NCBI GenBank assembly: GCA_028284705.1 | Contig: JANQRE010000021.1 | Span: 1 to 61,620, forward strand | Reading direction: 5' to 3' | Length of the DNA stretch: 61,620 nt | Source of the DNA: Paracoccaceae bacterium | GTDB taxonomy: Bacteria; Pseudomonadota; Alphaproteobacteria; Rhodobacterales; Rhodobacteraceae | Shown: piece after piece, positions 1 to 61,620 of the stretch | Position numbering within the stretch: the stretch's first letter is position 1 | Layout: every line of letters starts with the position of its first letter | Notes under the pieces: generated by a model | Told to the model about the DNA's origin: nothing | Seen by the model: only the letters and a program-made list of their open reading frames with translations | Databases searched by the model: none | Program-made: the position numbers and the translations under genes

Positions 1-12
1 CTCACGACACCT

Positions 13-99
13 GCCCAGGTGGCGGAACTGGTAGACGCGCTAGCTTCAGGTGCTAGTGTCCGTATGGACGTGGAGGTTCGAGTCCTCTCCTGGGCACCA
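13..99 (+). tRNA. tRNA-Leu (anticodon CAG)
   Basis: An 87-nt class II tRNA can be folded by eye. The 7-bp acceptor stem GCCCAGG (13-19) pairs with CCTGGGC (89-95), with discriminator A96 and an encoded CCA at 97-99. The anticodon stem CTAGC/GCTAG (40-44/52-56) closes the loop TTCAGGT, with anticodon CAG at 47-49, which reads the leucine codon CUG. A long variable arm follows and then a T arm containing GTTCGAGTC. The long variable arm is expected for leucine tRNAs. It lies just upstream of rnd on the same strand. Confidence 0.97.
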
Positions 100-128
100 T
101 CCCCTCCGCTAGAGTTAGGGGACCTCGA

Positions 129-740
129 ATGACCAACCATCTTTATCAACGCGATCTGCCCGATGGGCTAGACCTCGGCCCGGTTGTTGCCATCGATTGC
201 GAGACGATGGGCCTGAATCCGCATCGCGACAGGCTCTGCGTCGTGCAGATGTCAGGCGGCGACGGTGAGGCGCATCTGGTGCAGGTCGAAAAAGGTCAGA
301 CTGAGGCGCCGAACCTTACGGCAATGCTCGCCAATCCGGATATACTGAAACTGTTTCACTTCGGACGCTTCGATATCGCGGCTTTGGAAAACGCGTTCGG
401 CGTTACCACTGCGCCCGTCTATTGCACGAAAATCGCGTCAAAACTCGTCCGCACCTATACGGATCGTCACGGACTTAAATACCTCCTTCAAGAGTTGCTG
501 GATGTCGATATCTCCAAGCAGCAGCAATCCAGCGATTGGGGCGCAGCAGACCTGAGTAAGGCGCAGTTCGACTACGCGGCTTCGGACGTTCTCCACCTCC
601 ACAAGCTGCGAGAGGAACTCGACAAGCGCCTGGCCCGAGAGGGCCGCACCGAGATGGCGCAGGCCTGTTTCGACTTCCTACCGATGCGCGCTCGGCTGGA
701 TCTCGCCGGGTGGCCTGAAATTGACATATTCGCCCACTAA
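129..740 (+). CDS. rnd: Ribonuclease D (short form)
   Basis: This 203-residue protein is a DEDDy-family 3'-5' exoribonuclease involved in tRNA 3' maturation and RNA turnover. The catalytic acidic residues are visible: D23 and E25 in AIDCETMGL, D82 in FHFGRFD, and Y149 with D153 in YAASDVLHL. It contains only the exonuclease domain and lacks the C-terminal HRDC domains of the E. coli enzyme (about 375 residues); this short form is common in alphaproteobacteria. It follows a tRNA-Leu gene by 29 nt, so it may partly share its transcription, and it precedes the kdsD-lpt operon. Confidence 0.93.
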   Translation: MTNHLYQRDLPDGLDLGPVVAIDCETMGLNPHRDRLCVVQMSGGDGEAHLVQVEKGQTEAPNLTAMLANPDILKLFHFGRFDIAALENAFGVTTAPVYCTKIASKLVRTYTDRHGLKYLLQELLDVDISKQQQSSDWGAADLSKAQFDYAASDVLHLHKLREELDKRLAREGRTEMAQACFDFLPMRARLDLAGWPEIDIFAH

Positions 741-761
741 GTAAGGGGGATGTTGAAGCGC

Positions 762-1724
762 ATGGCACATGACACATTCCTCAAAGCTGCCCGCCGCGTC
801 GTGAAGGTGGAGGCAGCGGCCTTGACGGCGTTGGCCGACAGTCTGGATGAGAGTTTCGCCGAGGCTATCGATCTGATCCTCGCCGCGAAGGGTCGGGTGA
901 TTGTCTCAGGTATGGGAAAGTCGGGTCATGTCGCGCGCAAGATTGCAGCGACATTTGCGTCCACCGGCACGCCCGCACATTTCGTGCATCCGGCAGAAGC
1001 GAGCCACGGTGACCTCGGCATGATGGCCCAAGGCGACGTCGCGCTGGTATTGTCTAATTCCGGCGAGACACCTGAACTCGCCGACGTGATCGCCTATACG
1101 CGCCGTTTCAATATCCCGATGATCGGGATCGCTGGCCGTGCCAACAGCACGCTTCTATCCCAGGCAGACGTGGCACTTCTCCTACCGAAGGCCGACGAAG
1201 CCTGTGGAACCGGGATCGTGCCCACAACCTCAACGACGATGACTCTCGCCTTGGGAGATGCCCTCGCGATTGCACTGATGGAGCGCCGCGAGTTCACGCC
1301 GGAGCATTTCCGTGAGTTTCACCCGGGCGGCAAGCTTGGCGCGCGGCTCTCAAGCGTCGGCGATCTCATGCATGGCGGCGAGGAAGTGCCGACAATCCCC
1401 AGTGGGACTCCGATGACCGAAGCGCTCCTGACAATGAGCCAAAAGGGCTTCGGGGTCGTCGGCGTTCTGAATGGCGATGGAGAGTTGGCCGGTATCGTCA
1501 CCGATGGCGACTTGCGTCGGCACATGGACGGCCTTTTGGAGATGGATGCCGACAGCGTCATGACGCCGGACCCGCAGACCATCCACGACACAGCTCTTGC
1601 CGAACAAGCCGTCGGGGTGATGAACGGGCACAAGATCACCTGTCTCTTTGTCACCAAGCCTGACAGCCGCGTGCCGATTGGCATCCTGCACATCCATGAC
1701 TGTCTGCGGGCCGGGGTGGCGTGA
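762..1724 (+). CDS. kdsD: Arabinose-5-phosphate isomerase (KpsF/GutQ family)
   Basis: It interconverts ribulose-5-phosphate and arabinose-5-phosphate, the first committed step to Kdo for lipopolysaccharide or capsule. An N-terminal SIS sugar-isomerase domain (about residues 30-165; GMGKSGHVARK and SNSGET are visible) is followed by two CBS domains (about 200-320). The open frame begins with an ATG at 750, but the purine-rich run at 741-749 abuts that codon directly, so I place the start at the ATG at 762 (320 residues), which also matches the usual N-terminus. The stop overlaps the lptC start, which suggests translational coupling. Another kind of SIS isomerase is unlikely given the lpt neighbours. 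Confidence 0.93.
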   Translation: MAHDTFLKAARRVVKVEAAALTALADSLDESFAEAIDLILAAKGRVIVSGMGKSGHVARKIAATFASTGTPAHFVHPAEASHGDLGMMAQGDVALVLSNSGETPELADVIAYTRRFNIPMIGIAGRANSTLLSQADVALLLPKADEACGTGIVPTTSTTMTLALGDALAIALMERREFTPEHFREFHPGGKLGARLSSVGDLMHGGEEVPTIPSGTPMTEALLTMSQKGFGVVGVLNGDGELAGIVTDGDLRRHMDGLLEMDADSVMTPDPQTIHDTALAEQAVGVMNGHKITCLFVTKPDSRVPIGILHIHDCLRAGVA

Positions 1725-2326
1725 GCATGGCGACGGCGGACAATAGATACTCGCGCTTTGTTCAGTTCGCGAAGATCGCCTTTCCGCTCGCCGCGCTTGT
1801 CCTGCTCTCCACGATGTTTCTGTTTTCGCGCTCACTCGACCCGACCCGGGCGATCCCGTTCGCAGATGTCGACGTCGAAAAGATCGCGCGCGAACAGAGC
1901 CTCGCATCACCGAAATTCTCCGGGGTCACGTCTGATGGATCCGAGGTCTCCATGCGCGCAGACACCGCCACGCCCGACCCGACGGATGGGCGCAAATTGT
2001 CAGCGGAAAATGTCGAGGCAAATATCGATACGCAAGAGGGTGTGGTTTACGACATCGAAGCACGTTCTGCGCTTTATGACGGCGCGGATGACTCGCTGGT
2101 CCTGACAGGCGATGTCGTCATCACAACCAACACCGGCTACCGCCTGGAGACGGAAGAGCTGCGCACAAATGTCGAAGAGACAGCACTTGAAATCCCGGTC
2201 GAAGTGCACGGGTCGGGACCAGAGACCGATATCCGCGCGGATCGGCTGGATTTGGTAATTCAGGACGGTTCGCAGGTTCTTGTTTTCAAGGGCAACGTCA
2301 AACTGATATATCAACCCAAAGAGTAG
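1721..2326 (+). CDS. lptC: LPS export ABC transporter periplasmic protein LptC
   Basis: This 201-residue bitopic inner-membrane protein of the Lpt bridge accepts LPS from LptB2FG and passes it to LptA. One N-terminal membrane helix (about residues 15-32) precedes a periplasmic beta-jellyroll of the OstA/LptC type. Assignment rests on this architecture and on its position directly before lptA and lptB. The start is GTG at 1721 (GTGA overlap with the kdsD stop) or ATG at 1727; the overlap favours GTG. Sequence conservation in LptC is low, so context carries weight. Confidence 0.88.
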   Translation: MSMATADNRYSRFVQFAKIAFPLAALVLLSTMFLFSRSLDPTRAIPFADVDVEKIAREQSLASPKFSGVTSDGSEVSMRADTATPDPTDGRKLSAENVEANIDTQEGVVYDIEARSALYDGADDSLVLTGDVVITTNTGYRLETEELRTNVEETALEIPVEVHGSGPETDIRADRLDLVIQDGSQVLVFKGNVKLIYQPKE

Positions 2327-2334
2327 GGGGTGTC

Positions 2335-2832
2335 ATGATCAAATCGCTAAAGCTGGCCGCACTTGGCCTTGTCTTGGCAAGCGCCGCCCTCGCTCAGAAC
2401 GCCACCGTTGCGTTCGGCGGTTTGAAACATGACACGACACTTCCCGTTGAGATTACCGCTGACGAGCTGACAGTCGATCAGAACACCGGCACTGCCGTGT
2501 TTATCGGCAATGTCGTCGCGGGTCAGGGGGAGATGCGCCTGACCGCGGCGCGCGTCCGCGTGCAATACGCCACCCAGAACGGTGAGCCGACCGGTCGGAT
2601 CGACCGGCTATTCGCGACAGGTGGCGTGACGCTCGTCAACGGGCCCGAAGCCGCGGAAGCGCAGGAAGCAGTCTATGCCGTATCGGACGGCGAGGTTGTG
2701 ATGACCGGCGATGTGATCCTGACCCAAGGCGCCAATGCTTTGGCCGGCGAGAAACTGACGGTTGATCTCTCCTCCGGCACGGGCCGCATGTCGGGCCGGG
2801 TCCGCACAATCTTTCAGACAGGGGGCAACTAG
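2335..2832 (+). CDS. lptA: LPS transport periplasmic protein LptA
   Basis: LptA forms the periplasmic bridge that carries LPS from LptC to LptD. The 165-residue precursor has a signal peptide (MIKSLKLAALGLVLASAALA, cleavage expected after about residue 20) and a single OstA-type domain. Visible OstA-like features are PVEITADELTVD near the start and repeated strand motifs such as VFIGNVVAGQGEMRL. A GGGGG ribosome binding site lies 8 nt after the lptC stop, and lptB begins at the base after the LptA stop. Confidence 0.9.
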   Translation: MIKSLKLAALGLVLASAALAQNATVAFGGLKHDTTLPVEITADELTVDQNTGTAVFIGNVVAGQGEMRLTAARVRVQYATQNGEPTGRIDRLFATGGVTLVNGPEAAEAQEAVYAVSDGEVVMTGDVILTQGANALAGEKLTVDLSSGTGRMSGRVRTIFQTGGN

Positions 2833-3594
2833 GTGGCTGCGAAACCCGATCTCTCTGTCCAGGACGGCGACTCAGGTCTGAAGGTTATCGGCCTGCGCAA
2901 GAACTATAAACGCCGCCCCGTCATTCGCGATGTCAGCCTTGATCTGGATCGGGGCGAAGTTGTGGCGCTTCTTGGTCCGAATGGCTCCGGCAAAACGACC
3001 TGCTTCTATTCCATCGCCGGTCTCATCACACCCGAAGCGGGCACGGTCCAGATTGACGGTCGGGACGTAACGCTGCTGCCAATGTATCGTCGTGCGAAGA
3101 TGGGGATCGGGTATCTGCCGCAAGAGATGTCGATCTTCCGGGGTCTCAGTGTCGAGGACAACATTCTCGCGATTCTCGAAATCGTCGAGCGTGACCGCAC
3201 GCGCCGCAGCGAGCGGCTGGAAGAATTGTTGGCCGAGTTTTCCATCGGCCACCTGCGCCGTGCCCCGGCGCTGTCGCTCTCCGGCGGTGAACGTCGCCGT
3301 GCCGAAATCGCCCGCTGTCTTGCAGCAGACCCGAAATACCTTTTGCTCGACGAACCGTTCGCCGGCGTCGATCCGATTGCGGTCGGCGATATCCGGTCTC
3401 TTGTGGGCGATCTGAAAAAACGCGGCATCGGCGTTCTGATCACCGACCACAATGTCCGCGAAACGCTGGAGATCGTGGACCGCGCCTATATCCTTCACGA
3501 TGGGCACGTGATGATGAGCGGCACCGCCGAGGAGGTGGTGAACGATGAGAACGTGCGCCGCGTCTATCTGGGTAAAAATTTCCGCATCTCGTGA
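2833..3594 (+). CDS. lptB: LPS export ABC transporter ATP-binding protein LptB
   Basis: This is the cytoplasmic ATPase that powers LPS extraction by LptB2FG. It has 253 residues: Walker A GPNGSGKTT (48-56), ABC signature LSGGERRR (148-155) and Walker B LLLDEPFAGVD (about 169-179). The DEPFAGVDP stretch is typical of LptB. The start is GTG at 2833, immediately after the LptA stop. LptF and LptG are not in the window and are presumably encoded elsewhere. In many alphaproteobacteria rpoN follows lptB; here a 204-bp gap leads straight to hpf. Confidence 0.96.
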   Translation: MAAKPDLSVQDGDSGLKVIGLRKNYKRRPVIRDVSLDLDRGEVVALLGPNGSGKTTCFYSIAGLITPEAGTVQIDGRDVTLLPMYRRAKMGIGYLPQEMSIFRGLSVEDNILAILEIVERDRTRRSERLEELLAEFSIGHLRRAPALSLSGGERRRAEIARCLAADPKYLLLDEPFAGVDPIAVGDIRSLVGDLKKRGIGVLITDHNVRETLEIVDRAYILHDGHVMMSGTAEEVVNDENVRRVYLGKNFRIS

Positions 3595-3615
3595 GGTTTG
3601 CGACTTTGCATCTGC

Positions 3616-3644
3616 TTGACAGACCCCCTCTCTCTGTCGCCAAA
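3616..3644 (+). promoter_or_regulatory. Possible promoter upstream of hpf
   Basis: A perfect -35 hexamer TTGACA (3616-3621) is followed after 17 nt by GCCAAA, a poor -10. A small inverted repeat GACAGA/TCTGTC (3618-3623/3633-3638) overlaps the -35. The 204-bp gap 3595-3798 has no credible gene of its own. A separate hpf-ptsN promoter is reasonable, but the -10 is weak. Confidence 0.35.
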
Positions 3645-3798
3645 TGGTGCCAATGAGTGCTCTCGCGCTACCGGGGTTGACCCGGCCGACCAACAGTATT
3701 TCAGGCTTTCGCGCGGTGACTCCCGCGAACCCTCTCTCACAAGTCCATTCTCTGGCACAGCTCTCGCGCTATGCCGTTCATCGAAACAAGGAGATTCC

Positions 3799-4368
3799 AT
3801 GCGCTATCAGATCAGTGGGAAGCAAATCGATATTGGCGAAGCTCTTCAAACCCATGTGGAGGGCGAATTGGGCGGTATCGTCGGCAAATATGCCGAACGT
3901 CCCACCGATGCCACCGTCGTCTTTTCGCGCGATGCGCATGAATTCGTCTGCGAAGCGACCGTACATCTCAGCACCGGTCTGACCACCCAAGCGAAGGCGC
4001 ATTCCCATGAGATTTATTCCGCCTTCGATCAATGCGCGGATAAGATGGAAAAGCAATTGCGCCGCTATAAGCGCAGACTGAAGGACCATCACAAGGAGCG
4101 GTCACAACCGGTTGAACTCTCGGAAGCATCCTCGTATATCCTCGCCGCAAATGGAGATGATGAAGCGGCGGAGCCCGATAGTCTCCAACCAATAATTGTT
4201 GCGGAGATGGAGACCAAAATCCCGTCGCTTTCTGTCGGCGAAGCTGTTATGCAGATGGAAATTGCGGGAGCACCAGTGCTGGTTTTTCGCAATGAGGGGA
4301 ACAAGGAAATTAACGTCGTCTACAAGCGCGACGACGGAAATGTCGGTTGGATCGACCCAACAAAATAA
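3799..4368 (+). CDS. hpf: Long-form ribosome hibernation promoting factor
   Basis: It binds the 30S decoding centre and dimerises 70S ribosomes into inactive 100S particles in stationary phase or starvation. The 189-residue protein has the N-terminal HPF/RaiA fold (MRYQISGKQIDIGEAL onward, about 1-105), a linker, and the C-terminal dimerisation domain (about 130-189, with the conserved run ending KRDDGNVGWIDP), so it is the long form. The frame extends upstream to 3598, but the ATG at 3799 has an AAGGAG site 5 nt before it and matches the family N-terminus. ptsN follows after 42 nt, the usual partnership. Confidence 0.94.
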   Translation: MRYQISGKQIDIGEALQTHVEGELGGIVGKYAERPTDATVVFSRDAHEFVCEATVHLSTGLTTQAKAHSHEIYSAFDQCADKMEKQLRRYKRRLKDHHKERSQPVELSEASSYILAANGDDEAAEPDSLQPIIVAEMETKIPSLSVGEAVMQMEIAGAPVLVFRNEGNKEINVVYKRDDGNVGWIDPTK

Positions 4369-4378
4369 CCTAGGCCAT

Positions 4379-4394
4379 GCCGTGACATCACGGC
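4379..4394 (+). other. Perfect 6-bp palindrome between hpf and ptsN
   Basis: GCCGTG (4379-4384), loop ACAT, CACGGC (4389-4394), 16 nt before the ptsN start. It has no T-tract, so it is not a standard terminator. It could be a small mRNA hairpin or processing site; the function is unknown. Confidence 0.3.
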
Positions 4395-4410
4395 GATCAG
4401 AGAAGCGAAG

Positions 4411-4875
4411 ATGGATATTCTGACCCTCCTCAAACCCGAGGCAACAAAGAGTATTTCAACGGCGTCGAGCAAGAAGCGCCTGTTTCAGGAAATCGCAGAT
4501 ATCGCCGGCACGAGTTATGGTCTCGATACCTCTGTGACCTTCACCGCCCTTCAGGATCGCGAGAACCTTGGTCCAACCGGCGTCGGTCATGGTGTGGCTC
4601 TGCCTCACGCCCGTCTCGAGAACCTTGAAGAAGTCGTCGGCATCTTTCTGCGTCTCGAAAAGCCGCTGGATTTTGAGTCTTCTGACAAACAACCTGTCGA
4701 TCTGTTCTTCGCGCTTTTCGCGCCTGTCGACGCCGGTGTTGAACACCTCAAGGCGTTGGCCTTGGTGTCTCGAACGATGCGTGACGCAGATGTCTGCGAA
4801 AAGTTACGCGCGAATAACGAGGCGGCAGCGCTTTATGCGATTCTGACCGAAGGCCCAGCCTCTCAGGCGGCCTGA
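4411..4875 (+). CDS. ptsN: Nitrogen PTS component EIIA-Ntr
   Basis: PtsN is the terminal phosphoacceptor of the PTS-Ntr chain (PtsP-NPr-PtsN), a regulatory rather than sugar-transporting phosphorelay tied to potassium, nitrogen and envelope control. It has 154 residues in a single EIIA type-2 domain. The phosphorylatable histidine is H66 in GVALPHARL, preceded by the NLGPTGVGHG loop. The 3' end overlaps the convergent sulfotransferase gene by 13 nt (4863-4875), so the two transcripts meet tail to tail with no room for a separate terminator. Confidence 0.95.
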   Translation: MDILTLLKPEATKSISTASSKKRLFQEIADIAGTSYGLDTSVTFTALQDRENLGPTGVGHGVALPHARLENLEEVVGIFLRLEKPLDFESSDKQPVDLFFALFAPVDAGVEHLKALALVSRTMRDADVCEKLRANNEAAALYAILTEGPASQAA

Positions 4876-6287
4876 GACGGCCAGTCCTCAAATCCGAAAC
4901 TGATGTAGTCTTTGCGGTAGGCCGCAAAGCACAGCTTTTCCAGATCGGCGTCGTAAATCTCTGACAGGGTGAAGGGCGTATCCTCCGCCTCCTCAGGAAT
5001 GTCCTTTGCGTCGATCCCATAACGCTGCGCCAAAGCGGCTAGGTGATCCGCGACCTCGTTCTCGCGCAACACCATGTCTGGGACCGCGACACCACAGGCG
5101 CCCTCAAGCAGTGCCGATTGCGTCGCCCAGGCAGCGTCGATGCGCACACTGGTCTGTTCCGCCAGATTGCCTTTGAGGAATGTTAGGAAATTCGCAAACG
5201 CACCCCGGTGTTCGAGCTTCGTGTACTGGTCAATCTCATTGGGGTTTGGCACCGCCACGCCATATCGATTGCGCAAGATTTTTCGCACGTCGGTATAGTT
5301 GTCATTCTTCTTCGGCACGATGTGGCGACAGAAAACAGCGTGCGCCCGCGCCAAGGGATGGCGCAGCACCGTGAAGGAACGGTGGTCTCGGTTCTGTCGT
5401 TTCCACTGTCTCAACTGCTTCTGCGACAAACCTGTCGTGGTTCCACCAGACCCGAGCCCGTCCAGCCAAGTCACAATACTGTCCTGCCGCGCGCCACGGA
5501 TCGGGATGAACAAAAGCGGTGCCCCGTTCGCTAGCACAAATCCCGGTACGCCCGGACCTCGACGAGGTTCGAAATTCGGCGTGCGACTCAGGCCGAAATG
5601 ATCCAGCGAGGAGAGCTGCGCCTGCATCTCCTCGTAATTCGTCACTTTCTCTTCCAGCGAAGATGGGTTCTGGCGTTTGGTCGATTTCGAAACCGCGCCG
5701 ATCTGATGGGTGCTGCCTAGCCATTTCGCCAAGCCGTTGATTACCGCGACGTTCTGAATGTCGTCGTAGCCGATATAAAACGCCGTCTGTCCGCTGGTCT
5801 GTAGCCCGGTCAGAATGTCCAGCTGGAAATCCTGTTTCGCTTCCAAATGGGTGCGGAACTCCTTGTCATCGAAAGTCACGGTCGCTGCGCGGCGCTGCTT
5901 CATGTCTGACAGTTTCCACTGCCCGGTCTGCGCCGCAATTTTCAGCGACACGTAGCTGTCCAGCGGATTGCGCGTGAGGATAATTTTCGCGCAATCCGGG
6001 TCGGCCAGAACCTTCGCCATCACCCGTGGGTCGTGGTCGTTGAAGAACCGGAACCCCGGCAAACCATCGGTATGCTCGATCATCTGGTCGATCAGGGACA
6101 GCGGCGCTTTTTCGCGCGCCCCCAGATCGACGCCGAACAACTCGGATTTGTTGTGATGGCCGACAAAATGCGGGTTATAGGCCTCGCCATAAACTGTGAG
6201 ATCGTCAAACTCGTTCAGACTTGCTTCGAGAAAATTCGACCCCGTCCGCATCTCTGCGAAGATCACGAAATACCGAAACGAAGACAT
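4863..6287 (-). CDS. Two-domain sulfotransferase family protein
   Basis: A 474-residue protein whose N-terminal half is a PAPS-dependent sulfotransferase fold: a 5'-phosphosulfate-binding segment AEMRTGSNFLE (11-21) and a 3'-phosphate-binding segment ILTRNPLDSYVSL (R106, S111/S114). Related roseobacter proteins are often labelled NodH-like. The second half (about 245-474) repeats sulfotransferase-like features (PIRGARQDSIVTWL; LRHPLARAHAVF around R309), but the expected serine is missing, so it may be a degenerate or differently specialised domain. The frame extends to 6341, but the ATG at 6287 fits the family and lies 4 nt after the upstream stop. It is the last gene of the glycosyltransferase operon, so a sulfated glycan is the likely product; the acceptor is unknown. 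Confidence 0.8.
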   Translation of the reverse strand: MSSFRYFVIFAEMRTGSNFLEASLNEFDDLTVYGEAYNPHFVGHHNKSELFGVDLGAREKAPLSLIDQMIEHTDGLPGFRFFNDHDPRVMAKVLADPDCAKIILTRNPLDSYVSLKIAAQTGQWKLSDMKQRRAATVTFDDKEFRTHLEAKQDFQLDILTGLQTSGQTAFYIGYDDIQNVAVINGLAKWLGSTHQIGAVSKSTKRQNPSSLEEKVTNYEEMQAQLSSLDHFGLSRTPNFEPRRGPGVPGFVLANGAPLLFIPIRGARQDSIVTWLDGLGSGGTTTGLSQKQLRQWKRQNRDHRSFTVLRHPLARAHAVFCRHIVPKKNDNYTDVRKILRNRYGVAVPNPNEIDQYTKLEHRGAFANFLTFLKGNLAEQTSVRIDAAWATQSALLEGACGVAVPDMVLRENEVADHLAALAQRYGIDAKDIPEEAEDTPFTLSEIYDADLEKLCFAAYRKDYISFGFEDWPSQAA

Positions 6288-6291
6288 GGGG

Positions 6292-7986
6292 CTACTTGAC
6301 CAAGTACGGGCGCTGACCGCCAGAGGTTTTTTGCGGATCATCGATCACCGGGAAGTCGCCCATCAGATGCGGGCTCATCCCCTGGTTTTTCAGGTTTTGC
6401 AGGAACTGCCCAAACCCTGAGAGGTCCGCCATCAGCGGCACTTCGGTCAGGCGCCGCCCGGCATCACCACCAAGTTCATCGAGGATTTGCTGCAGGTTTT
6501 CCATCGGGTCTTCGATGAACTCCGCGAGACTCCAGATCGAGACACGCGCCTTGGTCTGCCCGTCGCGCAACAGCTCCAGATGTCGCGCTTCGATCCGCTG
6601 AAGCTGCGCGGCCTCGCGGCGAATGTCGGCAAAATTCCGGTTGGAGTGAAACAGCGGGATCGCCCAGGCACCCGCAATGACAGACACAGTGGCGTTGCGG
6701 TCGGCCGCGATGAATTTGCCTATTTTTTGTGCATCTTTCGGGCCGAACTGAAAACACTGATGCTCCCCGCGGGTGTTCCAGATCAGGTTCGTCAGAAACG
6801 CGCCCGGGTTGTAATCCCGAAGATCGGCGCTGTCCGACAACGCGCCGTTATAGACCGTCTCGTCATTGGCGAAATGTACCCTGTCCTTGGCAAACAGATT
6901 GCCATGCACGCGATTGCCGGTGCGCCGCGCCAGCCACGGCCCAAAGTCCTCGAAGAGTTCCGCAAAACCCTGAAAAACAGAATAGCGCCCCGCCGTTTTA
7001 CCGTTCTCCCACCCTTCATTCGGATAGCGACCCTGCATATAGAGACCGGCGCGCCCTCGTGTTCGACGCTCGGTCGCGCGGCTAAACAGACGGTCGATTT
7101 TCAGCGGGTTGGGTTCGGCCATCTTGGACGGCGATTGGTCGGTGATCAGAAACTCTCGATAGAGCTTCTCGGCTTGTGGCCAAATTTTGCGCGCCACGAA
7201 ACAGTCCGACCGTCGCAGCAATTGCAGATGGTCGTCATAGAACACATGCGGTTTGCCCTGGAAATCGAACTTCGACAGGGTCAGCGAGCGGCTTTCAATT
7301 TGCGTGGAATAGAGCCTGGCCAAGGTCTGAAAGTAGCTCTCATCCGGAATCCAGACGCGTCGGAAATACCGGTCGTATTCCGCGCGTCGCGGGTCCTCCA
7401 AAATGGCCGTCAACGTCTGCCGCGTTAGGCACCACCACTGCGAGCCCAAATGTGGCACGATCCCGTCCGGGATTTTGCGCTTGAAGTTGATCCGCCGTTG
7501 AAACTCCACATAGCGATCAAACAAACGGCGGTGCTTTTTCCACGAAAACGGGAACCGCAACGTGAAGCGTTCCTGGTCGAGCCCTCCGACGGTCCAGTCC
7601 ACTTCGTCGGTCGTCACTGATTCGATGAAATCGGTCCGGGGGCGCTCATCGAGATAGCTCTGCAGCTCTGATGGTGACCGCAGCGGCATGCAGGATCCGC
7701 TGATCAGAAAAACGTGGCGCACATCGGTTTCATGTTCCAGCAACAACTCGCACGCCGATTGCGTCGCGCCGACAATCGACCAATTGCCCCACTCACAAGC
7801 ATGGCGCTTGGAAAAGCGTACATTCTGCAAATCTTCGAGCTTCGATGTCATGTGGCGGTAGTCATCGCTACCGACCCGTTGATCCACATGGATCACGACC
7901 GGTTTGCCATGCTCGGCCCAATGGCGCGCGACCTGAGCGGCACGGTCGAGCGCTTCGTGCACCAGCATGACGAACCCGACGCTCAT
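6292..7986 (-). CDS. GT14 (core-2/I-branching) glycosyltransferase with C-terminal extension
   Basis: A 564-residue protein. The N-terminal half (about 1-290) resembles GT14 beta-1,6-N-acetylglucosaminyltransferases: GFVMLVHEALDRA at the start, a WGNWSIV segment, SGSCMPLRS, GSQWWCLTR and WIPDESYFQTL, the motifs typical of that fold. The C-terminal half (about 290-564) is a separate domain, possibly DUF5927-like, with no function I can read. The start is ATG at 7986, forming an ATGA overlap with the upstream GT2 stop; a TTG at 7992 is less likely. No signal peptide is seen, so it probably works at the cytoplasmic face on a lipid-linked or protein acceptor. The actual donor and linkage are inferred only from the family. 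Confidence 0.82.
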   Translation of the reverse strand: MSVGFVMLVHEALDRAAQVARHWAEHGKPVVIHVDQRVGSDDYRHMTSKLEDLQNVRFSKRHACEWGNWSIVGATQSACELLLEHETDVRHVFLISGSCMPLRSPSELQSYLDERPRTDFIESVTTDEVDWTVGGLDQERFTLRFPFSWKKHRRLFDRYVEFQRRINFKRKIPDGIVPHLGSQWWCLTRQTLTAILEDPRRAEYDRYFRRVWIPDESYFQTLARLYSTQIESRSLTLSKFDFQGKPHVFYDDHLQLLRRSDCFVARKIWPQAEKLYREFLITDQSPSKMAEPNPLKIDRLFSRATERRTRGRAGLYMQGRYPNEGWENGKTAGRYSVFQGFAELFEDFGPWLARRTGNRVHGNLFAKDRVHFANDETVYNGALSDSADLRDYNPGAFLTNLIWNTRGEHQCFQFGPKDAQKIGKFIAADRNATVSVIAGAWAIPLFHSNRNFADIRREAAQLQRIEARHLELLRDGQTKARVSIWSLAEFIEDPMENLQQILDELGGDAGRRLTEVPLMADLSGFGQFLQNLKNQGMSPHLMGDFPVIDDPQKTSGGQRPYLVK

Positions 7987-8993
7987 GCCCAATTTCCCTT
8001 CGACATTAGGCCCAAAATTTCAAGCTGGCGCCAGTTGATGTATTTCTCCGACCACTTGCACCAGAGGTCAGGATTGGCAGAAAGCCCTTCGTTATAGGCC
8101 TTGTATTCATGGCTATTGGCGAAGTGCTGTTTGCGTTTCAGCTCCTCCGCCGATTTCTCAACAAAAGTGTTCAGGAATTTCGCATGCAGAAGGCAGCCCG
8201 AGGTCTTCTCCCCACCCCACTCATCGTAGACCAGATTCAAACCGCGCGGCAGCAGCATATGGGTGGAGCTGACGTAGGTGTAGGCGCGATCCCATTTCAC
8301 CAGCGGCACTTTGTTCAACGCGGGCGCGCGCTCCGGCTTATCCGCGAAGAACGCCCGCGCCCGCGGCCCACCTTGTATCCACAGATTGCCGAAGCGCTTG
8401 TTCTTCTGGATCGTGTAGTTTCCGCTATCGAACCAATGGGCAATCTCGAACGGGTCCTGCCCTTCCATGTAGGGCACTGAGTCGATTGGCCCTTTTGGGT
8501 ACATGTCCAGTAGCATTGTGCCGAATGACTTGATCGAGGAAGCATCGAGCCAATCCGTCAACGCCCGGATCGGTCGCGTATCGCAGAACGGATAGACGAG
8601 AAACTCATCCACATCGACCACGAGGCACCAATGCCCATGAGCGTATTTCAGTTGCAGCCAATTGAGCCAATCGACCCCGAACCGCGCGCGTTTGTAGCCT
8701 TTTTCGGTGTAGAAGACCGTGACATCGGGCTGATCGGCGAGGTGCTCGCCGGTTCCATCGTTCGACCCGTTATCAACGAAGAAGAAATGATCGACGCCCA
8801 TATCCCGGTAGTATTTGAGGAAGTAAGGCAGGCGGATACGTTCGTTGCGCAAGGTGCAGAACAGCAGGATATCGCGTTTGCCGATCTGCGCCGTCCGGTT
8901 CTTCCTCGCAGACAAATCCCGCCGCTTTCGGAAGGCCCGAATTCGCCAACGTTTGCGTTGAAGCCGCAAACGATATGATCTCAACAATTTCAT
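7983..8993 (-). CDS. Glycosyltransferase family 2 (GT2_4 type)
   Basis: A 336-residue protein beginning with a very basic N-terminus (about residues 1-40), followed by LLFCTLRNERIRLPYFLKYY and FFVDNGSNDGT, typical of the PF13704-like GT2_4 family, with the metal-binding triad in VVDVDEFLVYP. Such enzymes are common in roseobacter surface-glycan loci; substrates are not defined. It sits between the GT4 gene (27 nt upstream) and the GT14 gene (4-nt overlap), so all are probably translated from one mRNA. Confidence 0.85.
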   Translation of the reverse strand: MKLLRSYRLRLQRKRWRIRAFRKRRDLSARKNRTAQIGKRDILLFCTLRNERIRLPYFLKYYRDMGVDHFFFVDNGSNDGTGEHLADQPDVTVFYTEKGYKRARFGVDWLNWLQLKYAHGHWCLVVDVDEFLVYPFCDTRPIRALTDWLDASSIKSFGTMLLDMYPKGPIDSVPYMEGQDPFEIAHWFDSGNYTIQKNKRFGNLWIQGGPRARAFFADKPERAPALNKVPLVKWDRAYTYVSSTHMLLPRGLNLVYDEWGGEKTSGCLLHAKFLNTFVEKSAEELKRKQHFANSHEYKAYNEGLSANPDLWCKWSEKYINWRQLEILGLMSKGNWA

Positions 8994-9020
8994 CGCTGTC
9001 GTGACTGATCCGCGATGACC

Positions 9021-10259
9021 TTAGACCAGCCCTTTGAGTGTTTCGTTAACGCGCTCAAAATGGGCCGCCCATGTCGGGATGGGGGGTCTCGCCTGGGTGT
9101 TGGATCTCTCCTGCCTGCTTCTCGTCAGTTCGACGATTATTTTTTTCCAAAGATAGGGATCGTTTAGATCAGCGTAAACGGGGTAATTTCCTAACAATTC
9201 CCGGTGGATGGCAAGATCGCCACAGACGATTGGGACGCCGAAGGCCGCGGCCTCCAGCGACGGCAATCCAAAGCCTTCCGCGAAGCTGGGAAACAGCAGG
9301 CCTCGCGCGCCCTTGAGCATCGACCAGAGTTCGATATCAGGCAGATTGCTGTGTTCAAAAATTGGACCATCTTTCGGTAAGGCGTCCAGCCTTGCAAAAA
9401 CCTCCTCATTGTTCCATCCGCGCCGCCCGACGATGTGAAGTTCTGGCATGTCAGGTCCATCGACTTCCGAAGCTAGATCATCCCAGACATCGAGTAAGAG
9501 CCGGTGGTTCTTTCGTGGCTCAATTGTGCCGAGAGTCACGAAATAGGGTCTATCATTGCGAGAATCGGCGCTCTCGGCGACGTTAGGAACATCGACTCCA
9601 AGATGTGCTGACACAATTCTTGGAGTTGGATCATGTCGGCCAAACCTTGCCCTAACACCTTTTTCAGTGTCCTTGGAATTTGTGATCACAACGGCTCCGA
9701 ACTGCGCGACCACCCGAATCTTTTCTTCAAATCGTTCAACGGTACCTGGTCGCTGATACTCGGGAAATTCCAGAGGGATTAGATCATGTACAAAAACGGC
9801 TATCGGGAGGCCATGCGACTTCAACGTGGCCAGAACTGATTCAGACAAGTTCGAATGCCCGGTGTTGAGGTAGGTGAGCTGCTGAGAACCAAAATAGGCG
9901 CCGATTTCGCTCAGTTGATCCTTTTTTGAGTGAACAATGGCCAAACGCCTGAGGTCTGCCTCAGCACGACCACGGGGTTTGGGTGTCTTGATCCCGATGG
10001 ACGCACGAAGATCTCGGGCGCCCCACGGCTTCTCGCCGATCAAACGCGCCCAAAACTCTGCCGCACCGCCACGATCCAATAAGACAAAACCGCCGGCAAC
10101 GCGCGCGAGACAAAAGAACACCGGCTCGGTGTGCAGGCACCACTCAAAATAGGCTGCTTCGACGCGATCAATGCCAGTCCAGGGCCCATGCCCGACCCGG
10201 GAGGTCAGGCGCGTGATGTCCAGAAGGACCGGAACCGACCTATTCGCGGTAAGAGCCAT
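9021..10259 (-). CDS. Glycosyltransferase family 4 (GT-B fold)
   Basis: A 412-residue retaining glycosyltransferase. The C-terminal donor-binding half shows FVTLGTIEPRKNHRLLLDVW and the E-x7-E type motif in FAEGFGLPSLEAAAFG. The N-terminal part (VPVLLDITRLTSRVGHGPWTGIDRVE) resembles the mannosyltransferase-type proteins seen in capsule and O-antigen loci. The frame starts at 10286, but the ATG at 10259 fits better and gives a 20-nt overlap with the end of galE. It is the third gene of the galU-galE-GT operon. The donor sugar cannot be read from sequence. Confidence 0.87.
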   Translation of the reverse strand: MALTANRSVPVLLDITRLTSRVGHGPWTGIDRVEAAYFEWCLHTEPVFFCLARVAGGFVLLDRGGAAEFWARLIGEKPWGARDLRASIGIKTPKPRGRAEADLRRLAIVHSKKDQLSEIGAYFGSQQLTYLNTGHSNLSESVLATLKSHGLPIAVFVHDLIPLEFPEYQRPGTVERFEEKIRVVAQFGAVVITNSKDTEKGVRARFGRHDPTPRIVSAHLGVDVPNVAESADSRNDRPYFVTLGTIEPRKNHRLLLDVWDDLASEVDGPDMPELHIVGRRGWNNEEVFARLDALPKDGPIFEHSNLPDIELWSMLKGARGLLFPSFAEGFGLPSLEAAAFGVPIVCGDLAIHRELLGNYPVYADLNDPYLWKKIIVELTRSRQERSNTQARPPIPTWAAHFERVNETLKGLV

Positions 10260-11226
10260 TTTGGTGCCAGCGCCAGGCATCTGCAATCATTTGATCCATT
10301 GTGGATCGGTCAGGCGACCATCCGAGCTTTTGACGCGCCTTGTCGCTCCCGGAGACGAGCTTCACACAATCCCCCGCTCGGCGCGGTCCGATCTCGTAGG
10401 GAACCTCTCGATTCGTAACCGTGGCAGAGTGGCGAATGACCTCCATCACACTGAACCCGTTTCCGGTGCCGAGATTAAACACTTCGCTCGGATTGCCGTC
10501 TAATAACCATCGCAGACCAGCAACATGCGCATCGATCAGGTCCATCACATGGACATAATCGCGAATACAGGTACCGTCGCGCGTTTCATAGTCGTCCCCA
10601 AACACGGTCAAACCGTCCCGCTTGCCGTCAATGGCGTCAAGCATCACGGGGATCAGATGTGTTTCCGGTCGGTGATGCTCGCCAACTTCACCGTCCGGAT
10701 CAGCCCCGGCGACGTTGAAATAGCGGAAGACCACATGTCGCAGGCCGTGGCTGGATTCGAAGTCCTTCAGCATATCCTCAATGGCGCGTTTGGAGGCGCC
10801 ATATGCGTTTTCGGGATGCTGCGCAGAGTTCTCGTCGAGCGTGACACCATCCTGATCGCCATAGGTGGCGCATGTCGATGAAAACACGAAATTCAGACAG
10901 CCCGAAGTAACGGCAGCTTCGATCAGATTCAGAGTGCCAAGCACATTATTGCGCCAATATAGAGCCGGTTCTTTGGTCGCCTCACCAACCTGGCTGAGGG
11001 CCGCAAAATGCATCACCGCGACGGGTTCATAAGTCGCAAAGACCTCGTTCAACCGTGACTGATCCAGCAGATCACCCTGTTCGAAGGGGCCAAATTTCAC
11101 GGCATCTTTCCAGCCGGTGATCAGATTATCGAAGGTGATTGGAACGAAGCCCTCACGCGCCAGCACTTTGCAGGCGTGGGACCCGATGTAGCCGGCACCA
11201 CCAGTAACCAGAACATGTTGTGCCAT
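10240..11226 (-). CDS. galE: UDP-glucose 4-epimerase
   Basis: Interconverts UDP-glucose and UDP-galactose with tightly bound NAD. It has 328 residues of the extended short-chain dehydrogenase type: the Rossmann motif GGAGYIGS (9-16), a TCATYGD stretch providing the conserved serine/threonine region, and the catalytic pair Y142/K146 in YGASK. It is 21 nt downstream of galU, so UDP-glucose formation and epimerisation are co-expressed, and it feeds the glycosyltransferases that follow. An epimerase with UDP-GlcNAc activity cannot be excluded. Confidence 0.94.
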   Translation of the reverse strand: MAQHVLVTGGAGYIGSHACKVLAREGFVPITFDNLITGWKDAVKFGPFEQGDLLDQSRLNEVFATYEPVAVMHFAALSQVGEATKEPALYWRNNVLGTLNLIEAAVTSGCLNFVFSSTCATYGDQDGVTLDENSAQHPENAYGASKRAIEDMLKDFESSHGLRHVVFRYFNVAGADPDGEVGEHHRPETHLIPVMLDAIDGKRDGLTVFGDDYETRDGTCIRDYVHVMDLIDAHVAGLRWLLDGNPSEVFNLGTGNGFSVMEVIRHSATVTNREVPYEIGPRRAGDCVKLVSGSDKARQKLGWSPDRSTMDQMIADAWRWHQNGSYRE

Positions 11227-11247
11227 GAAGGCCCTCGCCCGGCGTCG

Positions 11248-12141
11248 CTACTGAGCAGCCCGCCGCGTTGTCGTCAACTCATCAAGATACTGCGTGAATT
11301 CGTCCCGCAGTTCATCGCGCGCCAAACCAAAGGAAACCGTCGCTTGCAGATATCCGGCCTTCGAGCCGCAATCGAACCTTTGGCCCCGGAAGCGGTACCC
11401 ATAGACATCGCGACCCGCCTCAATCTCTTGAGCGATCGCGTCCGTCAATTGGATCTCGCCACCTGCTCCCTGCTTGATCTGATTGAGATTGCTCAGAATT
11501 TTCGGCGTCAGGATGTAGCGCCCGATCACAGCAAGATTGGAGGGTGCCACATCTTCCTCAGGCTTTTCGATCATGCCCTTGACAGAGACCAATGAGCCCA
11601 TGTCCTCATTGATATCCAAAATACCGTAGGAGGACGCCTTTTGTGGCGGCACCTCCATTGCGGCGACCATGCAACCACCGGTTTCGGCATGGGCTTCGAC
11701 CATCTGCTGCAGGCAAGGTTTTTCGGCCGCGATGACATCATCGGGCAGGATGACAGCAAACGGCTCATTTGCGATCAAGCGACGCGCGCACCAAACCGCG
11801 TGTCCGAGACCAAGCGGGCGGTGCTGGCGAATATATGCAATTGCGCCACTGTCCATATTGGTGTTCTTAACCGTCGCAAGAAGCTCTTTCTTGTTCTTCT
11901 TGCGCAGCGAATTCTCCAGCTCGGGCGCATGGTCGAAATAGTCTTCCAAGGCGCCCTTGCCGCGTGAAGTGACAAAGATGAACTCCTTGATCCCGGCAGC
12001 ACGCGCTTCATCAATCGCATATTGAATCAACGGACGATCCACGAGCGTCATGATCTCTTTCGGGATGGATTTGGTCGCAGGCAAAAACCGCGTTCCCAAA
12101 CCAGCAACCGGAAACACCGCCTTGGTGACTTTACGTTTCAT
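11248..12141 (-). CDS. galU: UTP--glucose-1-phosphate uridylyltransferase
   Basis: Makes UDP-glucose from glucose-1-phosphate and UTP. It has 297 residues and the nucleotidyltransferase signature AVFPVAGLGTRFLPATKSIPK at the N-terminus (split here as AVFPVAGLGTRF and LPATKSIPKE), with the VDRPLIQYAIDEA segment after it. It is the first gene of the minus-strand operon galU-galE-GT4-GT2-GT14-sulfotransferase. A 137-bp gap (12142-12278) separates it from the upstream GT2 gene and probably carries its promoter. Confidence 0.96.
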   Translation of the reverse strand: MKRKVTKAVFPVAGLGTRFLPATKSIPKEIMTLVDRPLIQYAIDEARAAGIKEFIFVTSRGKGALEDYFDHAPELENSLRKKNKKELLATVKNTNMDSGAIAYIRQHRPLGLGHAVWCARRLIANEPFAVILPDDVIAAEKPCLQQMVEAHAETGGCMVAAMEVPPQKASSYGILDINEDMGSLVSVKGMIEKPEEDVAPSNLAVIGRYILTPKILSNLNQIKQGAGGEIQLTDAIAQEIEAGRDVYGYRFRGQRFDCGSKAGYLQATVSFGLARDELRDEFTQYLDELTTTRRAAQ

Positions 12142-12213
12142 TCTTGCCTCAAGTCTTTTTCGGGCACGTTACGCCCTCCGCCGCTGGGAAGTCACGCGCG
12201 CTGTTATCACTCG

Positions 12214-12230
12214 TTGGCCAATGTGACCAA
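12214..12230. promoter_or_regulatory. Operator-like inverted repeat upstream of galU
   Basis: TTGGCCA-ATG-TGACCAA is a near-perfect 7-bp inverted repeat (one mismatch) in the galU leader, about 75 bp before the start codon. On the minus strand it overlaps a weak promoter-like pair TTGGTC-N17-ATAACA. It may be a regulator site; which protein binds it is unknown. Confidence 0.3.
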
Positions 12231-12278
12231 TAAACAATGAAAATTTCATGACTCGGTGCGACTCGCGTGAACTGTATC

Positions 12279-13499
12279 TCAAGCCAATGTCGTATGCCGA
12301 ATTTTTCTCAAATCCGCCATCTCTCGATTGACCCGTGCCGCGAGCCGATACCGCCGAAACAAGGGGTCATCACGGTGCGATTTTCCGTATTTTCCCCCTG
12401 TCTGAACCCAATACCCGTCCTCGTGAAACCATCGGCGGTGAAAAACCGTTGTCGGGCTAAGGGCAAAAACTGTGACCGTCACACCATCCTCTGCGAGCTT
12501 GGCTGCCTTGGAAAACAGGGCATGTCGTCGGATCCAGCGCCCTTTGAGAATTCGATCCTGCCTGTCAAACGTCTGAAATTTGGAGAACTTTGGAGGGTTT
12601 TCCGCAAAAGCGACGGGTTTCGGTACGTCCTGAGCGCACCCGTCCTCGAAGCCGTTCTCAAGCTCGGACATCAGCCGCCCAACATCACGCGGCTCCAGGC
12701 CGCCTGAAACGAGATGTCGGATCACGCGGCGTTTCTGTGCGTCGCGAAAGGCAGCGAATTTCTCGCGCGGATTGCCATATTTCTTTAGGAAATATCCCTT
12801 GCTACGGCCGATTTGATAAAGCGATTTGGGGGCGCGATCAGCCCCACGAATTCCGCTCGCTGCAAACCCATGCTGCACCTCCGCCCCAGGAACAATGGCC
12901 GTCGCCGCACCGATTTGAGCCAAGCGCATATTGACGTCCGTTTCATCGAGGTAAAAACGGAAGGTTTCATCAAACCCTCCCAGGTCTGTGAGGACGCTCT
13001 TTCGAAACGCACAATTCGTTCCGTGGGTTTTGATTGCCCGATAGGGCGTTCCTTCCTGAATTGATGTCTCTGTCACCTCGATGGGTTCGGCGTCACCAGC
13101 TCGCCCAATTGCCTCACCTCCCCATTGAAGCGAGATACCATTTCGACCGCGCACAAAGCCGCCCGCCGCAGCGACCGACTTATTTTGGAACGGTTTTACG
13201 AGCCGCTCGAGCCAGGTGGGCTCGGCAATAGCGTCATCATCGATAAACGCCACGATTTCACCCGCGGAAAGATGAATACCTTCATTGCGCGCGGCTGATA
13301 TATTGGCTTCGTCGAATTGAGAGGTTTTGACCATTTCATACAGAGTTAGAGCCGAAATTGTTGCCAAACCTGCGGCATCTGCCACAACAACGACTTCAAA
13401 GTTCCTGTGGCTCTGGAACCGCAGGGCTTTGAGGCATTTGCCTAGTTCTGCGGGTCGGCCCCGACTGACGATAACGACACTGACCTTAAGGTCACTCAT
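12279..13499 (-). CDS. Glycosyltransferase family 2
   Basis: A 406-residue protein with a GT-A fold at the N-terminus: KVSVVIVSRGRPAELGKCL and the metal-binding aspartates in AFIDDDAIAEP. The C-terminal third (about 280-406) is a less typical extension rich in basic residues. It is the last gene of cysQ-kdsB-GT2, overlapping the kdsB stop by 4 nt, which ties this transferase to CMP-Kdo supply. A role in Kdo-containing surface glycan assembly is inferred from this context, not shown by the sequence. Confidence 0.86.
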   Translation of the reverse strand: MSDLKVSVVIVSRGRPAELGKCLKALRFQSHRNFEVVVVADAAGLATISALTLYEMVKTSQFDEANISAARNEGIHLSAGEIVAFIDDDAIAEPTWLERLVKPFQNKSVAAAGGFVRGRNGISLQWGGEAIGRAGDAEPIEVTETSIQEGTPYRAIKTHGTNCAFRKSVLTDLGGFDETFRFYLDETDVNMRLAQIGAATAIVPGAEVQHGFAASGIRGADRAPKSLYQIGRSKGYFLKKYGNPREKFAAFRDAQKRRVIRHLVSGGLEPRDVGRLMSELENGFEDGCAQDVPKPVAFAENPPKFSKFQTFDRQDRILKGRWIRRHALFSKAAKLAEDGVTVTVFALSPTTVFHRRWFHEDGYWVQTGGKYGKSHRDDPLFRRYRLAARVNREMADLRKIRHTTLA

Positions 13500-14296
13500 T
13501 CCATACCCATATCGCGCATCATCGCTTCGAGACGCGGCACATCTTCAGGGTTGTTCAACTCCCAGAACTGGCGGCCTCGCGCCTCAACCTCAACGCATAG
13601 GATTTCGTGACCGTTTTCGAGAAAGCGCAGTTGCTCCAGACCCTCCAAATCCTCCAAAGGGCCAGGCGTCCAATTGAGATACGCAATCAGGTCTTTGGGG
13701 CGATATGCATAGACGCCGACGTGGTGGAAAACAGGCGTTTCGGCCGAATTAGAGTATGTTTTCGACGTGAAGGGTATCACTTCCTTAGAGAAATAGAGCG
13801 CATGGTTCTCTGCATTGAAAACCGCAGTTGTTCCGCCGACGCGCCCGGCACGGCGATCATCGAGAAGATCATTGAGCATGGCGCCATCACATCGCAGAAC
13901 GGGTGTCGCGAGCGCCACGTTCTGATCCGCGCGCAACCCAGCAACGAGTTCTTCAATGAACCAAGCGGGTGTCAGGGGTGCGTCGCCCTGCAGGTTCACG
14001 ATGATTTCTGTCTCGCCACCTAAATTTTGTGCAACCTCGGCGCAACGCTCGGTGCCGTTTTTCCATTCGGAAGACGTCATCATGACCTCGGCGCCAAACG
14101 CTTCGCTGGCCTTCGCGATCCGATCGTCATCGGTGGCCACGATCACCCGATCGATACCGTTGACGGCGAGCGCAGCGCGCCATGAGCGTTCAATCAGGCT
14201 CCGTTTTTTCCCAGTCGTACCCTCAAGCTCGACCAGAGGCTTGCCGGGATAACGCGAGGACGCGAACCGTGCCGGTATGACGATGACGACACTCAT
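13496..14296 (-). CDS. kdsB: 3-deoxy-manno-octulosonate cytidylyltransferase
   Basis: Activates Kdo as CMP-Kdo for transfer to lipid A or to capsule linkers. It has 266 residues; the N-terminal motif VVIVIPARFASSRYPGKPL is diagnostic for KdsB-type CMP-sugar synthetases, and IIVNLQGDAPL carries the metal-binding aspartate. Start and stop overlap cysQ and the GT2 gene by 4 nt each. Together with kdsD at 762 the window encodes two steps of the Kdo pathway; kdsA and kdsC are not present. Confidence 0.95.
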   Translation of the reverse strand: MSVVIVIPARFASSRYPGKPLVELEGTTGKKRSLIERSWRAALAVNGIDRVIVATDDDRIAKASEAFGAEVMMTSSEWKNGTERCAEVAQNLGGETEIIVNLQGDAPLTPAWFIEELVAGLRADQNVALATPVLRCDGAMLNDLLDDRRAGRVGGTTAVFNAENHALYFSKEVIPFTSKTYSNSAETPVFHHVGVYAYRPKDLIAYLNWTPGPLEDLEGLEQLRFLENGHEILCVEVEARGRQFWELNNPEDVPRLEAMMRDMGME

Positions 14297-15093
14297 GCCG
14301 ATGGTTTCAACTCAACCGTTGGGGCAAGTGCAATGAAGAACGGGTTCTCAAAGCCCGGCTTGCCATAGGTGAGTAGCGTATGGTCGTCGAAGCGAACCAC
14401 GGCCCCGCCTGCGCCATGAAGAACCGCCTGGCCTGCCGCTGTATCCCATTCCATGGTGCGCCCGAGCCGAGGGTAAAGATCTGCCTCGCCGGTCGCGACA
14501 AGACAGAACTTCAAGGAAGACCCAGCGCCCGTCATGTCGGCCGTGTTGTATTTGTTGATATAGTCATCCGTTGCCTGATCGCGATGGGACTTCGAGGCAA
14601 CGACAATCAAGGCATCATTATCCGCAGACTTCACCGAAATGGGCTTGGTTAGACCCCTTTTTTGCTTGTCAATGGGGCCTTCTTCCTCAACCGAAATACC
14701 ATCTGCGCCAGTCATAAACATCCGGCCTTTGGCCGGCGCGTAGACGACACCGCGGATGGGTTTTCCAGCTTCGACATAGGCGATGTTCACGGTGAAATCG
14801 CCGCGCCGATGGATGAACTCCTTGGTTCCGTCCAGAGGATCGACGATCAGAAATGTATCGCCTGTCACTGCGTGACTCTCGGCTTGCTCCTCGGTCACCA
14901 GCATCAGATCGGGAAACGCAGTACGCAATCCAGCGGCAATATGAGCATCGGCCGCTTCATCGGCTGCGGTCACCGGGCTATCGTCGGACTTGGAGCGGAT
15001 ATCGAAATCGTCTGCCTCATAGATCTCCATGATGAGATCGCCCGCTTCCAGAGCAAGGGTGCGAAACACCGTTGCCATCTTGTTATAGTCCAT
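14293..15093 (-). CDS. cysQ: 3'(2'),5'-bisphosphate nucleotidase CysQ
   Basis: Hydrolyses PAP (3'-phosphoadenosine 5'-phosphate) to AMP; PAP is the by-product of PAPS-using sulfotransferases and of sulfate assimilation. It has 266 residues of the inositol-monophosphatase fold: SPVTAADEAAD, the metal-binding LIVDPLDGTKEFI motif, and EWDTAAGQAVLHGAGG near the C-terminus. It leads the cysQ-kdsB-GT2 operon. Its position beside a sulfotransferase-bearing glycan operon suggests that it clears PAP there, although cysQ also occurs next to glycan genes in organisms without such enzymes. Confidence 0.94.
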   Translation of the reverse strand: MDYNKMATVFRTLALEAGDLIMEIYEADDFDIRSKSDDSPVTAADEAADAHIAAGLRTAFPDLMLVTEEQAESHAVTGDTFLIVDPLDGTKEFIHRRGDFTVNIAYVEAGKPIRGVVYAPAKGRMFMTGADGISVEEEGPIDKQKRGLTKPISVKSADNDALIVVASKSHRDQATDDYINKYNTADMTGAGSSLKFCLVATGEADLYPRLGRTMEWDTAAGQAVLHGAGGAVVRFDDHTLLTYGKPGFENPFFIALAPTVELKPSA

Positions 15094-15144
15094 GCCCGAT
15101 CCTTCTTCGCCTTGTTGATTGGCCTCAAGGGCAACCTTATGCTG

Positions 15145-15166
15145 ACTTGCTAACGGATCGGCAAGT
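15145..15166. promoter_or_regulatory. Lux-box-like palindrome in the cysQ/permease divergent gap
   Basis: ACTTGC (15145-15150) and GCAAGT (15161-15166) form a perfect 6-bp inverted repeat with a 10-nt spacer. The inner arms CTTGC-N10-GCAAG have the geometry of LuxR-type boxes (two 5-bp arms, 10-nt spacer). It lies centrally between two divergently read genes, as expected of an operator. No LuxR or LuxI gene is present in the window. A T-rich tail follows on the plus strand, so a weak hairpin terminator is an alternative. Confidence 0.3.
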
Positions 15167-15221
15167 TTTCTGGCATTAAGAACCGGAAGGCCCGATTCTT
15201 CGCAGTGGCAGGTCGCGACAT

Positions 15222-16043
15222 ATGTTCGAAGTCGAACAAAAAACGACGAATTTCCGGTCGGCTCTCGGGCTGGCAGACCTGATCTATCACAATACGGTTC
15301 GCCACGTGCGCAAGAGCCATCGCAACGCGATCATCGGGCTCGCGCTGAATATGTTCCAGACCGTCGTCTTCGTGGGAGCATTTTATATTATGTTCTCCGT
15401 GCTTGGCCTCAGGGGGTCGGCAATCCGCGGCGATTTCATTCTGTACTTGCTGTCGGGAATTTTCCTGTTTCTGACCCATACCAAGGCTGTCGGTGCGATC
15501 ATGGGATCGGAAGGTCCGACATCGGCGATGATGAAACACGCGCCAATGAACACTGCAATTGCGATTGCTTCGGCGGCGCTGTCCTCGCTGTATCTTCAGA
15601 CGTTATCTGCGGCCTTGATCCTGTTTGTCGTCCATGTGGCGTGGCATCCGATTGTCATGGACGACCCGATTGGGACGATTGCGATGTTTCTGCTGGCCTG
15701 GATTTCAGGTGTGGCCGTCGGAATGGTCTTTCTGGCACTGAAACCCTGGATACCGGATGTGGCGACGATCATGTCTGTGGTCTACAACCGCGCCAATATG
15801 ATCGCGTCAGGCAAGATGTTCGTTGCCAATGCAATGCCGAGCTATGTGCTGGCGTTCTTCGATTGGAACCCTCTGTTTCACTCCATCGACCAGGCGCGCG
15901 GATTTGCGTTCATCAATTACAATCCGCATTTCAGCTCGATCAGCTATCCCGTAACGGTCACAATCGTGCTCATGATGGTCGGATTGATGGGTGAGTTCTA
16001 CACCAGACGCCAAGCCTCCGTCAGTTGGAGTGCCGGTCGCTAA
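15222..16043 (+). CDS. ABC-2 type permease of capsule/polysaccharide export family
   Basis: A 273-residue inner-membrane protein of the KpsM/Wzm-like ABC-2 permease family. After an amphipathic cytoplasmic N-terminus of about 38 residues there are about six hydrophobic segments, the first from LNMFQTVVFVGAFYIMF. Such permeases export a finished polysaccharide across the inner membrane together with an ATPase (KpsT/Wzt). No partner ATPase lies next to it, which is unusual. Neighbouring genes supply sugars and glycosyltransferases, so it probably exports their product. The stop overlaps the convergent alkB gene by 4 nt. Confidence 0.82.
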   Translation: MFEVEQKTTNFRSALGLADLIYHNTVRHVRKSHRNAIIGLALNMFQTVVFVGAFYIMFSVLGLRGSAIRGDFILYLLSGIFLFLTHTKAVGAIMGSEGPTSAMMKHAPMNTAIAIASAALSSLYLQTLSAALILFVVHVAWHPIVMDDPIGTIAMFLLAWISGVAVGMVFLALKPWIPDVATIMSVVYNRANMIASGKMFVANAMPSYVLAFFDWNPLFHSIDQARGFAFINYNPHFSSISYPVTVTIVLMMVGLMGEFYTRRQASVSWSAGR

Positions 16044-16669
16044 AGCGCCACCACCCTGAGCGTCAGGTTGAGACGCCCGCCATTTGAGAGCAGGGTCGAT
16101 GACCCCCCACGGATACGATCTATGCCGTGATAGGCGAGACGCGCCTCACCGCCCATCACGACCACATCACCGGACTTGAGCCAGATGCTCTCGGTGGGGT
16201 CCTTACGCGCGGTCCCGCCGATGCGAAAGAGCCCATCATCACCAAGACTGATGGAGACCACTGGCCAGTCGAAATCCACTTCGTCCTTGTCCTGGTGCAA
16301 CCCCATCCGGGCGTTTGGGTGGTAGAAGTTTATGAGGCAGCAATCCGGCGAACGGTCGAGACCGGTAACCTCTGTCCAAACCTGCAAAACCGCATCTGGA
16401 ATTTCCGGCCATGCCTGACCATTCGGGTGCGTCGCCTGATACCGATAGCCCAAGCGATCCGCGAACCACCCCAGACGACCAGCGCTCGTCATCTGCACGG
16501 ACATCGGCTTTCCATAGGGCGTCAGAGGCGAAAACATTGGTGCCGCGGTGACGATCTTGCGAACCTCGCCGACCAATTGCGTCTGCGCCTCGCCGACCAG
16601 GAACTCTTTGAAAATCTTGAACCCTCGCACGGTCAGATCAGACTCAGACAAATTCAGCGCCTCGCACAA
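16040..16669 (-). CDS. alkB: AlkB-type alpha-ketoglutarate-dependent dioxygenase
   Basis: Repairs alkylated bases (1-methyladenine, 3-methylcytosine) by oxidative demethylation using Fe(II), 2-oxoglutarate and O2. It has 209 residues; the iron triad is visible as H125 and D127 in LHQDKDE and H181 in AYHGIDR, and 2-oxoglutarate-binding arginines are R199 and R205 in [21 protein letters not shown] is typical for AlkB. No ada gene is adjacent, so it may not be under Ada control. It is divergent from dnaK with a 214-bp gap. Confidence 0.94.
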
Positions 16670-16746
16670 CGCTCACGCCAACCGCAAACGATTCAAACTC
16701 TTGGCAAATTTCCAAAACACAGCTCAAATTTCTTGTCCCTCCGCGC

Positions 16747-16775
16747 CTTGCAGGCCCCAAACGCTCTCCCTATAT
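16747..16775 (+). promoter_or_regulatory. Heat-shock (RpoH) promoter of dnaK
   Basis: CTTG (16747-16750), an 18-nt spacer, then CCTATAT (16769-16775), matching the alphaproteobacterial RpoH pattern CTTG-N17/18-CYTATNT. Expected transcription start is near 16782, giving a leader of about 100 nt before the dnaK ATG at 16884. The same -10 type recurs upstream of hslU and hslV. No CIRCE repeat (TTAGCACTC-N9-GAGTGCTAA) was found in this gap. Confidence 0.75.
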
Positions 16776-16883
16776 ACCATCCGAAATCCGACGGGGGCAT
16801 CACCCCGATCAAACTTGGGATCGGAGGGCAGGGGCCATAACGGGCCTGTCTTCCACGACATCGCCGAAAGAAAGGACCAAAGA

Positions 16884-18806
16884 ATGGCCAAAGTCATTGG
16901 GATCGACCTTGGAACCACCAACTCTTGCGTGGCCATCATGGATGGATCGCAGCCGCGCGTGATCGAGAACGCAGAGGGCGCACGCACCACGCCGTCGATC
17001 GTCGCCTTCACCGACAATGAACGCCTTGTCGGTCAGCCTGCCAAACGTCAGGCCGTCACCAACCCCGACAACACGATCTTCGCCGTGAAGCGTCTGATCG
17101 GTCGCCGGTTCGACGACAAAGATATCGAGAAAGATAAGAAGAACCTCCCCTACGCTGTCATCGATGGCGGCAATGGCGACGCATGGGTCGAAGCCGGGGG
17201 TGAGAAGTATTCTCCGTCACAAATCTCCGCTTTCATCCTGCAAAAGATGAAAGAAACCGCCGAGAGCTATCTGGGCGAAGATGTCACGCAAGCCGTCATC
17301 ACCGTTCCTGCCTATTTCAACGACGCACAACGTCAGGCCACCAAAGATGCCGGTAAGATCGCCGGCCTCGAAGTGCTGCGGATCATCAACGAACCGACCG
17401 CGGCTGCGCTGGCCTATGGCCTCGACAAGAAAGAGACGAAAACCATCGCGGTCTATGACCTTGGCGGTGGTACGTTCGACATCACGATCCTCGAAATCGA
17501 CGATGGTCTGTTCGAAGTAAAATCCACCAACGGCGATACGTTCCTTGGTGGTGAAGACTTCGACATGCGCATCGTGAACTACCTCGCCGAGGAGTTCAAA
17601 AAAGAGAACGGCGTCGATCTGACGAAAGACAAGATGGCCCTGCAGCGTCTGAAAGAAGCCGCTGAGAAAGCCAAGATCGAACTGTCGTCTTCCGCACAGA
17701 CCGAGATCAACCAGCCGTTCATCTCGATGGACGCCTCGTCCGGTACGCCGCTTCACCTGGTGATGAAGCTGACCCGTGCGAAGCTGGAATCGCTGGTTTC
17801 TGACCTGATCAAGAAGTCGATCAAGCCATGTCAGGCCGCGCTGAAAGACGCCGGTCTTGCGACATCGGATATCGATGAGGTTGTTCTGGTCGGTGGTATG
17901 ACCCGGATGCCGAAGGTGATCGAAGAGGTCACCAAATTCTTCGGCAAAGAGCCGAACAAAGGCGTGAACCCCGATGAGGTCGTTGCCTCTGGTGCGGCCG
18001 TTCAGGCCGGTGTTCTGCAAGGTGATGTGAAGGACGTTGTCCTTCTCGACGTCACTCCTCTGTCGCTTGGTATCGAGACGCTTGGTGGTGTGTTCACCCG
18101 CCTGATCGATCGCAACACGACGATCCCGACGAAGAAGAGCCAAATCTTCTCCACGGCTGAGGACAACCAGAACGCCGTGACGATCCGGGTGTTCCAGGGT
18201 GAGCGCGAGATGGCTGCCGACAACAAGATTCTCGGCCAGTTCAACCTCGAAGAAATCCCGCCCGCACCGCGCGGCCTGCCGCAGATCGAAGTGACCTTCG
18301 ATATCGACGCTAACGGCATCGTGTCCGTCTCTGCGAAGGACAAAGGCACCGGTAAAGAGCAGGCGATCACGATCCAAGCCTCTGGTGGTCTCAGCGATGA
18401 GGACATCGAGCAAATGGTGAAAGACGCCGAAGCCAACGCCGAGGCTGATGCCGAGCGCAAGGAACTGGTCGAAGCGAAGAACCAGGCCGAAAGCCTGATC
18501 CATGGCACCAAGAAGTCGCTCGAAGAGCATGGCGACAAGGTCGACGGCTCCACCGTTGAAGCGATTGAACTGGCGATGAAGGCTCTGGAGGAGACTCTGG
18601 AAACCGAAGATGCCGGCAAGATCAAAGGTGGCATCCAGAACCTGACCGATGCCGCGATGAAACTTGGTGAAGCCATCTACAAGGCACAGCAGGATGAAGC
18701 TGCCGCCGCCGAAGATGCTGAGGATGACGATGATCGCCAACGCGGTGTCGATGAAGACATCGTGGACGCTGATTTCGAGGATCTGGACGACGACAAACGC
18801 GCGTGA
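16884..18806 (+). CDS. dnaK: Molecular chaperone DnaK (Hsp70)
   Basis: ATP-driven chaperone for nascent and stress-denatured proteins, working with DnaJ and GrpE (both in this window). It has 640 residues: the N-terminal ATPase domain ([14 protein letters not shown] at the start; [12 protein letters not shown]), the substrate-binding domain from about residue 390, the helical lid, and an acidic C-terminal tail with DDDD and DFEDLDDD. An open frame runs upstream to 16548, but the ATG at 16884 has an AAAGGA site and the family N-terminus. The heat-shock promoter upstream and dnaJ 79 bp downstream give the classical operon. Confidence 0.98.
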
Positions 18807-18827
18807 TCTTAACGCGCCCTGATAAGC

Positions 18828-18858
18828 AAGACCGGCTCCGCGTCATGGGGCCGGTCTT
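18828..18858 (+). terminator. Hairpin between dnaK and dnaJ
   Basis: Perfect 9-bp stem AAGACCGGC (18828-18836) / GCCGGTCTT (18850-18858) with a 13-nt loop. It is followed by CGCCGTTTC rather than a clean T-run, so it may act as a partial terminator or 3' stabiliser that makes dnaK mRNA more abundant than dnaJ. Confidence 0.55.
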
Positions 18859-18885
18859 CGCCGTTTCAGGAAAGGGCATCTGAAC

Positions 18886-20025
18886 ATGGCAAAGCGTGAT
18901 TATTACGATGTTCTTGGCGTCTCGAAAGGCGCGTCGGCGGATGACATAAAGAAGGCATTTCGTAGTAAGGCCAAACAGCTTCACCCGGACCGTAACGCTG
19001 ACAATCCGAATGCCGAAGCCGAGTTCAAGGAAGCGAATGAGGCTTACGAGGTTCTGAAGGACGCCGACAAGAAGGCGGCTTATGACCGCTTTGGGCACGC
19101 CGCATTTGAGGGCGGCATGGGCGGCGGACGCCCGGGCACCGGCGGACAGGGTGATTTTGCCTCAGCCTTCTCGGATGTGTTCGAAGATCTCTTCGGCGAT
19201 TTCATGGGCGGCGGCGGACGTGGCGGACGGCAGCGTGCCTCACGCGGGTCGGACCTGCGCTACAATTTGCGCGTCTCCTTGGAAGAAGCGTTCACCGGTT
19301 CGCAAAAGGCGATCACCGTGCCGACCTCCGTCACCTGTAGCTCTTGCGATGGCAGTGGTGCGGAAGGGGGAGCCGAGCCTCAGACCTGTCCGACTTGCTC
19401 CGGCATGGGCAAGGTGCGCGCGCAACAAGGGTTCTTCACGGTTGAACGGACATGTCCGACTTGCAACGGCATAGGTCAGATCATCAAGAATCCGTGCAAA
19501 ACCTGTGGCGGCTCAGGTCGTGAGCAGAAAGAACGCGCGCTCTCGGTCAACATCCCAGCTGGAGTTGAGACCGGCACGCGTATCCGCCTCGCGGGTGAAG
19601 GCGAAGCCGGCATGCGTGGCGGACCGTCGGGCGATCTTTATATCTTCATCGAAGTGCAGGAGCATGAACTGTTTCAGCGCGATGGGGTCGACTTGTTCTG
19701 TCGCGTGCCGGTCTCTATGGCCACAGCAGCCATTGGCGGCGATGTCGAAGTGCCGACGATTGATGGCGGTCGCAGCCGCGTGAAGGTTCCTGCCGGATCG
19801 CAATCCGGTCGTCAGATGCGGCTGAAGAACAAGGGCATGCCCGCGCTTCGTGGAGCTGGAGCAGGGGACATGTTCATCGAGCTTGCTGTCGAGACGCCGG
19901 TGAACCTGACCTCGAAGCAGAAAGAGCTGTTGCGCGAGTTTGAGAAGCTGAGTGAGGAGAACAACCCACAGCTCAGCAAGTTCTTTTCAAAGGTGAAAGG
20001 GTTCTGGGACGATATGAAGTCCTAA
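18886..20025 (+). CDS. dnaJ: Co-chaperone DnaJ (Hsp40, type I)
   Basis: Stimulates DnaK ATPase and delivers substrates. It has 379 residues: J domain (1-70) with the essential HPD tripeptide in LHPDRNADN, a Gly/Phe-rich region ([19 protein letters not shown]), four CxxCxGxG zinc-binding repeats ([32 protein letters not shown]), and the C-terminal substrate-binding domains. A ribosome binding site AAAGGG lies before the ATG. The 3' end overlaps the convergent rbsK gene by 4 nt. Confidence 0.98.
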
Positions 20026-20873
20026 GCCTTGAAAGCATCCACTTCGGCGCGGCTCGGAAACGCATCTGACGTTCCGCGCCGGGTAACTTTCAGCGCAGCG
20101 GCCTTAGCAGCGAGTTCCATGGCAGCTCTCGCGTCCATCCCCTGATCAAATCCAGCCGCCAGATAGCCCGCGAAGCAATCGCCTGCGCCAGTCGTATCAA
20201 TGGGGTCGACTTTGACTGCAGGCACATGAGTAGTTTCTCCGGCTTCGATCAGGTCGGCCCCATCTGCGCCTCGTGTGATCAGAACGCGGGACACATCGAC
20301 ATCGCCGAGACTACCGGTCAGTTGCTCATGCTCCACGGCATTTAGAAGAAGCATATCGATATGCGGCAAGACAGCTTTAACGGCGGTGACCTCAAACGGA
20401 GCCGCCGAATAGAGAACTGTCATGCCGAGTGATTTCCCGCGCTCAGCCGCCGCTGCGCTGAGGTTCACCTCGTTTTGCAGCAGCAGAATGTCGCCCGGTT
20501 TCGCCGCGTCTAAAGCCGACAGCTCGGAAACCCCCAAAGTCGCATTCGCCCCCGGATAAAGCGTGATGACGTTCTCAGCATCGGTATCCACGATGATCGT
20601 GGCATTGCCGGTTGGTTGATCCCCGCGCAGGATGGACGCGGTGCCGACGCCGCGATCTGCCATTGCCTCAATCGCCCAATCTCCATCATCACCGACGGCA
20701 CCAATATGCCGGACATCTGACCCCGCAAGTGCGGCAGCAATGGATTGGTTCGCTCCTTTCCCGCCGAGGCCGCGCGCGTATTCATTTGCGGCCAGGGTTT
20801 CGCCCGGCTCCGGCAAACGGTCCACATAATAAAAGAAATCCGCGTTAATCGAGCCGAGAGAAAAAATCGCCAT
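20022..20873 (-). CDS. rbsK: Ribokinase (PfkB family)
   Basis: Phosphorylates ribose (or a related pentose or nucleoside) to the 5-phosphate. It has 283 residues of the PfkB fold: [20 protein letters not shown] and GGKGANQS near the N-terminus and the C-terminal catalytic motif [14 protein letters not shown] containing the base D. The start is taken as ATG at 20873, which overlaps the maeB stop (TGATG); the open frame extends 69 nt further upstream without support. The substrate is inferred from similarity to ribokinase, and no ribose transporter is adjacent, so another sugar is possible. Confidence 0.84.
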
Positions 20874-23131
20874 CAGCCGACCCGGCAGGCAGCCATGACG
20901 GCCATGTTGAGAATGTCGTTGGACGTGGCGGTCGTGGAACATAGCTGTACCGAGTGCTCAGTCCCGGACAGAATCGGTCCGATCACCGTGGCACCGCCCA
21001 TTTCCTGCATAAGTTTCACCGAAATCGATGCGGAGTGGCGTGCCGGAACAACGAGAATATTGGCGGGTTGAGTGAGACGACAGAACGGATATGTCTCTAG
21101 AACATCCGGGTTCAGAGCCACATCCACATTCATCTCGCCGTCGAACTCAAAATCAACACCGCGCTGATCGAGGACGCGCGGCGCATGGGCCATTTTCTCC
21201 GCCCGCTCCGACACCGGGTAGCCGAAGGTCGAAAAGCTCACGAAAGCAACGCGGGGCTCAAGGCCCAGAGATCGGGCCGTGTGGGCGGCGCGCTCGGCGA
21301 TATCGGCTAGGTCTTCTTCATTCGGCCATTCATGCACCAACGTGTCCGCGATCAGGACAATGCGCCCCTTGCGCAGGACCGCTGTCACCCCGACGGCGCC
21401 GTCTTCTTCCGACACATCGAGCACGTGATTGATAAGCTGAAGCACATGCGCCGATTTTCGCGTCGCACCCGTGACCAGCCCGTCCCCGTGCCCATGCGCC
21501 AACATGAGCGCCGAGAAGACATGGCGGTCGCGCGCGGACAGCCGATGCACATCCTGATAGTCGTACCCTTTTCGCTGCAGGCGCGAATAAAGGAACTCTT
21601 TATAAGCCTCGAGATGTTCGGAGTTGGCCGCATTCACGACCGTCAGCTCGCGCACCGCTTCGCCCAGACCCGCCGCTTCCAGCTTCGTGCGCACATCATC
21701 CTCACGCCCGACCACCAGTGATTGCCCGAACCCGGCGCGTTGATAGGCAACCGCCGCCTTGAGCACGCGGACATCATCCCCCTCCGAGAAGATCATCCGC
21801 GACTGCGCTTTGCGGGCGCGGTTGTGCAGACCGTCCAGCATCGTCGCCGTCGGATCCATCCGGGCTTTCAGAATGCCTTCGTAGCTTTCAAAATCCACGA
21901 TCGGTTTGCGCGACACAGCGGTATCCATCCCGGCCTGCGCGACCGCCGGAGGGATTTTGTGAATCAGACGCGGATCAAAGGGCGTGGGGATGATGTAATC
22001 GCGACCAAAGGCCAGTTTACGACCATAGGCGACGGCGACCTCGTCTGGAACATCTTCTCGCGCGAGCTCCGCAAGTGCCTCCGCACAAGCGATTTTCATC
22101 GCGTCATTGATCGTGCGCGCCCGGATATCGAGCGCACCCCGGAAGAGATAGGGGAAACACAGCACATTGTTGATCTGGTTGGGGTAATCCGACCGACCCG
22201 TGGCGACGATAGCATCTGGGCGAATCTCATGAGCATCTTCCGGCGTGATCTCCGGATCCGGGTTGGCCATGGCAAAGATCACCGGATTGTCGGCCATCGA
22301 TTTCACCATATCCTGGGTCACCGCGCCCTTGGCCGAAACGCCAAGAAAGACATCTGCACCCTTCATGGCTTCTTCAAGCGTGCGGTCGTCGGTCTTTGCC
22401 GCATGGGCAGATTTCCACTGGTTCATGCCTTCTTTGCGGCCCTGGTAAATGACGCCTTTTGTGTCACAAACAATGCAATTGTTGTGCTTCGCGCCCATCG
22501 CCTTAATCAGCTCGATACACGCGATGCCCGCGGCCCCAGCACCGTTCAGCACTATTTTGCAGTCTTCGATCTTTTTCCCCGTCAGATGCAGCGCATTCAG
22601 CAACCCAGCGGCGCAAATCACGGCAGTACCGTGTTGGTCATCGTGGAAGACGGGAATGTCCATCTCTTCGCGCAGGCGCTGCTCGATGATGAAACACTCG
22701 GGCGCCTTGATATCCTCGAGGTTGATGCCGCCAAAACTTGGGCCCATGAGGCGCACCGCGTTGATGAATTCATCGGCATCTTCAGTATCGAGCTCGATAT
22801 CGATCGAATTCACGTCGGCGAACCTTTTGAACAGGACCGATTTACCCTCCATCACCGGCTTTGACGCCAGCGCACCGAGATTGCCAAGGCCCAGAATGGC
22901 GGAGCCGTTAGAAATCACGGCAACCATGTTGCCCTTGGTCGTGTAGTCATACGCCGTGGCGGGGTCTTCGGCGATCGCCTCGACAGGCACCGCAACGCCC
23001 GGTGAATAGGCGAGGCTCAGATCACGCTGGGTCGCCATCGGCGTCGAGGCGGAAATCTCGATTTTGCCGGGCTTGGGCTCCAAATGGTAGGCAAGCGCTT
23101 CTTCGCGGGTGACGTTGCTTTTCTTGGGCAT
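20873..23131 (-). CDS. maeB: NADP-dependent malic enzyme with phosphotransacetylase-like domain
   Basis: Oxidatively decarboxylates malate to pyruvate, giving NADPH. The 752-residue protein has a malic enzyme domain (about 1-430; [31 protein letters not shown], and the Rossmann motif [12 protein letters not shown]) fused to a phosphate acetyl/butyryltransferase-like domain (about 430-752; [15 protein letters not shown]). In characterised MaeB enzymes this second domain is regulatory, sensing acetyl-CoA. The start at 23131 ([13 protein letters not shown]) replaces a longer frame. It overlaps rbsK at its stop and is divergent from mutS. Confidence 0.94.
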
Positions 23132-23254
23132 GCGGTGAGTCTCAAGTCTGTTGGGCCGAGACCTTTGGTAACTGGGAACGCGCCAAGTCACAATTCCGTC
23201 TTTCACCCGCCCGCCAGCCTGATTACTCTCTTTGAAACCACAGCGGGGGCTGTT

Positions 23255-25915
23255 TTGAGCAGTACAAAAACAACTGTCACACCGATGATGGCGCAGTTCC
23301 TTGAAATCAAGGAAGGCTATCCGAACGCGCTGTTGTTCTATCGGATGGGCGATTTTTATGAGTTGTTTTTCGACGATGCGGTTGCTGCCGCCGAGGCGCT
23401 CGATATCGCCCTGACAAAGCGCGGCAAGCACCTGGGCCAGGATATTCCGATGTGTGGAGTGCCGGTTCACGCCGCCGAGAACTACTTGCTTACTCTGATC
23501 CGAAAAGGCTTTCGGGTTGCCGTGTGTGAGCAGATGGAGGACCCTGCAGAGGCGAAGAAGCGTGGGTCAAAATCCGTTGTGCGGCGCGAGGTCGTCCGGC
23601 TGGTCACGCCCGGAACACTGACGGAAGACAGCCTTCTCGACGCACGGCAGAACAATTACCTTGCCGCCTTTGCGCAGGTTCGGGATGCATCCGCCCTGGC
23701 CTGGATAGATATCTCAACCGGAGAGGTTCGGGTGACCGATTGTCCGCCCGTCCGGCTTGGACCCGAGTTGGCACGCCTCGCACCGCGCGAGGTCCTGTTG
23801 CCCGAGGCGCGGGCAGAGGATTATGAGGATGTTGTTGCCGAAACCGGGGCAGCGGTGACGCTTCTCTCGGGCGCGAGTTTCGACTCTGTTTCTGCGGAAA
23901 AGCGGCTTCTTGACCTTTACTCGGTTGCATCCCTCGACGCGTTTGGCGGATTGGGGCGGTCGGAAGTTTCGGCGCTGGGCGCTTTGGTTGATTATCTCTC
24001 GATCACCCAGAAAGCATCACTTCCACATGTGCGCCCACCGACAAAGGAGCGTTTTGGTACGTCGATGCAGATCGATGCCGCTACAAGGCGCAATCTGGAA
24101 CTGACGCAAAGCCTCAACGGTGGGAAGTCTGGCAGCCTTCTTGCCACAATTGATCGCACGCTTACCGCCGGGGGAGGGCGCCTGCTTGCGCGTCGGCTTT
24201 CGAACCCGTCGACCGATCTGAAAGAACTTTCTGCACGCCAGGACTGTGTTACCTGGTTTGAAGGCGATGATGCGGCCCGGAGCGACATTCGAGCGACGCT
24301 GCGCAAGGTTCCTGACATGGATCGCGCATTGACGCGTTTGTCGCTGAATCGAGGTGGGCCGCGTGACCTTGCAGCGATCCGGGATGGCCTAGATCAGGCT
24401 CTAAACCTGCAGAAAACGCTGAATTCTGTTCGATCGAGCGAACCGTTATTGTCCATCATTTCGGACATACGCGGTGACCGGGATTTGCACAGCCGCCTTG
24501 ATGAAACACTTGTTGCCGAGCCGCCTTTGTTGGCTCGAGATGGTGGGTTTGTCGCGTCAGGTCACAGTTCCGAACTGGATGAATTACGGGCATTGCGAGA
24601 TGACGGACGCAAGGTCATCGCTGGTTTACAATCGCAGTATTCCAAAGACACAGGCGTGTCGGCGTTGAAGATCAAGCACAACAACGTGCTTGGATATTTT
24701 ATCGAGACGCCCGCCACGCATGCTCAAAAGATGCTGTCGGCACCTCTGTCAGAGACCTTTATCCACCGCCAGACGACCGCGAATGCTGTCAGGTTCACTA
24801 CTGTCGACCTCTCCGAGATGGAAACGAAGATTCTGAATGCAGGCGGCGCGGCTTTGGACCTGGAGACCCAAATCTTCACGCAATTGGTCGATCTGGTTCT
24901 TGCTTCCGCCGACAAGATCAACCGCTGCGCAGAAGCGCTCGCCGAATTGGACCTTCATGCGGCCTTCGCCGAACTCGCCCGGTCGGAAAACTGGGTGCGC
25001 CCGGTTCTGGAAAATACCCGTGCGTTGGAGATTGAAGACGGTCGCCACCCGGTCGTGGAAGCCGCGCTGCGAACCCAGTCGGGCGCGCCATTTATTTCCA
25101 ACTCAAGCAATCTGACCGCCGAAAAGTATGACGCGCGTATTTTGCTTCTGACCGGACCGAATATGGCCGGTAAATCGACCTATCTGCGGCAGACGGCAAT
25201 AATCGCGCTTTTGGCCCAAATAGGGTCTTTTGTTCCGGCCAAATCCGCCAAAATAGGACTCGTGTCTCAGCTCTTTTCGCGGGTGGGTGCATCGGATGAT
25301 CTCGCGAGGGGACGGTCCACATTCATGGTGGAGATGGTCGAGACCGCGTCGATCTTAAACCAGGCCGACGACCGCGCGCTGATCATTCTGGATGAGATCG
25401 GCCGCGGCACAGCAACCTATGACGGGTTATCCATCGCCTGGGCGGTTTTGGAACATCTGCACGAGGTCAATCGCTGCCGGGCCTTATTCGCCACCCACTA
25501 CCATGAGCTGACAGCGCTCGGCGGGAAGCTGTCGGGCGTTGCCAACGCGACGGTTGCCGTCAAAGAGTGGGAAGGTGATGTCATCTTCCTGCACGAGGTT
25601 CGCGAAGGGGCCGCGGATCGGTCTTACGGTGTGCAGGTCGCGAAACTTGCTGGACTTCCCGAGGCCGTTGTTGACCGGGCGCGGGTCATTCTGGACCAGC
25701 TCGAGGCCGGAGATCGGGAGGGCAAGCGTGATGCAAGCGCCATGATCGATGATCTGCCGCTTTTTTCTGTTCCGCAGCAAACGCTGCCTCAGCCAAGGCC
25801 AGCGGTTGCTGCGGAACTGGACGAGCGCGTCGCGGCCATCCTGCCGGACGAGCTGACCCCACGTGAGGCGCTGCAACTGCTCTATGAGCTTAAGGACTTA
25901 TCCCGGGGTGGATGA
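23255..25915 (+). CDS. mutS: DNA mismatch repair protein MutS
   Basis: Recognises mismatches and small loops and starts repair. It has 886 residues: mismatch-recognition domain with the FYRMGDFYE motif (Phe and Glu contact DNA), connector, lever and clamp domains, then the ATPase with Walker [11 protein letters not shown] (around residue 632) and [12 protein letters not shown]. The frame opens at 23084 inside maeB; the best start is TTG at 23255, with GGGGG 6 nt before it and the sequence [19 protein letters not shown] matching other MutS N-termini. ATG at 23285 is the alternative. The 3' end overlaps grpE by 18 nt. Confidence 0.96.
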
Positions 25916-26461
25916 CACGCCAACCTGCGCAGGGCGCAGCAGGCGATCATGCAGCACGAAACCCTCAGTCATCACCTGGATGATGTCGCCGGCTTTCGTG
26001 TCGGGCAAAGGCGCTTCAAACATGGCCTGATGCAGCTGCGGATCGAATTTATCGCCGACTTGCGGTGTAATAGGCTCGATTCCATGCTTTCCGAAGACGT
26101 TGGTCAGCTCACGCAAAGTGAGCTCAATACCCTCAAAAACAGCCTTAGCCGCTTCACGTTGCTCCTCGTCCGCCGCCTCAACCGCGCGTTTCAAATTGTC
26201 ATAGACCGGCAGCATATCGCGCGCGAGTTTTGAGCCGCCATATTGTTCGGCTTCGCGGCGATCCCGTTCTCCGCGCTTGCGGCTATTCTCTGCATCAGCC
26301 AGGGCCCGCAAAAGACGATCCTTGAGCTGATCGCGTTCCGCCACGAGAGCCTCAACGGCATCGCCAACAACATCCTCTTCTTCCATCAGATCGACAGTTT
26401 CTTCCGCCATCGCTTCCAGATGGTCGGTTTGGAAGTCGTCCTCATCCTTCGGGTTCGTCAT
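25898..26461 (-). CDS. grpE: Nucleotide exchange factor GrpE
   Basis: Releases ADP from DnaK. It has 187 residues: an acidic N-terminus ([18 protein letters not shown]), a long coiled coil with [23 protein letters not shown], and the C-terminal beta domain with the conserved [21 protein letters not shown]. It lies 3 nt downstream of hrcA, forming an hrcA-grpE operon apart from dnaKJ, a common alphaproteobacterial arrangement. Confidence 0.96.
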
Positions 26462-26464
26462 GGT

Positions 26465-27532
26465 CTATTTTCCACCACCAGAAATGATCTTGCCCACCAA
26501 TTGGGCCGTGTAATCGACAATCGGAACGATGCGCCCGTAATTCAGACGAGTCGGACCGATGACACCGACGGCTCCAATCACCTTTCGGTCAGCGTTCATA
26601 TATGGAGAAACCACCAAAGAGGAACCCGAAAGTGAAAAGAGTTTGTTCTCTGAGCCAATAAAAATTCGAACTCCTTCGCCCTCCTCCGTCAGATCGAGAA
26701 ATTCGGCGATGTCGCGCTTGCGCTCGAGGTCGTCAAAGAGGGACCGGATGCGATCCAGATCGTCTGAACCCTCAGCCTCATCAAGGAGATTCGCGCGTCC
26801 ACGCACGATCAGACGTTCATCGGATGTACCTTTGCTGTCCCAAATCGCGATTCCGGCCTCAATGAGATCGCCGCTGAGATCATCGATCTCCTTGCGGCGT
26901 TTGTCGATATCCGTTCGGACGTGTTGCTGGAGCGCCGAGATCGTGAGGCCTTCTGCAATCGAGTTCAGATAGTTTGCAGCCTCGCGCATGGCTGACGGAG
27001 TCAGGCCCGGCGGCGGGCTAAAGACCCGATTCTCCACATTCCCATCGGAGAACACCAAAACGGCTAGGGCGCGGTCGGCGGCAAGGCTGACAAACTCGAT
27101 ATGTTTGATCGGCGCTTCATGTTTCGGCGTCAGAACCAAGCTGGCACCATGGGTGAGGCCGGAAAGGGCATGTCCGACGCGGTCGAGCATCGACTCGACG
27201 CCTTCATCCGTGTCCCCAAGCTCCGCTTCGATTTTTTTGCGCTCGTCAGCCGGTAAGTCACCGACCTCGAGAAGCCCATCGACGAACATGCGCAGACCTT
27301 GCTGCGTTGGAATACGGCCCGCAGAGACATGTGGGCTGTTCAGCAGACCAAGATATTCGAGATCTTGCATGACATTCCGGATCGTTGCCGCGCTGACCTG
27401 TTCGCTCAAAGATCGGGTCAGGGTGCGCGATCCGACCGGATCCCCGGTTTCCAGGTACGACTCAACAATGCGCTGAAAAACCTCACGGCTGCGTGCATTC
27501 ATATCATTCAGAAGATTTGGTCCGTCACTCAT
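26465..27532 (-). CDS. hrcA: Heat-inducible transcription repressor HrcA
   Basis: Represses heat-shock operons (typically groESL) by binding CIRCE repeats; GroEL assists its folding. It has 355 residues: a winged helix at the N-terminus (GDPVGSRTLTRSL; AATIRNVMQDLEYLGLL) and a GAF-like effector domain behind it. The ATG at 27532 (MSDGPNLLND) is preferred over the longer frame to 27577. No CIRCE element was found anywhere I looked in the window, so its likely target, groESL, is elsewhere. Confidence 0.93.
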   Translation of the reverse strand: MSDGPNLLNDMNARSREVFQRIVESYLETGDPVGSRTLTRSLSEQVSAATIRNVMQDLEYLGLLNSPHVSAGRIPTQQGLRMFVDGLLEVGDLPADERKKIEAELGDTDEGVESMLDRVGHALSGLTHGASLVLTPKHEAPIKHIEFVSLAADRALAVLVFSDGNVENRVFSPPPGLTPSAMREAANYLNSIAEGLTISALQQHVRTDIDKRRKEIDDLSGDLIEAGIAIWDSKGTSDERLIVRGRANLLDEAEGSDDLDRIRSLFDDLERKRDIAEFLDLTEEGEGVRIFIGSENKLFSLSGSSLVVSPYMNADRKVIGAVGVIGPTRLNYGRIVPIVDYTAQLVGKIISGGGK

Positions 27533-27559
27533 CTTCCGGTCCTGTTCGCCGACCCCGAT

Positions 27560-27588
27560 TTCTAAAGGCCTTCGCACATGATGGTCAA
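27560..27588 (-). promoter_or_regulatory. Housekeeping-type promoter of hrcA-grpE
   Basis: Read on the minus strand: TTGACC, exactly 17 nt, TTAGAA. The hexamers lie at 27583-27588 and 27560-27565. The expected transcript starts close to 27553, about 20 nt before the hrcA start codon, which supports the internal ATG at 27532. It does not resemble the RpoH pattern seen at dnaK. Confidence 0.5.
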
Positions 27589-27593
27589 TCTGC

Positions 27594-27622
27594 TTGCAAC
27601 CCGGAACAGGGCTGGCCTAAGT
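27594..27622 (+). promoter_or_regulatory. Promoter of rph-rdgB-hemW
   Basis: TTGCAA (27594-27599), 17-nt spacer, CTAAGT (27617-27622). Expected start near 27629, about 20 nt before the rph ATG at 27650. It is back to back with the hrcA promoter in the 117-bp divergent gap. Confidence 0.5.
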
Positions 27623-27649
27623 CTCTGGCAACTCTCGAAAGGACATCTC

Positions 27650-28360
27650 ATGCGCCCTTCTGGTCGTGACTTAAATATGATGCGCCCGATTTCAATCGAA
27701 ACCGATGTGACCCGACATGCGGAAGGCTCTTGCCTGATCAAATGCGGCGATACTCACGTGCTTTGCACCGCCTCGCTCGAGGAGCGTGTGCCGCCTTTTT
27801 TGCGCAATTCGGGGCAGGGTTGGGTGACGGCCGAGTACGGCATGTTACCACGTGCAACCCACACACGGATGCGCCGTGAAGCAAAAAACGGCCAGTCTGG
27901 TCGCACTCAGGAAATCCAACGTCTGATCGGGCGGTCGCTGCGTGCCTGTGTGGATCGCCAAGCAATGGGCGAGCGTCAAATCACCGTCGATTGCGATGTA
28001 CTTCAGGCCGATGGCGGAACGCGTTGTGCGTCCATCACAGGCGGCTGGGTCGCTTTGAAGTTGGCGTCGAAGGCCCTTATGGCAGCGGGCGACATTTCGA
28101 GCGATCCGATCCTCGACAATGTTGCGGCGGTCAGTTGTGGGATTTATGCGGGACAGCCGGTCCTGGATTTGGACTACCTTGAAGACAGCGATGCCGGGAC
28201 CGACGCTAATTTTGTCATGACGGGCAAGGGTGGAATGGTTGAGATTCAGGGGTCCGCCGAAGGCGCAACATTTTCCCGCAATGAATTCAACCAGTTAATG
28301 GACTTGGCCGAGCTCGGCGTTGCAGAACTCGTCGCAGCGCAAAATGCTGCTGTGGCGTAA
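27650..28360 (+). CDS. rph: Ribonuclease PH
   Basis: Phosphorolytic 3'-5' exoribonuclease that trims tRNA and rRNA 3' ends. It has 236 residues, the normal family length; [13 protein letters not shown] at the N-terminus and the phosphate-binding GRSLRACVD segment with [12 protein letters not shown] are characteristic. The start is ATG at 27650 with a GAAAGGA site; the open frame extends to 27578. Its stop TAA shares a base with the rdgB ATG (TAATG), so the two are coupled. Confidence 0.97.
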
Positions 28361-28968
28361 TGCGTCGTTTCACAGAAAACACGCTTCTGGTGGCGACCCA
28401 CAATCAGGGGAAGCTTGAAGAGATTGCCGACCTGTTGAGTCCCTTCGGTATCAAGGTGACGTCGGCCAAGGCACATCAACTCCCGGAGCCCGAAGAAACA
28501 GAGACAACCTTTGTCGGTAATGCGCGGATCAAGGCACATGCCGCCGCTCGCGCCACCGGATTGCCAGCTCTTGCGGATGACAGCGGTATTGAAATCGATG
28601 CGCTGGACGGTGCGCCGGGTGTCTACACAGCCGATTGGGCCGAGACACCAAACGGGCGAGACTTTATAACCGCCATGGAAAAGACCCACGCCATGCTTGA
28701 AAAGAGTGGCGTGGCGCCTCCACACCGTGCACGATTTTGCTCAACGCTGGTTCTGGCATGGCCAGACGGTCACGATGAAGTCTTTGAGGGTCGTGTCGAA
28801 GGCCAGGTCGTTTGGCCCATGCGCGGGGATCAAGGCCATGGATATGATCCGATTTTTCAACCAGATGGATACGATGTCACTTTTAGTGAAATGGACAGAT
28901 GGGCTAAAAATAAGATCAGCCATCGCGCCGCCGCGTTTCAGAAGCTTGTGACGATCTTTGGCAATTGA
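28360..28968 (+). CDS. rdgB: XTP/dITP pyrophosphatase (RdgB/HAM1 family)
   Basis: Hydrolyses non-canonical purine nucleotides (dITP, XTP) to monophosphates, keeping them out of DNA. It has 202 residues: the substrate-binding ATHNQGKLEE motif near the N-terminus, LADDSGIEIDALDGAPGV with the catalytic aspartate, and GHGYDPIFQPDG toward the end. It is coupled to rph at its start and overlaps the hemW start by 11 nt. Confidence 0.96.
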   Translation: MRRFTENTLLVATHNQGKLEEIADLLSPFGIKVTSAKAHQLPEPEETETTFVGNARIKAHAAARATGLPALADDSGIEIDALDGAPGVYTADWAETPNGRDFITAMEKTHAMLEKSGVAPPHRARFCSTLVLAWPDGHDEVFEGRVEGQVVWPMRGDQGHGYDPIFQPDGYDVTFSEMDRWAKNKISHRAAAFQKLVTIFGN

Positions 28969-30118
28969 GAACTGGCAGCGCGGCGGTTTCGGGCTTTATG
29001 TCCACTGGCCTTTTTGCGAAGCGAAATGCCCATACTGCGATTTCAATAGTCACGTTGTAGATCGGGTGGATCAGTCCGATTGGGCTGAAGCATTTGAACG
29101 CGAGTTGGAACGGGCTGCAGAGAGAACGCCCAACCGTGTTTTGACATCCGTGTTCTTTGGAGGTGGAACACCCAGTTTGATGCAGCCAGAGACTGTTGGT
29201 CGTATCCTAGAAAAAGCCGCAAATCTCTGGTCTTTCTCTAATGACATCGAAATCACGCTTGAGGCAAATCCGACCAGCGTCGAAGCCGCTCGGTTTGACG
29301 GTTATCGGCGCGTTGGTGTTAATCGCGTCTCGATTGGAGCTCAGGCTTTTAATAATGCTGATCTTAAGGCATTAGGTCGATTACATAGTGTCGAGGACCT
29401 ATGGAACGCGCTTGAAATTGCGCGCACGGCATTTGATCGCGTCAGCCTTGATTTGATCTATGCGCGTCAGCACCAATCTCTCAAAAACTGGGAAGATGAG
29501 CTGAAACAGTGTCTTTCCTTTGAACCTAAGCACCTGTCGCTTTATCAACTGACGATAGAGGATGGAACGGCGTTCGGGGCACGCCACAAAGCCGGAAAAC
29601 TGCCGGGCCTCCCGGCAGACGAGGTGGCGGCTGATATGTTTGAGCTGACGCAATCCATGACCGAAATTGCTGGCCTTCCGGCCTATGAAATCTCAAACCA
29701 TGCGCGTCCAGGCGAAGAAGCACGTCATAATCTGATCTATTGGCGCGGCGGGGATTGGGTTGGAATTGGCCCCGGTGCACATGGTCGCTTCGATGCTCAA
29801 ACAGCAAGATATGCGACGACCACCGCCTTGAGTCCCGCCAAATGGTTGGCGGACGCGAAGACCGACGCTACCGAGTACCAGGTGCTATCGCCTGAGGACG
29901 CCGCGTTAGAATACTTGTTGATGTCGTTGAGAATGGCGGAAGGGTGCGACCTGCAGCACCTTGGGGCTCTCGACCTAAATCTCCATCAATCCGTGATATC
30001 AAACGCCGCCAGATACGATCTTCCGGTGACATATGATCGGGATCGGCTTCAGGTGACGGCAAGCGGGCGCATCTTGCTAAACGAAATCCTGACTCAACTC
30101 GTACGAGAAAGCGCCTGA
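28958..30118 (+). CDS. hemW: Radical SAM family heme chaperone HemW
   Basis: HemW binds and probably delivers heme to apoproteins; it was formerly confused with HemN, the oxygen-independent coproporphyrinogen oxidase. It has 386 residues. The radical SAM cysteines are C20, C24 and C27 in PFCEAKCPYCDFN, and the protein lacks the longer N-terminus of true HemN. FFGGGTPSLM and LEANPTS are further HemW/HemN marks. The start is probably TTG at 28958, inside rdgB; no ATG fits. The 3' end overlaps the convergent parB gene by 25 nt. Confidence 0.9.
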   Translation: MAIENWQRGGFGLYVHWPFCEAKCPYCDFNSHVVDRVDQSDWAEAFERELERAAERTPNRVLTSVFFGGGTPSLMQPETVGRILEKAANLWSFSNDIEITLEANPTSVEAARFDGYRRVGVNRVSIGAQAFNNADLKALGRLHSVEDLWNALEIARTAFDRVSLDLIYARQHQSLKNWEDELKQCLSFEPKHLSLYQLTIEDGTAFGARHKAGKLPGLPADEVAADMFELTQSMTEIAGLPAYEISNHARPGEEARHNLIYWRGGDWVGIGPGAHGRFDAQTARYATTTALSPAKWLADAKTDATEYQVLSPEDAALEYLLMSLRMAEGCDLQHLGALDLNLHQSVISNAARYDLPVTYDRDRLQVTASGRILLNEILTQLVRESA

Positions 30119-30987
30119 CATAGCCAATCGAGCTGACTGAGCGATTTGTAGTTCACCGTGACAGTGCCGGCCTCACCACCAGGCTTGTGATCAATCGATA
30201 TTTTCATTCCCGTGGCCGCCGAAAGGTCCTGCTCGAGCGCGCGGGTATCGGCATCCTTTGCGACATGTTTTTTGGGACTTGATTTTTGCGTTTTGGAAGG
30301 TGTTGTTGCTGATTTTGCGAGCTTTTCCGTCTCTCTCACAGAGAGGCCCTCAGCAACAATCCTGCGGGCAAGTTCGGATGCGTTGGGCGCGACAACCAGT
30401 GCCCGTGCGTGTCCGGCGGACAATTGCTGTGTTCTCAAGAACTCCAGAACATCCTCCGGCAATGTCAGCAAACGCATAAGGTTCGCGATGTGACTGCGGC
30501 TCTTTCCCAGCGCTTTGGACAAGGCCTCCTGCGTGTGGCCAAAACGATCCTGCAGGCTTCTGTATCCCAGCGCTTCCTCAACAGGGTTTAGATCGGCGCG
30601 CTGGACATTCTCGATGATCGCAATCTCAAGCATCTCAGTGTCTGACAGATCCCGAATGACGACCGGAAGCTCGTGCAACTGCGCCTGTTGCGCTGCGCGC
30701 CAACGGCGTTCTCCGGCGACGATCTGATACCCCTGCACGGCATTGGGTTTCGGTCTGACAATGAGAGGCTGAATAATGCCCTTCTCTCTTATCGAATTGG
30801 CAAGGTCTTCAAGATCCCGCGGCTCGAACGATTTCCTTGGTTGATCCGGGTTGGGTTCGATTTGCTCCACTGGTACCAAAACCTGATCCGAGCGTGCTCC
30901 CGGCGACTTCTTTTGAGGAGCTTCAATATCCGCCATGAGAGCAGAGAGGCCGCGGCCTAATCCCTTTTTCTTATTATTATCAGTCAC
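30094..30987 (-). CDS. parB: Chromosome partitioning protein ParB
   Basis: CTPase DNA clamp that loads at parS and spreads to form the centromere complex. It has 297 residues: N-terminal KGLGRGLSAL motif (ParA-interacting), ParB/Srx domain with GERRWRAA (92-99, CTP binding), a helix-turn-helix region with SKALGKSRSHIANLMRLL, and a C-terminal dimerisation domain (about 235-297). parA overlaps its start by 8 nt. The two perfect parS sites 1.4 and 3.3 kb upstream are its expected targets. Confidence 0.97.
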   Translation of the reverse strand: MTDNNKKKGLGRGLSALMADIEAPQKKSPGARSDQVLVPVEQIEPNPDQPRKSFEPRDLEDLANSIREKGIIQPLIVRPKPNAVQGYQIVAGERRWRAAQQAQLHELPVVIRDLSDTEMLEIAIIENVQRADLNPVEEALGYRSLQDRFGHTQEALSKALGKSRSHIANLMRLLTLPEDVLEFLRTQQLSAGHARALVVAPNASELARRIVAEGLSVRETEKLAKSATTPSKTQKSSPKKHVAKDADTRALEQDLSAATGMKISIDHKPGGEAGTVTVNYKSLSQLDWLCQALSRTS

Positions 30988-31804
30988 TTAAGGCCTCCGC
31001 TTCCTGCCCGTTCTTTTCTAGGAACTCGACCGCAAGGCGTTTATATGCTCGTGCGCCAGATGAGTTCGGATCGTAGTTAATGACCGGCATACCAAAAGAT
31101 GGTGCCTCACTGAGTGTAACATTGCGGGGGATCATTGTCTGGAAAACCAGGCCCTTGAGGTTCTCGCGCGCGTCCATTTCGACGTGATGGCTGAGGTTGT
31201 TGCGCTTGTCGAACATCGTCAAAACCACGCCCTCCAATCGCAAATTCGGATTCGCGGCTTCGCGCACTTCACGAATTGTCAGCATCAGTTGCGACAGGCC
31301 CTCGAGCGCAAAGAACTCTGCTTGTAGCGGAACCAGAACCGAGTCCGACGCAACCATTGCGTTGATCGTCAGAAGGTTAAGCGATGGAGGGCAATCGATC
31401 AGAATAAAGTCCAATCCCAAGGCCTCAACATCCGAGGTTTTCAAGACGTCCCGGATGAGAAACGTGCGTCGACCCATATTGACGATCTCAAGATCGGCAG
31501 AACTGAGATCCGTTGTAGATGGCACGATATGAAGCCCCGGAACATCAGTCGGTATCAGAACATCCGAAAGCGGTTTCTGGTCGAGGACGAGGTCATATGT
31601 CGTCTTCTTTCGATCGGCGATATCGATAGCCAGGCCCGTTGACGCATTTCCCTGCGGATCGAGATCAATCAGGGCGACCTTGTAGCCCACTGATGCGAGC
31701 GCGGCGCCAAGATTAACTGCAGTCGTTGTCTTTCCAACGCCACCCTTTTGGTTGGCAACGGATATGATTCTGGGGGCCAATCTATGCGCTCTCTCTCGGT
31801 GCAA
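30980..31804 (-). CDS. parA: Chromosome partitioning ATPase ParA
   Basis: Walker-type ATPase that forms the gradient moving ParB-parS complexes. It has 274 residues: a deviant Walker A motif KGGVGKTT (20-27), the catalytic aspartate in LIDLDPQGNAS, and DFILIDCPPSLNLLT. The start is TTG at 31804, overlapping the rsmG stop by 23 nt; no ATG is available that retains the full N-terminal strand. It is part of mnmE-mnmG-rsmG-parA-parB, the usual origin-proximal order. Confidence 0.95.
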   Translation of the reverse strand: MHRERAHRLAPRIISVANQKGGVGKTTTAVNLGAALASVGYKVALIDLDPQGNASTGLAIDIADRKKTTYDLVLDQKPLSDVLIPTDVPGLHIVPSTTDLSSADLEIVNMGRRTFLIRDVLKTSDVEALGLDFILIDCPPSLNLLTINAMVASDSVLVPLQAEFFALEGLSQLMLTIREVREAANPNLRLEGVVLTMFDKRNNLSHHVEMDARENLKGLVFQTMIPRNVTLSEAPSFGMPVINYDPNSSGARAYKRLAVEFLEKNGQEAEALSD

Positions 31805-32432
31805 CAGGGCTGGGTATCACAATAACGGATGAATCCATGTGACTGATGCTTGGTTGTTTTTCGTAAGTAAACTGCCATGATTCAAGCGCCGAGTTTATCT
31901 CATCGTCAGATTTCTCACCTTTAAGGAAAATAAAGTGACCGCCTGGTCGGAGATGCCTGTGACCCAGTGCAATGAGTTTTGTCACTGACGCGAGGGCTCT
32001 GGATGTAATGGCATCGGCGTTCACCGGCTCAATGGTCTCGATCCGGGCGCCCTGAACGCCGACAGCGAGATTCAGATTTCTGGCGACATGAGACAGGAAT
32101 GCCGCTTTGCGCTTGTCGGCATCAACCAATTCGAACAGACGCATTGACCCGTGATCTCCATCAAGGATCGCCAGGACAAGCCCCGGCAAACCTCCGCCGG
32201 ACCCAATATCGGCGACAACCTTATCTTTGGCGCTCAAAAGTGGGAATAACTGCGCGGAATCAAGGATATGCCTATTCCAAAACTCTGGAAGGGTCTTTGC
32301 TGAAACAAGGTTTATTTTAGTTGTCCAACGCCTGAACTCTTGGGCATACCAGCTCAGACGGTCAATTGTTTCACGTGAAACATTTTCTCTCTCGAAGAAC
32401 TCGGCGCATTCCTTCGGGATGGACTCATGCAC
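31782..32432 (-). CDS. rsmG: 16S rRNA (guanine(527)-N7)-methyltransferase RsmG
   Basis: Methylates G527 of 16S rRNA; loss gives low-level streptomycin resistance in other bacteria. It has 216 residues of the SAM-dependent Rossmann fold with [18 protein letters not shown] as the cofactor site. The residues NVSRET (17-22) are encoded by a parS palindrome, so DNA segregation constrains this part of the protein. It overlaps mnmG by 8 nt upstream and parA downstream. Confidence 0.95.
32367..32382. other. parS site (centromere), copy 1
   Basis: The 16-bp perfect palindrome TGTTTCACGTGAAACA, identical to the consensus chromosomal parS site bound by ParB. It lies inside rsmG, where it encodes part of NVSRET. 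ParB is encoded 1.4 kb away. Confidence 0.95.
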
Positions 32433-34299
32433 GGCGGCGCGACGCCTTAAAGACCTGCGCGAGAATGAGCGTTAGGGCAGCAGGTGTCATTCCATCGATG
32501 CGCGAGGCGTGTCCGATGGTTTTTGGGCGGATGCGGCGCAGCTTTTCTTTCAGCTCGGAAGAGAGACCGGCGAGGTCATCAAGCACAATATCTGTCGGTA
32601 TCTCGATGTTTTCGTCTCTCTTCAGGGCTTCTATGTCTCGAGATTGCCGTTGCGTGTAGTTTTCGTACAGCGCATCACGTGCGACCTGCTCCACTGCATT
32701 CGCATCAAGTTCCTTGAGTTCTGGCCAAACGATTTGCAAATCTGCAAGATTAACCGACGGCAGCGCCAGGAGTTCTTTTGCCGTGCGTTTGCGACCATCT
32801 TTGTTCACATTGATGCCCTGGTTTTCGGCTTCATTTGGTGACATCTCGCAGGCAGAGAGCAGGTTACGCGCTCGGTCGATCTGGGCCACTTTCTCTGCAA
32901 AACGGTCTGCGCGCGCAGTTGAAACAATGCCCCATTCGATCCCGCGGGGCGTCAGGCGTTGATCTGCGTTATCGGACCGCAATTGTAGGCGAAACTCGGC
33001 CCGAGACGTGAACATCCGGTACGGTTCCATGACGCCACGCGTCACCAGATCATCGATCATCACGCCGATATAAGCTTCCGATCTCAGAAACTTGATAGGC
33101 TCGTCTTGCGTTGCAGCTCGCGACGCGTTCAGGCCGGCGACGATACCCTGCGCCGCCGCTTCTTCATATCCCGTTGTGCCGTTGATCTGTCCAGCCAAAT
33201 ACAGCCCATCCACATCCTTGACGTTCAACCCGTGGTCGAGCGCACGCGGATCGACGTAATCATATTCAACGGCATAACCTGGCTGCTCAATTTTCGCCGA
33301 CTCGAGGCCTCGAATACTTGTGACGTAGGCCTCCTGCACGTCGATCGGCAACGAGGTTGAGATGCCGTTCGGGTAAACCGTTCTCGTATTGAGGCCCTCG
33401 GGCTCCAAGAAGACCTGATGTGAAGACTTGTCAGCAAATCGGACGATTTTGTCTTCGATGCTCGGGCAGTAGCGTGGTCCCACACCATCAATGTGGCCGC
33501 CATACATCGCTGATTTTTCGAGGTTTTCTCGAATGATCTCATGCGTGCGTGCGTTTGTATGCGTGATACCGCATGACACCTGATCCGCCTGTACGCGATC
33601 AGACATAAAGGAAAACAATGTGGGCTCTTCGTCACCGGGCTGATGCTCAAGGATATCCCAGTTTATCGTCCCGCCGTCCAGCCGTGGCGGTGTACCCGTC
33701 TTCAAACGCCCCAGCGGTAGCCCGAAATCATCAAATCGCGCAGCAAGCCGCTCAGCCCGACGGTCGCCCATCCGCCCACCGGCAATGGCTTTGTCGCCGA
33801 TAAACATCGTGCCGCGAAGAAATGTGCCAGTCGTGACCACCACCGCTTTACTGCGTATCTCTGAGCCATCGCCAAGTACGACGCCATGCACGGAGGCATT
33901 CTCCATCACAAGATCGGTGACTTCGCCCTCGATAATCGACAACCCTGGAGCGCCCGTCAGAACCGATTGCACGAATTCGCGATATCGCCCCCGATCGCTT
34001 TGAGCCCTGGGGCCCTGGACCGCGGGGCCTTTACGTCGGTTGAGAAGTCGAAACTGTATGGCCGCATAATCGGCAGCCCGGCCCATAAGCCCGTCCATAG
34101 CGTCAATTTCACGAACGAGATGACCCTTCCCAAGGCCTCCAATCGCCGGATTACAGGACATCACGCCGATAGAAGCCTTGGAAAACGTGATCAAAGCCGT
34201 CTTCGCACCCGAGCGCGCGGAAACATAGGCGGCCTCCGCGCCGGCGTGGCCACCTCCTACAACAACGACATCGAAATCCGAATGTTTCACGTGAAACAT
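32425..34299 (-). CDS. mnmG: tRNA uridine-5-carboxymethylaminomethyl modification enzyme MnmG
   Basis: With MnmE it installs the cmnm5 group on the wobble U34 of several tRNAs, using FAD and methylene-tetrahydrofolate. It has 624 residues: the FAD-binding motif [12 protein letters not shown] (14-25), [20 protein letters not shown], and a helical C-terminal domain. The N-terminus MFHVKH is encoded by a parS palindrome that includes the start codon. It follows mnmE by 3 nt. Confidence 0.97.
34283..34298. other. parS site (centromere), copy 2
   Basis: A second exact TGTTTCACGTGAAACA palindrome, 1,916 bp from the first. It overlaps the mnmG initiation region (the ATG ends at 34299) and encodes MFHVKH. 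The sequence also lies in the mnmE-mnmG junction, so ParB binding and mnmG translation share the same bases. Confidence 0.95.
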
Positions 34300-34302
34300 G
34301 TC

Positions 34303-35595
34303 CTATTTTCCGAGGCAAAATGATGCGAAAATCTCGTCTAGCAGAGATTCTACGTCAACGCGACCAATAATGGCCTCCAATTGTCGAATTGCGATGCGAA
34401 TATCTTCCGCCGCGATCTCCAGACTTTCCTGGTCGAACTCCAGCACTTGCAATGCGTGCGTCAGCGCCTCTACCGATCCCAGCATCCCGAGGCGATGTCT
34501 TTCGCGAATAACAAGCGATGAGTCCTGCGCCATATGTCCAAGCTTACTGGAGATTCTCGAAATCAGGGTCTCCAGACCGGCTCCCGTCAGACCCGACACC
34601 GAATTCTCGACTTCAGGCAGAAGGTCACCTTTCGCCAACACAACAATATCATCGTCGCTTGGTCGGATCGGCAGTCCCTCAGACCCAGCGGCATCTTGCA
34701 AGAACACCCTGAGGTCACACTGCTCAGCCCGTTGAATTGCCCGTTGGATACCGATTCTTTCCACCTCGTCTTGAGTCTCTCGCAAGCCCGCTGTGTCGAG
34801 GATGGTCACTGGAATTCCATTCAGATCCATCCGCACTTCGATGACATCGCGTGTGGTACCGGCAACGGAGGACGTGATGGCCGCATCCCGTCCAGCAAGC
34901 GCATTGAGAAGCGTCGACTTCCCGACATTCGGAGCACCAAGGATCGCCACCTCAAACCCGGTCCGAATACGTTCAGCAGCAGCACTTCCTTTAAGCTCCT
35001 GCTTCAGCTCACCAATCACGAAATTTAGAAGGCTCACAACTTCCGGTGAGACATCTTCTGGAACCTCTTCATCGGCGAAATCAATGGTCGCCTCCAACAA
35101 AGACGCCGCCCGGATAAGCTGCGTTCTCCAGGCGTCTGACTTCTGGCCAAGCGCACCCTGAAAGACGCGGAGCGCTTGTCTTTGCTGCGCCTCGGTCTCT
35201 GCGTCGATCAGATCAGCAAGGCCCTCAACTTGGGACAAATCAAGCTGGCCGTTTTCCAAAGCGCGCCTTGTGAATTCTCCTGGTTCAGCCAACCGCAACC
35301 CGTCAATGCCGCCAAGCACCCGCAAAAGCGAAGACACCACCGCGACGCTACCATGGCAGTGAAATTCAACACTGGCCTCTCCGGTGAAACTCGCGTTTTC
35401 TTCAAAGTACAAAACAAGCCCGCGATCCAGAACGTCGCTATTCTGATTTCGGAAGATGCGCAGCTTCGGGTCTCTGCTCTTAGGCTTGAAGCCTGCAATT
35501 ATCTCACAAGCTTGAGCCGATTTTGGGCCCGAAACACGAATGATGGAAACGCCAGCCTTCCCATGAGCTGTTGCCATAGCAAAAATGGTATCCAT
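34303..35595 (-). CDS. mnmE: tRNA modification GTPase MnmE
   Basis: GTPase partner of MnmG in tRNA U34 modification. It has 430 residues: the N-terminal tetrahydrofolate-binding domain, a helical domain interrupted by a G domain with P-loop GAPNVGKST (220-228) and DTAGLRET, and the C-terminal catalytic FCLGK with Cys427. The start is ATG at 35595, 27 nt after the rho stop. Confidence 0.97.
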   Translation of the reverse strand: MDTIFAMATAHGKAGVSIIRVSGPKSAQACEIIAGFKPKSRDPKLRIFRNQNSDVLDRGLVLYFEENASFTGEASVEFHCHGSVAVVSSLLRVLGGIDGLRLAEPGEFTRRALENGQLDLSQVEGLADLIDAETEAQQRQALRVFQGALGQKSDAWRTQLIRAASLLEATIDFADEEVPEDVSPEVVSLLNFVIGELKQELKGSAAAERIRTGFEVAILGAPNVGKSTLLNALAGRDAAITSSVAGTTRDVIEVRMDLNGIPVTILDTAGLRETQDEVERIGIQRAIQRAEQCDLRVFLQDAAGSEGLPIRPSDDDIVVLAKGDLLPEVENSVSGLTGAGLETLISRISSKLGHMAQDSSLVIRERHRLGMLGSVEALTHALQVLEFDQESLEIAAEDIRIAIRQLEAIIGRVDVESLLDEIFASFCLGK

Positions 35596-35596
35596 A

Positions 35597-35628
35597 GCTT
35601 AATCCATTGATTTAAAATGGTTTTAAGC
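35597..35628 (-). other. Hairpin at the rho-mnmE junction
   Basis: Arms GCTTAA (35597-35602) and TTAAGC (35623-35628), then CCATT (35604-35608) and AATGG (35616-35620), close a 7-nt loop. The hairpin contains the rho stop codon and ends one base before the mnmE ATG. It is AT-rich and lacks a downstream T-tract in the reading direction, so a role in mRNA processing or in modulating mnmE translation is more likely than termination. Confidence 0.35.
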
Positions 35629-36894
35629 GTTCATAGAGTCGAAGAACTCCGAATTCGATTTAGTTTGTTTGAGCTTACCGATCAAGAATTCAATCGCATC
35701 AGTTGTCCCCATCGGATTGAGGATGCGACGCAGAACGAACGTTTTCTGCAGATCATTCTTATCGACCAACAGGTCTTCTTTCCGGGTACCGGATTTCAGA
35801 ATATCCATTGCCGGGAACACGCGTTTGTCGGCAACTTTGCGATCCAGAACGATCTCGGAATTACCCGTACCCTTGAACTCTTCGAAGATGACCTCGTCCA
35901 TCCGAGAGCCGGTATCGATAAGCGCCGTTGCAATGATGGTAAGGGATCCGCCCTCTTCGATATTCCGAGCCGCGCCGAAAAACCGCTTTGGCCTCTGGAG
36001 GGCGTTGGCGTCCACACCACCGGTCAAAACCTTGCCCGAAGACGGAACCACAGTGTTGAAAGCCCGCCCCAATCGCGTGATGGAATCAAGAAGGATCACG
36101 ACATCACGCTTATGCTCCACGAGACGTTTTGCTTTCTCAATCACCATCTCTGAAACTGCAACATGCCGCGTCGCCGGCTCGTCAAAGGTGGAACTCACAA
36201 CTTCTCCCTTCACAGAGCGTTGCATATCCGTCACCTCTTCCGGGCGCTCGTCGATCAGCAAGACGATCAGATAGCATTCCGGGTGATTTGCCTCGATGGA
36301 GTTCGCGATGTTTTGCAACAGCACGGTCTTACCTGTCCGCGGCGGCGCCACAATCAAAGATCGCTGCCCTTTCCCGATCGGTGCCACCAGATCGATGATC
36401 CGGGCTGACCGATCCTTTACCGTTGGATCAGCAAGTTCCATGGTCAGACGCTCATCGGGATAGAGCGGCGTCAGATTGTCGAAGCTTACCTTGTGACGTG
36501 CCTTCTCAGGTTCCGCGAAGTTGATCGCCGTTACCTTTGTGATCGCGAAATAGCGCTCGTTCTCTCCGGGCGCGCTCATCACCCCTTCAACCGTGTCACC
36601 AGTCCGCAAAGAGAACTGGCGGATCATGTCGGGAGAGACATAGATGTCATCTGGACCCGGCAAATAGTTCGCTTCTGGGGAGCGCAGAAATCCGAACCCA
36701 TCTTGCAACACCTCCAGAACACCATCTCCGGAAATCTCCCACCCCTCCTCGGCACGTTCCTTGAGGATCGAGAACATAATGTCCCCTTTCCGCATTGTGG
36801 AGGCGTTCTCGATCTCAAGCTCCTCCGCCATTTCAACAAGATCGGCGGGGCTTTGCTTTTTGAGTTCGGCAAGGTTCAGGCGTTCTGGGCACAT
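35623..36894 (-). CDS. rho: Transcription termination factor Rho
   Basis: Hexameric RNA helicase that terminates untranslated transcripts. It has 423 residues: N-terminal Rho-N helical region ([12 protein letters not shown]), the cold-shock-like RNA-binding domain with [14 protein letters not shown], and the ATPase with Walker A APPRTGKT (about 183-190) and DSITRLGRA. The open frame reaches 36969, but a good promoter places the transcription start near 36967, and homologues begin at about MCPERLNL, so ATG at 36894 is preferred; ATG at 36933 is the alternative. Confidence 0.95.
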
Positions 36895-36973
36895 AGATAC
36901 AACACGGATCCTGAGCGGGATCTCGTCTTTCATTTTGAGGTTGAAGGTGCAATCCCGGATGGGACGCAACGCC

Positions 36974-37002
36974 TACTTAGTCACGAGAGGCATGCGAGTC
37001 AA
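36974..37002 (-). promoter_or_regulatory. Promoter of rho
   Basis: On the minus strand TTGACT (36997-37002), a 17-nt spacer, then TAAGTA (36974-36979). The transcript is expected to start near 36967, giving a leader of about 72 nt before the preferred rho ATG. Rho genes are often autoregulated through such leaders. Confidence 0.55.
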
Positions 37003-37008
37003 TCGACC

Positions 37009-37461
37009 TCAGAATGGCCGCGCGATAACAGAGACGACAATCACGATCACCATCACGGTCGGCACTTCATTCATCAGTCGATAGCGTTTACCCGAAACTG
37101 CGTTGGTGCCAGAGACAAAATCTTTTCGTCGTAAGCCGAGCCAATGATGAAACCAGGTCAGCACCAGGACGGCGAGTGCCTTCGTCCAAGGCCAGATCTC
37201 TGACCAATCGACAATCCCTGGCGTGAAAACAAGGGCCAAACCAAACACCCACACAGCGATCATCGCTGGGTTCATAATCAAACGCAGCAATTTACGCTCC
37301 ATCATTTGAAACAGCTGATCCGTTTCAGAACCGGTTGCGACGCGTTCGGTATGGTGAACAAACAGCCTTGGCAGATAGAAAAGTCCTGCCATCCATGCAA
37401 TCACAGAAATAACATGCAGGCTCTTAGTCCAAGGATAAGCCAGAGCGAGAAAGTCGGTCAT
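37009..37461 (-). CDS. hemJ: Protoporphyrinogen IX oxidase HemJ
   Basis: Converts protoporphyrinogen IX to protoporphyrin IX in the inner membrane; HemJ replaces HemG/HemY in many alphaproteobacteria. It has 150 residues and about four membrane helices (WTKSLHVISVIAWMAGLFYLPRL split across helix 1; VWVFGLALVF; ALAVLVLTWFHHWL; VMVIVIVVSVIA). The histidine in SLHVISVIAWM and the arginine in FYLPRLFVHH are conserved. The start is ATG at 37461 with an AGGGG site. In related genomes hemE often lies nearby, but it is not here. Confidence 0.88.
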   Translation of the reverse strand: MTDFLALAYPWTKSLHVISVIAWMAGLFYLPRLFVHHTERVATGSETDQLFQMMERKLLRLIMNPAMIAVWVFGLALVFTPGIVDWSEIWPWTKALAVLVLTWFHHWLGLRRKDFVSGTNAVSGKRYRLMNEVPTVMVIVIVVSVIARPF

Positions 37462-37852
37462 AAGAACCCCTCCGGCTCTTCCCATAAATTAAAATAGAAA
37501 AGAAAGAAAAGATGATGAATGATGTTGGGCACTGGATAGTGTGGATCAAATTCCCATGCACAGAGTTATCCATGGGGATATAGTCCAGCGCTAAGTATCC
37601 TCAGCCCCTAAAATATATATTATCATCAATATCTTAAATGAAAAATGGCCGAGATTTTCCGGGGATTATTCTGTGAACAAGATCGACAAAGTTTGGGTCG
37701 AGCTACGATAAACGAAGGGTTTTCCGCAGGGGAGAACTTTAGGACTGGAATTGCGCGAACTCGAACAGTATTTACTGGCAGTCCATCCGGAACATGATAC
37801 TCCCACTCTATGCGCTAACGCCCCCCGACTTCTCCACAGAGTTATCACCCCC
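37462..37852. other. Candidate chromosomal replication origin (oriC)
   Basis: The only gene-free stretch over 300 bp (391 bp). Genes on each side read away from it. DnaA-box-like sites (consensus TTATNCACA): TGTGGATCA at 37540-37548 (8 of 9 on the minus strand), CCATGCACA at 37554-37562 and TTATCCATG at 37566-37574, TGTGAACAA at 37672-37680 (8 of 9, minus strand), TTCTCCACA at 37830-37838 (8 of 9) and TTATCACCC at 37842-37850. A 12-bp repeat CACAGAGTTATC occurs at 37559-37570 and 37835-37846. The AT-rich tract 37609-37647 could be the unwinding element, with an IHF-like match at 37624-37636. The flanking order is the one known next to the Caulobacter origin. Confidence 0.75.
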
Positions 37853-38449
37853 ATGATTTCCCTAATCCTCGCCAGCGGCTCCTCATCCCGCGCCAAGATG
37901 TTGCAGCAGGCAGGGGTCCCCTTTCAGCAAATTGTCCCAAAAATCGACGAGTCTAATCTCAAACAAGCTTTGCTGCAGGACGGGGCATCACATCGCGATA
38001 TCGCAGACACTCTAGCTGAGTACAAAGCACGTAAGATCTCACACAAACATCCTGAGGCGCTGGTGCTGGGAAGTGACCAGGTTTTGGAATTCAACGGCCA
38101 ACTCATATCGAAATCCGAAACGCATGAAGAGCTGTTGGAGTGCCTCAGATCGATGCGCGGAAAAACTCACACGCTGATCTCTGCCGCCGTTATCTTTGAA
38201 GACCTGAAACCGGTTTGGCGCTCCGTCAAGACAGTCCGGATGACAATGCGCGCCCCAAGCGAAGCTTACCTGAAAGACTACATTGATCGGAACTGGGATC
38301 AGATCAAATGGTGCGTCGGTGGATACCAGTTGGAGGGCGAAGGTGCGCGCCTTTTTGCGGATGTTCGGGGTGACTATTTTACAGTGCTTGGAATGCCGCT
38401 ATTAGATGTTCTGTCCTACCTGACCCAAAGAGGCGCCATCTCGGGATGA
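37853..38449 (+). CDS. maf: Maf-like nucleotide pyrophosphatase
   Basis: Family members hydrolyse dTTP, UTP or modified pyrimidine or 7-methyl-GTP nucleotides (house-cleaning). It has 198 residues with SLILASGSSSRAKML at the N-terminus, VLGSDQVLEF containing the conserved aspartate, and MRGKTHTLISA. The open frame extends to 37751, but the ATG at 37853 is the family start. It is the first gene to the right of the candidate origin; aroE overlaps its end by 4 nt. The exact substrate class (YhdE or YceF type) is not determined. Confidence 0.92.
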   Translation: MISLILASGSSSRAKMLQQAGVPFQQIVPKIDESNLKQALLQDGASHRDIADTLAEYKARKISHKHPEALVLGSDQVLEFNGQLISKSETHEELLECLRSMRGKTHTLISAAVIFEDLKPVWRSVKTVRMTMRAPSEAYLKDYIDRNWDQIKWCVGGYQLEGEGARLFADVRGDYFTVLGMPLLDVLSYLTQRGAISG

Positions 38450-39279
38450 AACCAGACAGAATTCCTTTGGCCGGTGTGATCGGACAACCCATCGCACATA
38501 GTAAATCTCCGCGACTTCACGGCCACTGGCTCGCGCGCTACGGGATCAAAGGGCACTACATTCCGATGGAAGTGCAGAGCAATGATCTATCTCGTGTCCT
38601 AGCATTGCTGCCAAAGATTGGGTTCCGCGGCATCAATGTAACGATCCCGCATAAGGAAGCTGTTCTGGAGCTGGCGGATGTCATCACCGATCGCGCAGCG
38701 CTGATAGGGGCGGCCAATACACTGACATTTCAAAGCGATGGTAAACTGCACGCGGACAACACAGATGGTGTCGGCTTCATAGCAAGTCTCAAACAATCGG
38801 AACCTGATTGGGCTGCAAAATCTGCACCTGCGCTTGTTCTAGGAGCCGGAGGTGCATCCCGTGCCATCGTAGCGGCCCTGTTGCAAGAGGGATGCCCGGA
38901 GATCGTGCTTGCCAACCGAACCCGCGCACGCGCCGATGCGCTGAAATCTCACTTTGGCGGCAAGATATCCGTCATCGATTGGACTCAAGTTACAGGCGTG
39001 TTGTCGGAAATTGGTACATTGGTAAACACCACGTCGTTGGGCATGGTCGGCAAGGAAGACCTCAGAATACCACTCGATGACTTGGCATCTTCGGCGATTG
39101 TCACAGATCTCGTCTACACCCCGCTCAAGACTCAACTTTTGCTTAATGCGGAGGCGGTCGGATGCAAAACTGTAAACGGTCTGGGCATGCTGCTGCACCA
39201 GGGCGTGCCTGGATTTGAGCGCTGGTTTGGGCGAAAGCCGGACGTCGATGATGCGGTCCGCCGCGCGGTGATGATGTGA
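38446..39279 (+). CDS. aroE: Shikimate dehydrogenase
   Basis: Reduces 3-dehydroshikimate to shikimate with NADPH in aromatic amino acid synthesis. It has 277 residues: the substrate-binding HSKSPRLHGHW motif, the catalytic lysine in NVTIPHKEAV, the NADP-binding GAGGASRAIVAALL, and NRTRARAD. It starts 4 nt before the maf stop and ends overlapping coaE, in the tight maf-aroE-coaE-dnaQ operon. Confidence 0.96.
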   Translation: MKPDRIPLAGVIGQPIAHSKSPRLHGHWLARYGIKGHYIPMEVQSNDLSRVLALLPKIGFRGINVTIPHKEAVLELADVITDRAALIGAANTLTFQSDGKLHADNTDGVGFIASLKQSEPDWAAKSAPALVLGAGGASRAIVAALLQEGCPEIVLANRTRARADALKSHFGGKISVIDWTQVTGVLSEIGTLVNTTSLGMVGKEDLRIPLDDLASSAIVTDLVYTPLKTQLLLNAEAVGCKTVNGLGMLLHQGVPGFERWFGRKPDVDDAVRRAVMM

Positions 39280-39866
39280 GCCAGTCGCCACGTCTGTTGG
39301 TTCTGACCGGCTCCATCGGAATGGGCAAATCGACCATTGCAGAGATGTTTGACGATCTTGGTATTCCTGTGTGGGATGCCGACGCCGCTGTGGCCAAGCT
39401 TTATGATGTTGATGGTGCTGCAATTCCTCCTCTGATCGAACTTGTTCCTGATGCCATCAGAGGCGGGAAGGTCAGCCGGGATGCTCTGCGTCGTGCAATT
39501 TCTGACAATCCCGAGCTGCTCACAGAGATCGAGAAGATCATCCATCCTCTCGTCGCCGCAGATCGCGAAGCCTTTGTGCGGGCTCATGAAGATGCCGATC
39601 TGATTTTGCTCGATATTCCGCTCTATTTCGAAACAGGCGCAAAATTGGATGCGAAGGTGCTTGTCGTTACTGCGTCGGAGGAGATTCAGCGCGCCCGTGT
39701 CCTGTCACGTGGCACCATGTCGGAAAAGGAGTTTGAACTGATCAAATCCCGTCAGATGCCAGACGCAGAAAAGCAGAAGCGGGCGGACTACGTGATTGAA
39801 ACGCTGACCCTTGAGCAAACCCGACAGGCGGTGCAGACTCTGGTCGAAAGTTTGAGGGCAGCTTGA
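39276..39866 (+). CDS. coaE: Dephospho-CoA kinase
   Basis: Last step of coenzyme A synthesis: phosphorylates dephospho-CoA at the ribose 3'-OH. It has 196 residues of the P-loop kinase fold with LTGSIGMGKSTIAEMF at the N-terminus, VWDADAAVAKLY, and the lid region. The start is GTG at 39276 (GTGA overlap with aroE); its stop shares a base with the dnaQ ATG. Confidence 0.95.
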   Translation: MSQSPRLLVLTGSIGMGKSTIAEMFDDLGIPVWDADAAVAKLYDVDGAAIPPLIELVPDAIRGGKVSRDALRRAISDNPELLTEIEKIIHPLVAADREAFVRAHEDADLILLDIPLYFETGAKLDAKVLVVTASEEIQRARVLSRGTMSEKEFELIKSRQMPDAEKQKRADYVIETLTLEQTRQAVQTLVESLRAA

Positions 39867-40555
39867 TGCGCGAAATCGTGCTCGACACGGAAACCACCGG
39901 GTTTGAACCTGAAGCGGGCGATCGGATCGTTGAGATTGGTGGTGTTGAACTGCTCAACCACATGCCGACCGGTCGGACGTATCACCAATACATCAACCCC
40001 GAGCGCGCCATGCCGCAGGAGGCGTTCGAAGTACATGGCCTTGGCGATGATTTCCTGCGCGACAAGCCGGTCTTCAAAGACATCGCCCAGGAATTTGCAG
40101 ATTTTGTTGGCGCCGCGCGGCTTGTCATTCACAACGCCGCCTTCGACATGAAATTCCTGAATGCCGAGCTTGGATGGGCTGGGCTACCGAAGCTCCCGAT
40201 GGATCAGGCGCTCGATACACTCGCTATTGCGCGGAAAAAATTCCCCGGCTCACCCGCGTCCCTCGACGCTTTGTGCCGTCGCTTTGGTGTCGATAATTCG
40301 GCGCGGGAGAAACACGGGGCACTGCTCGACAGTGAAATCCTCGCAGAAGTGTATCTGGAGCTCATTGGCGGTCGCCAACCTGATTTCGCGCTCGCGCAAT
40401 CTTCCACAAAGTCCAGCGATGGCGCGCCATCAGACGATTGGCGTCCGGCGCCGCGTCCAAAAGCTCTGCCATCTCGTTTGACCGAAGACGAGAAAGCCGC
40501 CCATGAGGTGTTCGTGGACGGCCTTGGTGAAACTGCGCTCTGGCGGACACTTTAG
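39866..40555 (+). CDS. dnaQ: DNA polymerase III epsilon subunit (proofreading exonuclease)
   Basis: The 3'-5' proofreading subunit of the replicative polymerase. It has 229 residues: Exo I IVLDTETTGFEP (catalytic D and E), Exo II VIHNAAFDMKFLN, and Exo III EKHGALLDSEILAEVY (His and Asp), the DEDDh set, then a C-terminal tail for polymerase binding. The start is ATG at 39866 (a TTG three bases earlier is in frame). It converges on secB with a 4-nt overlap. Confidence 0.96.
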   Translation: MREIVLDTETTGFEPEAGDRIVEIGGVELLNHMPTGRTYHQYINPERAMPQEAFEVHGLGDDFLRDKPVFKDIAQEFADFVGAARLVIHNAAFDMKFLNAELGWAGLPKLPMDQALDTLAIARKKFPGSPASLDALCRRFGVDNSAREKHGALLDSEILAEVYLELIGGRQPDFALAQSSTKSSDGAPSDDWRPAPRPKALPSRLTEDEKAAHEVFVDGLGETALWRTL

Positions 40556-41055
40556 GCGTCTGCGGTTTTCCCAGCTTCCGCATCAGACTGTGCGCGGCGC
40601 GCCAGCTCATTTCGATAAAGCGCAAGGAAATCAATGGTTTCCAGATTCAGCGGCGGGAACCCACCATCGCGCGTCACGTCACTGACAATGCGGCGAATGA
40701 ACGGGAACAGCATCCGCGGACATTCGATCATCAGGAACGGATGCAATTGCTCCTCCGGCACGTTCTCGACAATGAACACACCGGTATAGTCCAACTCCAT
40801 CAGGAAGATCGGCTTGCCTTCCCCTTTGGTCTTTGCGTTCACTTCAAGGCGGGTCGAAACCTCATATTGGTTGTCAACATTGCGTTTCTTGGCATCGAGG
40901 TTGACCTGCACCTGAATATCCGGCGTCGCATCGCCATCGCCAATTCCCTTTTGGGCAGCGATGTTCTCAAAGGACATATCCTTGATGTATTGCGCGGCGA
41001 CTTGCATGCGCGGCGGGGTCGGTGCCTGAGCGGCTGCGCCGTTCTCTTCGGCCAT
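40552..41055 (-). CDS. secB: Protein-export chaperone SecB
   Basis: Tetrameric chaperone that keeps preproteins unfolded and delivers them to SecA. It has 167 residues with YIKDMSFENIAAQKG, VNLDAKKRNVDNQYEVSTRLEVNAK, and the C-terminal GGFPPLNLETIDFLALY; the latter stretches are classical SecB. ATG at 41055 is preferred, with a GGAG ribosome binding site, over GTG at 41064. fxsA lies 58 nt upstream on the same strand. Confidence 0.96.
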   Translation of the reverse strand: MAEENGAAAQAPTPPRMQVAAQYIKDMSFENIAAQKGIGDGDATPDIQVQVNLDAKKRNVDNQYEVSTRLEVNAKTKGEGKPIFLMELDYTGVFIVENVPEEQLHPFLMIECPRMLFPFIRRIVSDVTRDGGFPPLNLETIDFLALYRNELARRAQSDAEAGKTADA

Positions 41056-41113
41056 AAAACTCACTCCGATAAATTGCGTGTTGCGCCTTGCCTAACAGGT
41101 CAAGGCAGGGGTC

Positions 41114-41602
41114 TCAATGCCGTGTCCAGCCCGATGGTGATTGGCCCGGTCGGCGCGGTCTTTCCTGATCGAGGTCCTCAAACTCACCGTCGATAATATC
41201 ACCCGGGGATGGTCGCGGTTCGGCGTGCGGATGGCCAGTATGAACAAAGCTCTGAACTTTCACGCGGGACCGAATCCAGCGGAAAATCGCCAAACGCACC
41301 GGCGGCACCAGAAGCGCAAATCCGACAGCGTCGGTGAAAAAGCCAGGGGTCAAAAGCAGCAACCCCGAAGCCAAAATCATTGCACCATGGGCGATGGACT
41401 CGGTCGGATCGCGAAGATCACGCAGGTTTGTTTGAATTTGTGACAAAGCCATAAGGCCCTGAGCGCGCACCAGAAAAGTGCCCAGAATTGCGGTTAAAAT
41501 AACGATTCCCAAGGTCGGCCAAAGGCCAAGCCAACCACCCACCTGGATAAAGAGGGCGATCTCAACGATCGGGATCGTCACAAAAAGCAGAAAAAGCCAC
41601 AT
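41114..41602 (-). CDS. fxsA: FxsA family membrane protein
   Basis: FxsA family members are small inner-membrane proteins; the E. coli member suppresses F-mediated exclusion of phage T7. It has 162 residues with three hydrophobic segments (LFLLFVTIPIVEIALFI; LGLWPTLGIVILTAILGT; GAMILASGLLLLTPGF) and the typical PGFFTDAVGF loop, then a hydrophilic tail ending with a Pro/Arg-rich stretch. The start is ATG at 41602 with AAGGA 8 nt upstream. It is divergent from the Tim44-like gene. Confidence 0.88.
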   Translation of the reverse strand: MWLFLLFVTIPIVEIALFIQVGGWLGLWPTLGIVILTAILGTFLVRAQGLMALSQIQTNLRDLRDPTESIAHGAMILASGLLLLTPGFFTDAVGFALLVPPVRLAIFRWIRSRVKVQSFVHTGHPHAEPRPSPGDIIDGEFEDLDQERPRRPGQSPSGWTRH

Positions 41603-41707
41603 ATGCGGGTCCTTTGGCACGGTCGGTCAGGTGGACTTGTCGTCCCCCACACCCTACATAGGTTGGGGTGCCAAAATTTGCTATGGTTGCACTGTCCAGA
41701 GGGTCCA

Positions 41708-42376
41708 ATGAGCAACGACATGATCCAACTTCTCGTATTGGCCGGGATTGCCGTCTTTCTGATTTTACGGCTGAAAAACGTCCTGGGAAGCCGGGAGGGT
41801 TTCGAAAAGCCACCTGTGGCGATGCCGGAGGCGAATGACAGCGCTGCGCGCAACCGTCAGAATTTCGAAGTGATCGAAGGCGGCGCGGATCGCGACATCA
41901 TTGATCATGTGGATGAAGATTCCGACGCGGCGAAAGCCCTGGCGGATATGAAACGCGCCGAGCCGAGCTTCGGTGTCAGTGACTTCCTGGAAGGCGCACG
42001 TGGTGCCTATGAAATGATCCTCATGGGGTTCGAGCGGGGCGAACTGGACGATATCGCGCCGTTCCTGTCTGACGACGTGAAAGCAGCATTCGCCAGCGTC
42101 ATCGATCAGCGCGCCGAGAAAGGCCTTCTGGTTGAAGCAAATTTCGTCGGCGTGCGTGAGCTGACTCTGAAAGAAGCAACCTTCGATCCCGAGACCAAAG
42201 AAGGTGATATCACCGTGAAATTCATCGGTGAGCTGACATCGGTTGTGCGCGACTCAGCGGGGGATATCGTCGAGGGCGACCCGAACGCGATCAAGAAACA
42301 GAAGGACGTGTGGACCTTCTCTCGCATCATGGGGTCGAAAGATCCGAACTGGCAGCTGGTCGCGACCGGGGGATGA
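41708..42376 (+). CDS. Tim44-like domain protein
   Basis: A 222-residue protein with one N-terminal membrane anchor (IQLLVLAGIAVFLILRL) and a C-terminal Tim44/TimA-like domain (about 85-222; FLEGARGAYEMILMGFERGELDDIAPFLSDDV). In Caulobacter the related TimA interacts with membrane-import-like machinery; the exact role in bacteria is unclear. The start is ATG at 41708, whereas the open frame extends to 41603. Its stop overlaps the mltA start (ATGA), and secB and fxsA lie next door, an export-minded neighbourhood. Confidence 0.88.
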   Translation: MSNDMIQLLVLAGIAVFLILRLKNVLGSREGFEKPPVAMPEANDSAARNRQNFEVIEGGADRDIIDHVDEDSDAAKALADMKRAEPSFGVSDFLEGARGAYEMILMGFERGELDDIAPFLSDDVKAAFASVIDQRAEKGLLVEANFVGVRELTLKEATFDPETKEGDITVKFIGELTSVVRDSAGDIVEGDPNAIKKQKDVWTFSRIMGSKDPNWQLVATGG

Positions 42377-43407
42377 GGCTTGGCCGCCGGGCAGCCAGTT
42401 TTGCGGCGGGGCTGTTCATGGGCCTGAGTTCTGCACATGCCTCGGGCAGTTACGAAATCCTGAAATTCTCTGATCTCAAGGGCTGGGAAGAGGACGACCA
42501 CGCGGCAGCGCTCAACGTGTTTCGAGAGACATGCCAAGACATTGACGACCCGGAATGGTCCTCGCTTTGCGGGTTCGCGACCAGCCAACCGACCGCCCAA
42601 GCCTTCTTTGAACTGTTCTTCCGCCCGGTGCTGATCGGGGGTGAGGAACCGGCGCTATTCACCGGTTACTACGAGCCGGAACTCCGCGGCTCGCGATACC
42701 GAGGTGGGCAGTACCAATACCCGCTCTATCGCAAACCGCCAGAACTCGCCGCCGGAACGCGCTGGCATTCCCGTGCCGAGATAGAAACGCAAGGCCTACT
42801 CGAAGGGCGTGGGCTCGAGATTGCTTATATCAACGACCCTGTCGACGTCTTCTTTCTGCAAATTCAGGGCTCGGGCCGCGTGAGGCTGGACGACGGATCG
42901 GCCATCCGGGTCGGCTATGGCGGCAAGAACGGCCATGACTATCGCTCCATCGGGCAGGAACTGATCCGTCGCGGTGTCTACCAGCCGCATCAGGTGTCCG
43001 CACAGGTGATCAAGAATTGGGTGCGGCGCAATCCGGCGGAAGGGGCGGACCTGCTGAGGCACAACCCGTCATTTGTCTTCTTCCGGGAGGTCTCGGAAGT
43101 GCCCGCCGACAAAGGACCGCTCGGCGCGATGAATCGCTCGATCACAACCATGCGCTCCATTGCGGTTGATCCAAAATATACGACCCTCGGCGCGCCGGTT
43201 TGGATCGAGAAGGGCGGGAAAGACCCGATTAACCGTCTGATGATCGCGCAGGATACAGGCTCCGCGATCAAAGGCGCGCAGCGGGCGGATATCTTCTATG
43301 GCACCGGCCGTGCCGCTGGCTTGGAGGCGGGCCGGATCAAGGACCCGGGCCGCATGGTCGTGCTGATGCCGATCCAAACCGCCTACGCCCTGGCGCCTGG
43401 CGGCTGA
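42373..43407 (+). CDS. mltA: Membrane-bound lytic murein transglycosylase A
   Basis: Cleaves peptidoglycan glycan strands to 1,6-anhydro products. It has 344 residues with an N-terminal signal peptide (RLGRRAASFAAGLFMGLSSAHAS; no lipobox seen, unlike E. coli MltA), the MltA domain with FTGYYEPELRGS, VDVFFLQIQGSGRV and VGYGGKNGHDY, and the C-terminal 3D domain with LMIAQDTGSAIKGAQRADIF, whose aspartates carry catalysis. The start ATG at 42373 overlaps the Tim44-like gene stop by 4 nt. Confidence 0.95.
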   Translation: MRLGRRAASFAAGLFMGLSSAHASGSYEILKFSDLKGWEEDDHAAALNVFRETCQDIDDPEWSSLCGFATSQPTAQAFFELFFRPVLIGGEEPALFTGYYEPELRGSRYRGGQYQYPLYRKPPELAAGTRWHSRAEIETQGLLEGRGLEIAYINDPVDVFFLQIQGSGRVRLDDGSAIRVGYGGKNGHDYRSIGQELIRRGVYQPHQVSAQVIKNWVRRNPAEGADLLRHNPSFVFFREVSEVPADKGPLGAMNRSITTMRSIAVDPKYTTLGAPVWIEKGGKDPINRLMIAQDTGSAIKGAQRADIFYGTGRAAGLEAGRIKDPGRMVVLMPIQTAYALAPGG

Positions 43408-43411
43408 TCCA

Positions 43412-44011
43412 ATGTCCCGTCGGAAGAAACGTGTCCTCAGCCCGGAGGAGCAACGCCTTTGGGAGGCGGTGAAGACGACGGCAACGCCGCTTCAACCGGA
43501 ACTCAAGACATCGGTAACTTCCGAATTCGCGTTGACGCGGCCGAAGAAGAAACCAGTTGCGACCGATCTCTCGCCTTTGGCTGCACCGAAACAGCCAGCC
43601 AAATCGACCACCGGCAAGTCCAACCTTGTTCCTGAATTGGCGGACCGGCTGAAGGCGGCCCCGGTTCAGATGGATGGCAGGACATATCGCAAGATGAACC
43701 GCGGCAAGCTGAGGCCAGAGGCGCGGATCGATCTCCATGGCATGACGCTGGATCAGGCACATCCCGCGCTCGACCGGTTCATTCGCCGCGCCCATGCGGA
43801 TGGCAAACGTCTGGTGCTGGTCATCACCGGTAAAGGCAAACCGCGGGATGACGGCGGACCGATCCCGACGCGCCTCGGGGTGCTGCGCCACCAGGTGCCG
43901 AACTGGTTGGCTCAAGGCGCGCTTGCGCCGATGGTCTTGCAGGTGACTTTGGCCAGTCCGAATTATGGCGGTAGTGGCGCGTATTTCGTCTATCTACGGC
44001 GTCAGCGGTAG
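43412..44011 (+). CDS. Smr domain protein (putative DNA/RNA nuclease)
   Basis: A 199-residue protein with a basic, low-complexity N-terminus (MSRRKKRVLSPEEQRLW) and a C-terminal Smr domain (about 115-199): IDLHGMTLDQA and LVITGKGK are the LDLHG and TGKG motifs. Smr domains without MutS2 can nick DNA or cleave RNA. It follows mltA by 4 nt, so the two may be co-transcribed. The 3' end overlaps the convergent MFS gene by 18 nt. Confidence 0.9.
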   Translation: MSRRKKRVLSPEEQRLWEAVKTTATPLQPELKTSVTSEFALTRPKKKPVATDLSPLAAPKQPAKSTTGKSNLVPELADRLKAAPVQMDGRTYRKMNRGKLRPEARIDLHGMTLDQAHPALDRFIRRAHADGKRLVLVITGKGKPRDDGGPIPTRLGVLRHQVPNWLAQGALAPMVLQVTLASPNYGGSGAYFVYLRRQR

Positions 44012-45217
44012 GTTGCGACGCACGCTTGTAATGCCGATCAAAGCAAGTCCCGCGGCGGCGAAGAAGTAAATCGCGATCCAGACAAGTTGGGTCTCATACC
44101 CGATCCCGGCATCGATTAGCGCACCGGTCAGGCCCGGGCCAATGGCCGATCCCAACACCATGATCGCAGAGGCGAGCGCCTTGATAGAACCCAGAAACCT
44201 TGTGCCAAAGAACTCCGCCCAAAACGCAATGGGTACGGTGGCCTGTAAGCCCGAGGTAACTCCGATCAAAACAATTCCGAAACTCCCGACGAGGAGGCTT
44301 TCTGTGGTCGAGAAGACAATGTACCCGAAGGCCGAGAAGACACCATAGAACGGCATCATCCGCGAGGTCCCGAACCGGTCGATGAGAAAGCCCGACAGGA
44401 CCATCACGCAAACCGCTACTCCGGTGTAGATCGGGAACAGGCTGACAAGTTGCAGGTGGCTCCAGCCTTTCAACTCGGCCAGGTGAACTTGCAGAAAGAA
44501 GAAGGCGGTTCCAAAGGCTGGGGGTCCCAGAAGGGTTGGCATAATCAGCCAAAACAGCGGCAAACGCAGCACGTCTCCACGGGTCCAGTGTCGGTTCTCC
44601 ATGCCAACCGCTTCGCTTTCCGTTGCGATAGCTTGCGGCGTGCGTTCCTGGCGGAGAAGGGTCACGACGACCGGTACAAGCGCGAGGGCAACGCCCGCGG
44701 AAATCACCCAAAGCACGCGCCAATCCATCGTCACCAAAAGGCCAACGAAGATCAGCGGTAACAAAGCTTCGCCGATGGCATATCCCAGTGATGCGATGGC
44801 CAACGCGCGTCCTCTCGCCGCGACAAACCATCGAGCCATGGCCACTGCCGCGATATGTCCAGCCATGCCTTGGCCCGCGAAACGCAGTAAAAAGATCACA
44901 ATGGGCAATAACCAAACAACGGACACCCACGCGGCCATCAGGCAGGCGAAAGCCAGGAGCACAAGGATTGACCCGCCCAACACACGGACGCGAAAAATGT
45001 CGGTCAGGGAGCCCGCCCAGACCATGAGAATGGCGGAGGCCAGAGTGCCCGACATATAGAGCAGACCCCAATCACCGTGGCTGAGGCCAAAAGCGGCCTG
45101 AAACTCGCCAGCAAAGACCGAGATGAAAAAGGTCTGCCCGAAGGAGGACGAGAAAGTCAGAAGAAAACCCGCCGCGAGCCATTTCGCATTCTCGCGGATA
45201 AAGTGCAGCGTGTTCAC
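43994..45217 (-). CDS. Major facilitator superfamily transporter
   Basis: A 407-residue protein with about 12 hydrophobic segments, arranged 6+6. Segments such as LAAGFLLTFSSSFGQTFFISVF at the N-terminus and the GSLTDIFRVRVLGG loop (motif A-like, between helices 2 and 3) support the MFS. The substrate is unknown; it resembles the monocarboxylate/oxalate-like MFS proteins only generally. Its start overlaps the stop of the lipoprotein hydrolase by 4 nt, so it probably rides on the hslU transcript. Confidence 0.82.
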   Translation of the reverse strand: MNTLHFIRENAKWLAAGFLLTFSSSFGQTFFISVFAGEFQAAFGLSHGDWGLLYMSGTLASAILMVWAGSLTDIFRVRVLGGSILVLLAFACLMAAWVSVVWLLPIVIFLLRFAGQGMAGHIAAVAMARWFVAARGRALAIASLGYAIGEALLPLIFVGLLVTMDWRVLWVISAGVALALVPVVVTLLRQERTPQAIATESEAVGMENRHWTRGDVLRLPLFWLIMPTLLGPPAFGTAFFFLQVHLAELKGWSHLQLVSLFPIYTGVAVCVMVLSGFLIDRFGTSRMMPFYGVFSAFGYIVFSTTESLLVGSFGIVLIGVTSGLQATVPIAFWAEFFGTRFLGSIKALASAIMVLGSAIGPGLTGALIDAGIGYETQLVWIAIYFFAAAGLALIGITSVRRNLPLTP

Positions 45218-46323
45218 GGCCCAGCCGCAGGACTTCCACTGCCGGTGATTGGTTGCAGAATGATCCGCGTTGCGTTTTGCACAGTGATCACCGTTCCTGG
45301 CAGAAGTCCCGCGCGTGTACTCCGGTCGCGAGAAAATGCGGTATCGAAATCCTGCACCCGTCCGAGGATCTGCAGAAGTGCCGGTGAATTCGCGATCGCG
45401 AAATGGTTCAGCGGATCGCCATCGCGGAAAGCGGTCACGTCGATGAACGTGATGTCATATTCGGACAACTCCGAGACATCGCTGAGCCGTCCAACACGGC
45501 CCCTTTGCCCCGTGATCCGCTCAGCGAGCCCGAGCGCGCGATCATTCTCGGATGTGAACACCACGAAGGGTTGCGGCAGGGTGCCGATCTTCTCAACCTG
45601 GGTCTTGAAGAGTTGTTGATCGATGTCGGGGCTCATCAGGACAACACCGTCGATGCCCGACAGCGACTTGCCGCGGAGCCGCATCTGGCGCAGAGCTTCC
45701 ATGGTCACGAGACTACCAAGCGAATGCGCAACTACGATCACATTCTCCGCATTGCTGCGGCTCAATAGAGTGATCAGACGTTCCAGATCGTCCCGCGCAA
45801 AAAGCGCACTGTCACGGTCGTAGACATATCCGAGCGGATGTCCGGCAGAGGGCCACGAATACTGCACCGCGATCCCGGGCAAATCCAGATCATGCCCGAT
45901 CTGCGCCATTCGATAGAGCCCATCGGCAAAGCGGCTGTTGAACCCGTGAATGAAGAGCGACACTTCTCTTTCGCCACGAGGTCGCTTGGCCAGCTCTGCG
46001 TTGATCTTCCTCAGAAAACTTCTGTCGGTGTCATAGACATCGGTGCCAGCCAGAAGAAAGTGCTTCTCGGGATCGGGCGTCCCGCGCGGCCACTCGATTT
46101 TGCCAGCCTCATGAGCAGCTGGAATGGAGACCACGGCTTCGCCGAAGATCAGCCCTGTCCGTCGATCTCCCCCGAAGGGCAAGTGATCGAAACCACGATT
46201 GGTTGCGAAATAAACCGGTCGCAGGATGGAGGTAGTGGCACCGTCTGGTATGCGCGCAAGATTTCCTCGGAATGTGCATGCGGTGAGGAACACCAGCGCA
46301 AAGAGGAGGAGCGCACGGTTCAT
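45214..46323 (-). CDS. Lipoprotein alpha/beta hydrolase (DUF900-like)
   Basis: A 369-residue alpha/beta hydrolase: LFIHGFNSRFADGL, the nucleophile elbow AHSLGSL with Ser, LMSPDID and FTSENDRAL for the acid, and a histidine near PLNHFAI. The N-terminus MNRALLLFALVFLTACTF ends in a lipobox LTAC, so it is probably anchored to a membrane as a lipoprotein. The substrate is unknown; esterase-like activity is only an inference from the fold. It starts 6 nt after hslU ends and overlaps the MFS gene, suggesting it is a heat-shock co-product. Confidence 0.82.
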   Translation of the reverse strand: MNRALLLFALVFLTACTFRGNLARIPDGATTSILRPVYFATNRGFDHLPFGGDRRTGLIFGEAVVSIPAAHEAGKIEWPRGTPDPEKHFLLAGTDVYDTDRSFLRKINAELAKRPRGEREVSLFIHGFNSRFADGLYRMAQIGHDLDLPGIAVQYSWPSAGHPLGYVYDRDSALFARDDLERLITLLSRSNAENVIVVAHSLGSLVTMEALRQMRLRGKSLSGIDGVVLMSPDIDQQLFKTQVEKIGTLPQPFVVFTSENDRALGLAERITGQRGRVGRLSDVSELSEYDITFIDVTAFRDGDPLNHFAIANSPALLQILGRVQDFDTAFSRDRSTRAGLLPGTVITVQNATRIILQPITGSGSPAAGP

Positions 46324-46329
46324 CTCCGG

Positions 46330-47643
46330 TCAGAGAACATAGCGACTGACGTCAGCCGACTTGCTCAATTCTTCCAGGTGATCATTCACGAAATCTGCAT
46401 CCACAGTTACCGTTTCCCCAGCTCGGTCGGGGGCCGTGAAACTCAACTCCTCAAACACACGCTCCATAACGGTATAAAGCCGTCTCGCCCCAATATTTTC
46501 AACGCTCTGATTGACTTCTGCCGCGATTTTCGCGAGCGCCGCGATGCCGTCCTCGGTGAAAGTCACGGTCAGGTCCTCCGTCCCCATGAGAGCCGAGTAT
46601 TGCAGGGTCAGGGCGTTGTCCGTTTCCGTCAGAATACGGACAAAATCCTCTTCCGTCAGGGCCCGCAACTCGACGCGGATCGGCAAGCGCCCTTGCAACT
46701 CGGGCAGAAGATCAGAGGGTTTCGCGATGTGAAAAGCACCGGATGCGATGAACAGGACATGGTCGGTTTTTACCGGCCCATGTTTGGTGGAGACGGTTGT
46801 TCCCTCGATCAATGGCAGCAAATCGCGTTGCACGCCCTCGCGAGAGACATCCGCTCCGCGCGCGTCAGAGCGGGCGCAGACCTTGTCGATCTCATCAAGA
46901 AACACGATGCCGTTCTGTTCGACGGCATCAATCGCGGCCTGCGTCACCGCTTCCTGGTCCAAAAGCTTGTCGGCCTCTTCCTCGATCAGCAGATCGTAGC
47001 TCGCAGCCACCGTCATCTTGCGTCGTGTGGTGCGACCGCCCATAGCTTTGCCGAAGATATCTCCGAGGTTCATCGCCCCACCTCCGGCCATGCCACCGGG
47101 TTGGCCCGGGATTTCGAACATTCCAAACGGATTGGAATTGTCGGCGACATCCAGCTCGATCTCTTTGTCGTCCAGCAACCCATCGCGAAGCTTCTTGCGG
47201 AACATCTCCCGGGTGCCGTCGCGCGCGCCGTCGCCAGCCAAAGCCGAAATGACCCGCTCCTCTGCCGCTTCATGTGCAGCCGTCTTGACGTCTTCGCGCA
47301 TCTGCTCGCGCACCATAATGATCGCCGCATCAACCAGATCGCGAATGATCTGCTCGACATCGCGGCCGACATAGCCAACTTCGGTGAACTTCGTCGCTTC
47401 GACCTTCAGAAATGGCGCCTTTGCAAGACGAGCCAGCCGACGCGAAATTTCCGTCTTACCGACGCCGGTTGGGCCAATCATCAGGATATTCTTGGGATAG
47501 ACTTCATCGCGCAGATCGTCGCTTAACTGCTTGCGCCGCCAACGATTGCGCAGGGCTACGGCCACAGCGCGCTTGGCATCCTTTTGACCAATGATGAAAC
47601 GGTCGAGTTCCGAGACGATTTCGCGCGGGGTTAGATCGGTCAC
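46330..47643 (-). CDS. hslU: ATP-dependent protease ATPase subunit HslU
   Basis: AAA+ unfoldase of the HslVU (ClpYQ) protease. It has 437 residues: [15 protein letters not shown] at the N-terminus, Walker A GPTGVGKT (57-64), the pore motif [12 protein letters not shown], an I domain (about 110-240) with a Gly/Met-rich stretch, Walker [10 protein letters not shown], and a C-terminus ending SRYVL that activates HslV. The start is GTG at 47643. The partner hslV is 2.2 kb upstream on the same strand, separated by two unrelated genes. Confidence 0.97.
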
Positions 47644-47674
47644 GTGAGAAGTCCTAATTCTTGGTATCGCTCAG

Positions 47675-47702
47675 ACATAGGCGCGTAGGGCACAGACACA
47701 AG
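47675..47702 (-). promoter_or_regulatory. Heat-shock (RpoH) promoter of hslU
   Basis: On the minus strand CTTG (47699-47702), a 17-nt spacer, then CCTATGT (47675-47681), the same pattern as at dnaK. It lies 30 to 60 bp before the hslU start and thus probably drives hslU, the hydrolase and the MFS gene. Confidence 0.7.
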
Positions 47703-47800
47703 GCATGGTTTCACGCGCTTTAACGATTGTGTGACGGGGGGTAGCGCGAATGCGCAGGAGTGTCGATAGTGCCTCCAACATCACGATAAGGAGCCCCCAG

Positions 47801-48172
47801 ATGGATCGTCGTCTCTTCCTCACCGCTGCTGTCGGCCTTGGCGCAGTAGCAGCTCTTCCTGCGATTGCCGGTGGTCATGGCCGCCTCGGCAAATTCAAAG
47901 GTGCAAGCAACCATGTCACCACAGGCACGGCCGAGTTGACCAAAGATTCCGTGCAGCTTCTGTCTGATTTTACCTTTGACGGTGCGCCTGATCCGAAAGT
48001 GGCGCTGGGGAAGGATGGCTATGATAAAAACACGCTGATGGGCCCGCTCAAGAAGAACACAGGTGCCTCGACCTACAAACTGCCCGCCGGCATCAACCCC
48101 GATGATTACAATGAGGTCTGGATTTGGTGCGAGCGGTTCAACGTGCCTCTGGGCGTCGCCAAACTCGGCTAA
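47801..48172 (+). CDS. Secreted DM13-domain protein
   Basis: A 123-residue protein. The N-terminus MDRRLFLTAAVGLGAVAALP has an Arg-Arg pair before a hydrophobic stretch, so it is exported, perhaps by Tat. The rest resembles a DM13 domain: GTAELTKDSVQLLSDFTFDGAPDPKV split as two runs, YKLPAGINPDDYNEVWIW, and one cysteine in WCERFNVP. DM13 domains are proposed to take part in electron transfer or redox reactions outside the cytoplasm. A GATAAGGAG site precedes the ATG at 47801. It is on the opposite strand to the hsl genes and lies between them. Confidence 0.78.
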   Translation: MDRRLFLTAAVGLGAVAALPAIAGGHGRLGKFKGASNHVTTGTAELTKDSVQLLSDFTFDGAPDPKVALGKDGYDKNTLMGPLKKNTGASTYKLPAGINPDDYNEVWIWCERFNVPLGVAKLG

Positions 48173-48175
48173 GCT

Positions 48176-49264
48176 CTATTTAGGGACCGCTAGCCCATCG
48201 GCGTAAGGTGGCAGGCGGTCTTTACCCGGAAAATCCGGTAGCGCGCCCATCACCAGGGCGCGCATTTGTGTCCAGAAGGCGCCAAGACCGGTGACAAAGG
48301 CCCCCAAGACCAGAAGTGTCAGCACCGGCGCCCAGTCGGTGCCGGTATCCGCAATCGCCCCCGCGATCAGGAGCCCCATATAGATCAACCCTGCGGTCAG
48401 GAAGCTGCGTCGGTCGATGATGATTGCCAGAAGCGTGAATACAATCAGTGCGACAATTGCCAATGTGGTGCCGACCAAGCCTCCGACCTGATAGTTCGAC
48501 ATCACCAGCGTGTTCACGAGGGCAGGGGCCGCGAGCAAATGCAGCCAGAACGCCGTCGAGGCATAGCGACTAACGCGGTGCGGGTCCTTGATGTCGAATG
48601 AGATGGCAGCGATGAACGCGATCACACCAAACACGAGCGTACCGACCGCCACGTGGGGCGCGCCGCGCAGATCGAAGAAACTCGTTGGATCGTCGATGGT
48701 TTGAAGTAAGGCCGGATCGATCATTCCGATGACGCCAAAGATCGCGATCAACCCAAAGATCCCCAATGGCACCATCGTAAAGGGCGGGCGGAACAGTCTG
48801 AAATAGCCAAGCATCATGGCCATACCGACAACTCCGAGGATCAATAGATCTCTCGGCAGGGGCTCCGGCTTGTCCCAAATCGTGAGTGCCGTGATGACGA
48901 AGCCACCGCTCAACGCAAATGAAATGCACAAAGCGATGGATGGCAAACTCATCCGCCGTTTGCGCGTGAAATAGAATGCGAAAGCAACCGAGAGGGCTGC
49001 AGCGACGAATGGTATGGACGCACCGTCGCCGAAGATTGCGGACAGGCCGAGCAATCCGGAGATGAGCAAAACCAGCCCAACAGTCACAAATATCTCGGCA
49101 AAGCCTTTGAACAGCTCAAACGGCTCGTCATCGCCGATCATATTTGCCCGGTAACCCTGGCGCTGATCCGCCAGCGCAATCAACCGGGTCGCTTGCGCCT
49201 CATCGAGAATGCCGGAGGCGACCGCCGCCCGCAGATCGTCTCGAGAGACGCCCGCCTCAGCCAC
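48176..49264 (-). CDS. Multi-spanning membrane protein of unknown function
   Basis: A 362-residue protein that I do not recognise by family with certainty; its form resembles DUF2157-type membrane proteins. A cytoplasmic N-terminus ([20 protein letters not shown], with a helical '[14 protein letters not shown]' stretch) of about 50 residues precedes about 10 hydrophobic segments; the C-terminal 30 residues are hydrophilic. Its start overlaps the hslV stop by 8 nt, so it is translated from the hslV mRNA and is likely raised under heat shock. Confidence 0.75.
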
Positions 49265-49814
49265 TGATCGTTTCCACCGTCAGATTGCCATTGGTGTAGA
49301 CGCAGATATCGGCCGCAATCGCCATCGCCTCTCGCGCGATGGTTTCGGCATCCTTGTCGCTTCCCATCAGGGCCCGCCCAGCGGCCAGCGCGTAGTTCCC
49401 GCCAGACCCGATCGCGGTGATGTCATGTTCCGGCTCCAGAACATCGCCTGCACCGGTGATCACGAAGAGATCGCTCCCATCCGAGACAATCAGCATCGCT
49501 TCGAGGTTCTTGAGGTATTTGTCCATCCGCCAGTCCTTGGCGAGCTCAACAGCCGCCCGCGCCAACTGCCCGGGGGTGGCTTCCAGTTTGGTCTCTAGCC
49601 GCTCCAGCAGAGTAAACGCATCCGCCGTCGATCCGGCAAAACCAGCCACAACATCCATGCCGCCCGGTTTGATCCGCCGCACCTTCTTCGCGGTGCCTTT
49701 GATGACGGTCTGACCGAGGGACACTTGACCATCACCCGCAATCACGACTTTTCCGCCTTTGCGCACGCCAATGATCGTCGTGCCGTGCCAACCGGGAAAA
49801 TCTGTCTCAGCCAT
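49257..49814 (-). CDS. hslV: ATP-dependent protease peptidase subunit HslV
   Basis: Threonine peptidase of HslVU. It has 185 residues. The catalytic threonine is expected at HG|TT in [16 protein letters not shown] (Thr12), after an 11-residue propeptide; E. coli HslV loses only the initial Met. The core [20 protein letters not shown] and [18 protein letters not shown] are typical. The start is ATG at 49814; ATG at 49820 and 49838 are in-frame alternatives. The downstream gene overlaps it by 8 nt. Confidence 0.95.
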
Positions 49815-49835
49815 GCCCATCTCCTCAATTCGCCT

Positions 49836-49865
49836 CATATAGGCATGCCCGACGCGACATGCAAA
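49836..49865 (-). promoter_or_regulatory. Probable RpoH-type promoter of hslV
   Basis: On the minus strand TTTG (49862-49865, in CTTTGC), an 18-nt spacer, then CCTATATG (49836-49843). The -10 is as at dnaK, but the -35 has TTTG instead of CTTG. The start of transcription would be close to the hslV ATG, which favours the ATG at 49814 over 49838. Confidence 0.5.
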
Positions 49866-49908
49866 GATCGACCGTGGGCTTCATTCTGGCGAAAATACTC
49901 CGGGGAGC

Positions 49909-49952
49909 GCGAGGGGCTGGCCCCTCGCATCGGTCGGATTTCCAAAGGAAAT
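49909..49952 (-). terminator. Stem-loops after infB
   Basis: Two perfect hairpins: GCGAGGGG (49909-49916)/CCCCTCGC (49921-49928) with tetraloop CTGG, and ATTTCC (49938-49943)/GGAAAT (49947-49952) with loop AAA. They sit 13 to 56 nt after the infB stop on the minus strand. No clean T-tract follows the GC-rich stem, so termination may be weak or Rho-assisted. The surrounding block (49881-49928) looks like a repeat-type intergenic element. Confidence 0.45.
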
Positions 49953-49964
49953 TCGAAATCGGGA

Positions 49965-52442
49965 TCAGAGCGTGCGCTCGACCTCTTCGCGCTCAAAAAT
50001 CTCGATCACATCGCCCTGGCGGATGTCATCATAGTTCTCAAACGCCATACCGCATTCCTGACCGGAGATCACTTCAGGCACTTCATCCTTGAAGCGCTTC
50101 AGTGTTTTCAGCGTGCCTTCATGGATCACGACATTGTCGCGCAATAGACGGACGCCGGCAGACCGCCGCGCCACGCCTTCTGTCACGAGACAGCCCGCAA
50201 CATTGCCGACACCGGTGACGCGGAAAACCTCCTTGATCTCGGCATAACCGATGAAGTTCTCTTTGATTTCTGCAGACAAGAGGCCCGAGGCGGCGGATTT
50301 TACATCATCCACAAGGTCGTAGATGACCGAGTAATAGCGGATCTCGATACCCTTTTGGTTCGCGGAATTCCGCGCTGGTGCATTCGCGCGCACGTTGAAC
50401 CCAAAGACAGGCGCGCCAGAGGCTTCTGCCAGACCGATATCGGATTCCGTGATCGCACCCACACCGGAGTGCAGAACGCGCACGCGCACCTCTTCGTTGC
50501 CGATCTTTTCCATCGCCTGAACAATGGCTTCGGCGGAACCCTGCACGTCAGCCTTCACGACAATCGGCATCTCCGAGACATTTTCGTCCGCCTTCGCATT
50601 CGCCATGAGCTGTTCAAGCGTCGTCGCCGCACCGGCGGCTGCCAGTTTGTCCTTGGCGGCTTTCTCGCGGTATTCAGCGATTTCGCGGGCCTGTGCCTCT
50701 GTATCGACCACATTCAAAACGTCGCCCGCTTCTGGCGTACCGTTCAGACCAAGCACTTCGACGGGAACCGAAGGACCTGCTTCTTTCACGCGCTTGCCCT
50801 GGTCGTTCTCCATCGCGCGGACTTTGCCCCATTGTTCACCCACGACGAAGATATCGCCCTGTTTGAGTGTGCCGTTCTGCACGAGAACGGTGGCGACCGG
50901 ACCGCGGCCCACATCGAGCTGCGCTTCGATCACGGCACCGGACGCGGCGCGGTTCGGGTTGGCTTTCAGTTCCAGAATTTCGGCCTGCAGTGCGATGGCT
51001 TCCAGCAGGTCATCAAGGCCATCCCCCGTGATTGCGGAGACCTCGACGTCTTGCACTTCGCCGGACATCTTCTCGACGATCACTTCGTGCTGCAGGAGGT
51101 CAGTACGGACTTTGTCCGGATCGGCCGCCGGCAGGTCGCATTTGTTGATCGCCACGATCATCGGCACTTCCGCCGCTTTGGCGTGGTTGATCGCTTCCAC
51201 CGTCTGCGGCATGACCGCGTCATCTGCAGCCACAACAAGCACAACAATATCAGTGACTTGCGCGCCACGGGCTCGCATCGATGTAAACGCCGCGTGGCCG
51301 GGTGTGTCGAGGAAGGTCAGCTTTTTGCCGTCCTGTTCCACCTGATACGCGCCGATATGCTGGGTGATTCCACCGGCTTCACCGGCCACAACGCGAGCAT
51401 TTCGAATGGCGTCGAGGACGGAGGTTTTGCCGTGATCAACGTGGCCCATGACGGTGATGACCGGCGGCCGCGGCTCTAGGTCTTCGGCCTTGTCTTCGGT
51501 CGTCTCAATCACGTCTTCGACGTCAGCCTCGGAAACGCGCACAACATTGTGGCCAAACTCTTCGATGATCAGTTCCGCGGTATCAGCATCGATTGTCTGA
51601 GTTTGGGTCGCCATGATGCCGTTGGTCATCAGCGCTTTCACAACATCCGCAACCTTCTCGGACATCCGGTTGGCAAGCTCCGAGACCATGATCGCCTCGG
51701 GCAATTGCACATCACGGACAACCTTTTCGCGCTCCTGAGATCCGCCCATCGCTTTTTGGCGTGCGCGTTCCTGCTTGCGCTTCATTGCAGCGAGGGACTT
51801 CTGACGCCCGCCTTCGCCCCCGGCCAGGGCCTGGTTCAGGGTCAATTTGCCTGAGCGGCGCCCATCATCACGACCGCCACGCGGCTTGCCGCGGTCCCGA
51901 TCATCACGCTCCTTACGGGCAGGCGCAGGTTTATTCGGTGCACCACGACCCGAAGGCGCGGCAGCTTGTGCATCGGCAGGGCTTGGCGCGGGCTCGGCGG
52001 GACGCGCTTTCGCAGCGGCTTCTTCCGCCTTCTTGCGCGCGTCCTCTTCTTCCTTCGCCTTCAGCGCCTCTTCGCGCTCTTTTTCCTCACGTTCCTTGGC
52101 CTCGGCCTCAGCGCGGCGACGTTCACGCTCTTCGGCGCGGGATTTCTCTTCTTCCTCGCGACGCTTGGCGTCTGCCTCTTCCTGCTCCTTCGCCGCCTGA
52201 AGGGCTTTCATCCGGCGTTCCATCTCCGCATCGGAGATACCGGCAGGGCGCTTGGAAGGATCGCTTTTGACTGGGGCTGCGGGTGCTGCAGGTTTGGACG
52301 CACCGGGTTTGGGCACGACAACGCGTTTGCGTTTCGTTTCCACCACCACATTCTTGGTCCGGCCATGCGAAAAGCTCTGTTTCACATTACCCGGGCGTGC
52401 GCCCTTCAGACCGAGTGTCTTTTTACCGTCACTATCGCTCAT
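49965..52442 (-). CDS. infB: Translation initiation factor IF-2
   Basis: GTPase that recruits fMet-tRNA to the 30S subunit and promotes subunit joining. It has 825 residues: an N-terminal IF2N-like region, a highly charged Glu/Lys/Arg/Ala-rich segment (about 60-170), a Pro/Arg-rich stretch, then the G domain with GHVDHGKT (about 332-339), DTPGHAAF and NKCDLP, and the C-terminal domains with [13 protein letters not shown]. Last gene of rimP-nusA-ylxR-infB, 9 nt after ylxR. Confidence 0.97.
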
Positions 52443-52451
52443 GCGTCGTCT

Positions 52452-53072
52452 TCATCCTCTACGGGCGGGTTTTCCGCCATCATTGAAACGGACACCCTTT
52501 AGCCGTTTGCCTTCAACAATAACTTGATTGCTGAGTCCACCCGCTAATAAGGCGCCATGTATCACACTTTCTCGGCCAAATGCCAAACCCATTTCCTGAG
52601 CCGTCAAAGAGCCAATAAATACGTCTTTTCCGGGCGGTGAGCGGAGTTTTGACTTCCCCCTCTCCGACCCGTCACTGGCCTGAAGCAGAACCCGCGCCTG
52701 TTCCGTCTCCAAAGCCGATTTTACCTTCTCGTAGCCGGCAATCGCTTGTCCGGCTTTGCGCGCCAGCGAGATCAGATCGACCAAGCGCCGCGCCAGTAGC
52801 GTTTCGGTTTGCGCGACCAGATCGTCCGGCACGGTGACCTGCGTCTTGGCCGAGCGCGAGAAGGCGCTTTTCTTGATCGCAGCTTCCAGCGCATCGCGTT
52901 TCGCCGACACCCACATGCCGCGACCCGGCAATTTGCCCGTCACGTCCGGGACGGCTTGGCCTTCTGGGCCGATCACGAACCGGATCATGCGCTCCGGATC
53001 ACGAGTCTCGCCCGTCGCGATGCAGCGACGTTCAGGACCGTCCTTCAGTTTTGCTCGACCGCCGCGGCTCAT
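52452..53072 (-). CDS. YlxR family RNA-binding protein fused to an L7Ae-like domain
   Basis: A 206-residue protein. The N-terminal YlxR/DUF448 domain shows ERRCIATGETRDPERMIRFV and GRGMWVSAKRDALE; the C-terminal half (about 100-206) resembles the L7Ae/L30e family RNA-binding fold (DLISLARKAGQAIAGYEKV). In Firmicutes ylxR and ylxQ (L7Ae-like) are separate adjacent genes between nusA and infB; here they are one protein. RNA binding in nusA-infB expression is an inference. It sits 24 nt after nusA. Confidence 0.9.
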   Translation of the reverse strand: MSRGGRAKLKDGPERRCIATGETRDPERMIRFVIGPEGQAVPDVTGKLPGRGMWVSAKRDALEAAIKKSAFSRSAKTQVTVPDDLVAQTETLLARRLVDLISLARKAGQAIAGYEKVKSALETEQARVLLQASDGSERGKSKLRSPPGKDVFIGSLTAQEMGLAFGRESVIHGALLAGGLSNQVIVEGKRLKGVRFNDGGKPARRG

Positions 53073-53096
53073 AGCCCGGAACTCCGAGGCCTGAGA

Positions 53097-54866
53097 TCAG
53101 GCCCCGGCCTCCTCTTGAGCAAGCTCTTCGCCCTCGACCGCGTCTTCTTTGGTCACCAGGTCGGCGGGATCAACCCAGCCGAGCTGGATGCGCGCGGTCA
53201 TCACCAGGTTTTGCGCCTCTTCAAGGGTGACATCGAAAGGTTCCAACACGCCGTCATCCTTGATGCGCTCCCCATCGACCGTGGTCCAGCCACCGGCCAG
53301 TTCCCAGTCCGCGCAGGTCGCGAAGTCTTCCAGCGTCTTCACGTCGTCTTTTGTCAGCGCCTCTACCATTTGGGGTGTCAGGCCTTCGAATTCAATCAGG
53401 CTGTCCTGAGCGCCAAGTTCGCGGGCATTCTCCAGAGCCTTCTTGTTTTGCGCATCGATGAAGTCGCGCGCACGCGCCTGCAGCTCGCCTGCGGTTTCTT
53501 CGTCGACACCGTCGATGACCAGCAGTTCCTCGACTTCGACATAAGCGACCTCTTCCAGCGAGGTGAAGCCTTCGGAGACCAAGAGTTGTGCAAAGAACTC
53601 GTCCAGATCGAGCGTTTCCATGAAGAGTTTCGTGCGCTCTTCGAACTCAGCCTGACGGCGCTGCGATTCCTCTTCTTCGGTCATGATATCGATATCGAGA
53701 CCGGTGAGTTGCGAGGCCAGGCGCACGTTCTGACCACGGCGACCGATGGCCAGCGACAGTTGCTCTTCCGGCACGACAACTTCGATCCGTTCAGCGTCCT
53801 CATCCAGAACAACCTTGGAGACCTCAGCAGGTTGCAGCGCGTTCACCAGGAAGGTCGGCATGTCCTCATTCCACGGAATGATGTCGATCTTCTCGCCCTG
53901 CAGCTCGTTCACAACCGCCTGCACGCGGGAACCGCGCATACCGACACAGGCCCCGACCGGGTCAATGGAGTTGTCGTAAGAGATCACCGCGATCTTCGCG
54001 CGCGAGCCTGGGTCGCGGGCCACGGCCTTGATCTCGATGATCCCGTCATAAATCTCCGGCACTTCCATCTTGAAGAGTTCCGCCATGAATTCAGGTGCCG
54101 TGCGGCTGAGGAAAATCTGTGGGCCGCGCGGTTCGCGACGCACGTCTTTGATGTAAACGCGGATGCGGTCATTCGGGCGATAGGCCTCGCGACCGATCTT
54201 CTCGTTGCGGCGTAGAACAGCTTCTCCGCGACCGATATCGACGATCACATTGCCATATTCCTCCCGCTTCACGAGACCGTTGATGATTGTACCGGCGCGA
54301 TCCTTGAATTCCTCGAACTGACGCTCACGCTCGGCTTCGCGGACCTTCTGCAGGATCACCTGTTTTGCCGATTGTGCGGCGATCCGGCCCATATCCACGG
54401 GCGGGACTTCGTCGACCAATTCGTCGCCAATACCCGGCGCGGCAGATTGATCCACACCATCCATCATGGCTTTGTCCAGCTCGCTTGGCGCACCGAAATG
54501 GAACCGGCGGATATTCAGTGTCTGAGGTTCTTCCCCTTCCACTTCTATATGTACGATGCCGGGTGTGACGAAATTCGCCCCACCCTGAGCCACGGCGACT
54601 TTCGCCTGTTCGGCGGTCAGTTCCGCGCGATCATTCTCAATCTCGTCATCGGCCACAACGCTGCGAACTCGGGTGAAGGTTGCGCGACCGGTTTTACGAT
54701 CGATGGAGACACGAATATCCAGCTCCGCGCCATACCGCGACTTGGCCGCCCGGGCGAGGCTTTCTTCCATTGCTTCAACGACCAGTTCCGGGTCGATCAT
54801 TTTCTCGCGGGCAACAGCCTCGGCGGTTTGCAACAGCTCAAGCTGGTTTGCAGAGGTAATGGCCAT
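53097..54866 (-). CDS. nusA: Transcription elongation/termination factor NusA
   Basis: Binds RNA polymerase and modulates pausing, termination and antitermination. It has 589 residues: N-terminal domain (1-130; AREKMIDPELVVEAMEESL), S1 domain with VNGLVKREEYGNVIVDIGRGEAVL-type strands, two KH domains (GACVGMRGSRVQAV; LAIGRRGQNVRLASQL), and acidic C-terminal repeats ending EELAQEEAGA. The start codon follows the rimP stop directly (no gap). Confidence 0.97.
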   Translation of the reverse strand: MAITSANQLELLQTAEAVAREKMIDPELVVEAMEESLARAAKSRYGAELDIRVSIDRKTGRATFTRVRSVVADDEIENDRAELTAEQAKVAVAQGGANFVTPGIVHIEVEGEEPQTLNIRRFHFGAPSELDKAMMDGVDQSAAPGIGDELVDEVPPVDMGRIAAQSAKQVILQKVREAERERQFEEFKDRAGTIINGLVKREEYGNVIVDIGRGEAVLRRNEKIGREAYRPNDRIRVYIKDVRREPRGPQIFLSRTAPEFMAELFKMEVPEIYDGIIEIKAVARDPGSRAKIAVISYDNSIDPVGACVGMRGSRVQAVVNELQGEKIDIIPWNEDMPTFLVNALQPAEVSKVVLDEDAERIEVVVPEEQLSLAIGRRGQNVRLASQLTGLDIDIMTEEEESQRRQAEFEERTKLFMETLDLDEFFAQLLVSEGFTSLEEVAYVEVEELLVIDGVDEETAGELQARARDFIDAQNKKALENARELGAQDSLIEFEGLTPQMVEALTKDDVKTLEDFATCADWELAGGWTTVDGERIKDDGVLEPFDVTLEEAQNLVMTARIQLGWVDPADLVTKEDAVEGEELAQEEAGA

Positions 54867-55442
54867 TTAAGTGTCTCCTTCGCCATCCACCACAGTCTGA
54901 ACCTCGTCAAACTGCGTTTCATCAATTTGCCCCGCATCCTTGCGGGATTTCAAAACATCTCGGATCAGTTCATCGGTCAGCACCAGTTTGGCGTCCGACA
55001 GCCAGTCGAATTTCAGCCCGATCGTGCCTTCATCGATGGTGATCAGAACTTCGTCACCCTCGGTCCCGGCCAATTGCCCTTTGAAGCGACGGCGCCCGTC
55101 GATCAGTTCTTCGGTCTCGATCTTCGCTTCATAACCGTCCCACATGTCGAAGTCTTTCAGGCGGGTCAGCGGTCGGTCGATCCCCGGGCTGGACACTTCC
55201 AACGCATAGTTGTCCGCAATCGGGTCTTCCACATCGAGGATCGCCGAAAGCTCGGTCGAAATCTTCGCACAATCATCGACCTCGATACCCCCGTCGGGCT
55301 TGTCGGCCATAACTTGCAGCGTGGTCGATTTGCCTGACATCAGCCGAATGCGCACAAGCTCATAGCCCAGGCCTTCGATCACCGGAGTGGCGATCTCGGC
55401 CAAGCGACGATCAATGGCAGCTTTCGCGATCAGGTCGGTCAT
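54867..55442 (-). CDS. rimP: Ribosome maturation factor RimP
   Basis: Assists 30S subunit maturation. It has 191 residues: the N-terminal domain with [19 protein letters not shown] and the conserved [13 protein letters not shown] segment, then the C-terminal SH3-like barrel. The start is ATG at 55442 ([10 protein letters not shown]); the open frame extends much further upstream but is only a shadow of the divergent VOC gene. It opens the rimP-nusA-ylxR-infB operon behind a leader with a terminator hairpin. Confidence 0.94.
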
Positions 55443-55468
55443 ATGTTCCAGTTCGTTAACTTCGGGCA

Positions 55469-55492
55469 CAAAAAAACGGGCGCGCGGCCCGT
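55469..55492 (-). terminator. Intrinsic terminator/attenuator in the rimP leader
   Basis: On the minus strand the stem ACGGGC/GCCCGT (55487-55492/55476-55481 region, 6 bp, 5-nt loop) is followed directly by seven Ts (complement of 55469-55475), a strong Rho-independent terminator. It lies inside the leader, between the promoter at 55548-55576 and the rimP ATG at 55442, so it would attenuate the rimP-nusA-ylxR-infB operon. Confidence 0.75.
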
Positions 55493-55547
55493 CGATCTTT
55501 CCCGGTGGAGCCTTGGGGGTGGAGGCCGAGGCGCCGCTGTTGAGGGG

Positions 55548-55576
55548 GATATACGCATGGCGGTCTGAGTCTGCAA
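55548..55576 (-). promoter_or_regulatory. Promoter of rimP-nusA-ylxR-infB
   Basis: On the minus strand TTGCAG (55571-55576), exactly 17 nt, then TATATC (55548-55553). Transcription should start near 55541, giving a leader of about 100 nt with the terminator hairpin about 50 nt downstream of the start. Confidence 0.6.
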
Positions 55577-55616
55577 GGGGCAACTCTTGTGGTAGTCTGC
55601 GCAAAAGGAGGCCCAC

Positions 55617-55988
55617 ATGCCCAAAGTGACCGGAATAGGCGGACTGTTCTTTCGTGCGAAGGATACGGACGCGCTTGTGAAGTGGTATCATACCCATCTT
55701 GGCATCGATCCGACCCCTCAGGGTGCGGACGAAATGCCGTGGATGCAGGAGGCGGGCCCAACCGTTTTTGCGCCATTTCAGGAAGACACAGAGTATTTCG
55801 GACCCAAAACGAACCAGTTCATGGTGAATTTCCGGGTCGATGACTTGGCGGGGATGGTCGCACAGCTTGAAAAGGCTGGCATCGAGATCGTGCATACCGA
55901 AGAGATGGAAGGCATCGGCAAATTCGCCCACCTCTTTGATCCCGAAGGCAATAAGATCGAGCTTTGGGAACCGGCTCCACCGCCATAA
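55617..55988 (+). CDS. VOC superfamily (glyoxalase/bleomycin-resistance fold) protein
   Basis: A 123-residue VOC protein: [24 protein letters not shown] at the start and the C-terminal [14 protein letters not shown] strand are typical; the metal ligands His/Glu of such folds are plausibly H25 and E116-like positions. Family members range from glyoxalases to drug-binding proteins, so no reaction is claimed. A strong site AAAAGGAGG precedes the ATG at 55617. It is divergent from rimP. Confidence 0.85.
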
Positions 55989-56068
55989 TATTAGCTCGTT
56001 TCACCACATTCCTGCCCAACTTCGCCATTAACCATGCCGCCATGAACCTAGTTGGGAAGGGATAAAGG

Positions 56069-56197
56069 ATGACTCTTGGTTTCATTTTAGGCGTCGGCGG
56101 TGCCGGCTTTTTGTGCGGTGTCGCGGTGATGTATCTCGTGATGATGCGCACGATGAAAAAGCGCATGGCAGAGGCGGGAACGCCTTACGCAGCCTAA
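56069..56197 (+). CDS. Small single-pass membrane protein (42 residues)
   Basis: A short frame reading MTLGFILGVGGAGFLCGVAV and then MYLVMMRTMKKRMAEAGTPYAA: one hydrophobic Gly-rich helix (about residues 3-26) followed by a basic segment, which places the C-terminus in the cytoplasm. A GGAAGGG site lies 8 nt before the ATG, and the coding frame has plausible codon use. No family is recognised. A strong terminator begins 3 nt after its stop, which supports a real transcription unit. Confidence 0.65.
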   Translation: MTLGFILGVGGAGFLCGVAVMYLVMMRTMKKRMAEAGTPYAA

Positions 56198-56200
56198 ACA

Positions 56201-56229
56201 AAAAGCCCCGCCAAACCGGCGGGGCTTTT
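56201..56229. terminator. Bidirectional Rho-independent terminator
   Basis: A perfect 12-bp stem AAAAGCCCCGCC (56201-56212)/GGCGGGGCTTTT (56218-56229) with loop AAACC. It has a T-run on both strands, so it can end the small membrane protein transcript and the ABC-transporter operon arriving from the right. Confidence 0.9.
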
Positions 56230-56251
56230 CATTTCAATCAAGCAATTCGAC

Positions 56252-57799
56252 TTAGGCGAACCACCAGCGCTCGGAAATCCGGCTGGAGTCAAGCTGCCAG
56301 AGATTGCCAATGGGATTGCCGCCATTGGTGACTTTCGTCGAATGCGCGTCCACGTAGTTGGCGTACATCGGAACGACCGTGCCACCTTCGGCAGACATGA
56401 TCGCCTGCATCTCGTGGTAGATGTCTTTCCGCTTAGCGCTGTCGAGCTCGGCACGACCCAGCAAAAGCAGCTCCTGGAAGCGCGCATTTTCCCAGGACGT
56501 GTCGTTCCACGGCACACCGGTCTCGTAAGCGGTGGAGAACATCCAATCCTCTGTCGCGCGACCTGACCAGTAGCACGCGCACCATGGTTTTTTGAGCCAG
56601 ACATTGGACCAGTAGCCATCTGCCGGTTCTTGAACCACATCAATATTGATGCCAGCGCCTTTGGCAGAGGCCTGATAGAGCTGCGCCGCATCGACAGCAC
56701 CAGCGAAGGCAGCATCGGACGCCGATAGCGCGACATTGATCGAATCCAGACCGGCCTCCTTAAGATGGAACTTCGCTTTGTCGAGGTCGTATTCGTTCTG
56801 CTCGAGATCGGCATGGTAATACTGGTTTGCAGGACCAATCGGGTGGTCGTTTGCGATCTTACCGTGGCCGAGAAGGATCTTGTCGACGAGTTCCTGACGG
56901 TTGATGCCGTGCTTCAGTGCTTTGCGCACATTCACGTCCGAGAACGGCTCAAGATTGGTCAGCATCGGGAAGGTGTAGTGCTGGTTGCCTGTTACCTCGA
57001 AGATGTTGACGTTCGGGTTCGCTTTCATCAGCGACTCGATCTTGAAGTCCACGCGGTTCACAACTTCGACCTGACCGGTCATCAGCGCGTTCATACGGGC
57101 GGAGGCGTCGTTGATGGCGATCATCTCAATGCTGTCGAACCAACCGGCCTGACCATCTTTATAGTGCTCGGACACGCGGTTCACCACGAGGCGCACGCCG
57201 GGGTCGAAGCTTTCGACTTGATAGAGACCGGTGCCGATACCGTTGGCGATGGCTTCTTCGATCTGACCCGCCGGGAACATCAGGATGTGATAGTCCGACA
57301 TCAGGAACGGGAAGTCCGCGTTGCCTGCGGCCAGGGTGAACTGCACCTGATGGTCGGTCAGTTTCTTCATCTCGGAGATCGCCGAGACGATGGGTTTGGC
57401 GGCAGATTTTGCGCCTTCCGCCACGTGCATGTTCAACGAGGCCAACACGTCGTCCGCGCCGAAATCCTTGCCGTTGTGGAACTTCACACCCTGACGCAGG
57501 TTGAAGGTCCAGGTCTTGGCGTCGGCGGAAGCTTCCCAGCTTTCGGCCAGTTCGCCGACCAGCGTGCCGTCCGCGGCAACCTCGGTCAGGCAGTCAAACA
57601 CGCAGCCATGGGCCGCATTAATCATGAAACTGTCGGAGTGGGTCCGACCGTCCCAGGTGTCGGAGGTATTGGCGCCCGCCAGACCGATGCGAAGGCGGCC
57701 ACCGCGCTTCGCTTGAGCTTGCGCCGGCACACCCGTTGCGGCCAGCACACCAGCGGCGGCACCCGTCTTGAGTAGTCCGCGTCTGCTAATTTGTGTCAT
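56252..57799 (-). CDS. ABC transporter substrate-binding protein, family 5 (dipeptide/nickel type)
   Basis: A 515-residue periplasmic binding protein of the DppA/OppA (SBP_bac_5) family. The Tat-type signal (SRRGLLKTGAAAGVLAATG, Arg6-Arg7) suggests export in folded form. FNLRQGVKFHNGKDFGADDV is a family hallmark, and RKALKHGINRQELVDKILLG follows. The ligand is not evident; peptides, opines and sugars are all used by this family. It is the last gene of the operon, after the two permeases and the ATPase. Confidence 0.92.
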   Translation of the reverse strand: MTQISRRGLLKTGAAAGVLAATGVPAQAQAKRGGRLRIGLAGANTSDTWDGRTHSDSFMINAAHGCVFDCLTEVAADGTLVGELAESWEASADAKTWTFNLRQGVKFHNGKDFGADDVLASLNMHVAEGAKSAAKPIVSAISEMKKLTDHQVQFTLAAGNADFPFLMSDYHILMFPAGQIEEAIANGIGTGLYQVESFDPGVRLVVNRVSEHYKDGQAGWFDSIEMIAINDASARMNALMTGQVEVVNRVDFKIESLMKANPNVNIFEVTGNQHYTFPMLTNLEPFSDVNVRKALKHGINRQELVDKILLGHGKIANDHPIGPANQYYHADLEQNEYDLDKAKFHLKEAGLDSINVALSASDAAFAGAVDAAQLYQASAKGAGINIDVVQEPADGYWSNVWLKKPWCACYWSGRATEDWMFSTAYETGVPWNDTSWENARFQELLLLGRAELDSAKRKDIYHEMQAIMSAEGGTVVPMYANYVDAHSTKVTNGGNPIGNLWQLDSSRISERWWFA

Positions 57800-57827
57800 T
57801 CGTTATTTCTCCCAGTTGCTTGTCTTG

Positions 57828-57889
57828 GGCGGCCATCAGACCGCCGGTGAGTGACTCCGATTTCATGAGAAACCTGAGTGATTCGGATT
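57828..57889 (-). repeat. Hairpin and direct repeat between the ABC ATPase and binding-protein genes
   Basis: GGCGG (57828-57832)/CCGCC (57841-57845) with an 8-nt loop forms a short hairpin; upstream are two 14-bp direct repeats, GAGTGACTCCGATT (57849-57862) and GAGTGATTCGGATT (57876-57889), which differ at two positions. The second overlaps the ATPase stop codon. They may form an RNA structure or a binding site that sets binding-protein expression apart from the other genes. Confidence 0.4.
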
Positions 57890-59546
57890 ACATTTTATCA
57901 ACGGCAGCGTCGCCGATGTTATCAACTCCGCGTTCTTCGAGCAGATTGGACAACCAGTCAGGGTCCATCTCTGGCACAGAGCTGAGAAGCAGGTCGGTAT
58001 AGGGGTGGTGCGGCGGCTTGAACATGTCTTCCTTCTCGCCTTGCTCCACCACTTTTCCGTCCTTCATCACCACAACCTCGTCAGCAATCGCGCGGACTGT
58101 CGCCAGATCGTGGGTGATAAACATATAGGTCAGCTTCAGCTCATCTTGTAGTTTTGCGAGCAATTTCAGGATGCCCTCGGCGACCAGTTGGTCGAGGGCC
58201 GAAGTCACCTCATCGCAAATGATGAACTTTGGTTCTGCCGCCAAGGCGCGGGCAATCCCGATCCGCTGTTTCTGACCGCCGGAGAGCTCAGAGGGCAGGC
58301 GGTCGATGAATTTCGACGGCTCCAGTTCGATCTCATCAAGGAGAAATTCCACGCGCTTGCGTTTCTCGGCGCCTTTCAGTCCCATATAAAATTCCACGGG
58401 ACGCCCGATCAATTCACCGATGGTTTTGCGCGGGTTCAGCGCCGTGTCCGCCATCTGATAAATCATCTGCGCCTGCCGCAACTGCGTCTTGTCGCGTTTG
58501 CGGTAATCGAGCGGCATCTGCGCGCCATCAAACTCGATATGCCCGATGCGCGGCGGCAGAAGACCGGTGATGCAGCGCGCTGTCGTGGATTTGCCGGAAC
58601 CGGATTCTCCGACGACCGCAACCGTGCGGCCTTCATGCATGTCGAAATTCACATCATGCAGGACATCGACCGTTCCGTAGGCGGCGGTCACGCCTTGTAC
58701 CGAGACAACTGGTGTCGCCCCGGTAGACACGGCGGGCTTCTTCGGGCGTTCGAACGAACGGACCGCCCAGAGTGATTTGGTGTAGTCCTCCTGCGGATTG
58801 GCGAGCATCGTGCGCGTGTCGCTCTCCTCGACCTCATCGCCCTTCAGCAGAACTTTGATCTTATCGGCCATCTGCGCGACGACTGCGAGGTCGTGGGTGA
58901 TGTAGATCGCAGCGGTGTCGAATTGCTCAACGATGTCGCGAATGGCGGCGAGCACTTCGATCTGCGTTGTCACATCAAGCGCCGTGGTCGGCTCATCAAA
59001 GATGATGAGGTCCGGACGACAGGCCATCGCCATCGCTGTCATTGCCCGCTGCAACTGACCACCGGAAACCTGGTGCGGATAGCGGAACCCAATTTCATCG
59101 GGGTTCGGCAGGCGCAGACGGCGATAAAGCTCAATCCCGTCCTCTTCGCTTTCCTTGCGGCCAGACACGCCATGCTGCGTCGGCGCTTCGGTGTGTTGAT
59201 CGATCAGCTTATGCGCCGGGTTGAAGCTCGCCGCCGCAGATTGCGCTACGTAAGCGATGCGCTTGCCGAGCAGAGAGCGCTTCACCGCGGCAGAGGCTTT
59301 GATCAGATCGATGCCATCAAACTCGACCGTACCTTCAGAGATACGCACGCCATCCCGGCAGAACCCCATGGACGCCAGGCCAATGGTGGATTTGCCCGCG
59401 CCGGACTCGCCGATCAGGCCCAAGACCTCACCCTTGTTCAGATCGAGATCGACTCCGTTGATGATCGGGTTCCAGGTCTCATCAGACCGCCCTTCGATCT
59501 TCAGGCCACGAATTTTGACAAGCTGCTCATTCGACTTGGTGTTCAT
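57888..59546 (-). CDS. Dual ATP-binding ABC transporter protein (dipeptide/oligopeptide type)
   Basis: A 552-residue fusion of two ABC ATPase domains, equivalent to DppD-DppF in one chain. First domain: Walker A GESGAGKS (46-53), signature VSGGQLQRAM, Walker B LIIFDEPTTALD. Second: GESGSGKSTTAR (about 310), LSGGQKQRIGIA, IICDEVTSALD. Both halves keep the key residues, so both should be active. It has a 4-nt gap after the permease gene upstream. Confidence 0.95.
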   Translation of the reverse strand: MNTKSNEQLVKIRGLKIEGRSDETWNPIINGVDLDLNKGEVLGLIGESGAGKSTIGLASMGFCRDGVRISEGTVEFDGIDLIKASAAVKRSLLGKRIAYVAQSAAASFNPAHKLIDQHTEAPTQHGVSGRKESEEDGIELYRRLRLPNPDEIGFRYPHQVSGGQLQRAMTAMAMACRPDLIIFDEPTTALDVTTQIEVLAAIRDIVEQFDTAAIYITHDLAVVAQMADKIKVLLKGDEVEESDTRTMLANPQEDYTKSLWAVRSFERPKKPAVSTGATPVVSVQGVTAAYGTVDVLHDVNFDMHEGRTVAVVGESGSGKSTTARCITGLLPPRIGHIEFDGAQMPLDYRKRDKTQLRQAQMIYQMADTALNPRKTIGELIGRPVEFYMGLKGAEKRKRVEFLLDEIELEPSKFIDRLPSELSGGQKQRIGIARALAAEPKFIICDEVTSALDQLVAEGILKLLAKLQDELKLTYMFITHDLATVRAIADEVVVMKDGKVVEQGEKEDMFKPPHHPYTDLLLSSVPEMDPDWLSNLLEERGVDNIGDAAVDKM

Positions 59547-59550
59547 CGCA

Positions 59551-60750
59551 TCACTCCTTCAGACCAGAGGATTTATGCAGCATCCAGTCCACGACGAAGT
59601 TCACTGCGACCGTCAGTAGCGCAATCGCGCCAGCAGCCAGAAGCGGGGTCAGGGCGACCTGCGGTGCGAACTGCGCGAAGTTGATGAACTGCGCGAGGTC
59701 GCGCACCATGGTTCCCCAGTCCGCCAGCGGCGGTTGGATACCCACGCCGAGGAAGGAGAGCGACGCGATGGTCAGGAACACAAAGCAGAAGCGCAGACCA
59801 AATTCCGCCAGAAGCGGCGCGGTTGCGTTGGGAAGGATCTCCCGGAAAATCAGATAGCTCAAACCCTCGCCGCGAAGCTTCGCAGCCTCGATGTAATCCA
59901 TCACAACGATGGACGTGCCGACCGCACGCGCAAGCCGGAAGACCCGAGTCGCGTCGATGACAGCGATGATGACGACCATAAAGATGGTCAGCGGAATGCC
60001 GAACTTGTTTGCCCAAACTGCCGCGATGGTCATCAGCAGAAGCGAGAAAATCAGCGCCGGGATCGCCATCAGCGCGTCCACGGTCCGGCTGAGCAACTGG
60101 TCCAGCCATCCGCCGAGCGTCGCGGCGAGGAAACCCAGCGACGCGCCGATGAAGAACGCCAGACAGGTCGTCGCAAAGGCGATCCCAACGGTGTTCTGCG
60201 CGCCGAAGATCAGGCGGCTCAGAATGTCGCGTCCGATCTGGTCGGTGCCGAGCGGGAAGTCTGGATTACCGCCGGTCGCCGGATCACCACCCGCAACAAT
60301 GTTTGCCGCGCCAAGGATTTCCTCCTGGCCATAAGGTGCCAGCGCACCGGCAAACACGGCCACAAAAGCGTAAATCAGGATCGTCAAAATCCCGAAAGAC
60401 GCAGTCAATGGCATCTGACGGAACAGCTTCTTGGTGGCCTCCGTTCCGACGGCCCGCCCAAAGACGCGGAATACCCATGCCGCAATGGCGGACAGAACGA
60501 GGAAGTGAATGGCCAACCGAAAGAAGAAGTATTTGTTGGCGTCCGGTCCTTCCGCTGCCATCGAGGCGACATAAGTGGCCACAACCCAGAGAATGGCCAA
60601 TCCTCCGGCAACATATCCCACCCCGACGCCATAGGGCATGTCGCGGAAGTAGGGGGCGTTGGACGTGGCAAGCTGACCCGCCTTGCGGAAAACCCAGCCA
60701 CCCGCGAAGGTGACGATGGCAAGTGTGATGACCCAGGCGATGAAGCTCAT
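59551..60750 (-). CDS. ABC transporter permease, DppC-like, with N-terminal extension
   Basis: A 399-residue membrane permease. The C-terminal about 290 residues are a normal DppC-type permease: FPLGTDQIGRDILSRLIFG, five to six membrane helices, and the EAA loop EAAKLRGEGLSYLIFREILPN. The extra 100-odd N-terminal residues add about three hydrophobic segments (FIAWVITLAIVTFAGGW; YVAGGLAILWVVATYVA; LAIHFLVLSAIAAWVF) not present in the standard family. The stop is 4 nt before the ATPase gene; the start overlaps the first permease. Confidence 0.92.
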   Translation of the reverse strand: MSFIAWVITLAIVTFAGGWVFRKAGQLATSNAPYFRDMPYGVGVGYVAGGLAILWVVATYVASMAAEGPDANKYFFFRLAIHFLVLSAIAAWVFRVFGRAVGTEATKKLFRQMPLTASFGILTILIYAFVAVFAGALAPYGQEEILGAANIVAGGDPATGGNPDFPLGTDQIGRDILSRLIFGAQNTVGIAFATTCLAFFIGASLGFLAATLGGWLDQLLSRTVDALMAIPALIFSLLLMTIAAVWANKFGIPLTIFMVVIIAVIDATRVFRLARAVGTSIVVMDYIEAAKLRGEGLSYLIFREILPNATAPLLAEFGLRFCFVFLTIASLSFLGVGIQPPLADWGTMVRDLAQFINFAQFAPQVALTPLLAAGAIALLTVAVNFVVDWMLHKSSGLKE

Positions 60751-61620
60751 TTCGGGTGCCTCAGGCGCGGGTTGGAGATGATGGACAAGATATCAGCCGT
60801 CAGATTGAGAAGGATGTAAGCCGCCGCGAAGATCAGGCAGCAGGCCTGAACAACCGGGATGTCACGGATTTTCACCGAGTCGACGAAAAGCTGGCCGATG
60901 CCCGGATAGACAAAGACCACCTCAACCACGACCACACCGGTGATGAGGTAGGCGAGGTTCAGCGCGACCACATTGATGATCGGTGCCAAGGCGTTCGGAA
61001 GCGCGTGTTTCACGATCACCCGCATCGGGCTGATGCCTTTCAGCCGTGCCATCTCGATATAGGGCGAGGCCAGCAGGTTGATGATTGCCGCTCGCGTCAT
61101 CCGCATCATATGCGCCATGACAACGAGGGTCAGCGTCAATGCTGGCAGCATCGTCTTTTCAAGCCGTTCGCCCAATCCCATGCCCTCGAAGATGTTCGAG
61201 AGCGATGGGAAGATCGGGTTCAGCACAGCGAGGAACAGGATCAGCACATAGGCTAGGAAGAACTCCGGGCTGGAGATCGAACTCAGCGTGAAAATGTTCA
61301 TGCCGCGGTCGAAAGCGGAGTTGCGGTAAAGCGCCGTCAGAAGGCCAAAGACGATGGAAACCGGAACCGCAATGGCTGCGGTTACACCGGCGAGGAACAT
61401 TGTGTTGGCGAACCGGGGCGCGATCTGTTCCATGACGGTGCCGATCCCTGTGCCTGCGCTCGCTCCGGAATATGCTGCAAAAAGCGCCTGGCTCATCGGG
61501 ATGCCGAAATCGAGGCGTACGGCACCTGCCAACCACTCGAAGTAGCGGGCAACGGGATTGCGGTCCAGGCCAAGCTGTTCTCGAATGGCGGCCACCGATT
61601 CAGGTGTCGCACCCTGTCCG
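60747..61620 (-). CDS. ABC transporter permease, DppB-like (partial at the right edge)
   Basis: The gene runs off the right end of the window: the frame stays open from 61595 to 61620 and reads GQGATPESVAAIREQLGLDR, the usual cytoplasmic loop of DppB permeases, so the visible GTG at 61595 is not the start. About 291 residues are present, including the EAA loop IEMARLKGISPMRVIVKHALPNA and several membrane helices. It is the upstream gene of this importer; the true start and any further gene are outside the window. Confidence 0.92.
   Translation of the reverse strand, partial: GQGATPESVAAIREQLGLDRNPVARYFEWLAGAVRLDFGIPMSQALFAAYSGASAGTGIGTVMEQIAPRFANTMFLAGVTAAIAVPVSIVFGLLTALYRNSAFDRGMNIFTLSSISSPEFFLAYVLILFLAVLNPIFPSLSNIFEGMGLGERLEKTMLPALTLTLVVMAHMMRMTRAAIINLLASPYIEMARLKGISPMRVIVKHALPNALAPIINVVALNLAYLITGVVVVEVVFVYPGIGQLFVDSVKIRDIPVVQACCLIFAAAYILLNLTADILSIISNPRLRHPK

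Follow-up and report, generated by a model that had tools for sequence, protein, structure and literature searches.

The bacterium examined here very probably begins to replicate its chromosome in the short stretch between hemJ and maf, which we propose as its putative oriC because of where that gap lies, how DnaA boxes cluster within it, how well it has been kept among relatives, the switch in GC skew found at the same place in a congener, and the parS sites close by. The DNA analysed, called the window throughout, is 61,620 nucleotides long and makes up the whole of contig C46 in a draft genome of 4.04 Mb that is divided among 50 contigs. Sequence comparison places that genome in the Litoreibacter group of the Rhodobacterales, or in the GTDB equivalent of Litoreibacter; the gap cores of five genomes of the same genus are the same as those of five Litoreibacter records (L032-L035 and L065). 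We regard the hemJ–maf gap as an ordinary conserved origin, with no new type of element in it, and the general view of origins is unchanged. What the likely origin would do is fix the ori–ter axis of a draft genome, and its layout, common to many Rhodobacterales, could help in designing assays for origins in these marine bacteria.

Where does the gap begin and end? The likely start codon of hemJ is the CAT at 37459-37461 on the minus strand, kept in the family alignment, and maf starts with the ATG at 37853, so the gap runs from 37462 to 37852 (391 bp), in agreement with the limits given in the preliminary description. The features on which the argument draws are these:

30094-30987, minus strand: parB (TIGR00180 cut-off exceeded)
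30980-31804, minus strand: a gene that we take to be parA (best NCBIfam matches under their cut-offs)
32367-32382, plus strand: parS, a perfect 16-mer
34283-34298, plus strand: parS, a perfect 16-mer
37009-37461, minus strand: hemJ, left flank (TIGR00701 above cut-off; start set by conservation)
37462-37852, no strand: candidate oriC, the hemJ–maf gap (skew, conservation, box clustering)
37484-37526, no strand: A-rich tract with AAAGATGATG (37508-37517), family-conserved candidate DNA-unwinding element (alignment of 77 gaps)
37531-37539, minus strand: weak box CTATCCAGT, tandem partner of the G-box, three mismatches to TTATCCACA; a GTGGATA-type form in congeners
37540-37548, minus strand: DnaA box TGATCCACA, the same sequence as the Caulobacter G-box (PMC4285127, available part)
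37554-37574, plus strand: weak pair CCATGCACA-GAG-TTATCCATG, by sequence
37573-37578, minus strand: TCCCCA, a sequence match to the Caulobacter W-box (PMC4285127, available part)
37609-37647, no strand: second AT-rich tract, earlier proposed as the unwinding element; on the least stable side of the gap in the window
37624-37636, plus strand: IHF-like CATCAATATCTTA, one mismatch
37672-37680, minus strand: DnaA box TTGTTCACA, in a part of the gap for which the family consensus shows CTGTGGATAA-like boxes
37830-37850, plus strand: GAG-joined pair TTCTCCACA-GAG-TTATCACCC, its second box degenerate in the window; relatives have TTATCCACATG there
37853-38449, plus strand: maf-like gene, right flank (NCBIfam matches below cut-offs)

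To the left of the gap, parB, parA, rsmG, mnmG, mnmE, rho and hemJ follow one another on the minus strand, and to the right maf, aroE, coaE and dnaQ lie on the plus strand, followed by a reversed secB (the names rsmG and secB, like parA, are ones we presume from the translations). The genes do therefore read outward from parB to hemJ and from maf to dnaQ, as had been claimed, but the next two genes rightward point back. The gap had also been called the sole gene-free stretch above 300 bp. This is nearly true: a crude call of reading frames (at least 80 amino acids) leaves 55932-56251 as well, but the claim is near enough because that second stretch holds, by eye, a 43-codon reading frame (56069-56197) and a terminator-like hairpin. 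At the place that matches it, the congener G019 has about 4 kb of extra DNA. Elsewhere in the window lie an Rfam match to Cis2_sRNA (RF02645, Ruegeria cis2 sRNA; 15785-15938, minus strand, 71.4 bits) and, at the extreme contig edge, a tRNA-Leu (CAG) at 13-99 on the plus strand.

The 61-kb window is indecisive by its own skew, its cumulative curve dropping again after about 44 kb, and since the genome is a 50-contig draft we took the skew from G019, whose assembly has three contigs. The two genomes are colinear here: 50 of 58 crude reading frames match in the same order and on the same strand over the 60 kb compared, and five of the eight unmatched ones are at the left edge, at or past the end of the compared G019 stretch. 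Forty stretches of 20 kb were sampled from the 3.85-Mb contig of G019, treated as circular, three of them placed around the gap, and a circular, two-breakpoint fit was made blind to the position of the gap, with no permutation control. In the two best fits, which are nearly equal, the skew turns from minus to plus at 2.74-2.81 Mb and at 2.72-2.74 Mb respectively, no more than about 90 kb from the gap (about 2.7225-2.7229 Mb). The second switch falls at 0.71-0.81 Mb, and the point opposite the gap is at 0.798 Mb. The skew check that the preliminary description had asked for thus finds the gap at the skew minimum of G019 at a sampling resolution of 20-90 kb. Another genome, G007, is only weakly consistent, with a switch between the samples at 2.41 and 2.48 Mb and the gap at 2.488 Mb; its 2.60-Mb stretch is slightly negative again.

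An origin linked to dnaA was considered and rejected: some 0.5 Mb separate dnaA (at 3.22 Mb) from the gap in G019, and some 0.3 Mb in G007, and in none of five genomes do two boxes fall within 400 b of each other in the 3.0-4.4 kb neighbourhoods of dnaA. The segregation genes are neighbours of the gap. Two perfect parS sites, at 32367 and 34283, stand 3-5 kb from the gap, near parAB, and no other perfect one was found in the genome, and G019 has two parS near its own gap at almost identical spacing.

Within the gap, the three DnaA boxes matching eight of nine positions that had been reported are indeed there: measured against TTATNCACA, the one-mismatch sites are TGATCCACA (37540, minus), TTGTTCACA (37672, minus) and TTCTCCACA (37830, plus), compared with a mean of 0.35 in 2000 dinucleotide shuffles of 37486-37852 (P=0.0095). 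With up to two mismatches allowed, nine sites are found and the same shuffles average 3.7 (P=0.008), so that the boxes form a cluster above chance; the two GAG-joined pairs, at 37554-37574 and 37830-37850, were also recovered. One-mismatch boxes are not enriched over the window as a whole (21, with 20.2 expected), and it is their clustering alone that stands out. In the 860 kb of the 4.04-Mb genome that were examined, window included, there are 198 one-mismatch sites, and the gap is the only locus with three of them per 300 b. At up to two mismatches it ranks first, with nine, of 16,913 windows of 367 bp, but several others reach eight, and the lead of the gap over the rest of its genome is, by that measure, thin. 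Across 800 kb sampled from G019, the top cluster is again the hemJ–maf gap, with six boxes per 400 b and three in the next one elsewhere.

Might the cluster be a site near the origin that titrates DnaA, as datA does, rather than the origin itself? The window genome, whose cluster holds no perfect box, would suit such a role; the AT-rich tracts and the skew switch, however, coincide at the gap, and no better box cluster lies nearby, and we find the suggestion hardly credible.

The conservation of the putative origin was followed through maf. Hits to maf gave 110 loci (L002-L111, L002 being the window) in a set that leans to close relatives, since the best 80 of 123 relatives were kept. Twenty-eight loci were dropped: ten distant maf paralogs (L022-L031), three with no hemJ match (L087, L088 and L093) and fifteen (L094, L095, L097 and L100-L111) in which maf had less than 45% identity, hemJ was lacking or the gap exceeded 1500 b. 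In L087, L088 and L093, maf and rho are present with no hemJ match between them, so either the left neighbour differs there or hemJ has diverged. The remaining 82 hemJ–maf gaps, less five duplicates, make 77 distinct ones, the window among them. Conservation of the boxes in relatives was borne out, boxes exceeding shuffles at P<=0.05 in 71 of the 77 gaps (200 shuffles each) and not doing so in six (L021, L045, L081, L084, L085 and L090). The mean number of one-mismatch boxes per gap is 4.5 (0.43 when shuffled) and of perfect boxes 1.2; the boxes of the window are all imperfect, three with one mismatch and none perfect. The GTGGAT core is present in 74 of the 77 gaps, the G-box TGATCCACA in 12 (0.4 expected), and the W-box motif TCCCCA occurs 65 times, with 27.4 expected.

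Read from hemJ to maf, the pieces that have been kept are an A-rich tract with GATGATG at its end (58 of 77 gaps), GTGGAT, a variable AT-rich stretch, an CTGTGGATAA-like box and finally TTATCCACATG, of which the window retains the A-rich tract and the GTGGAT core, its last box on the maf side being degenerate. The 12-bp repeat CACAGAGTTATC noted earlier is present in the gap but is not conserved, the 12-mer occurring in one of the 77 gaps, the window's own. The pattern GATGATGN{12,30}GKGGATYA was tried as a unique marker of the origin and rejected: at least 67 of 80 family genomes match it, and a reversed-pattern control matched once overall, but it does not prove uniqueness because it has three places in the window's own genome (one of them the gap), and many matches are coding-like.

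In 42 of the 77 gaps, TTATCCACATG stands at one fixed position with its ATG in the maf frame. This perfect box overlapping the putative maf start codon, together with a skew resolution of 20-90 kb, is what might commend another reading, in which the gap is a mere divergent promoter for hemJ and maf, its DnaA boxes regulate transcription, and the origin is some tens of kb off. Such an origin would have to be sought in DNA where we find no second site with three or more one-mismatch boxes per 400 b, either in the window or in 60 kb of G019, and the relatives' gaps have held a stable length as well as their A-rich tract; we judge the promoter reading highly improbable. A more adventurous thought is that, in Rhodobacterales, oriC has its maf-side box fused with the start codon of maf, so that assembly of the orisome would block maf expression and tie firing to Maf. 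We think this rather unlikely to be right, and in the window genome the maf-side box has been lost from the maf start.

For the putative origin itself, the gap offers two candidate tracts for unwinding. The 39-bp tract at 37609-37647, singled out in the preliminary description, is real: it is 87% A+T, a value matched by two of 61,582 windows of 39 bp (the tract and its neighbour). It is also the least stable in the window, but conservation in the family favours the A-rich tract on the hemJ side. When stability is computed from nearest neighbours, the 40-mer that would melt most easily falls towards hemJ in 50 of the 77 gaps and on the opposite side in 27, the window among these. The unwinding element is thus probably the A-rich tract beside the G-box, with 37609-37647 as a possible unwinding tract in the window genome.

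The IHF-like site reported within 37609-37647 is likewise present, with one mismatch to what we take to be the IHF consensus, but is insignificant alone (0.54 expected, P=0.40). In 35 of the family's 77 gaps, TCARN4TTR lies 60-125 b from where the G-box starts (a raw count, with no control for placing), and TCAAN4TTR occurs 37 times, with 18.0 expected.

How might such an origin fire? DnaA-ATP would bind at 37540, on the G-box, as well as on the weak box in tandem with it, and would spread along the weaker boxes of the gap, the DNA perhaps bending at the IHF-like site. An AT-rich tract would then open, probably the A-rich one by hemJ (with 37609-37647 possible in the window genome), DnaB would be loaded, and forks would depart both ways, after which ParB, presumably bound at the two parS 3-5 kb off, would segregate the new origins.

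That maf keeps company with origins is already known, because Ori-Finder counts it, with hemE and gidA, among its indicator genes (PMC3794950, in the part available). Origins of Rhodobacteraceae have been predicted with Ori-Finder in 101 closed genomes (PMC6699656), and they and our gap are alike, so far as the accessible portion of that paper goes, in having DnaA boxes, a local GC minimum, a minimum of GC disparity and parAB nearby; that portion names no flanking genes. A literature search, with most subscription journals outside its scope, recognised no description of a hemJ–maf origin in Rhodobacterales.

The Caulobacter origin lies between heme genes and maf. In a Brevundimonas locus (L107) the order is hemJ, hemH, hemE, gap, kinase regulator and maf (hemH, hemE and the pyruvate kinase regulator being names we presume from the translations), with 3.5 kb between hemJ and maf and a gap of about 300-480 b, depending on the start codon, from hemE to the kinase regulator. 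By this gene order, the Rhodobacterales gap is in a place comparable to that of the gap in a relative of Caulobacter, although hemJ and maf are separated by no more than 391 bp in the window. The Cori of Caulobacter crescentus has the G-box TGATCCACA and the W-box TCCCCA (PMC4285127, in its available part), and the window gap carries both. Unlike Cori, it has no CtrA site TTAAN7TTAA, exact or with one mismatch, and no GANTC. Across the 77 gaps, GANTC is not enriched (116, with 123.9 expected), and CtrA-like sites number four exact (1.3 expected) and, spread over 36 gaps, 45 with up to one mismatch (31.3 expected), slightly above expectation, so that some relatives may have CtrA sites.

In Escherichia coli, oriC is ordered as unwinding element, box, IHF site and further boxes, and the window gap may follow the same order, but with weak box matches and in a different gene context. 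A likeness in layout may also be drawn with the basal unwinding system, as the available part of PMC8287927 presents it: in the window, the boxes in tandem give way to a short spacer rich in G+C (37527-37530), beyond which come triplets and the A-rich tract. Judged by eye, these triplets fit the DnaA-trio pattern (trios within 16 bp of a box) only loosely.
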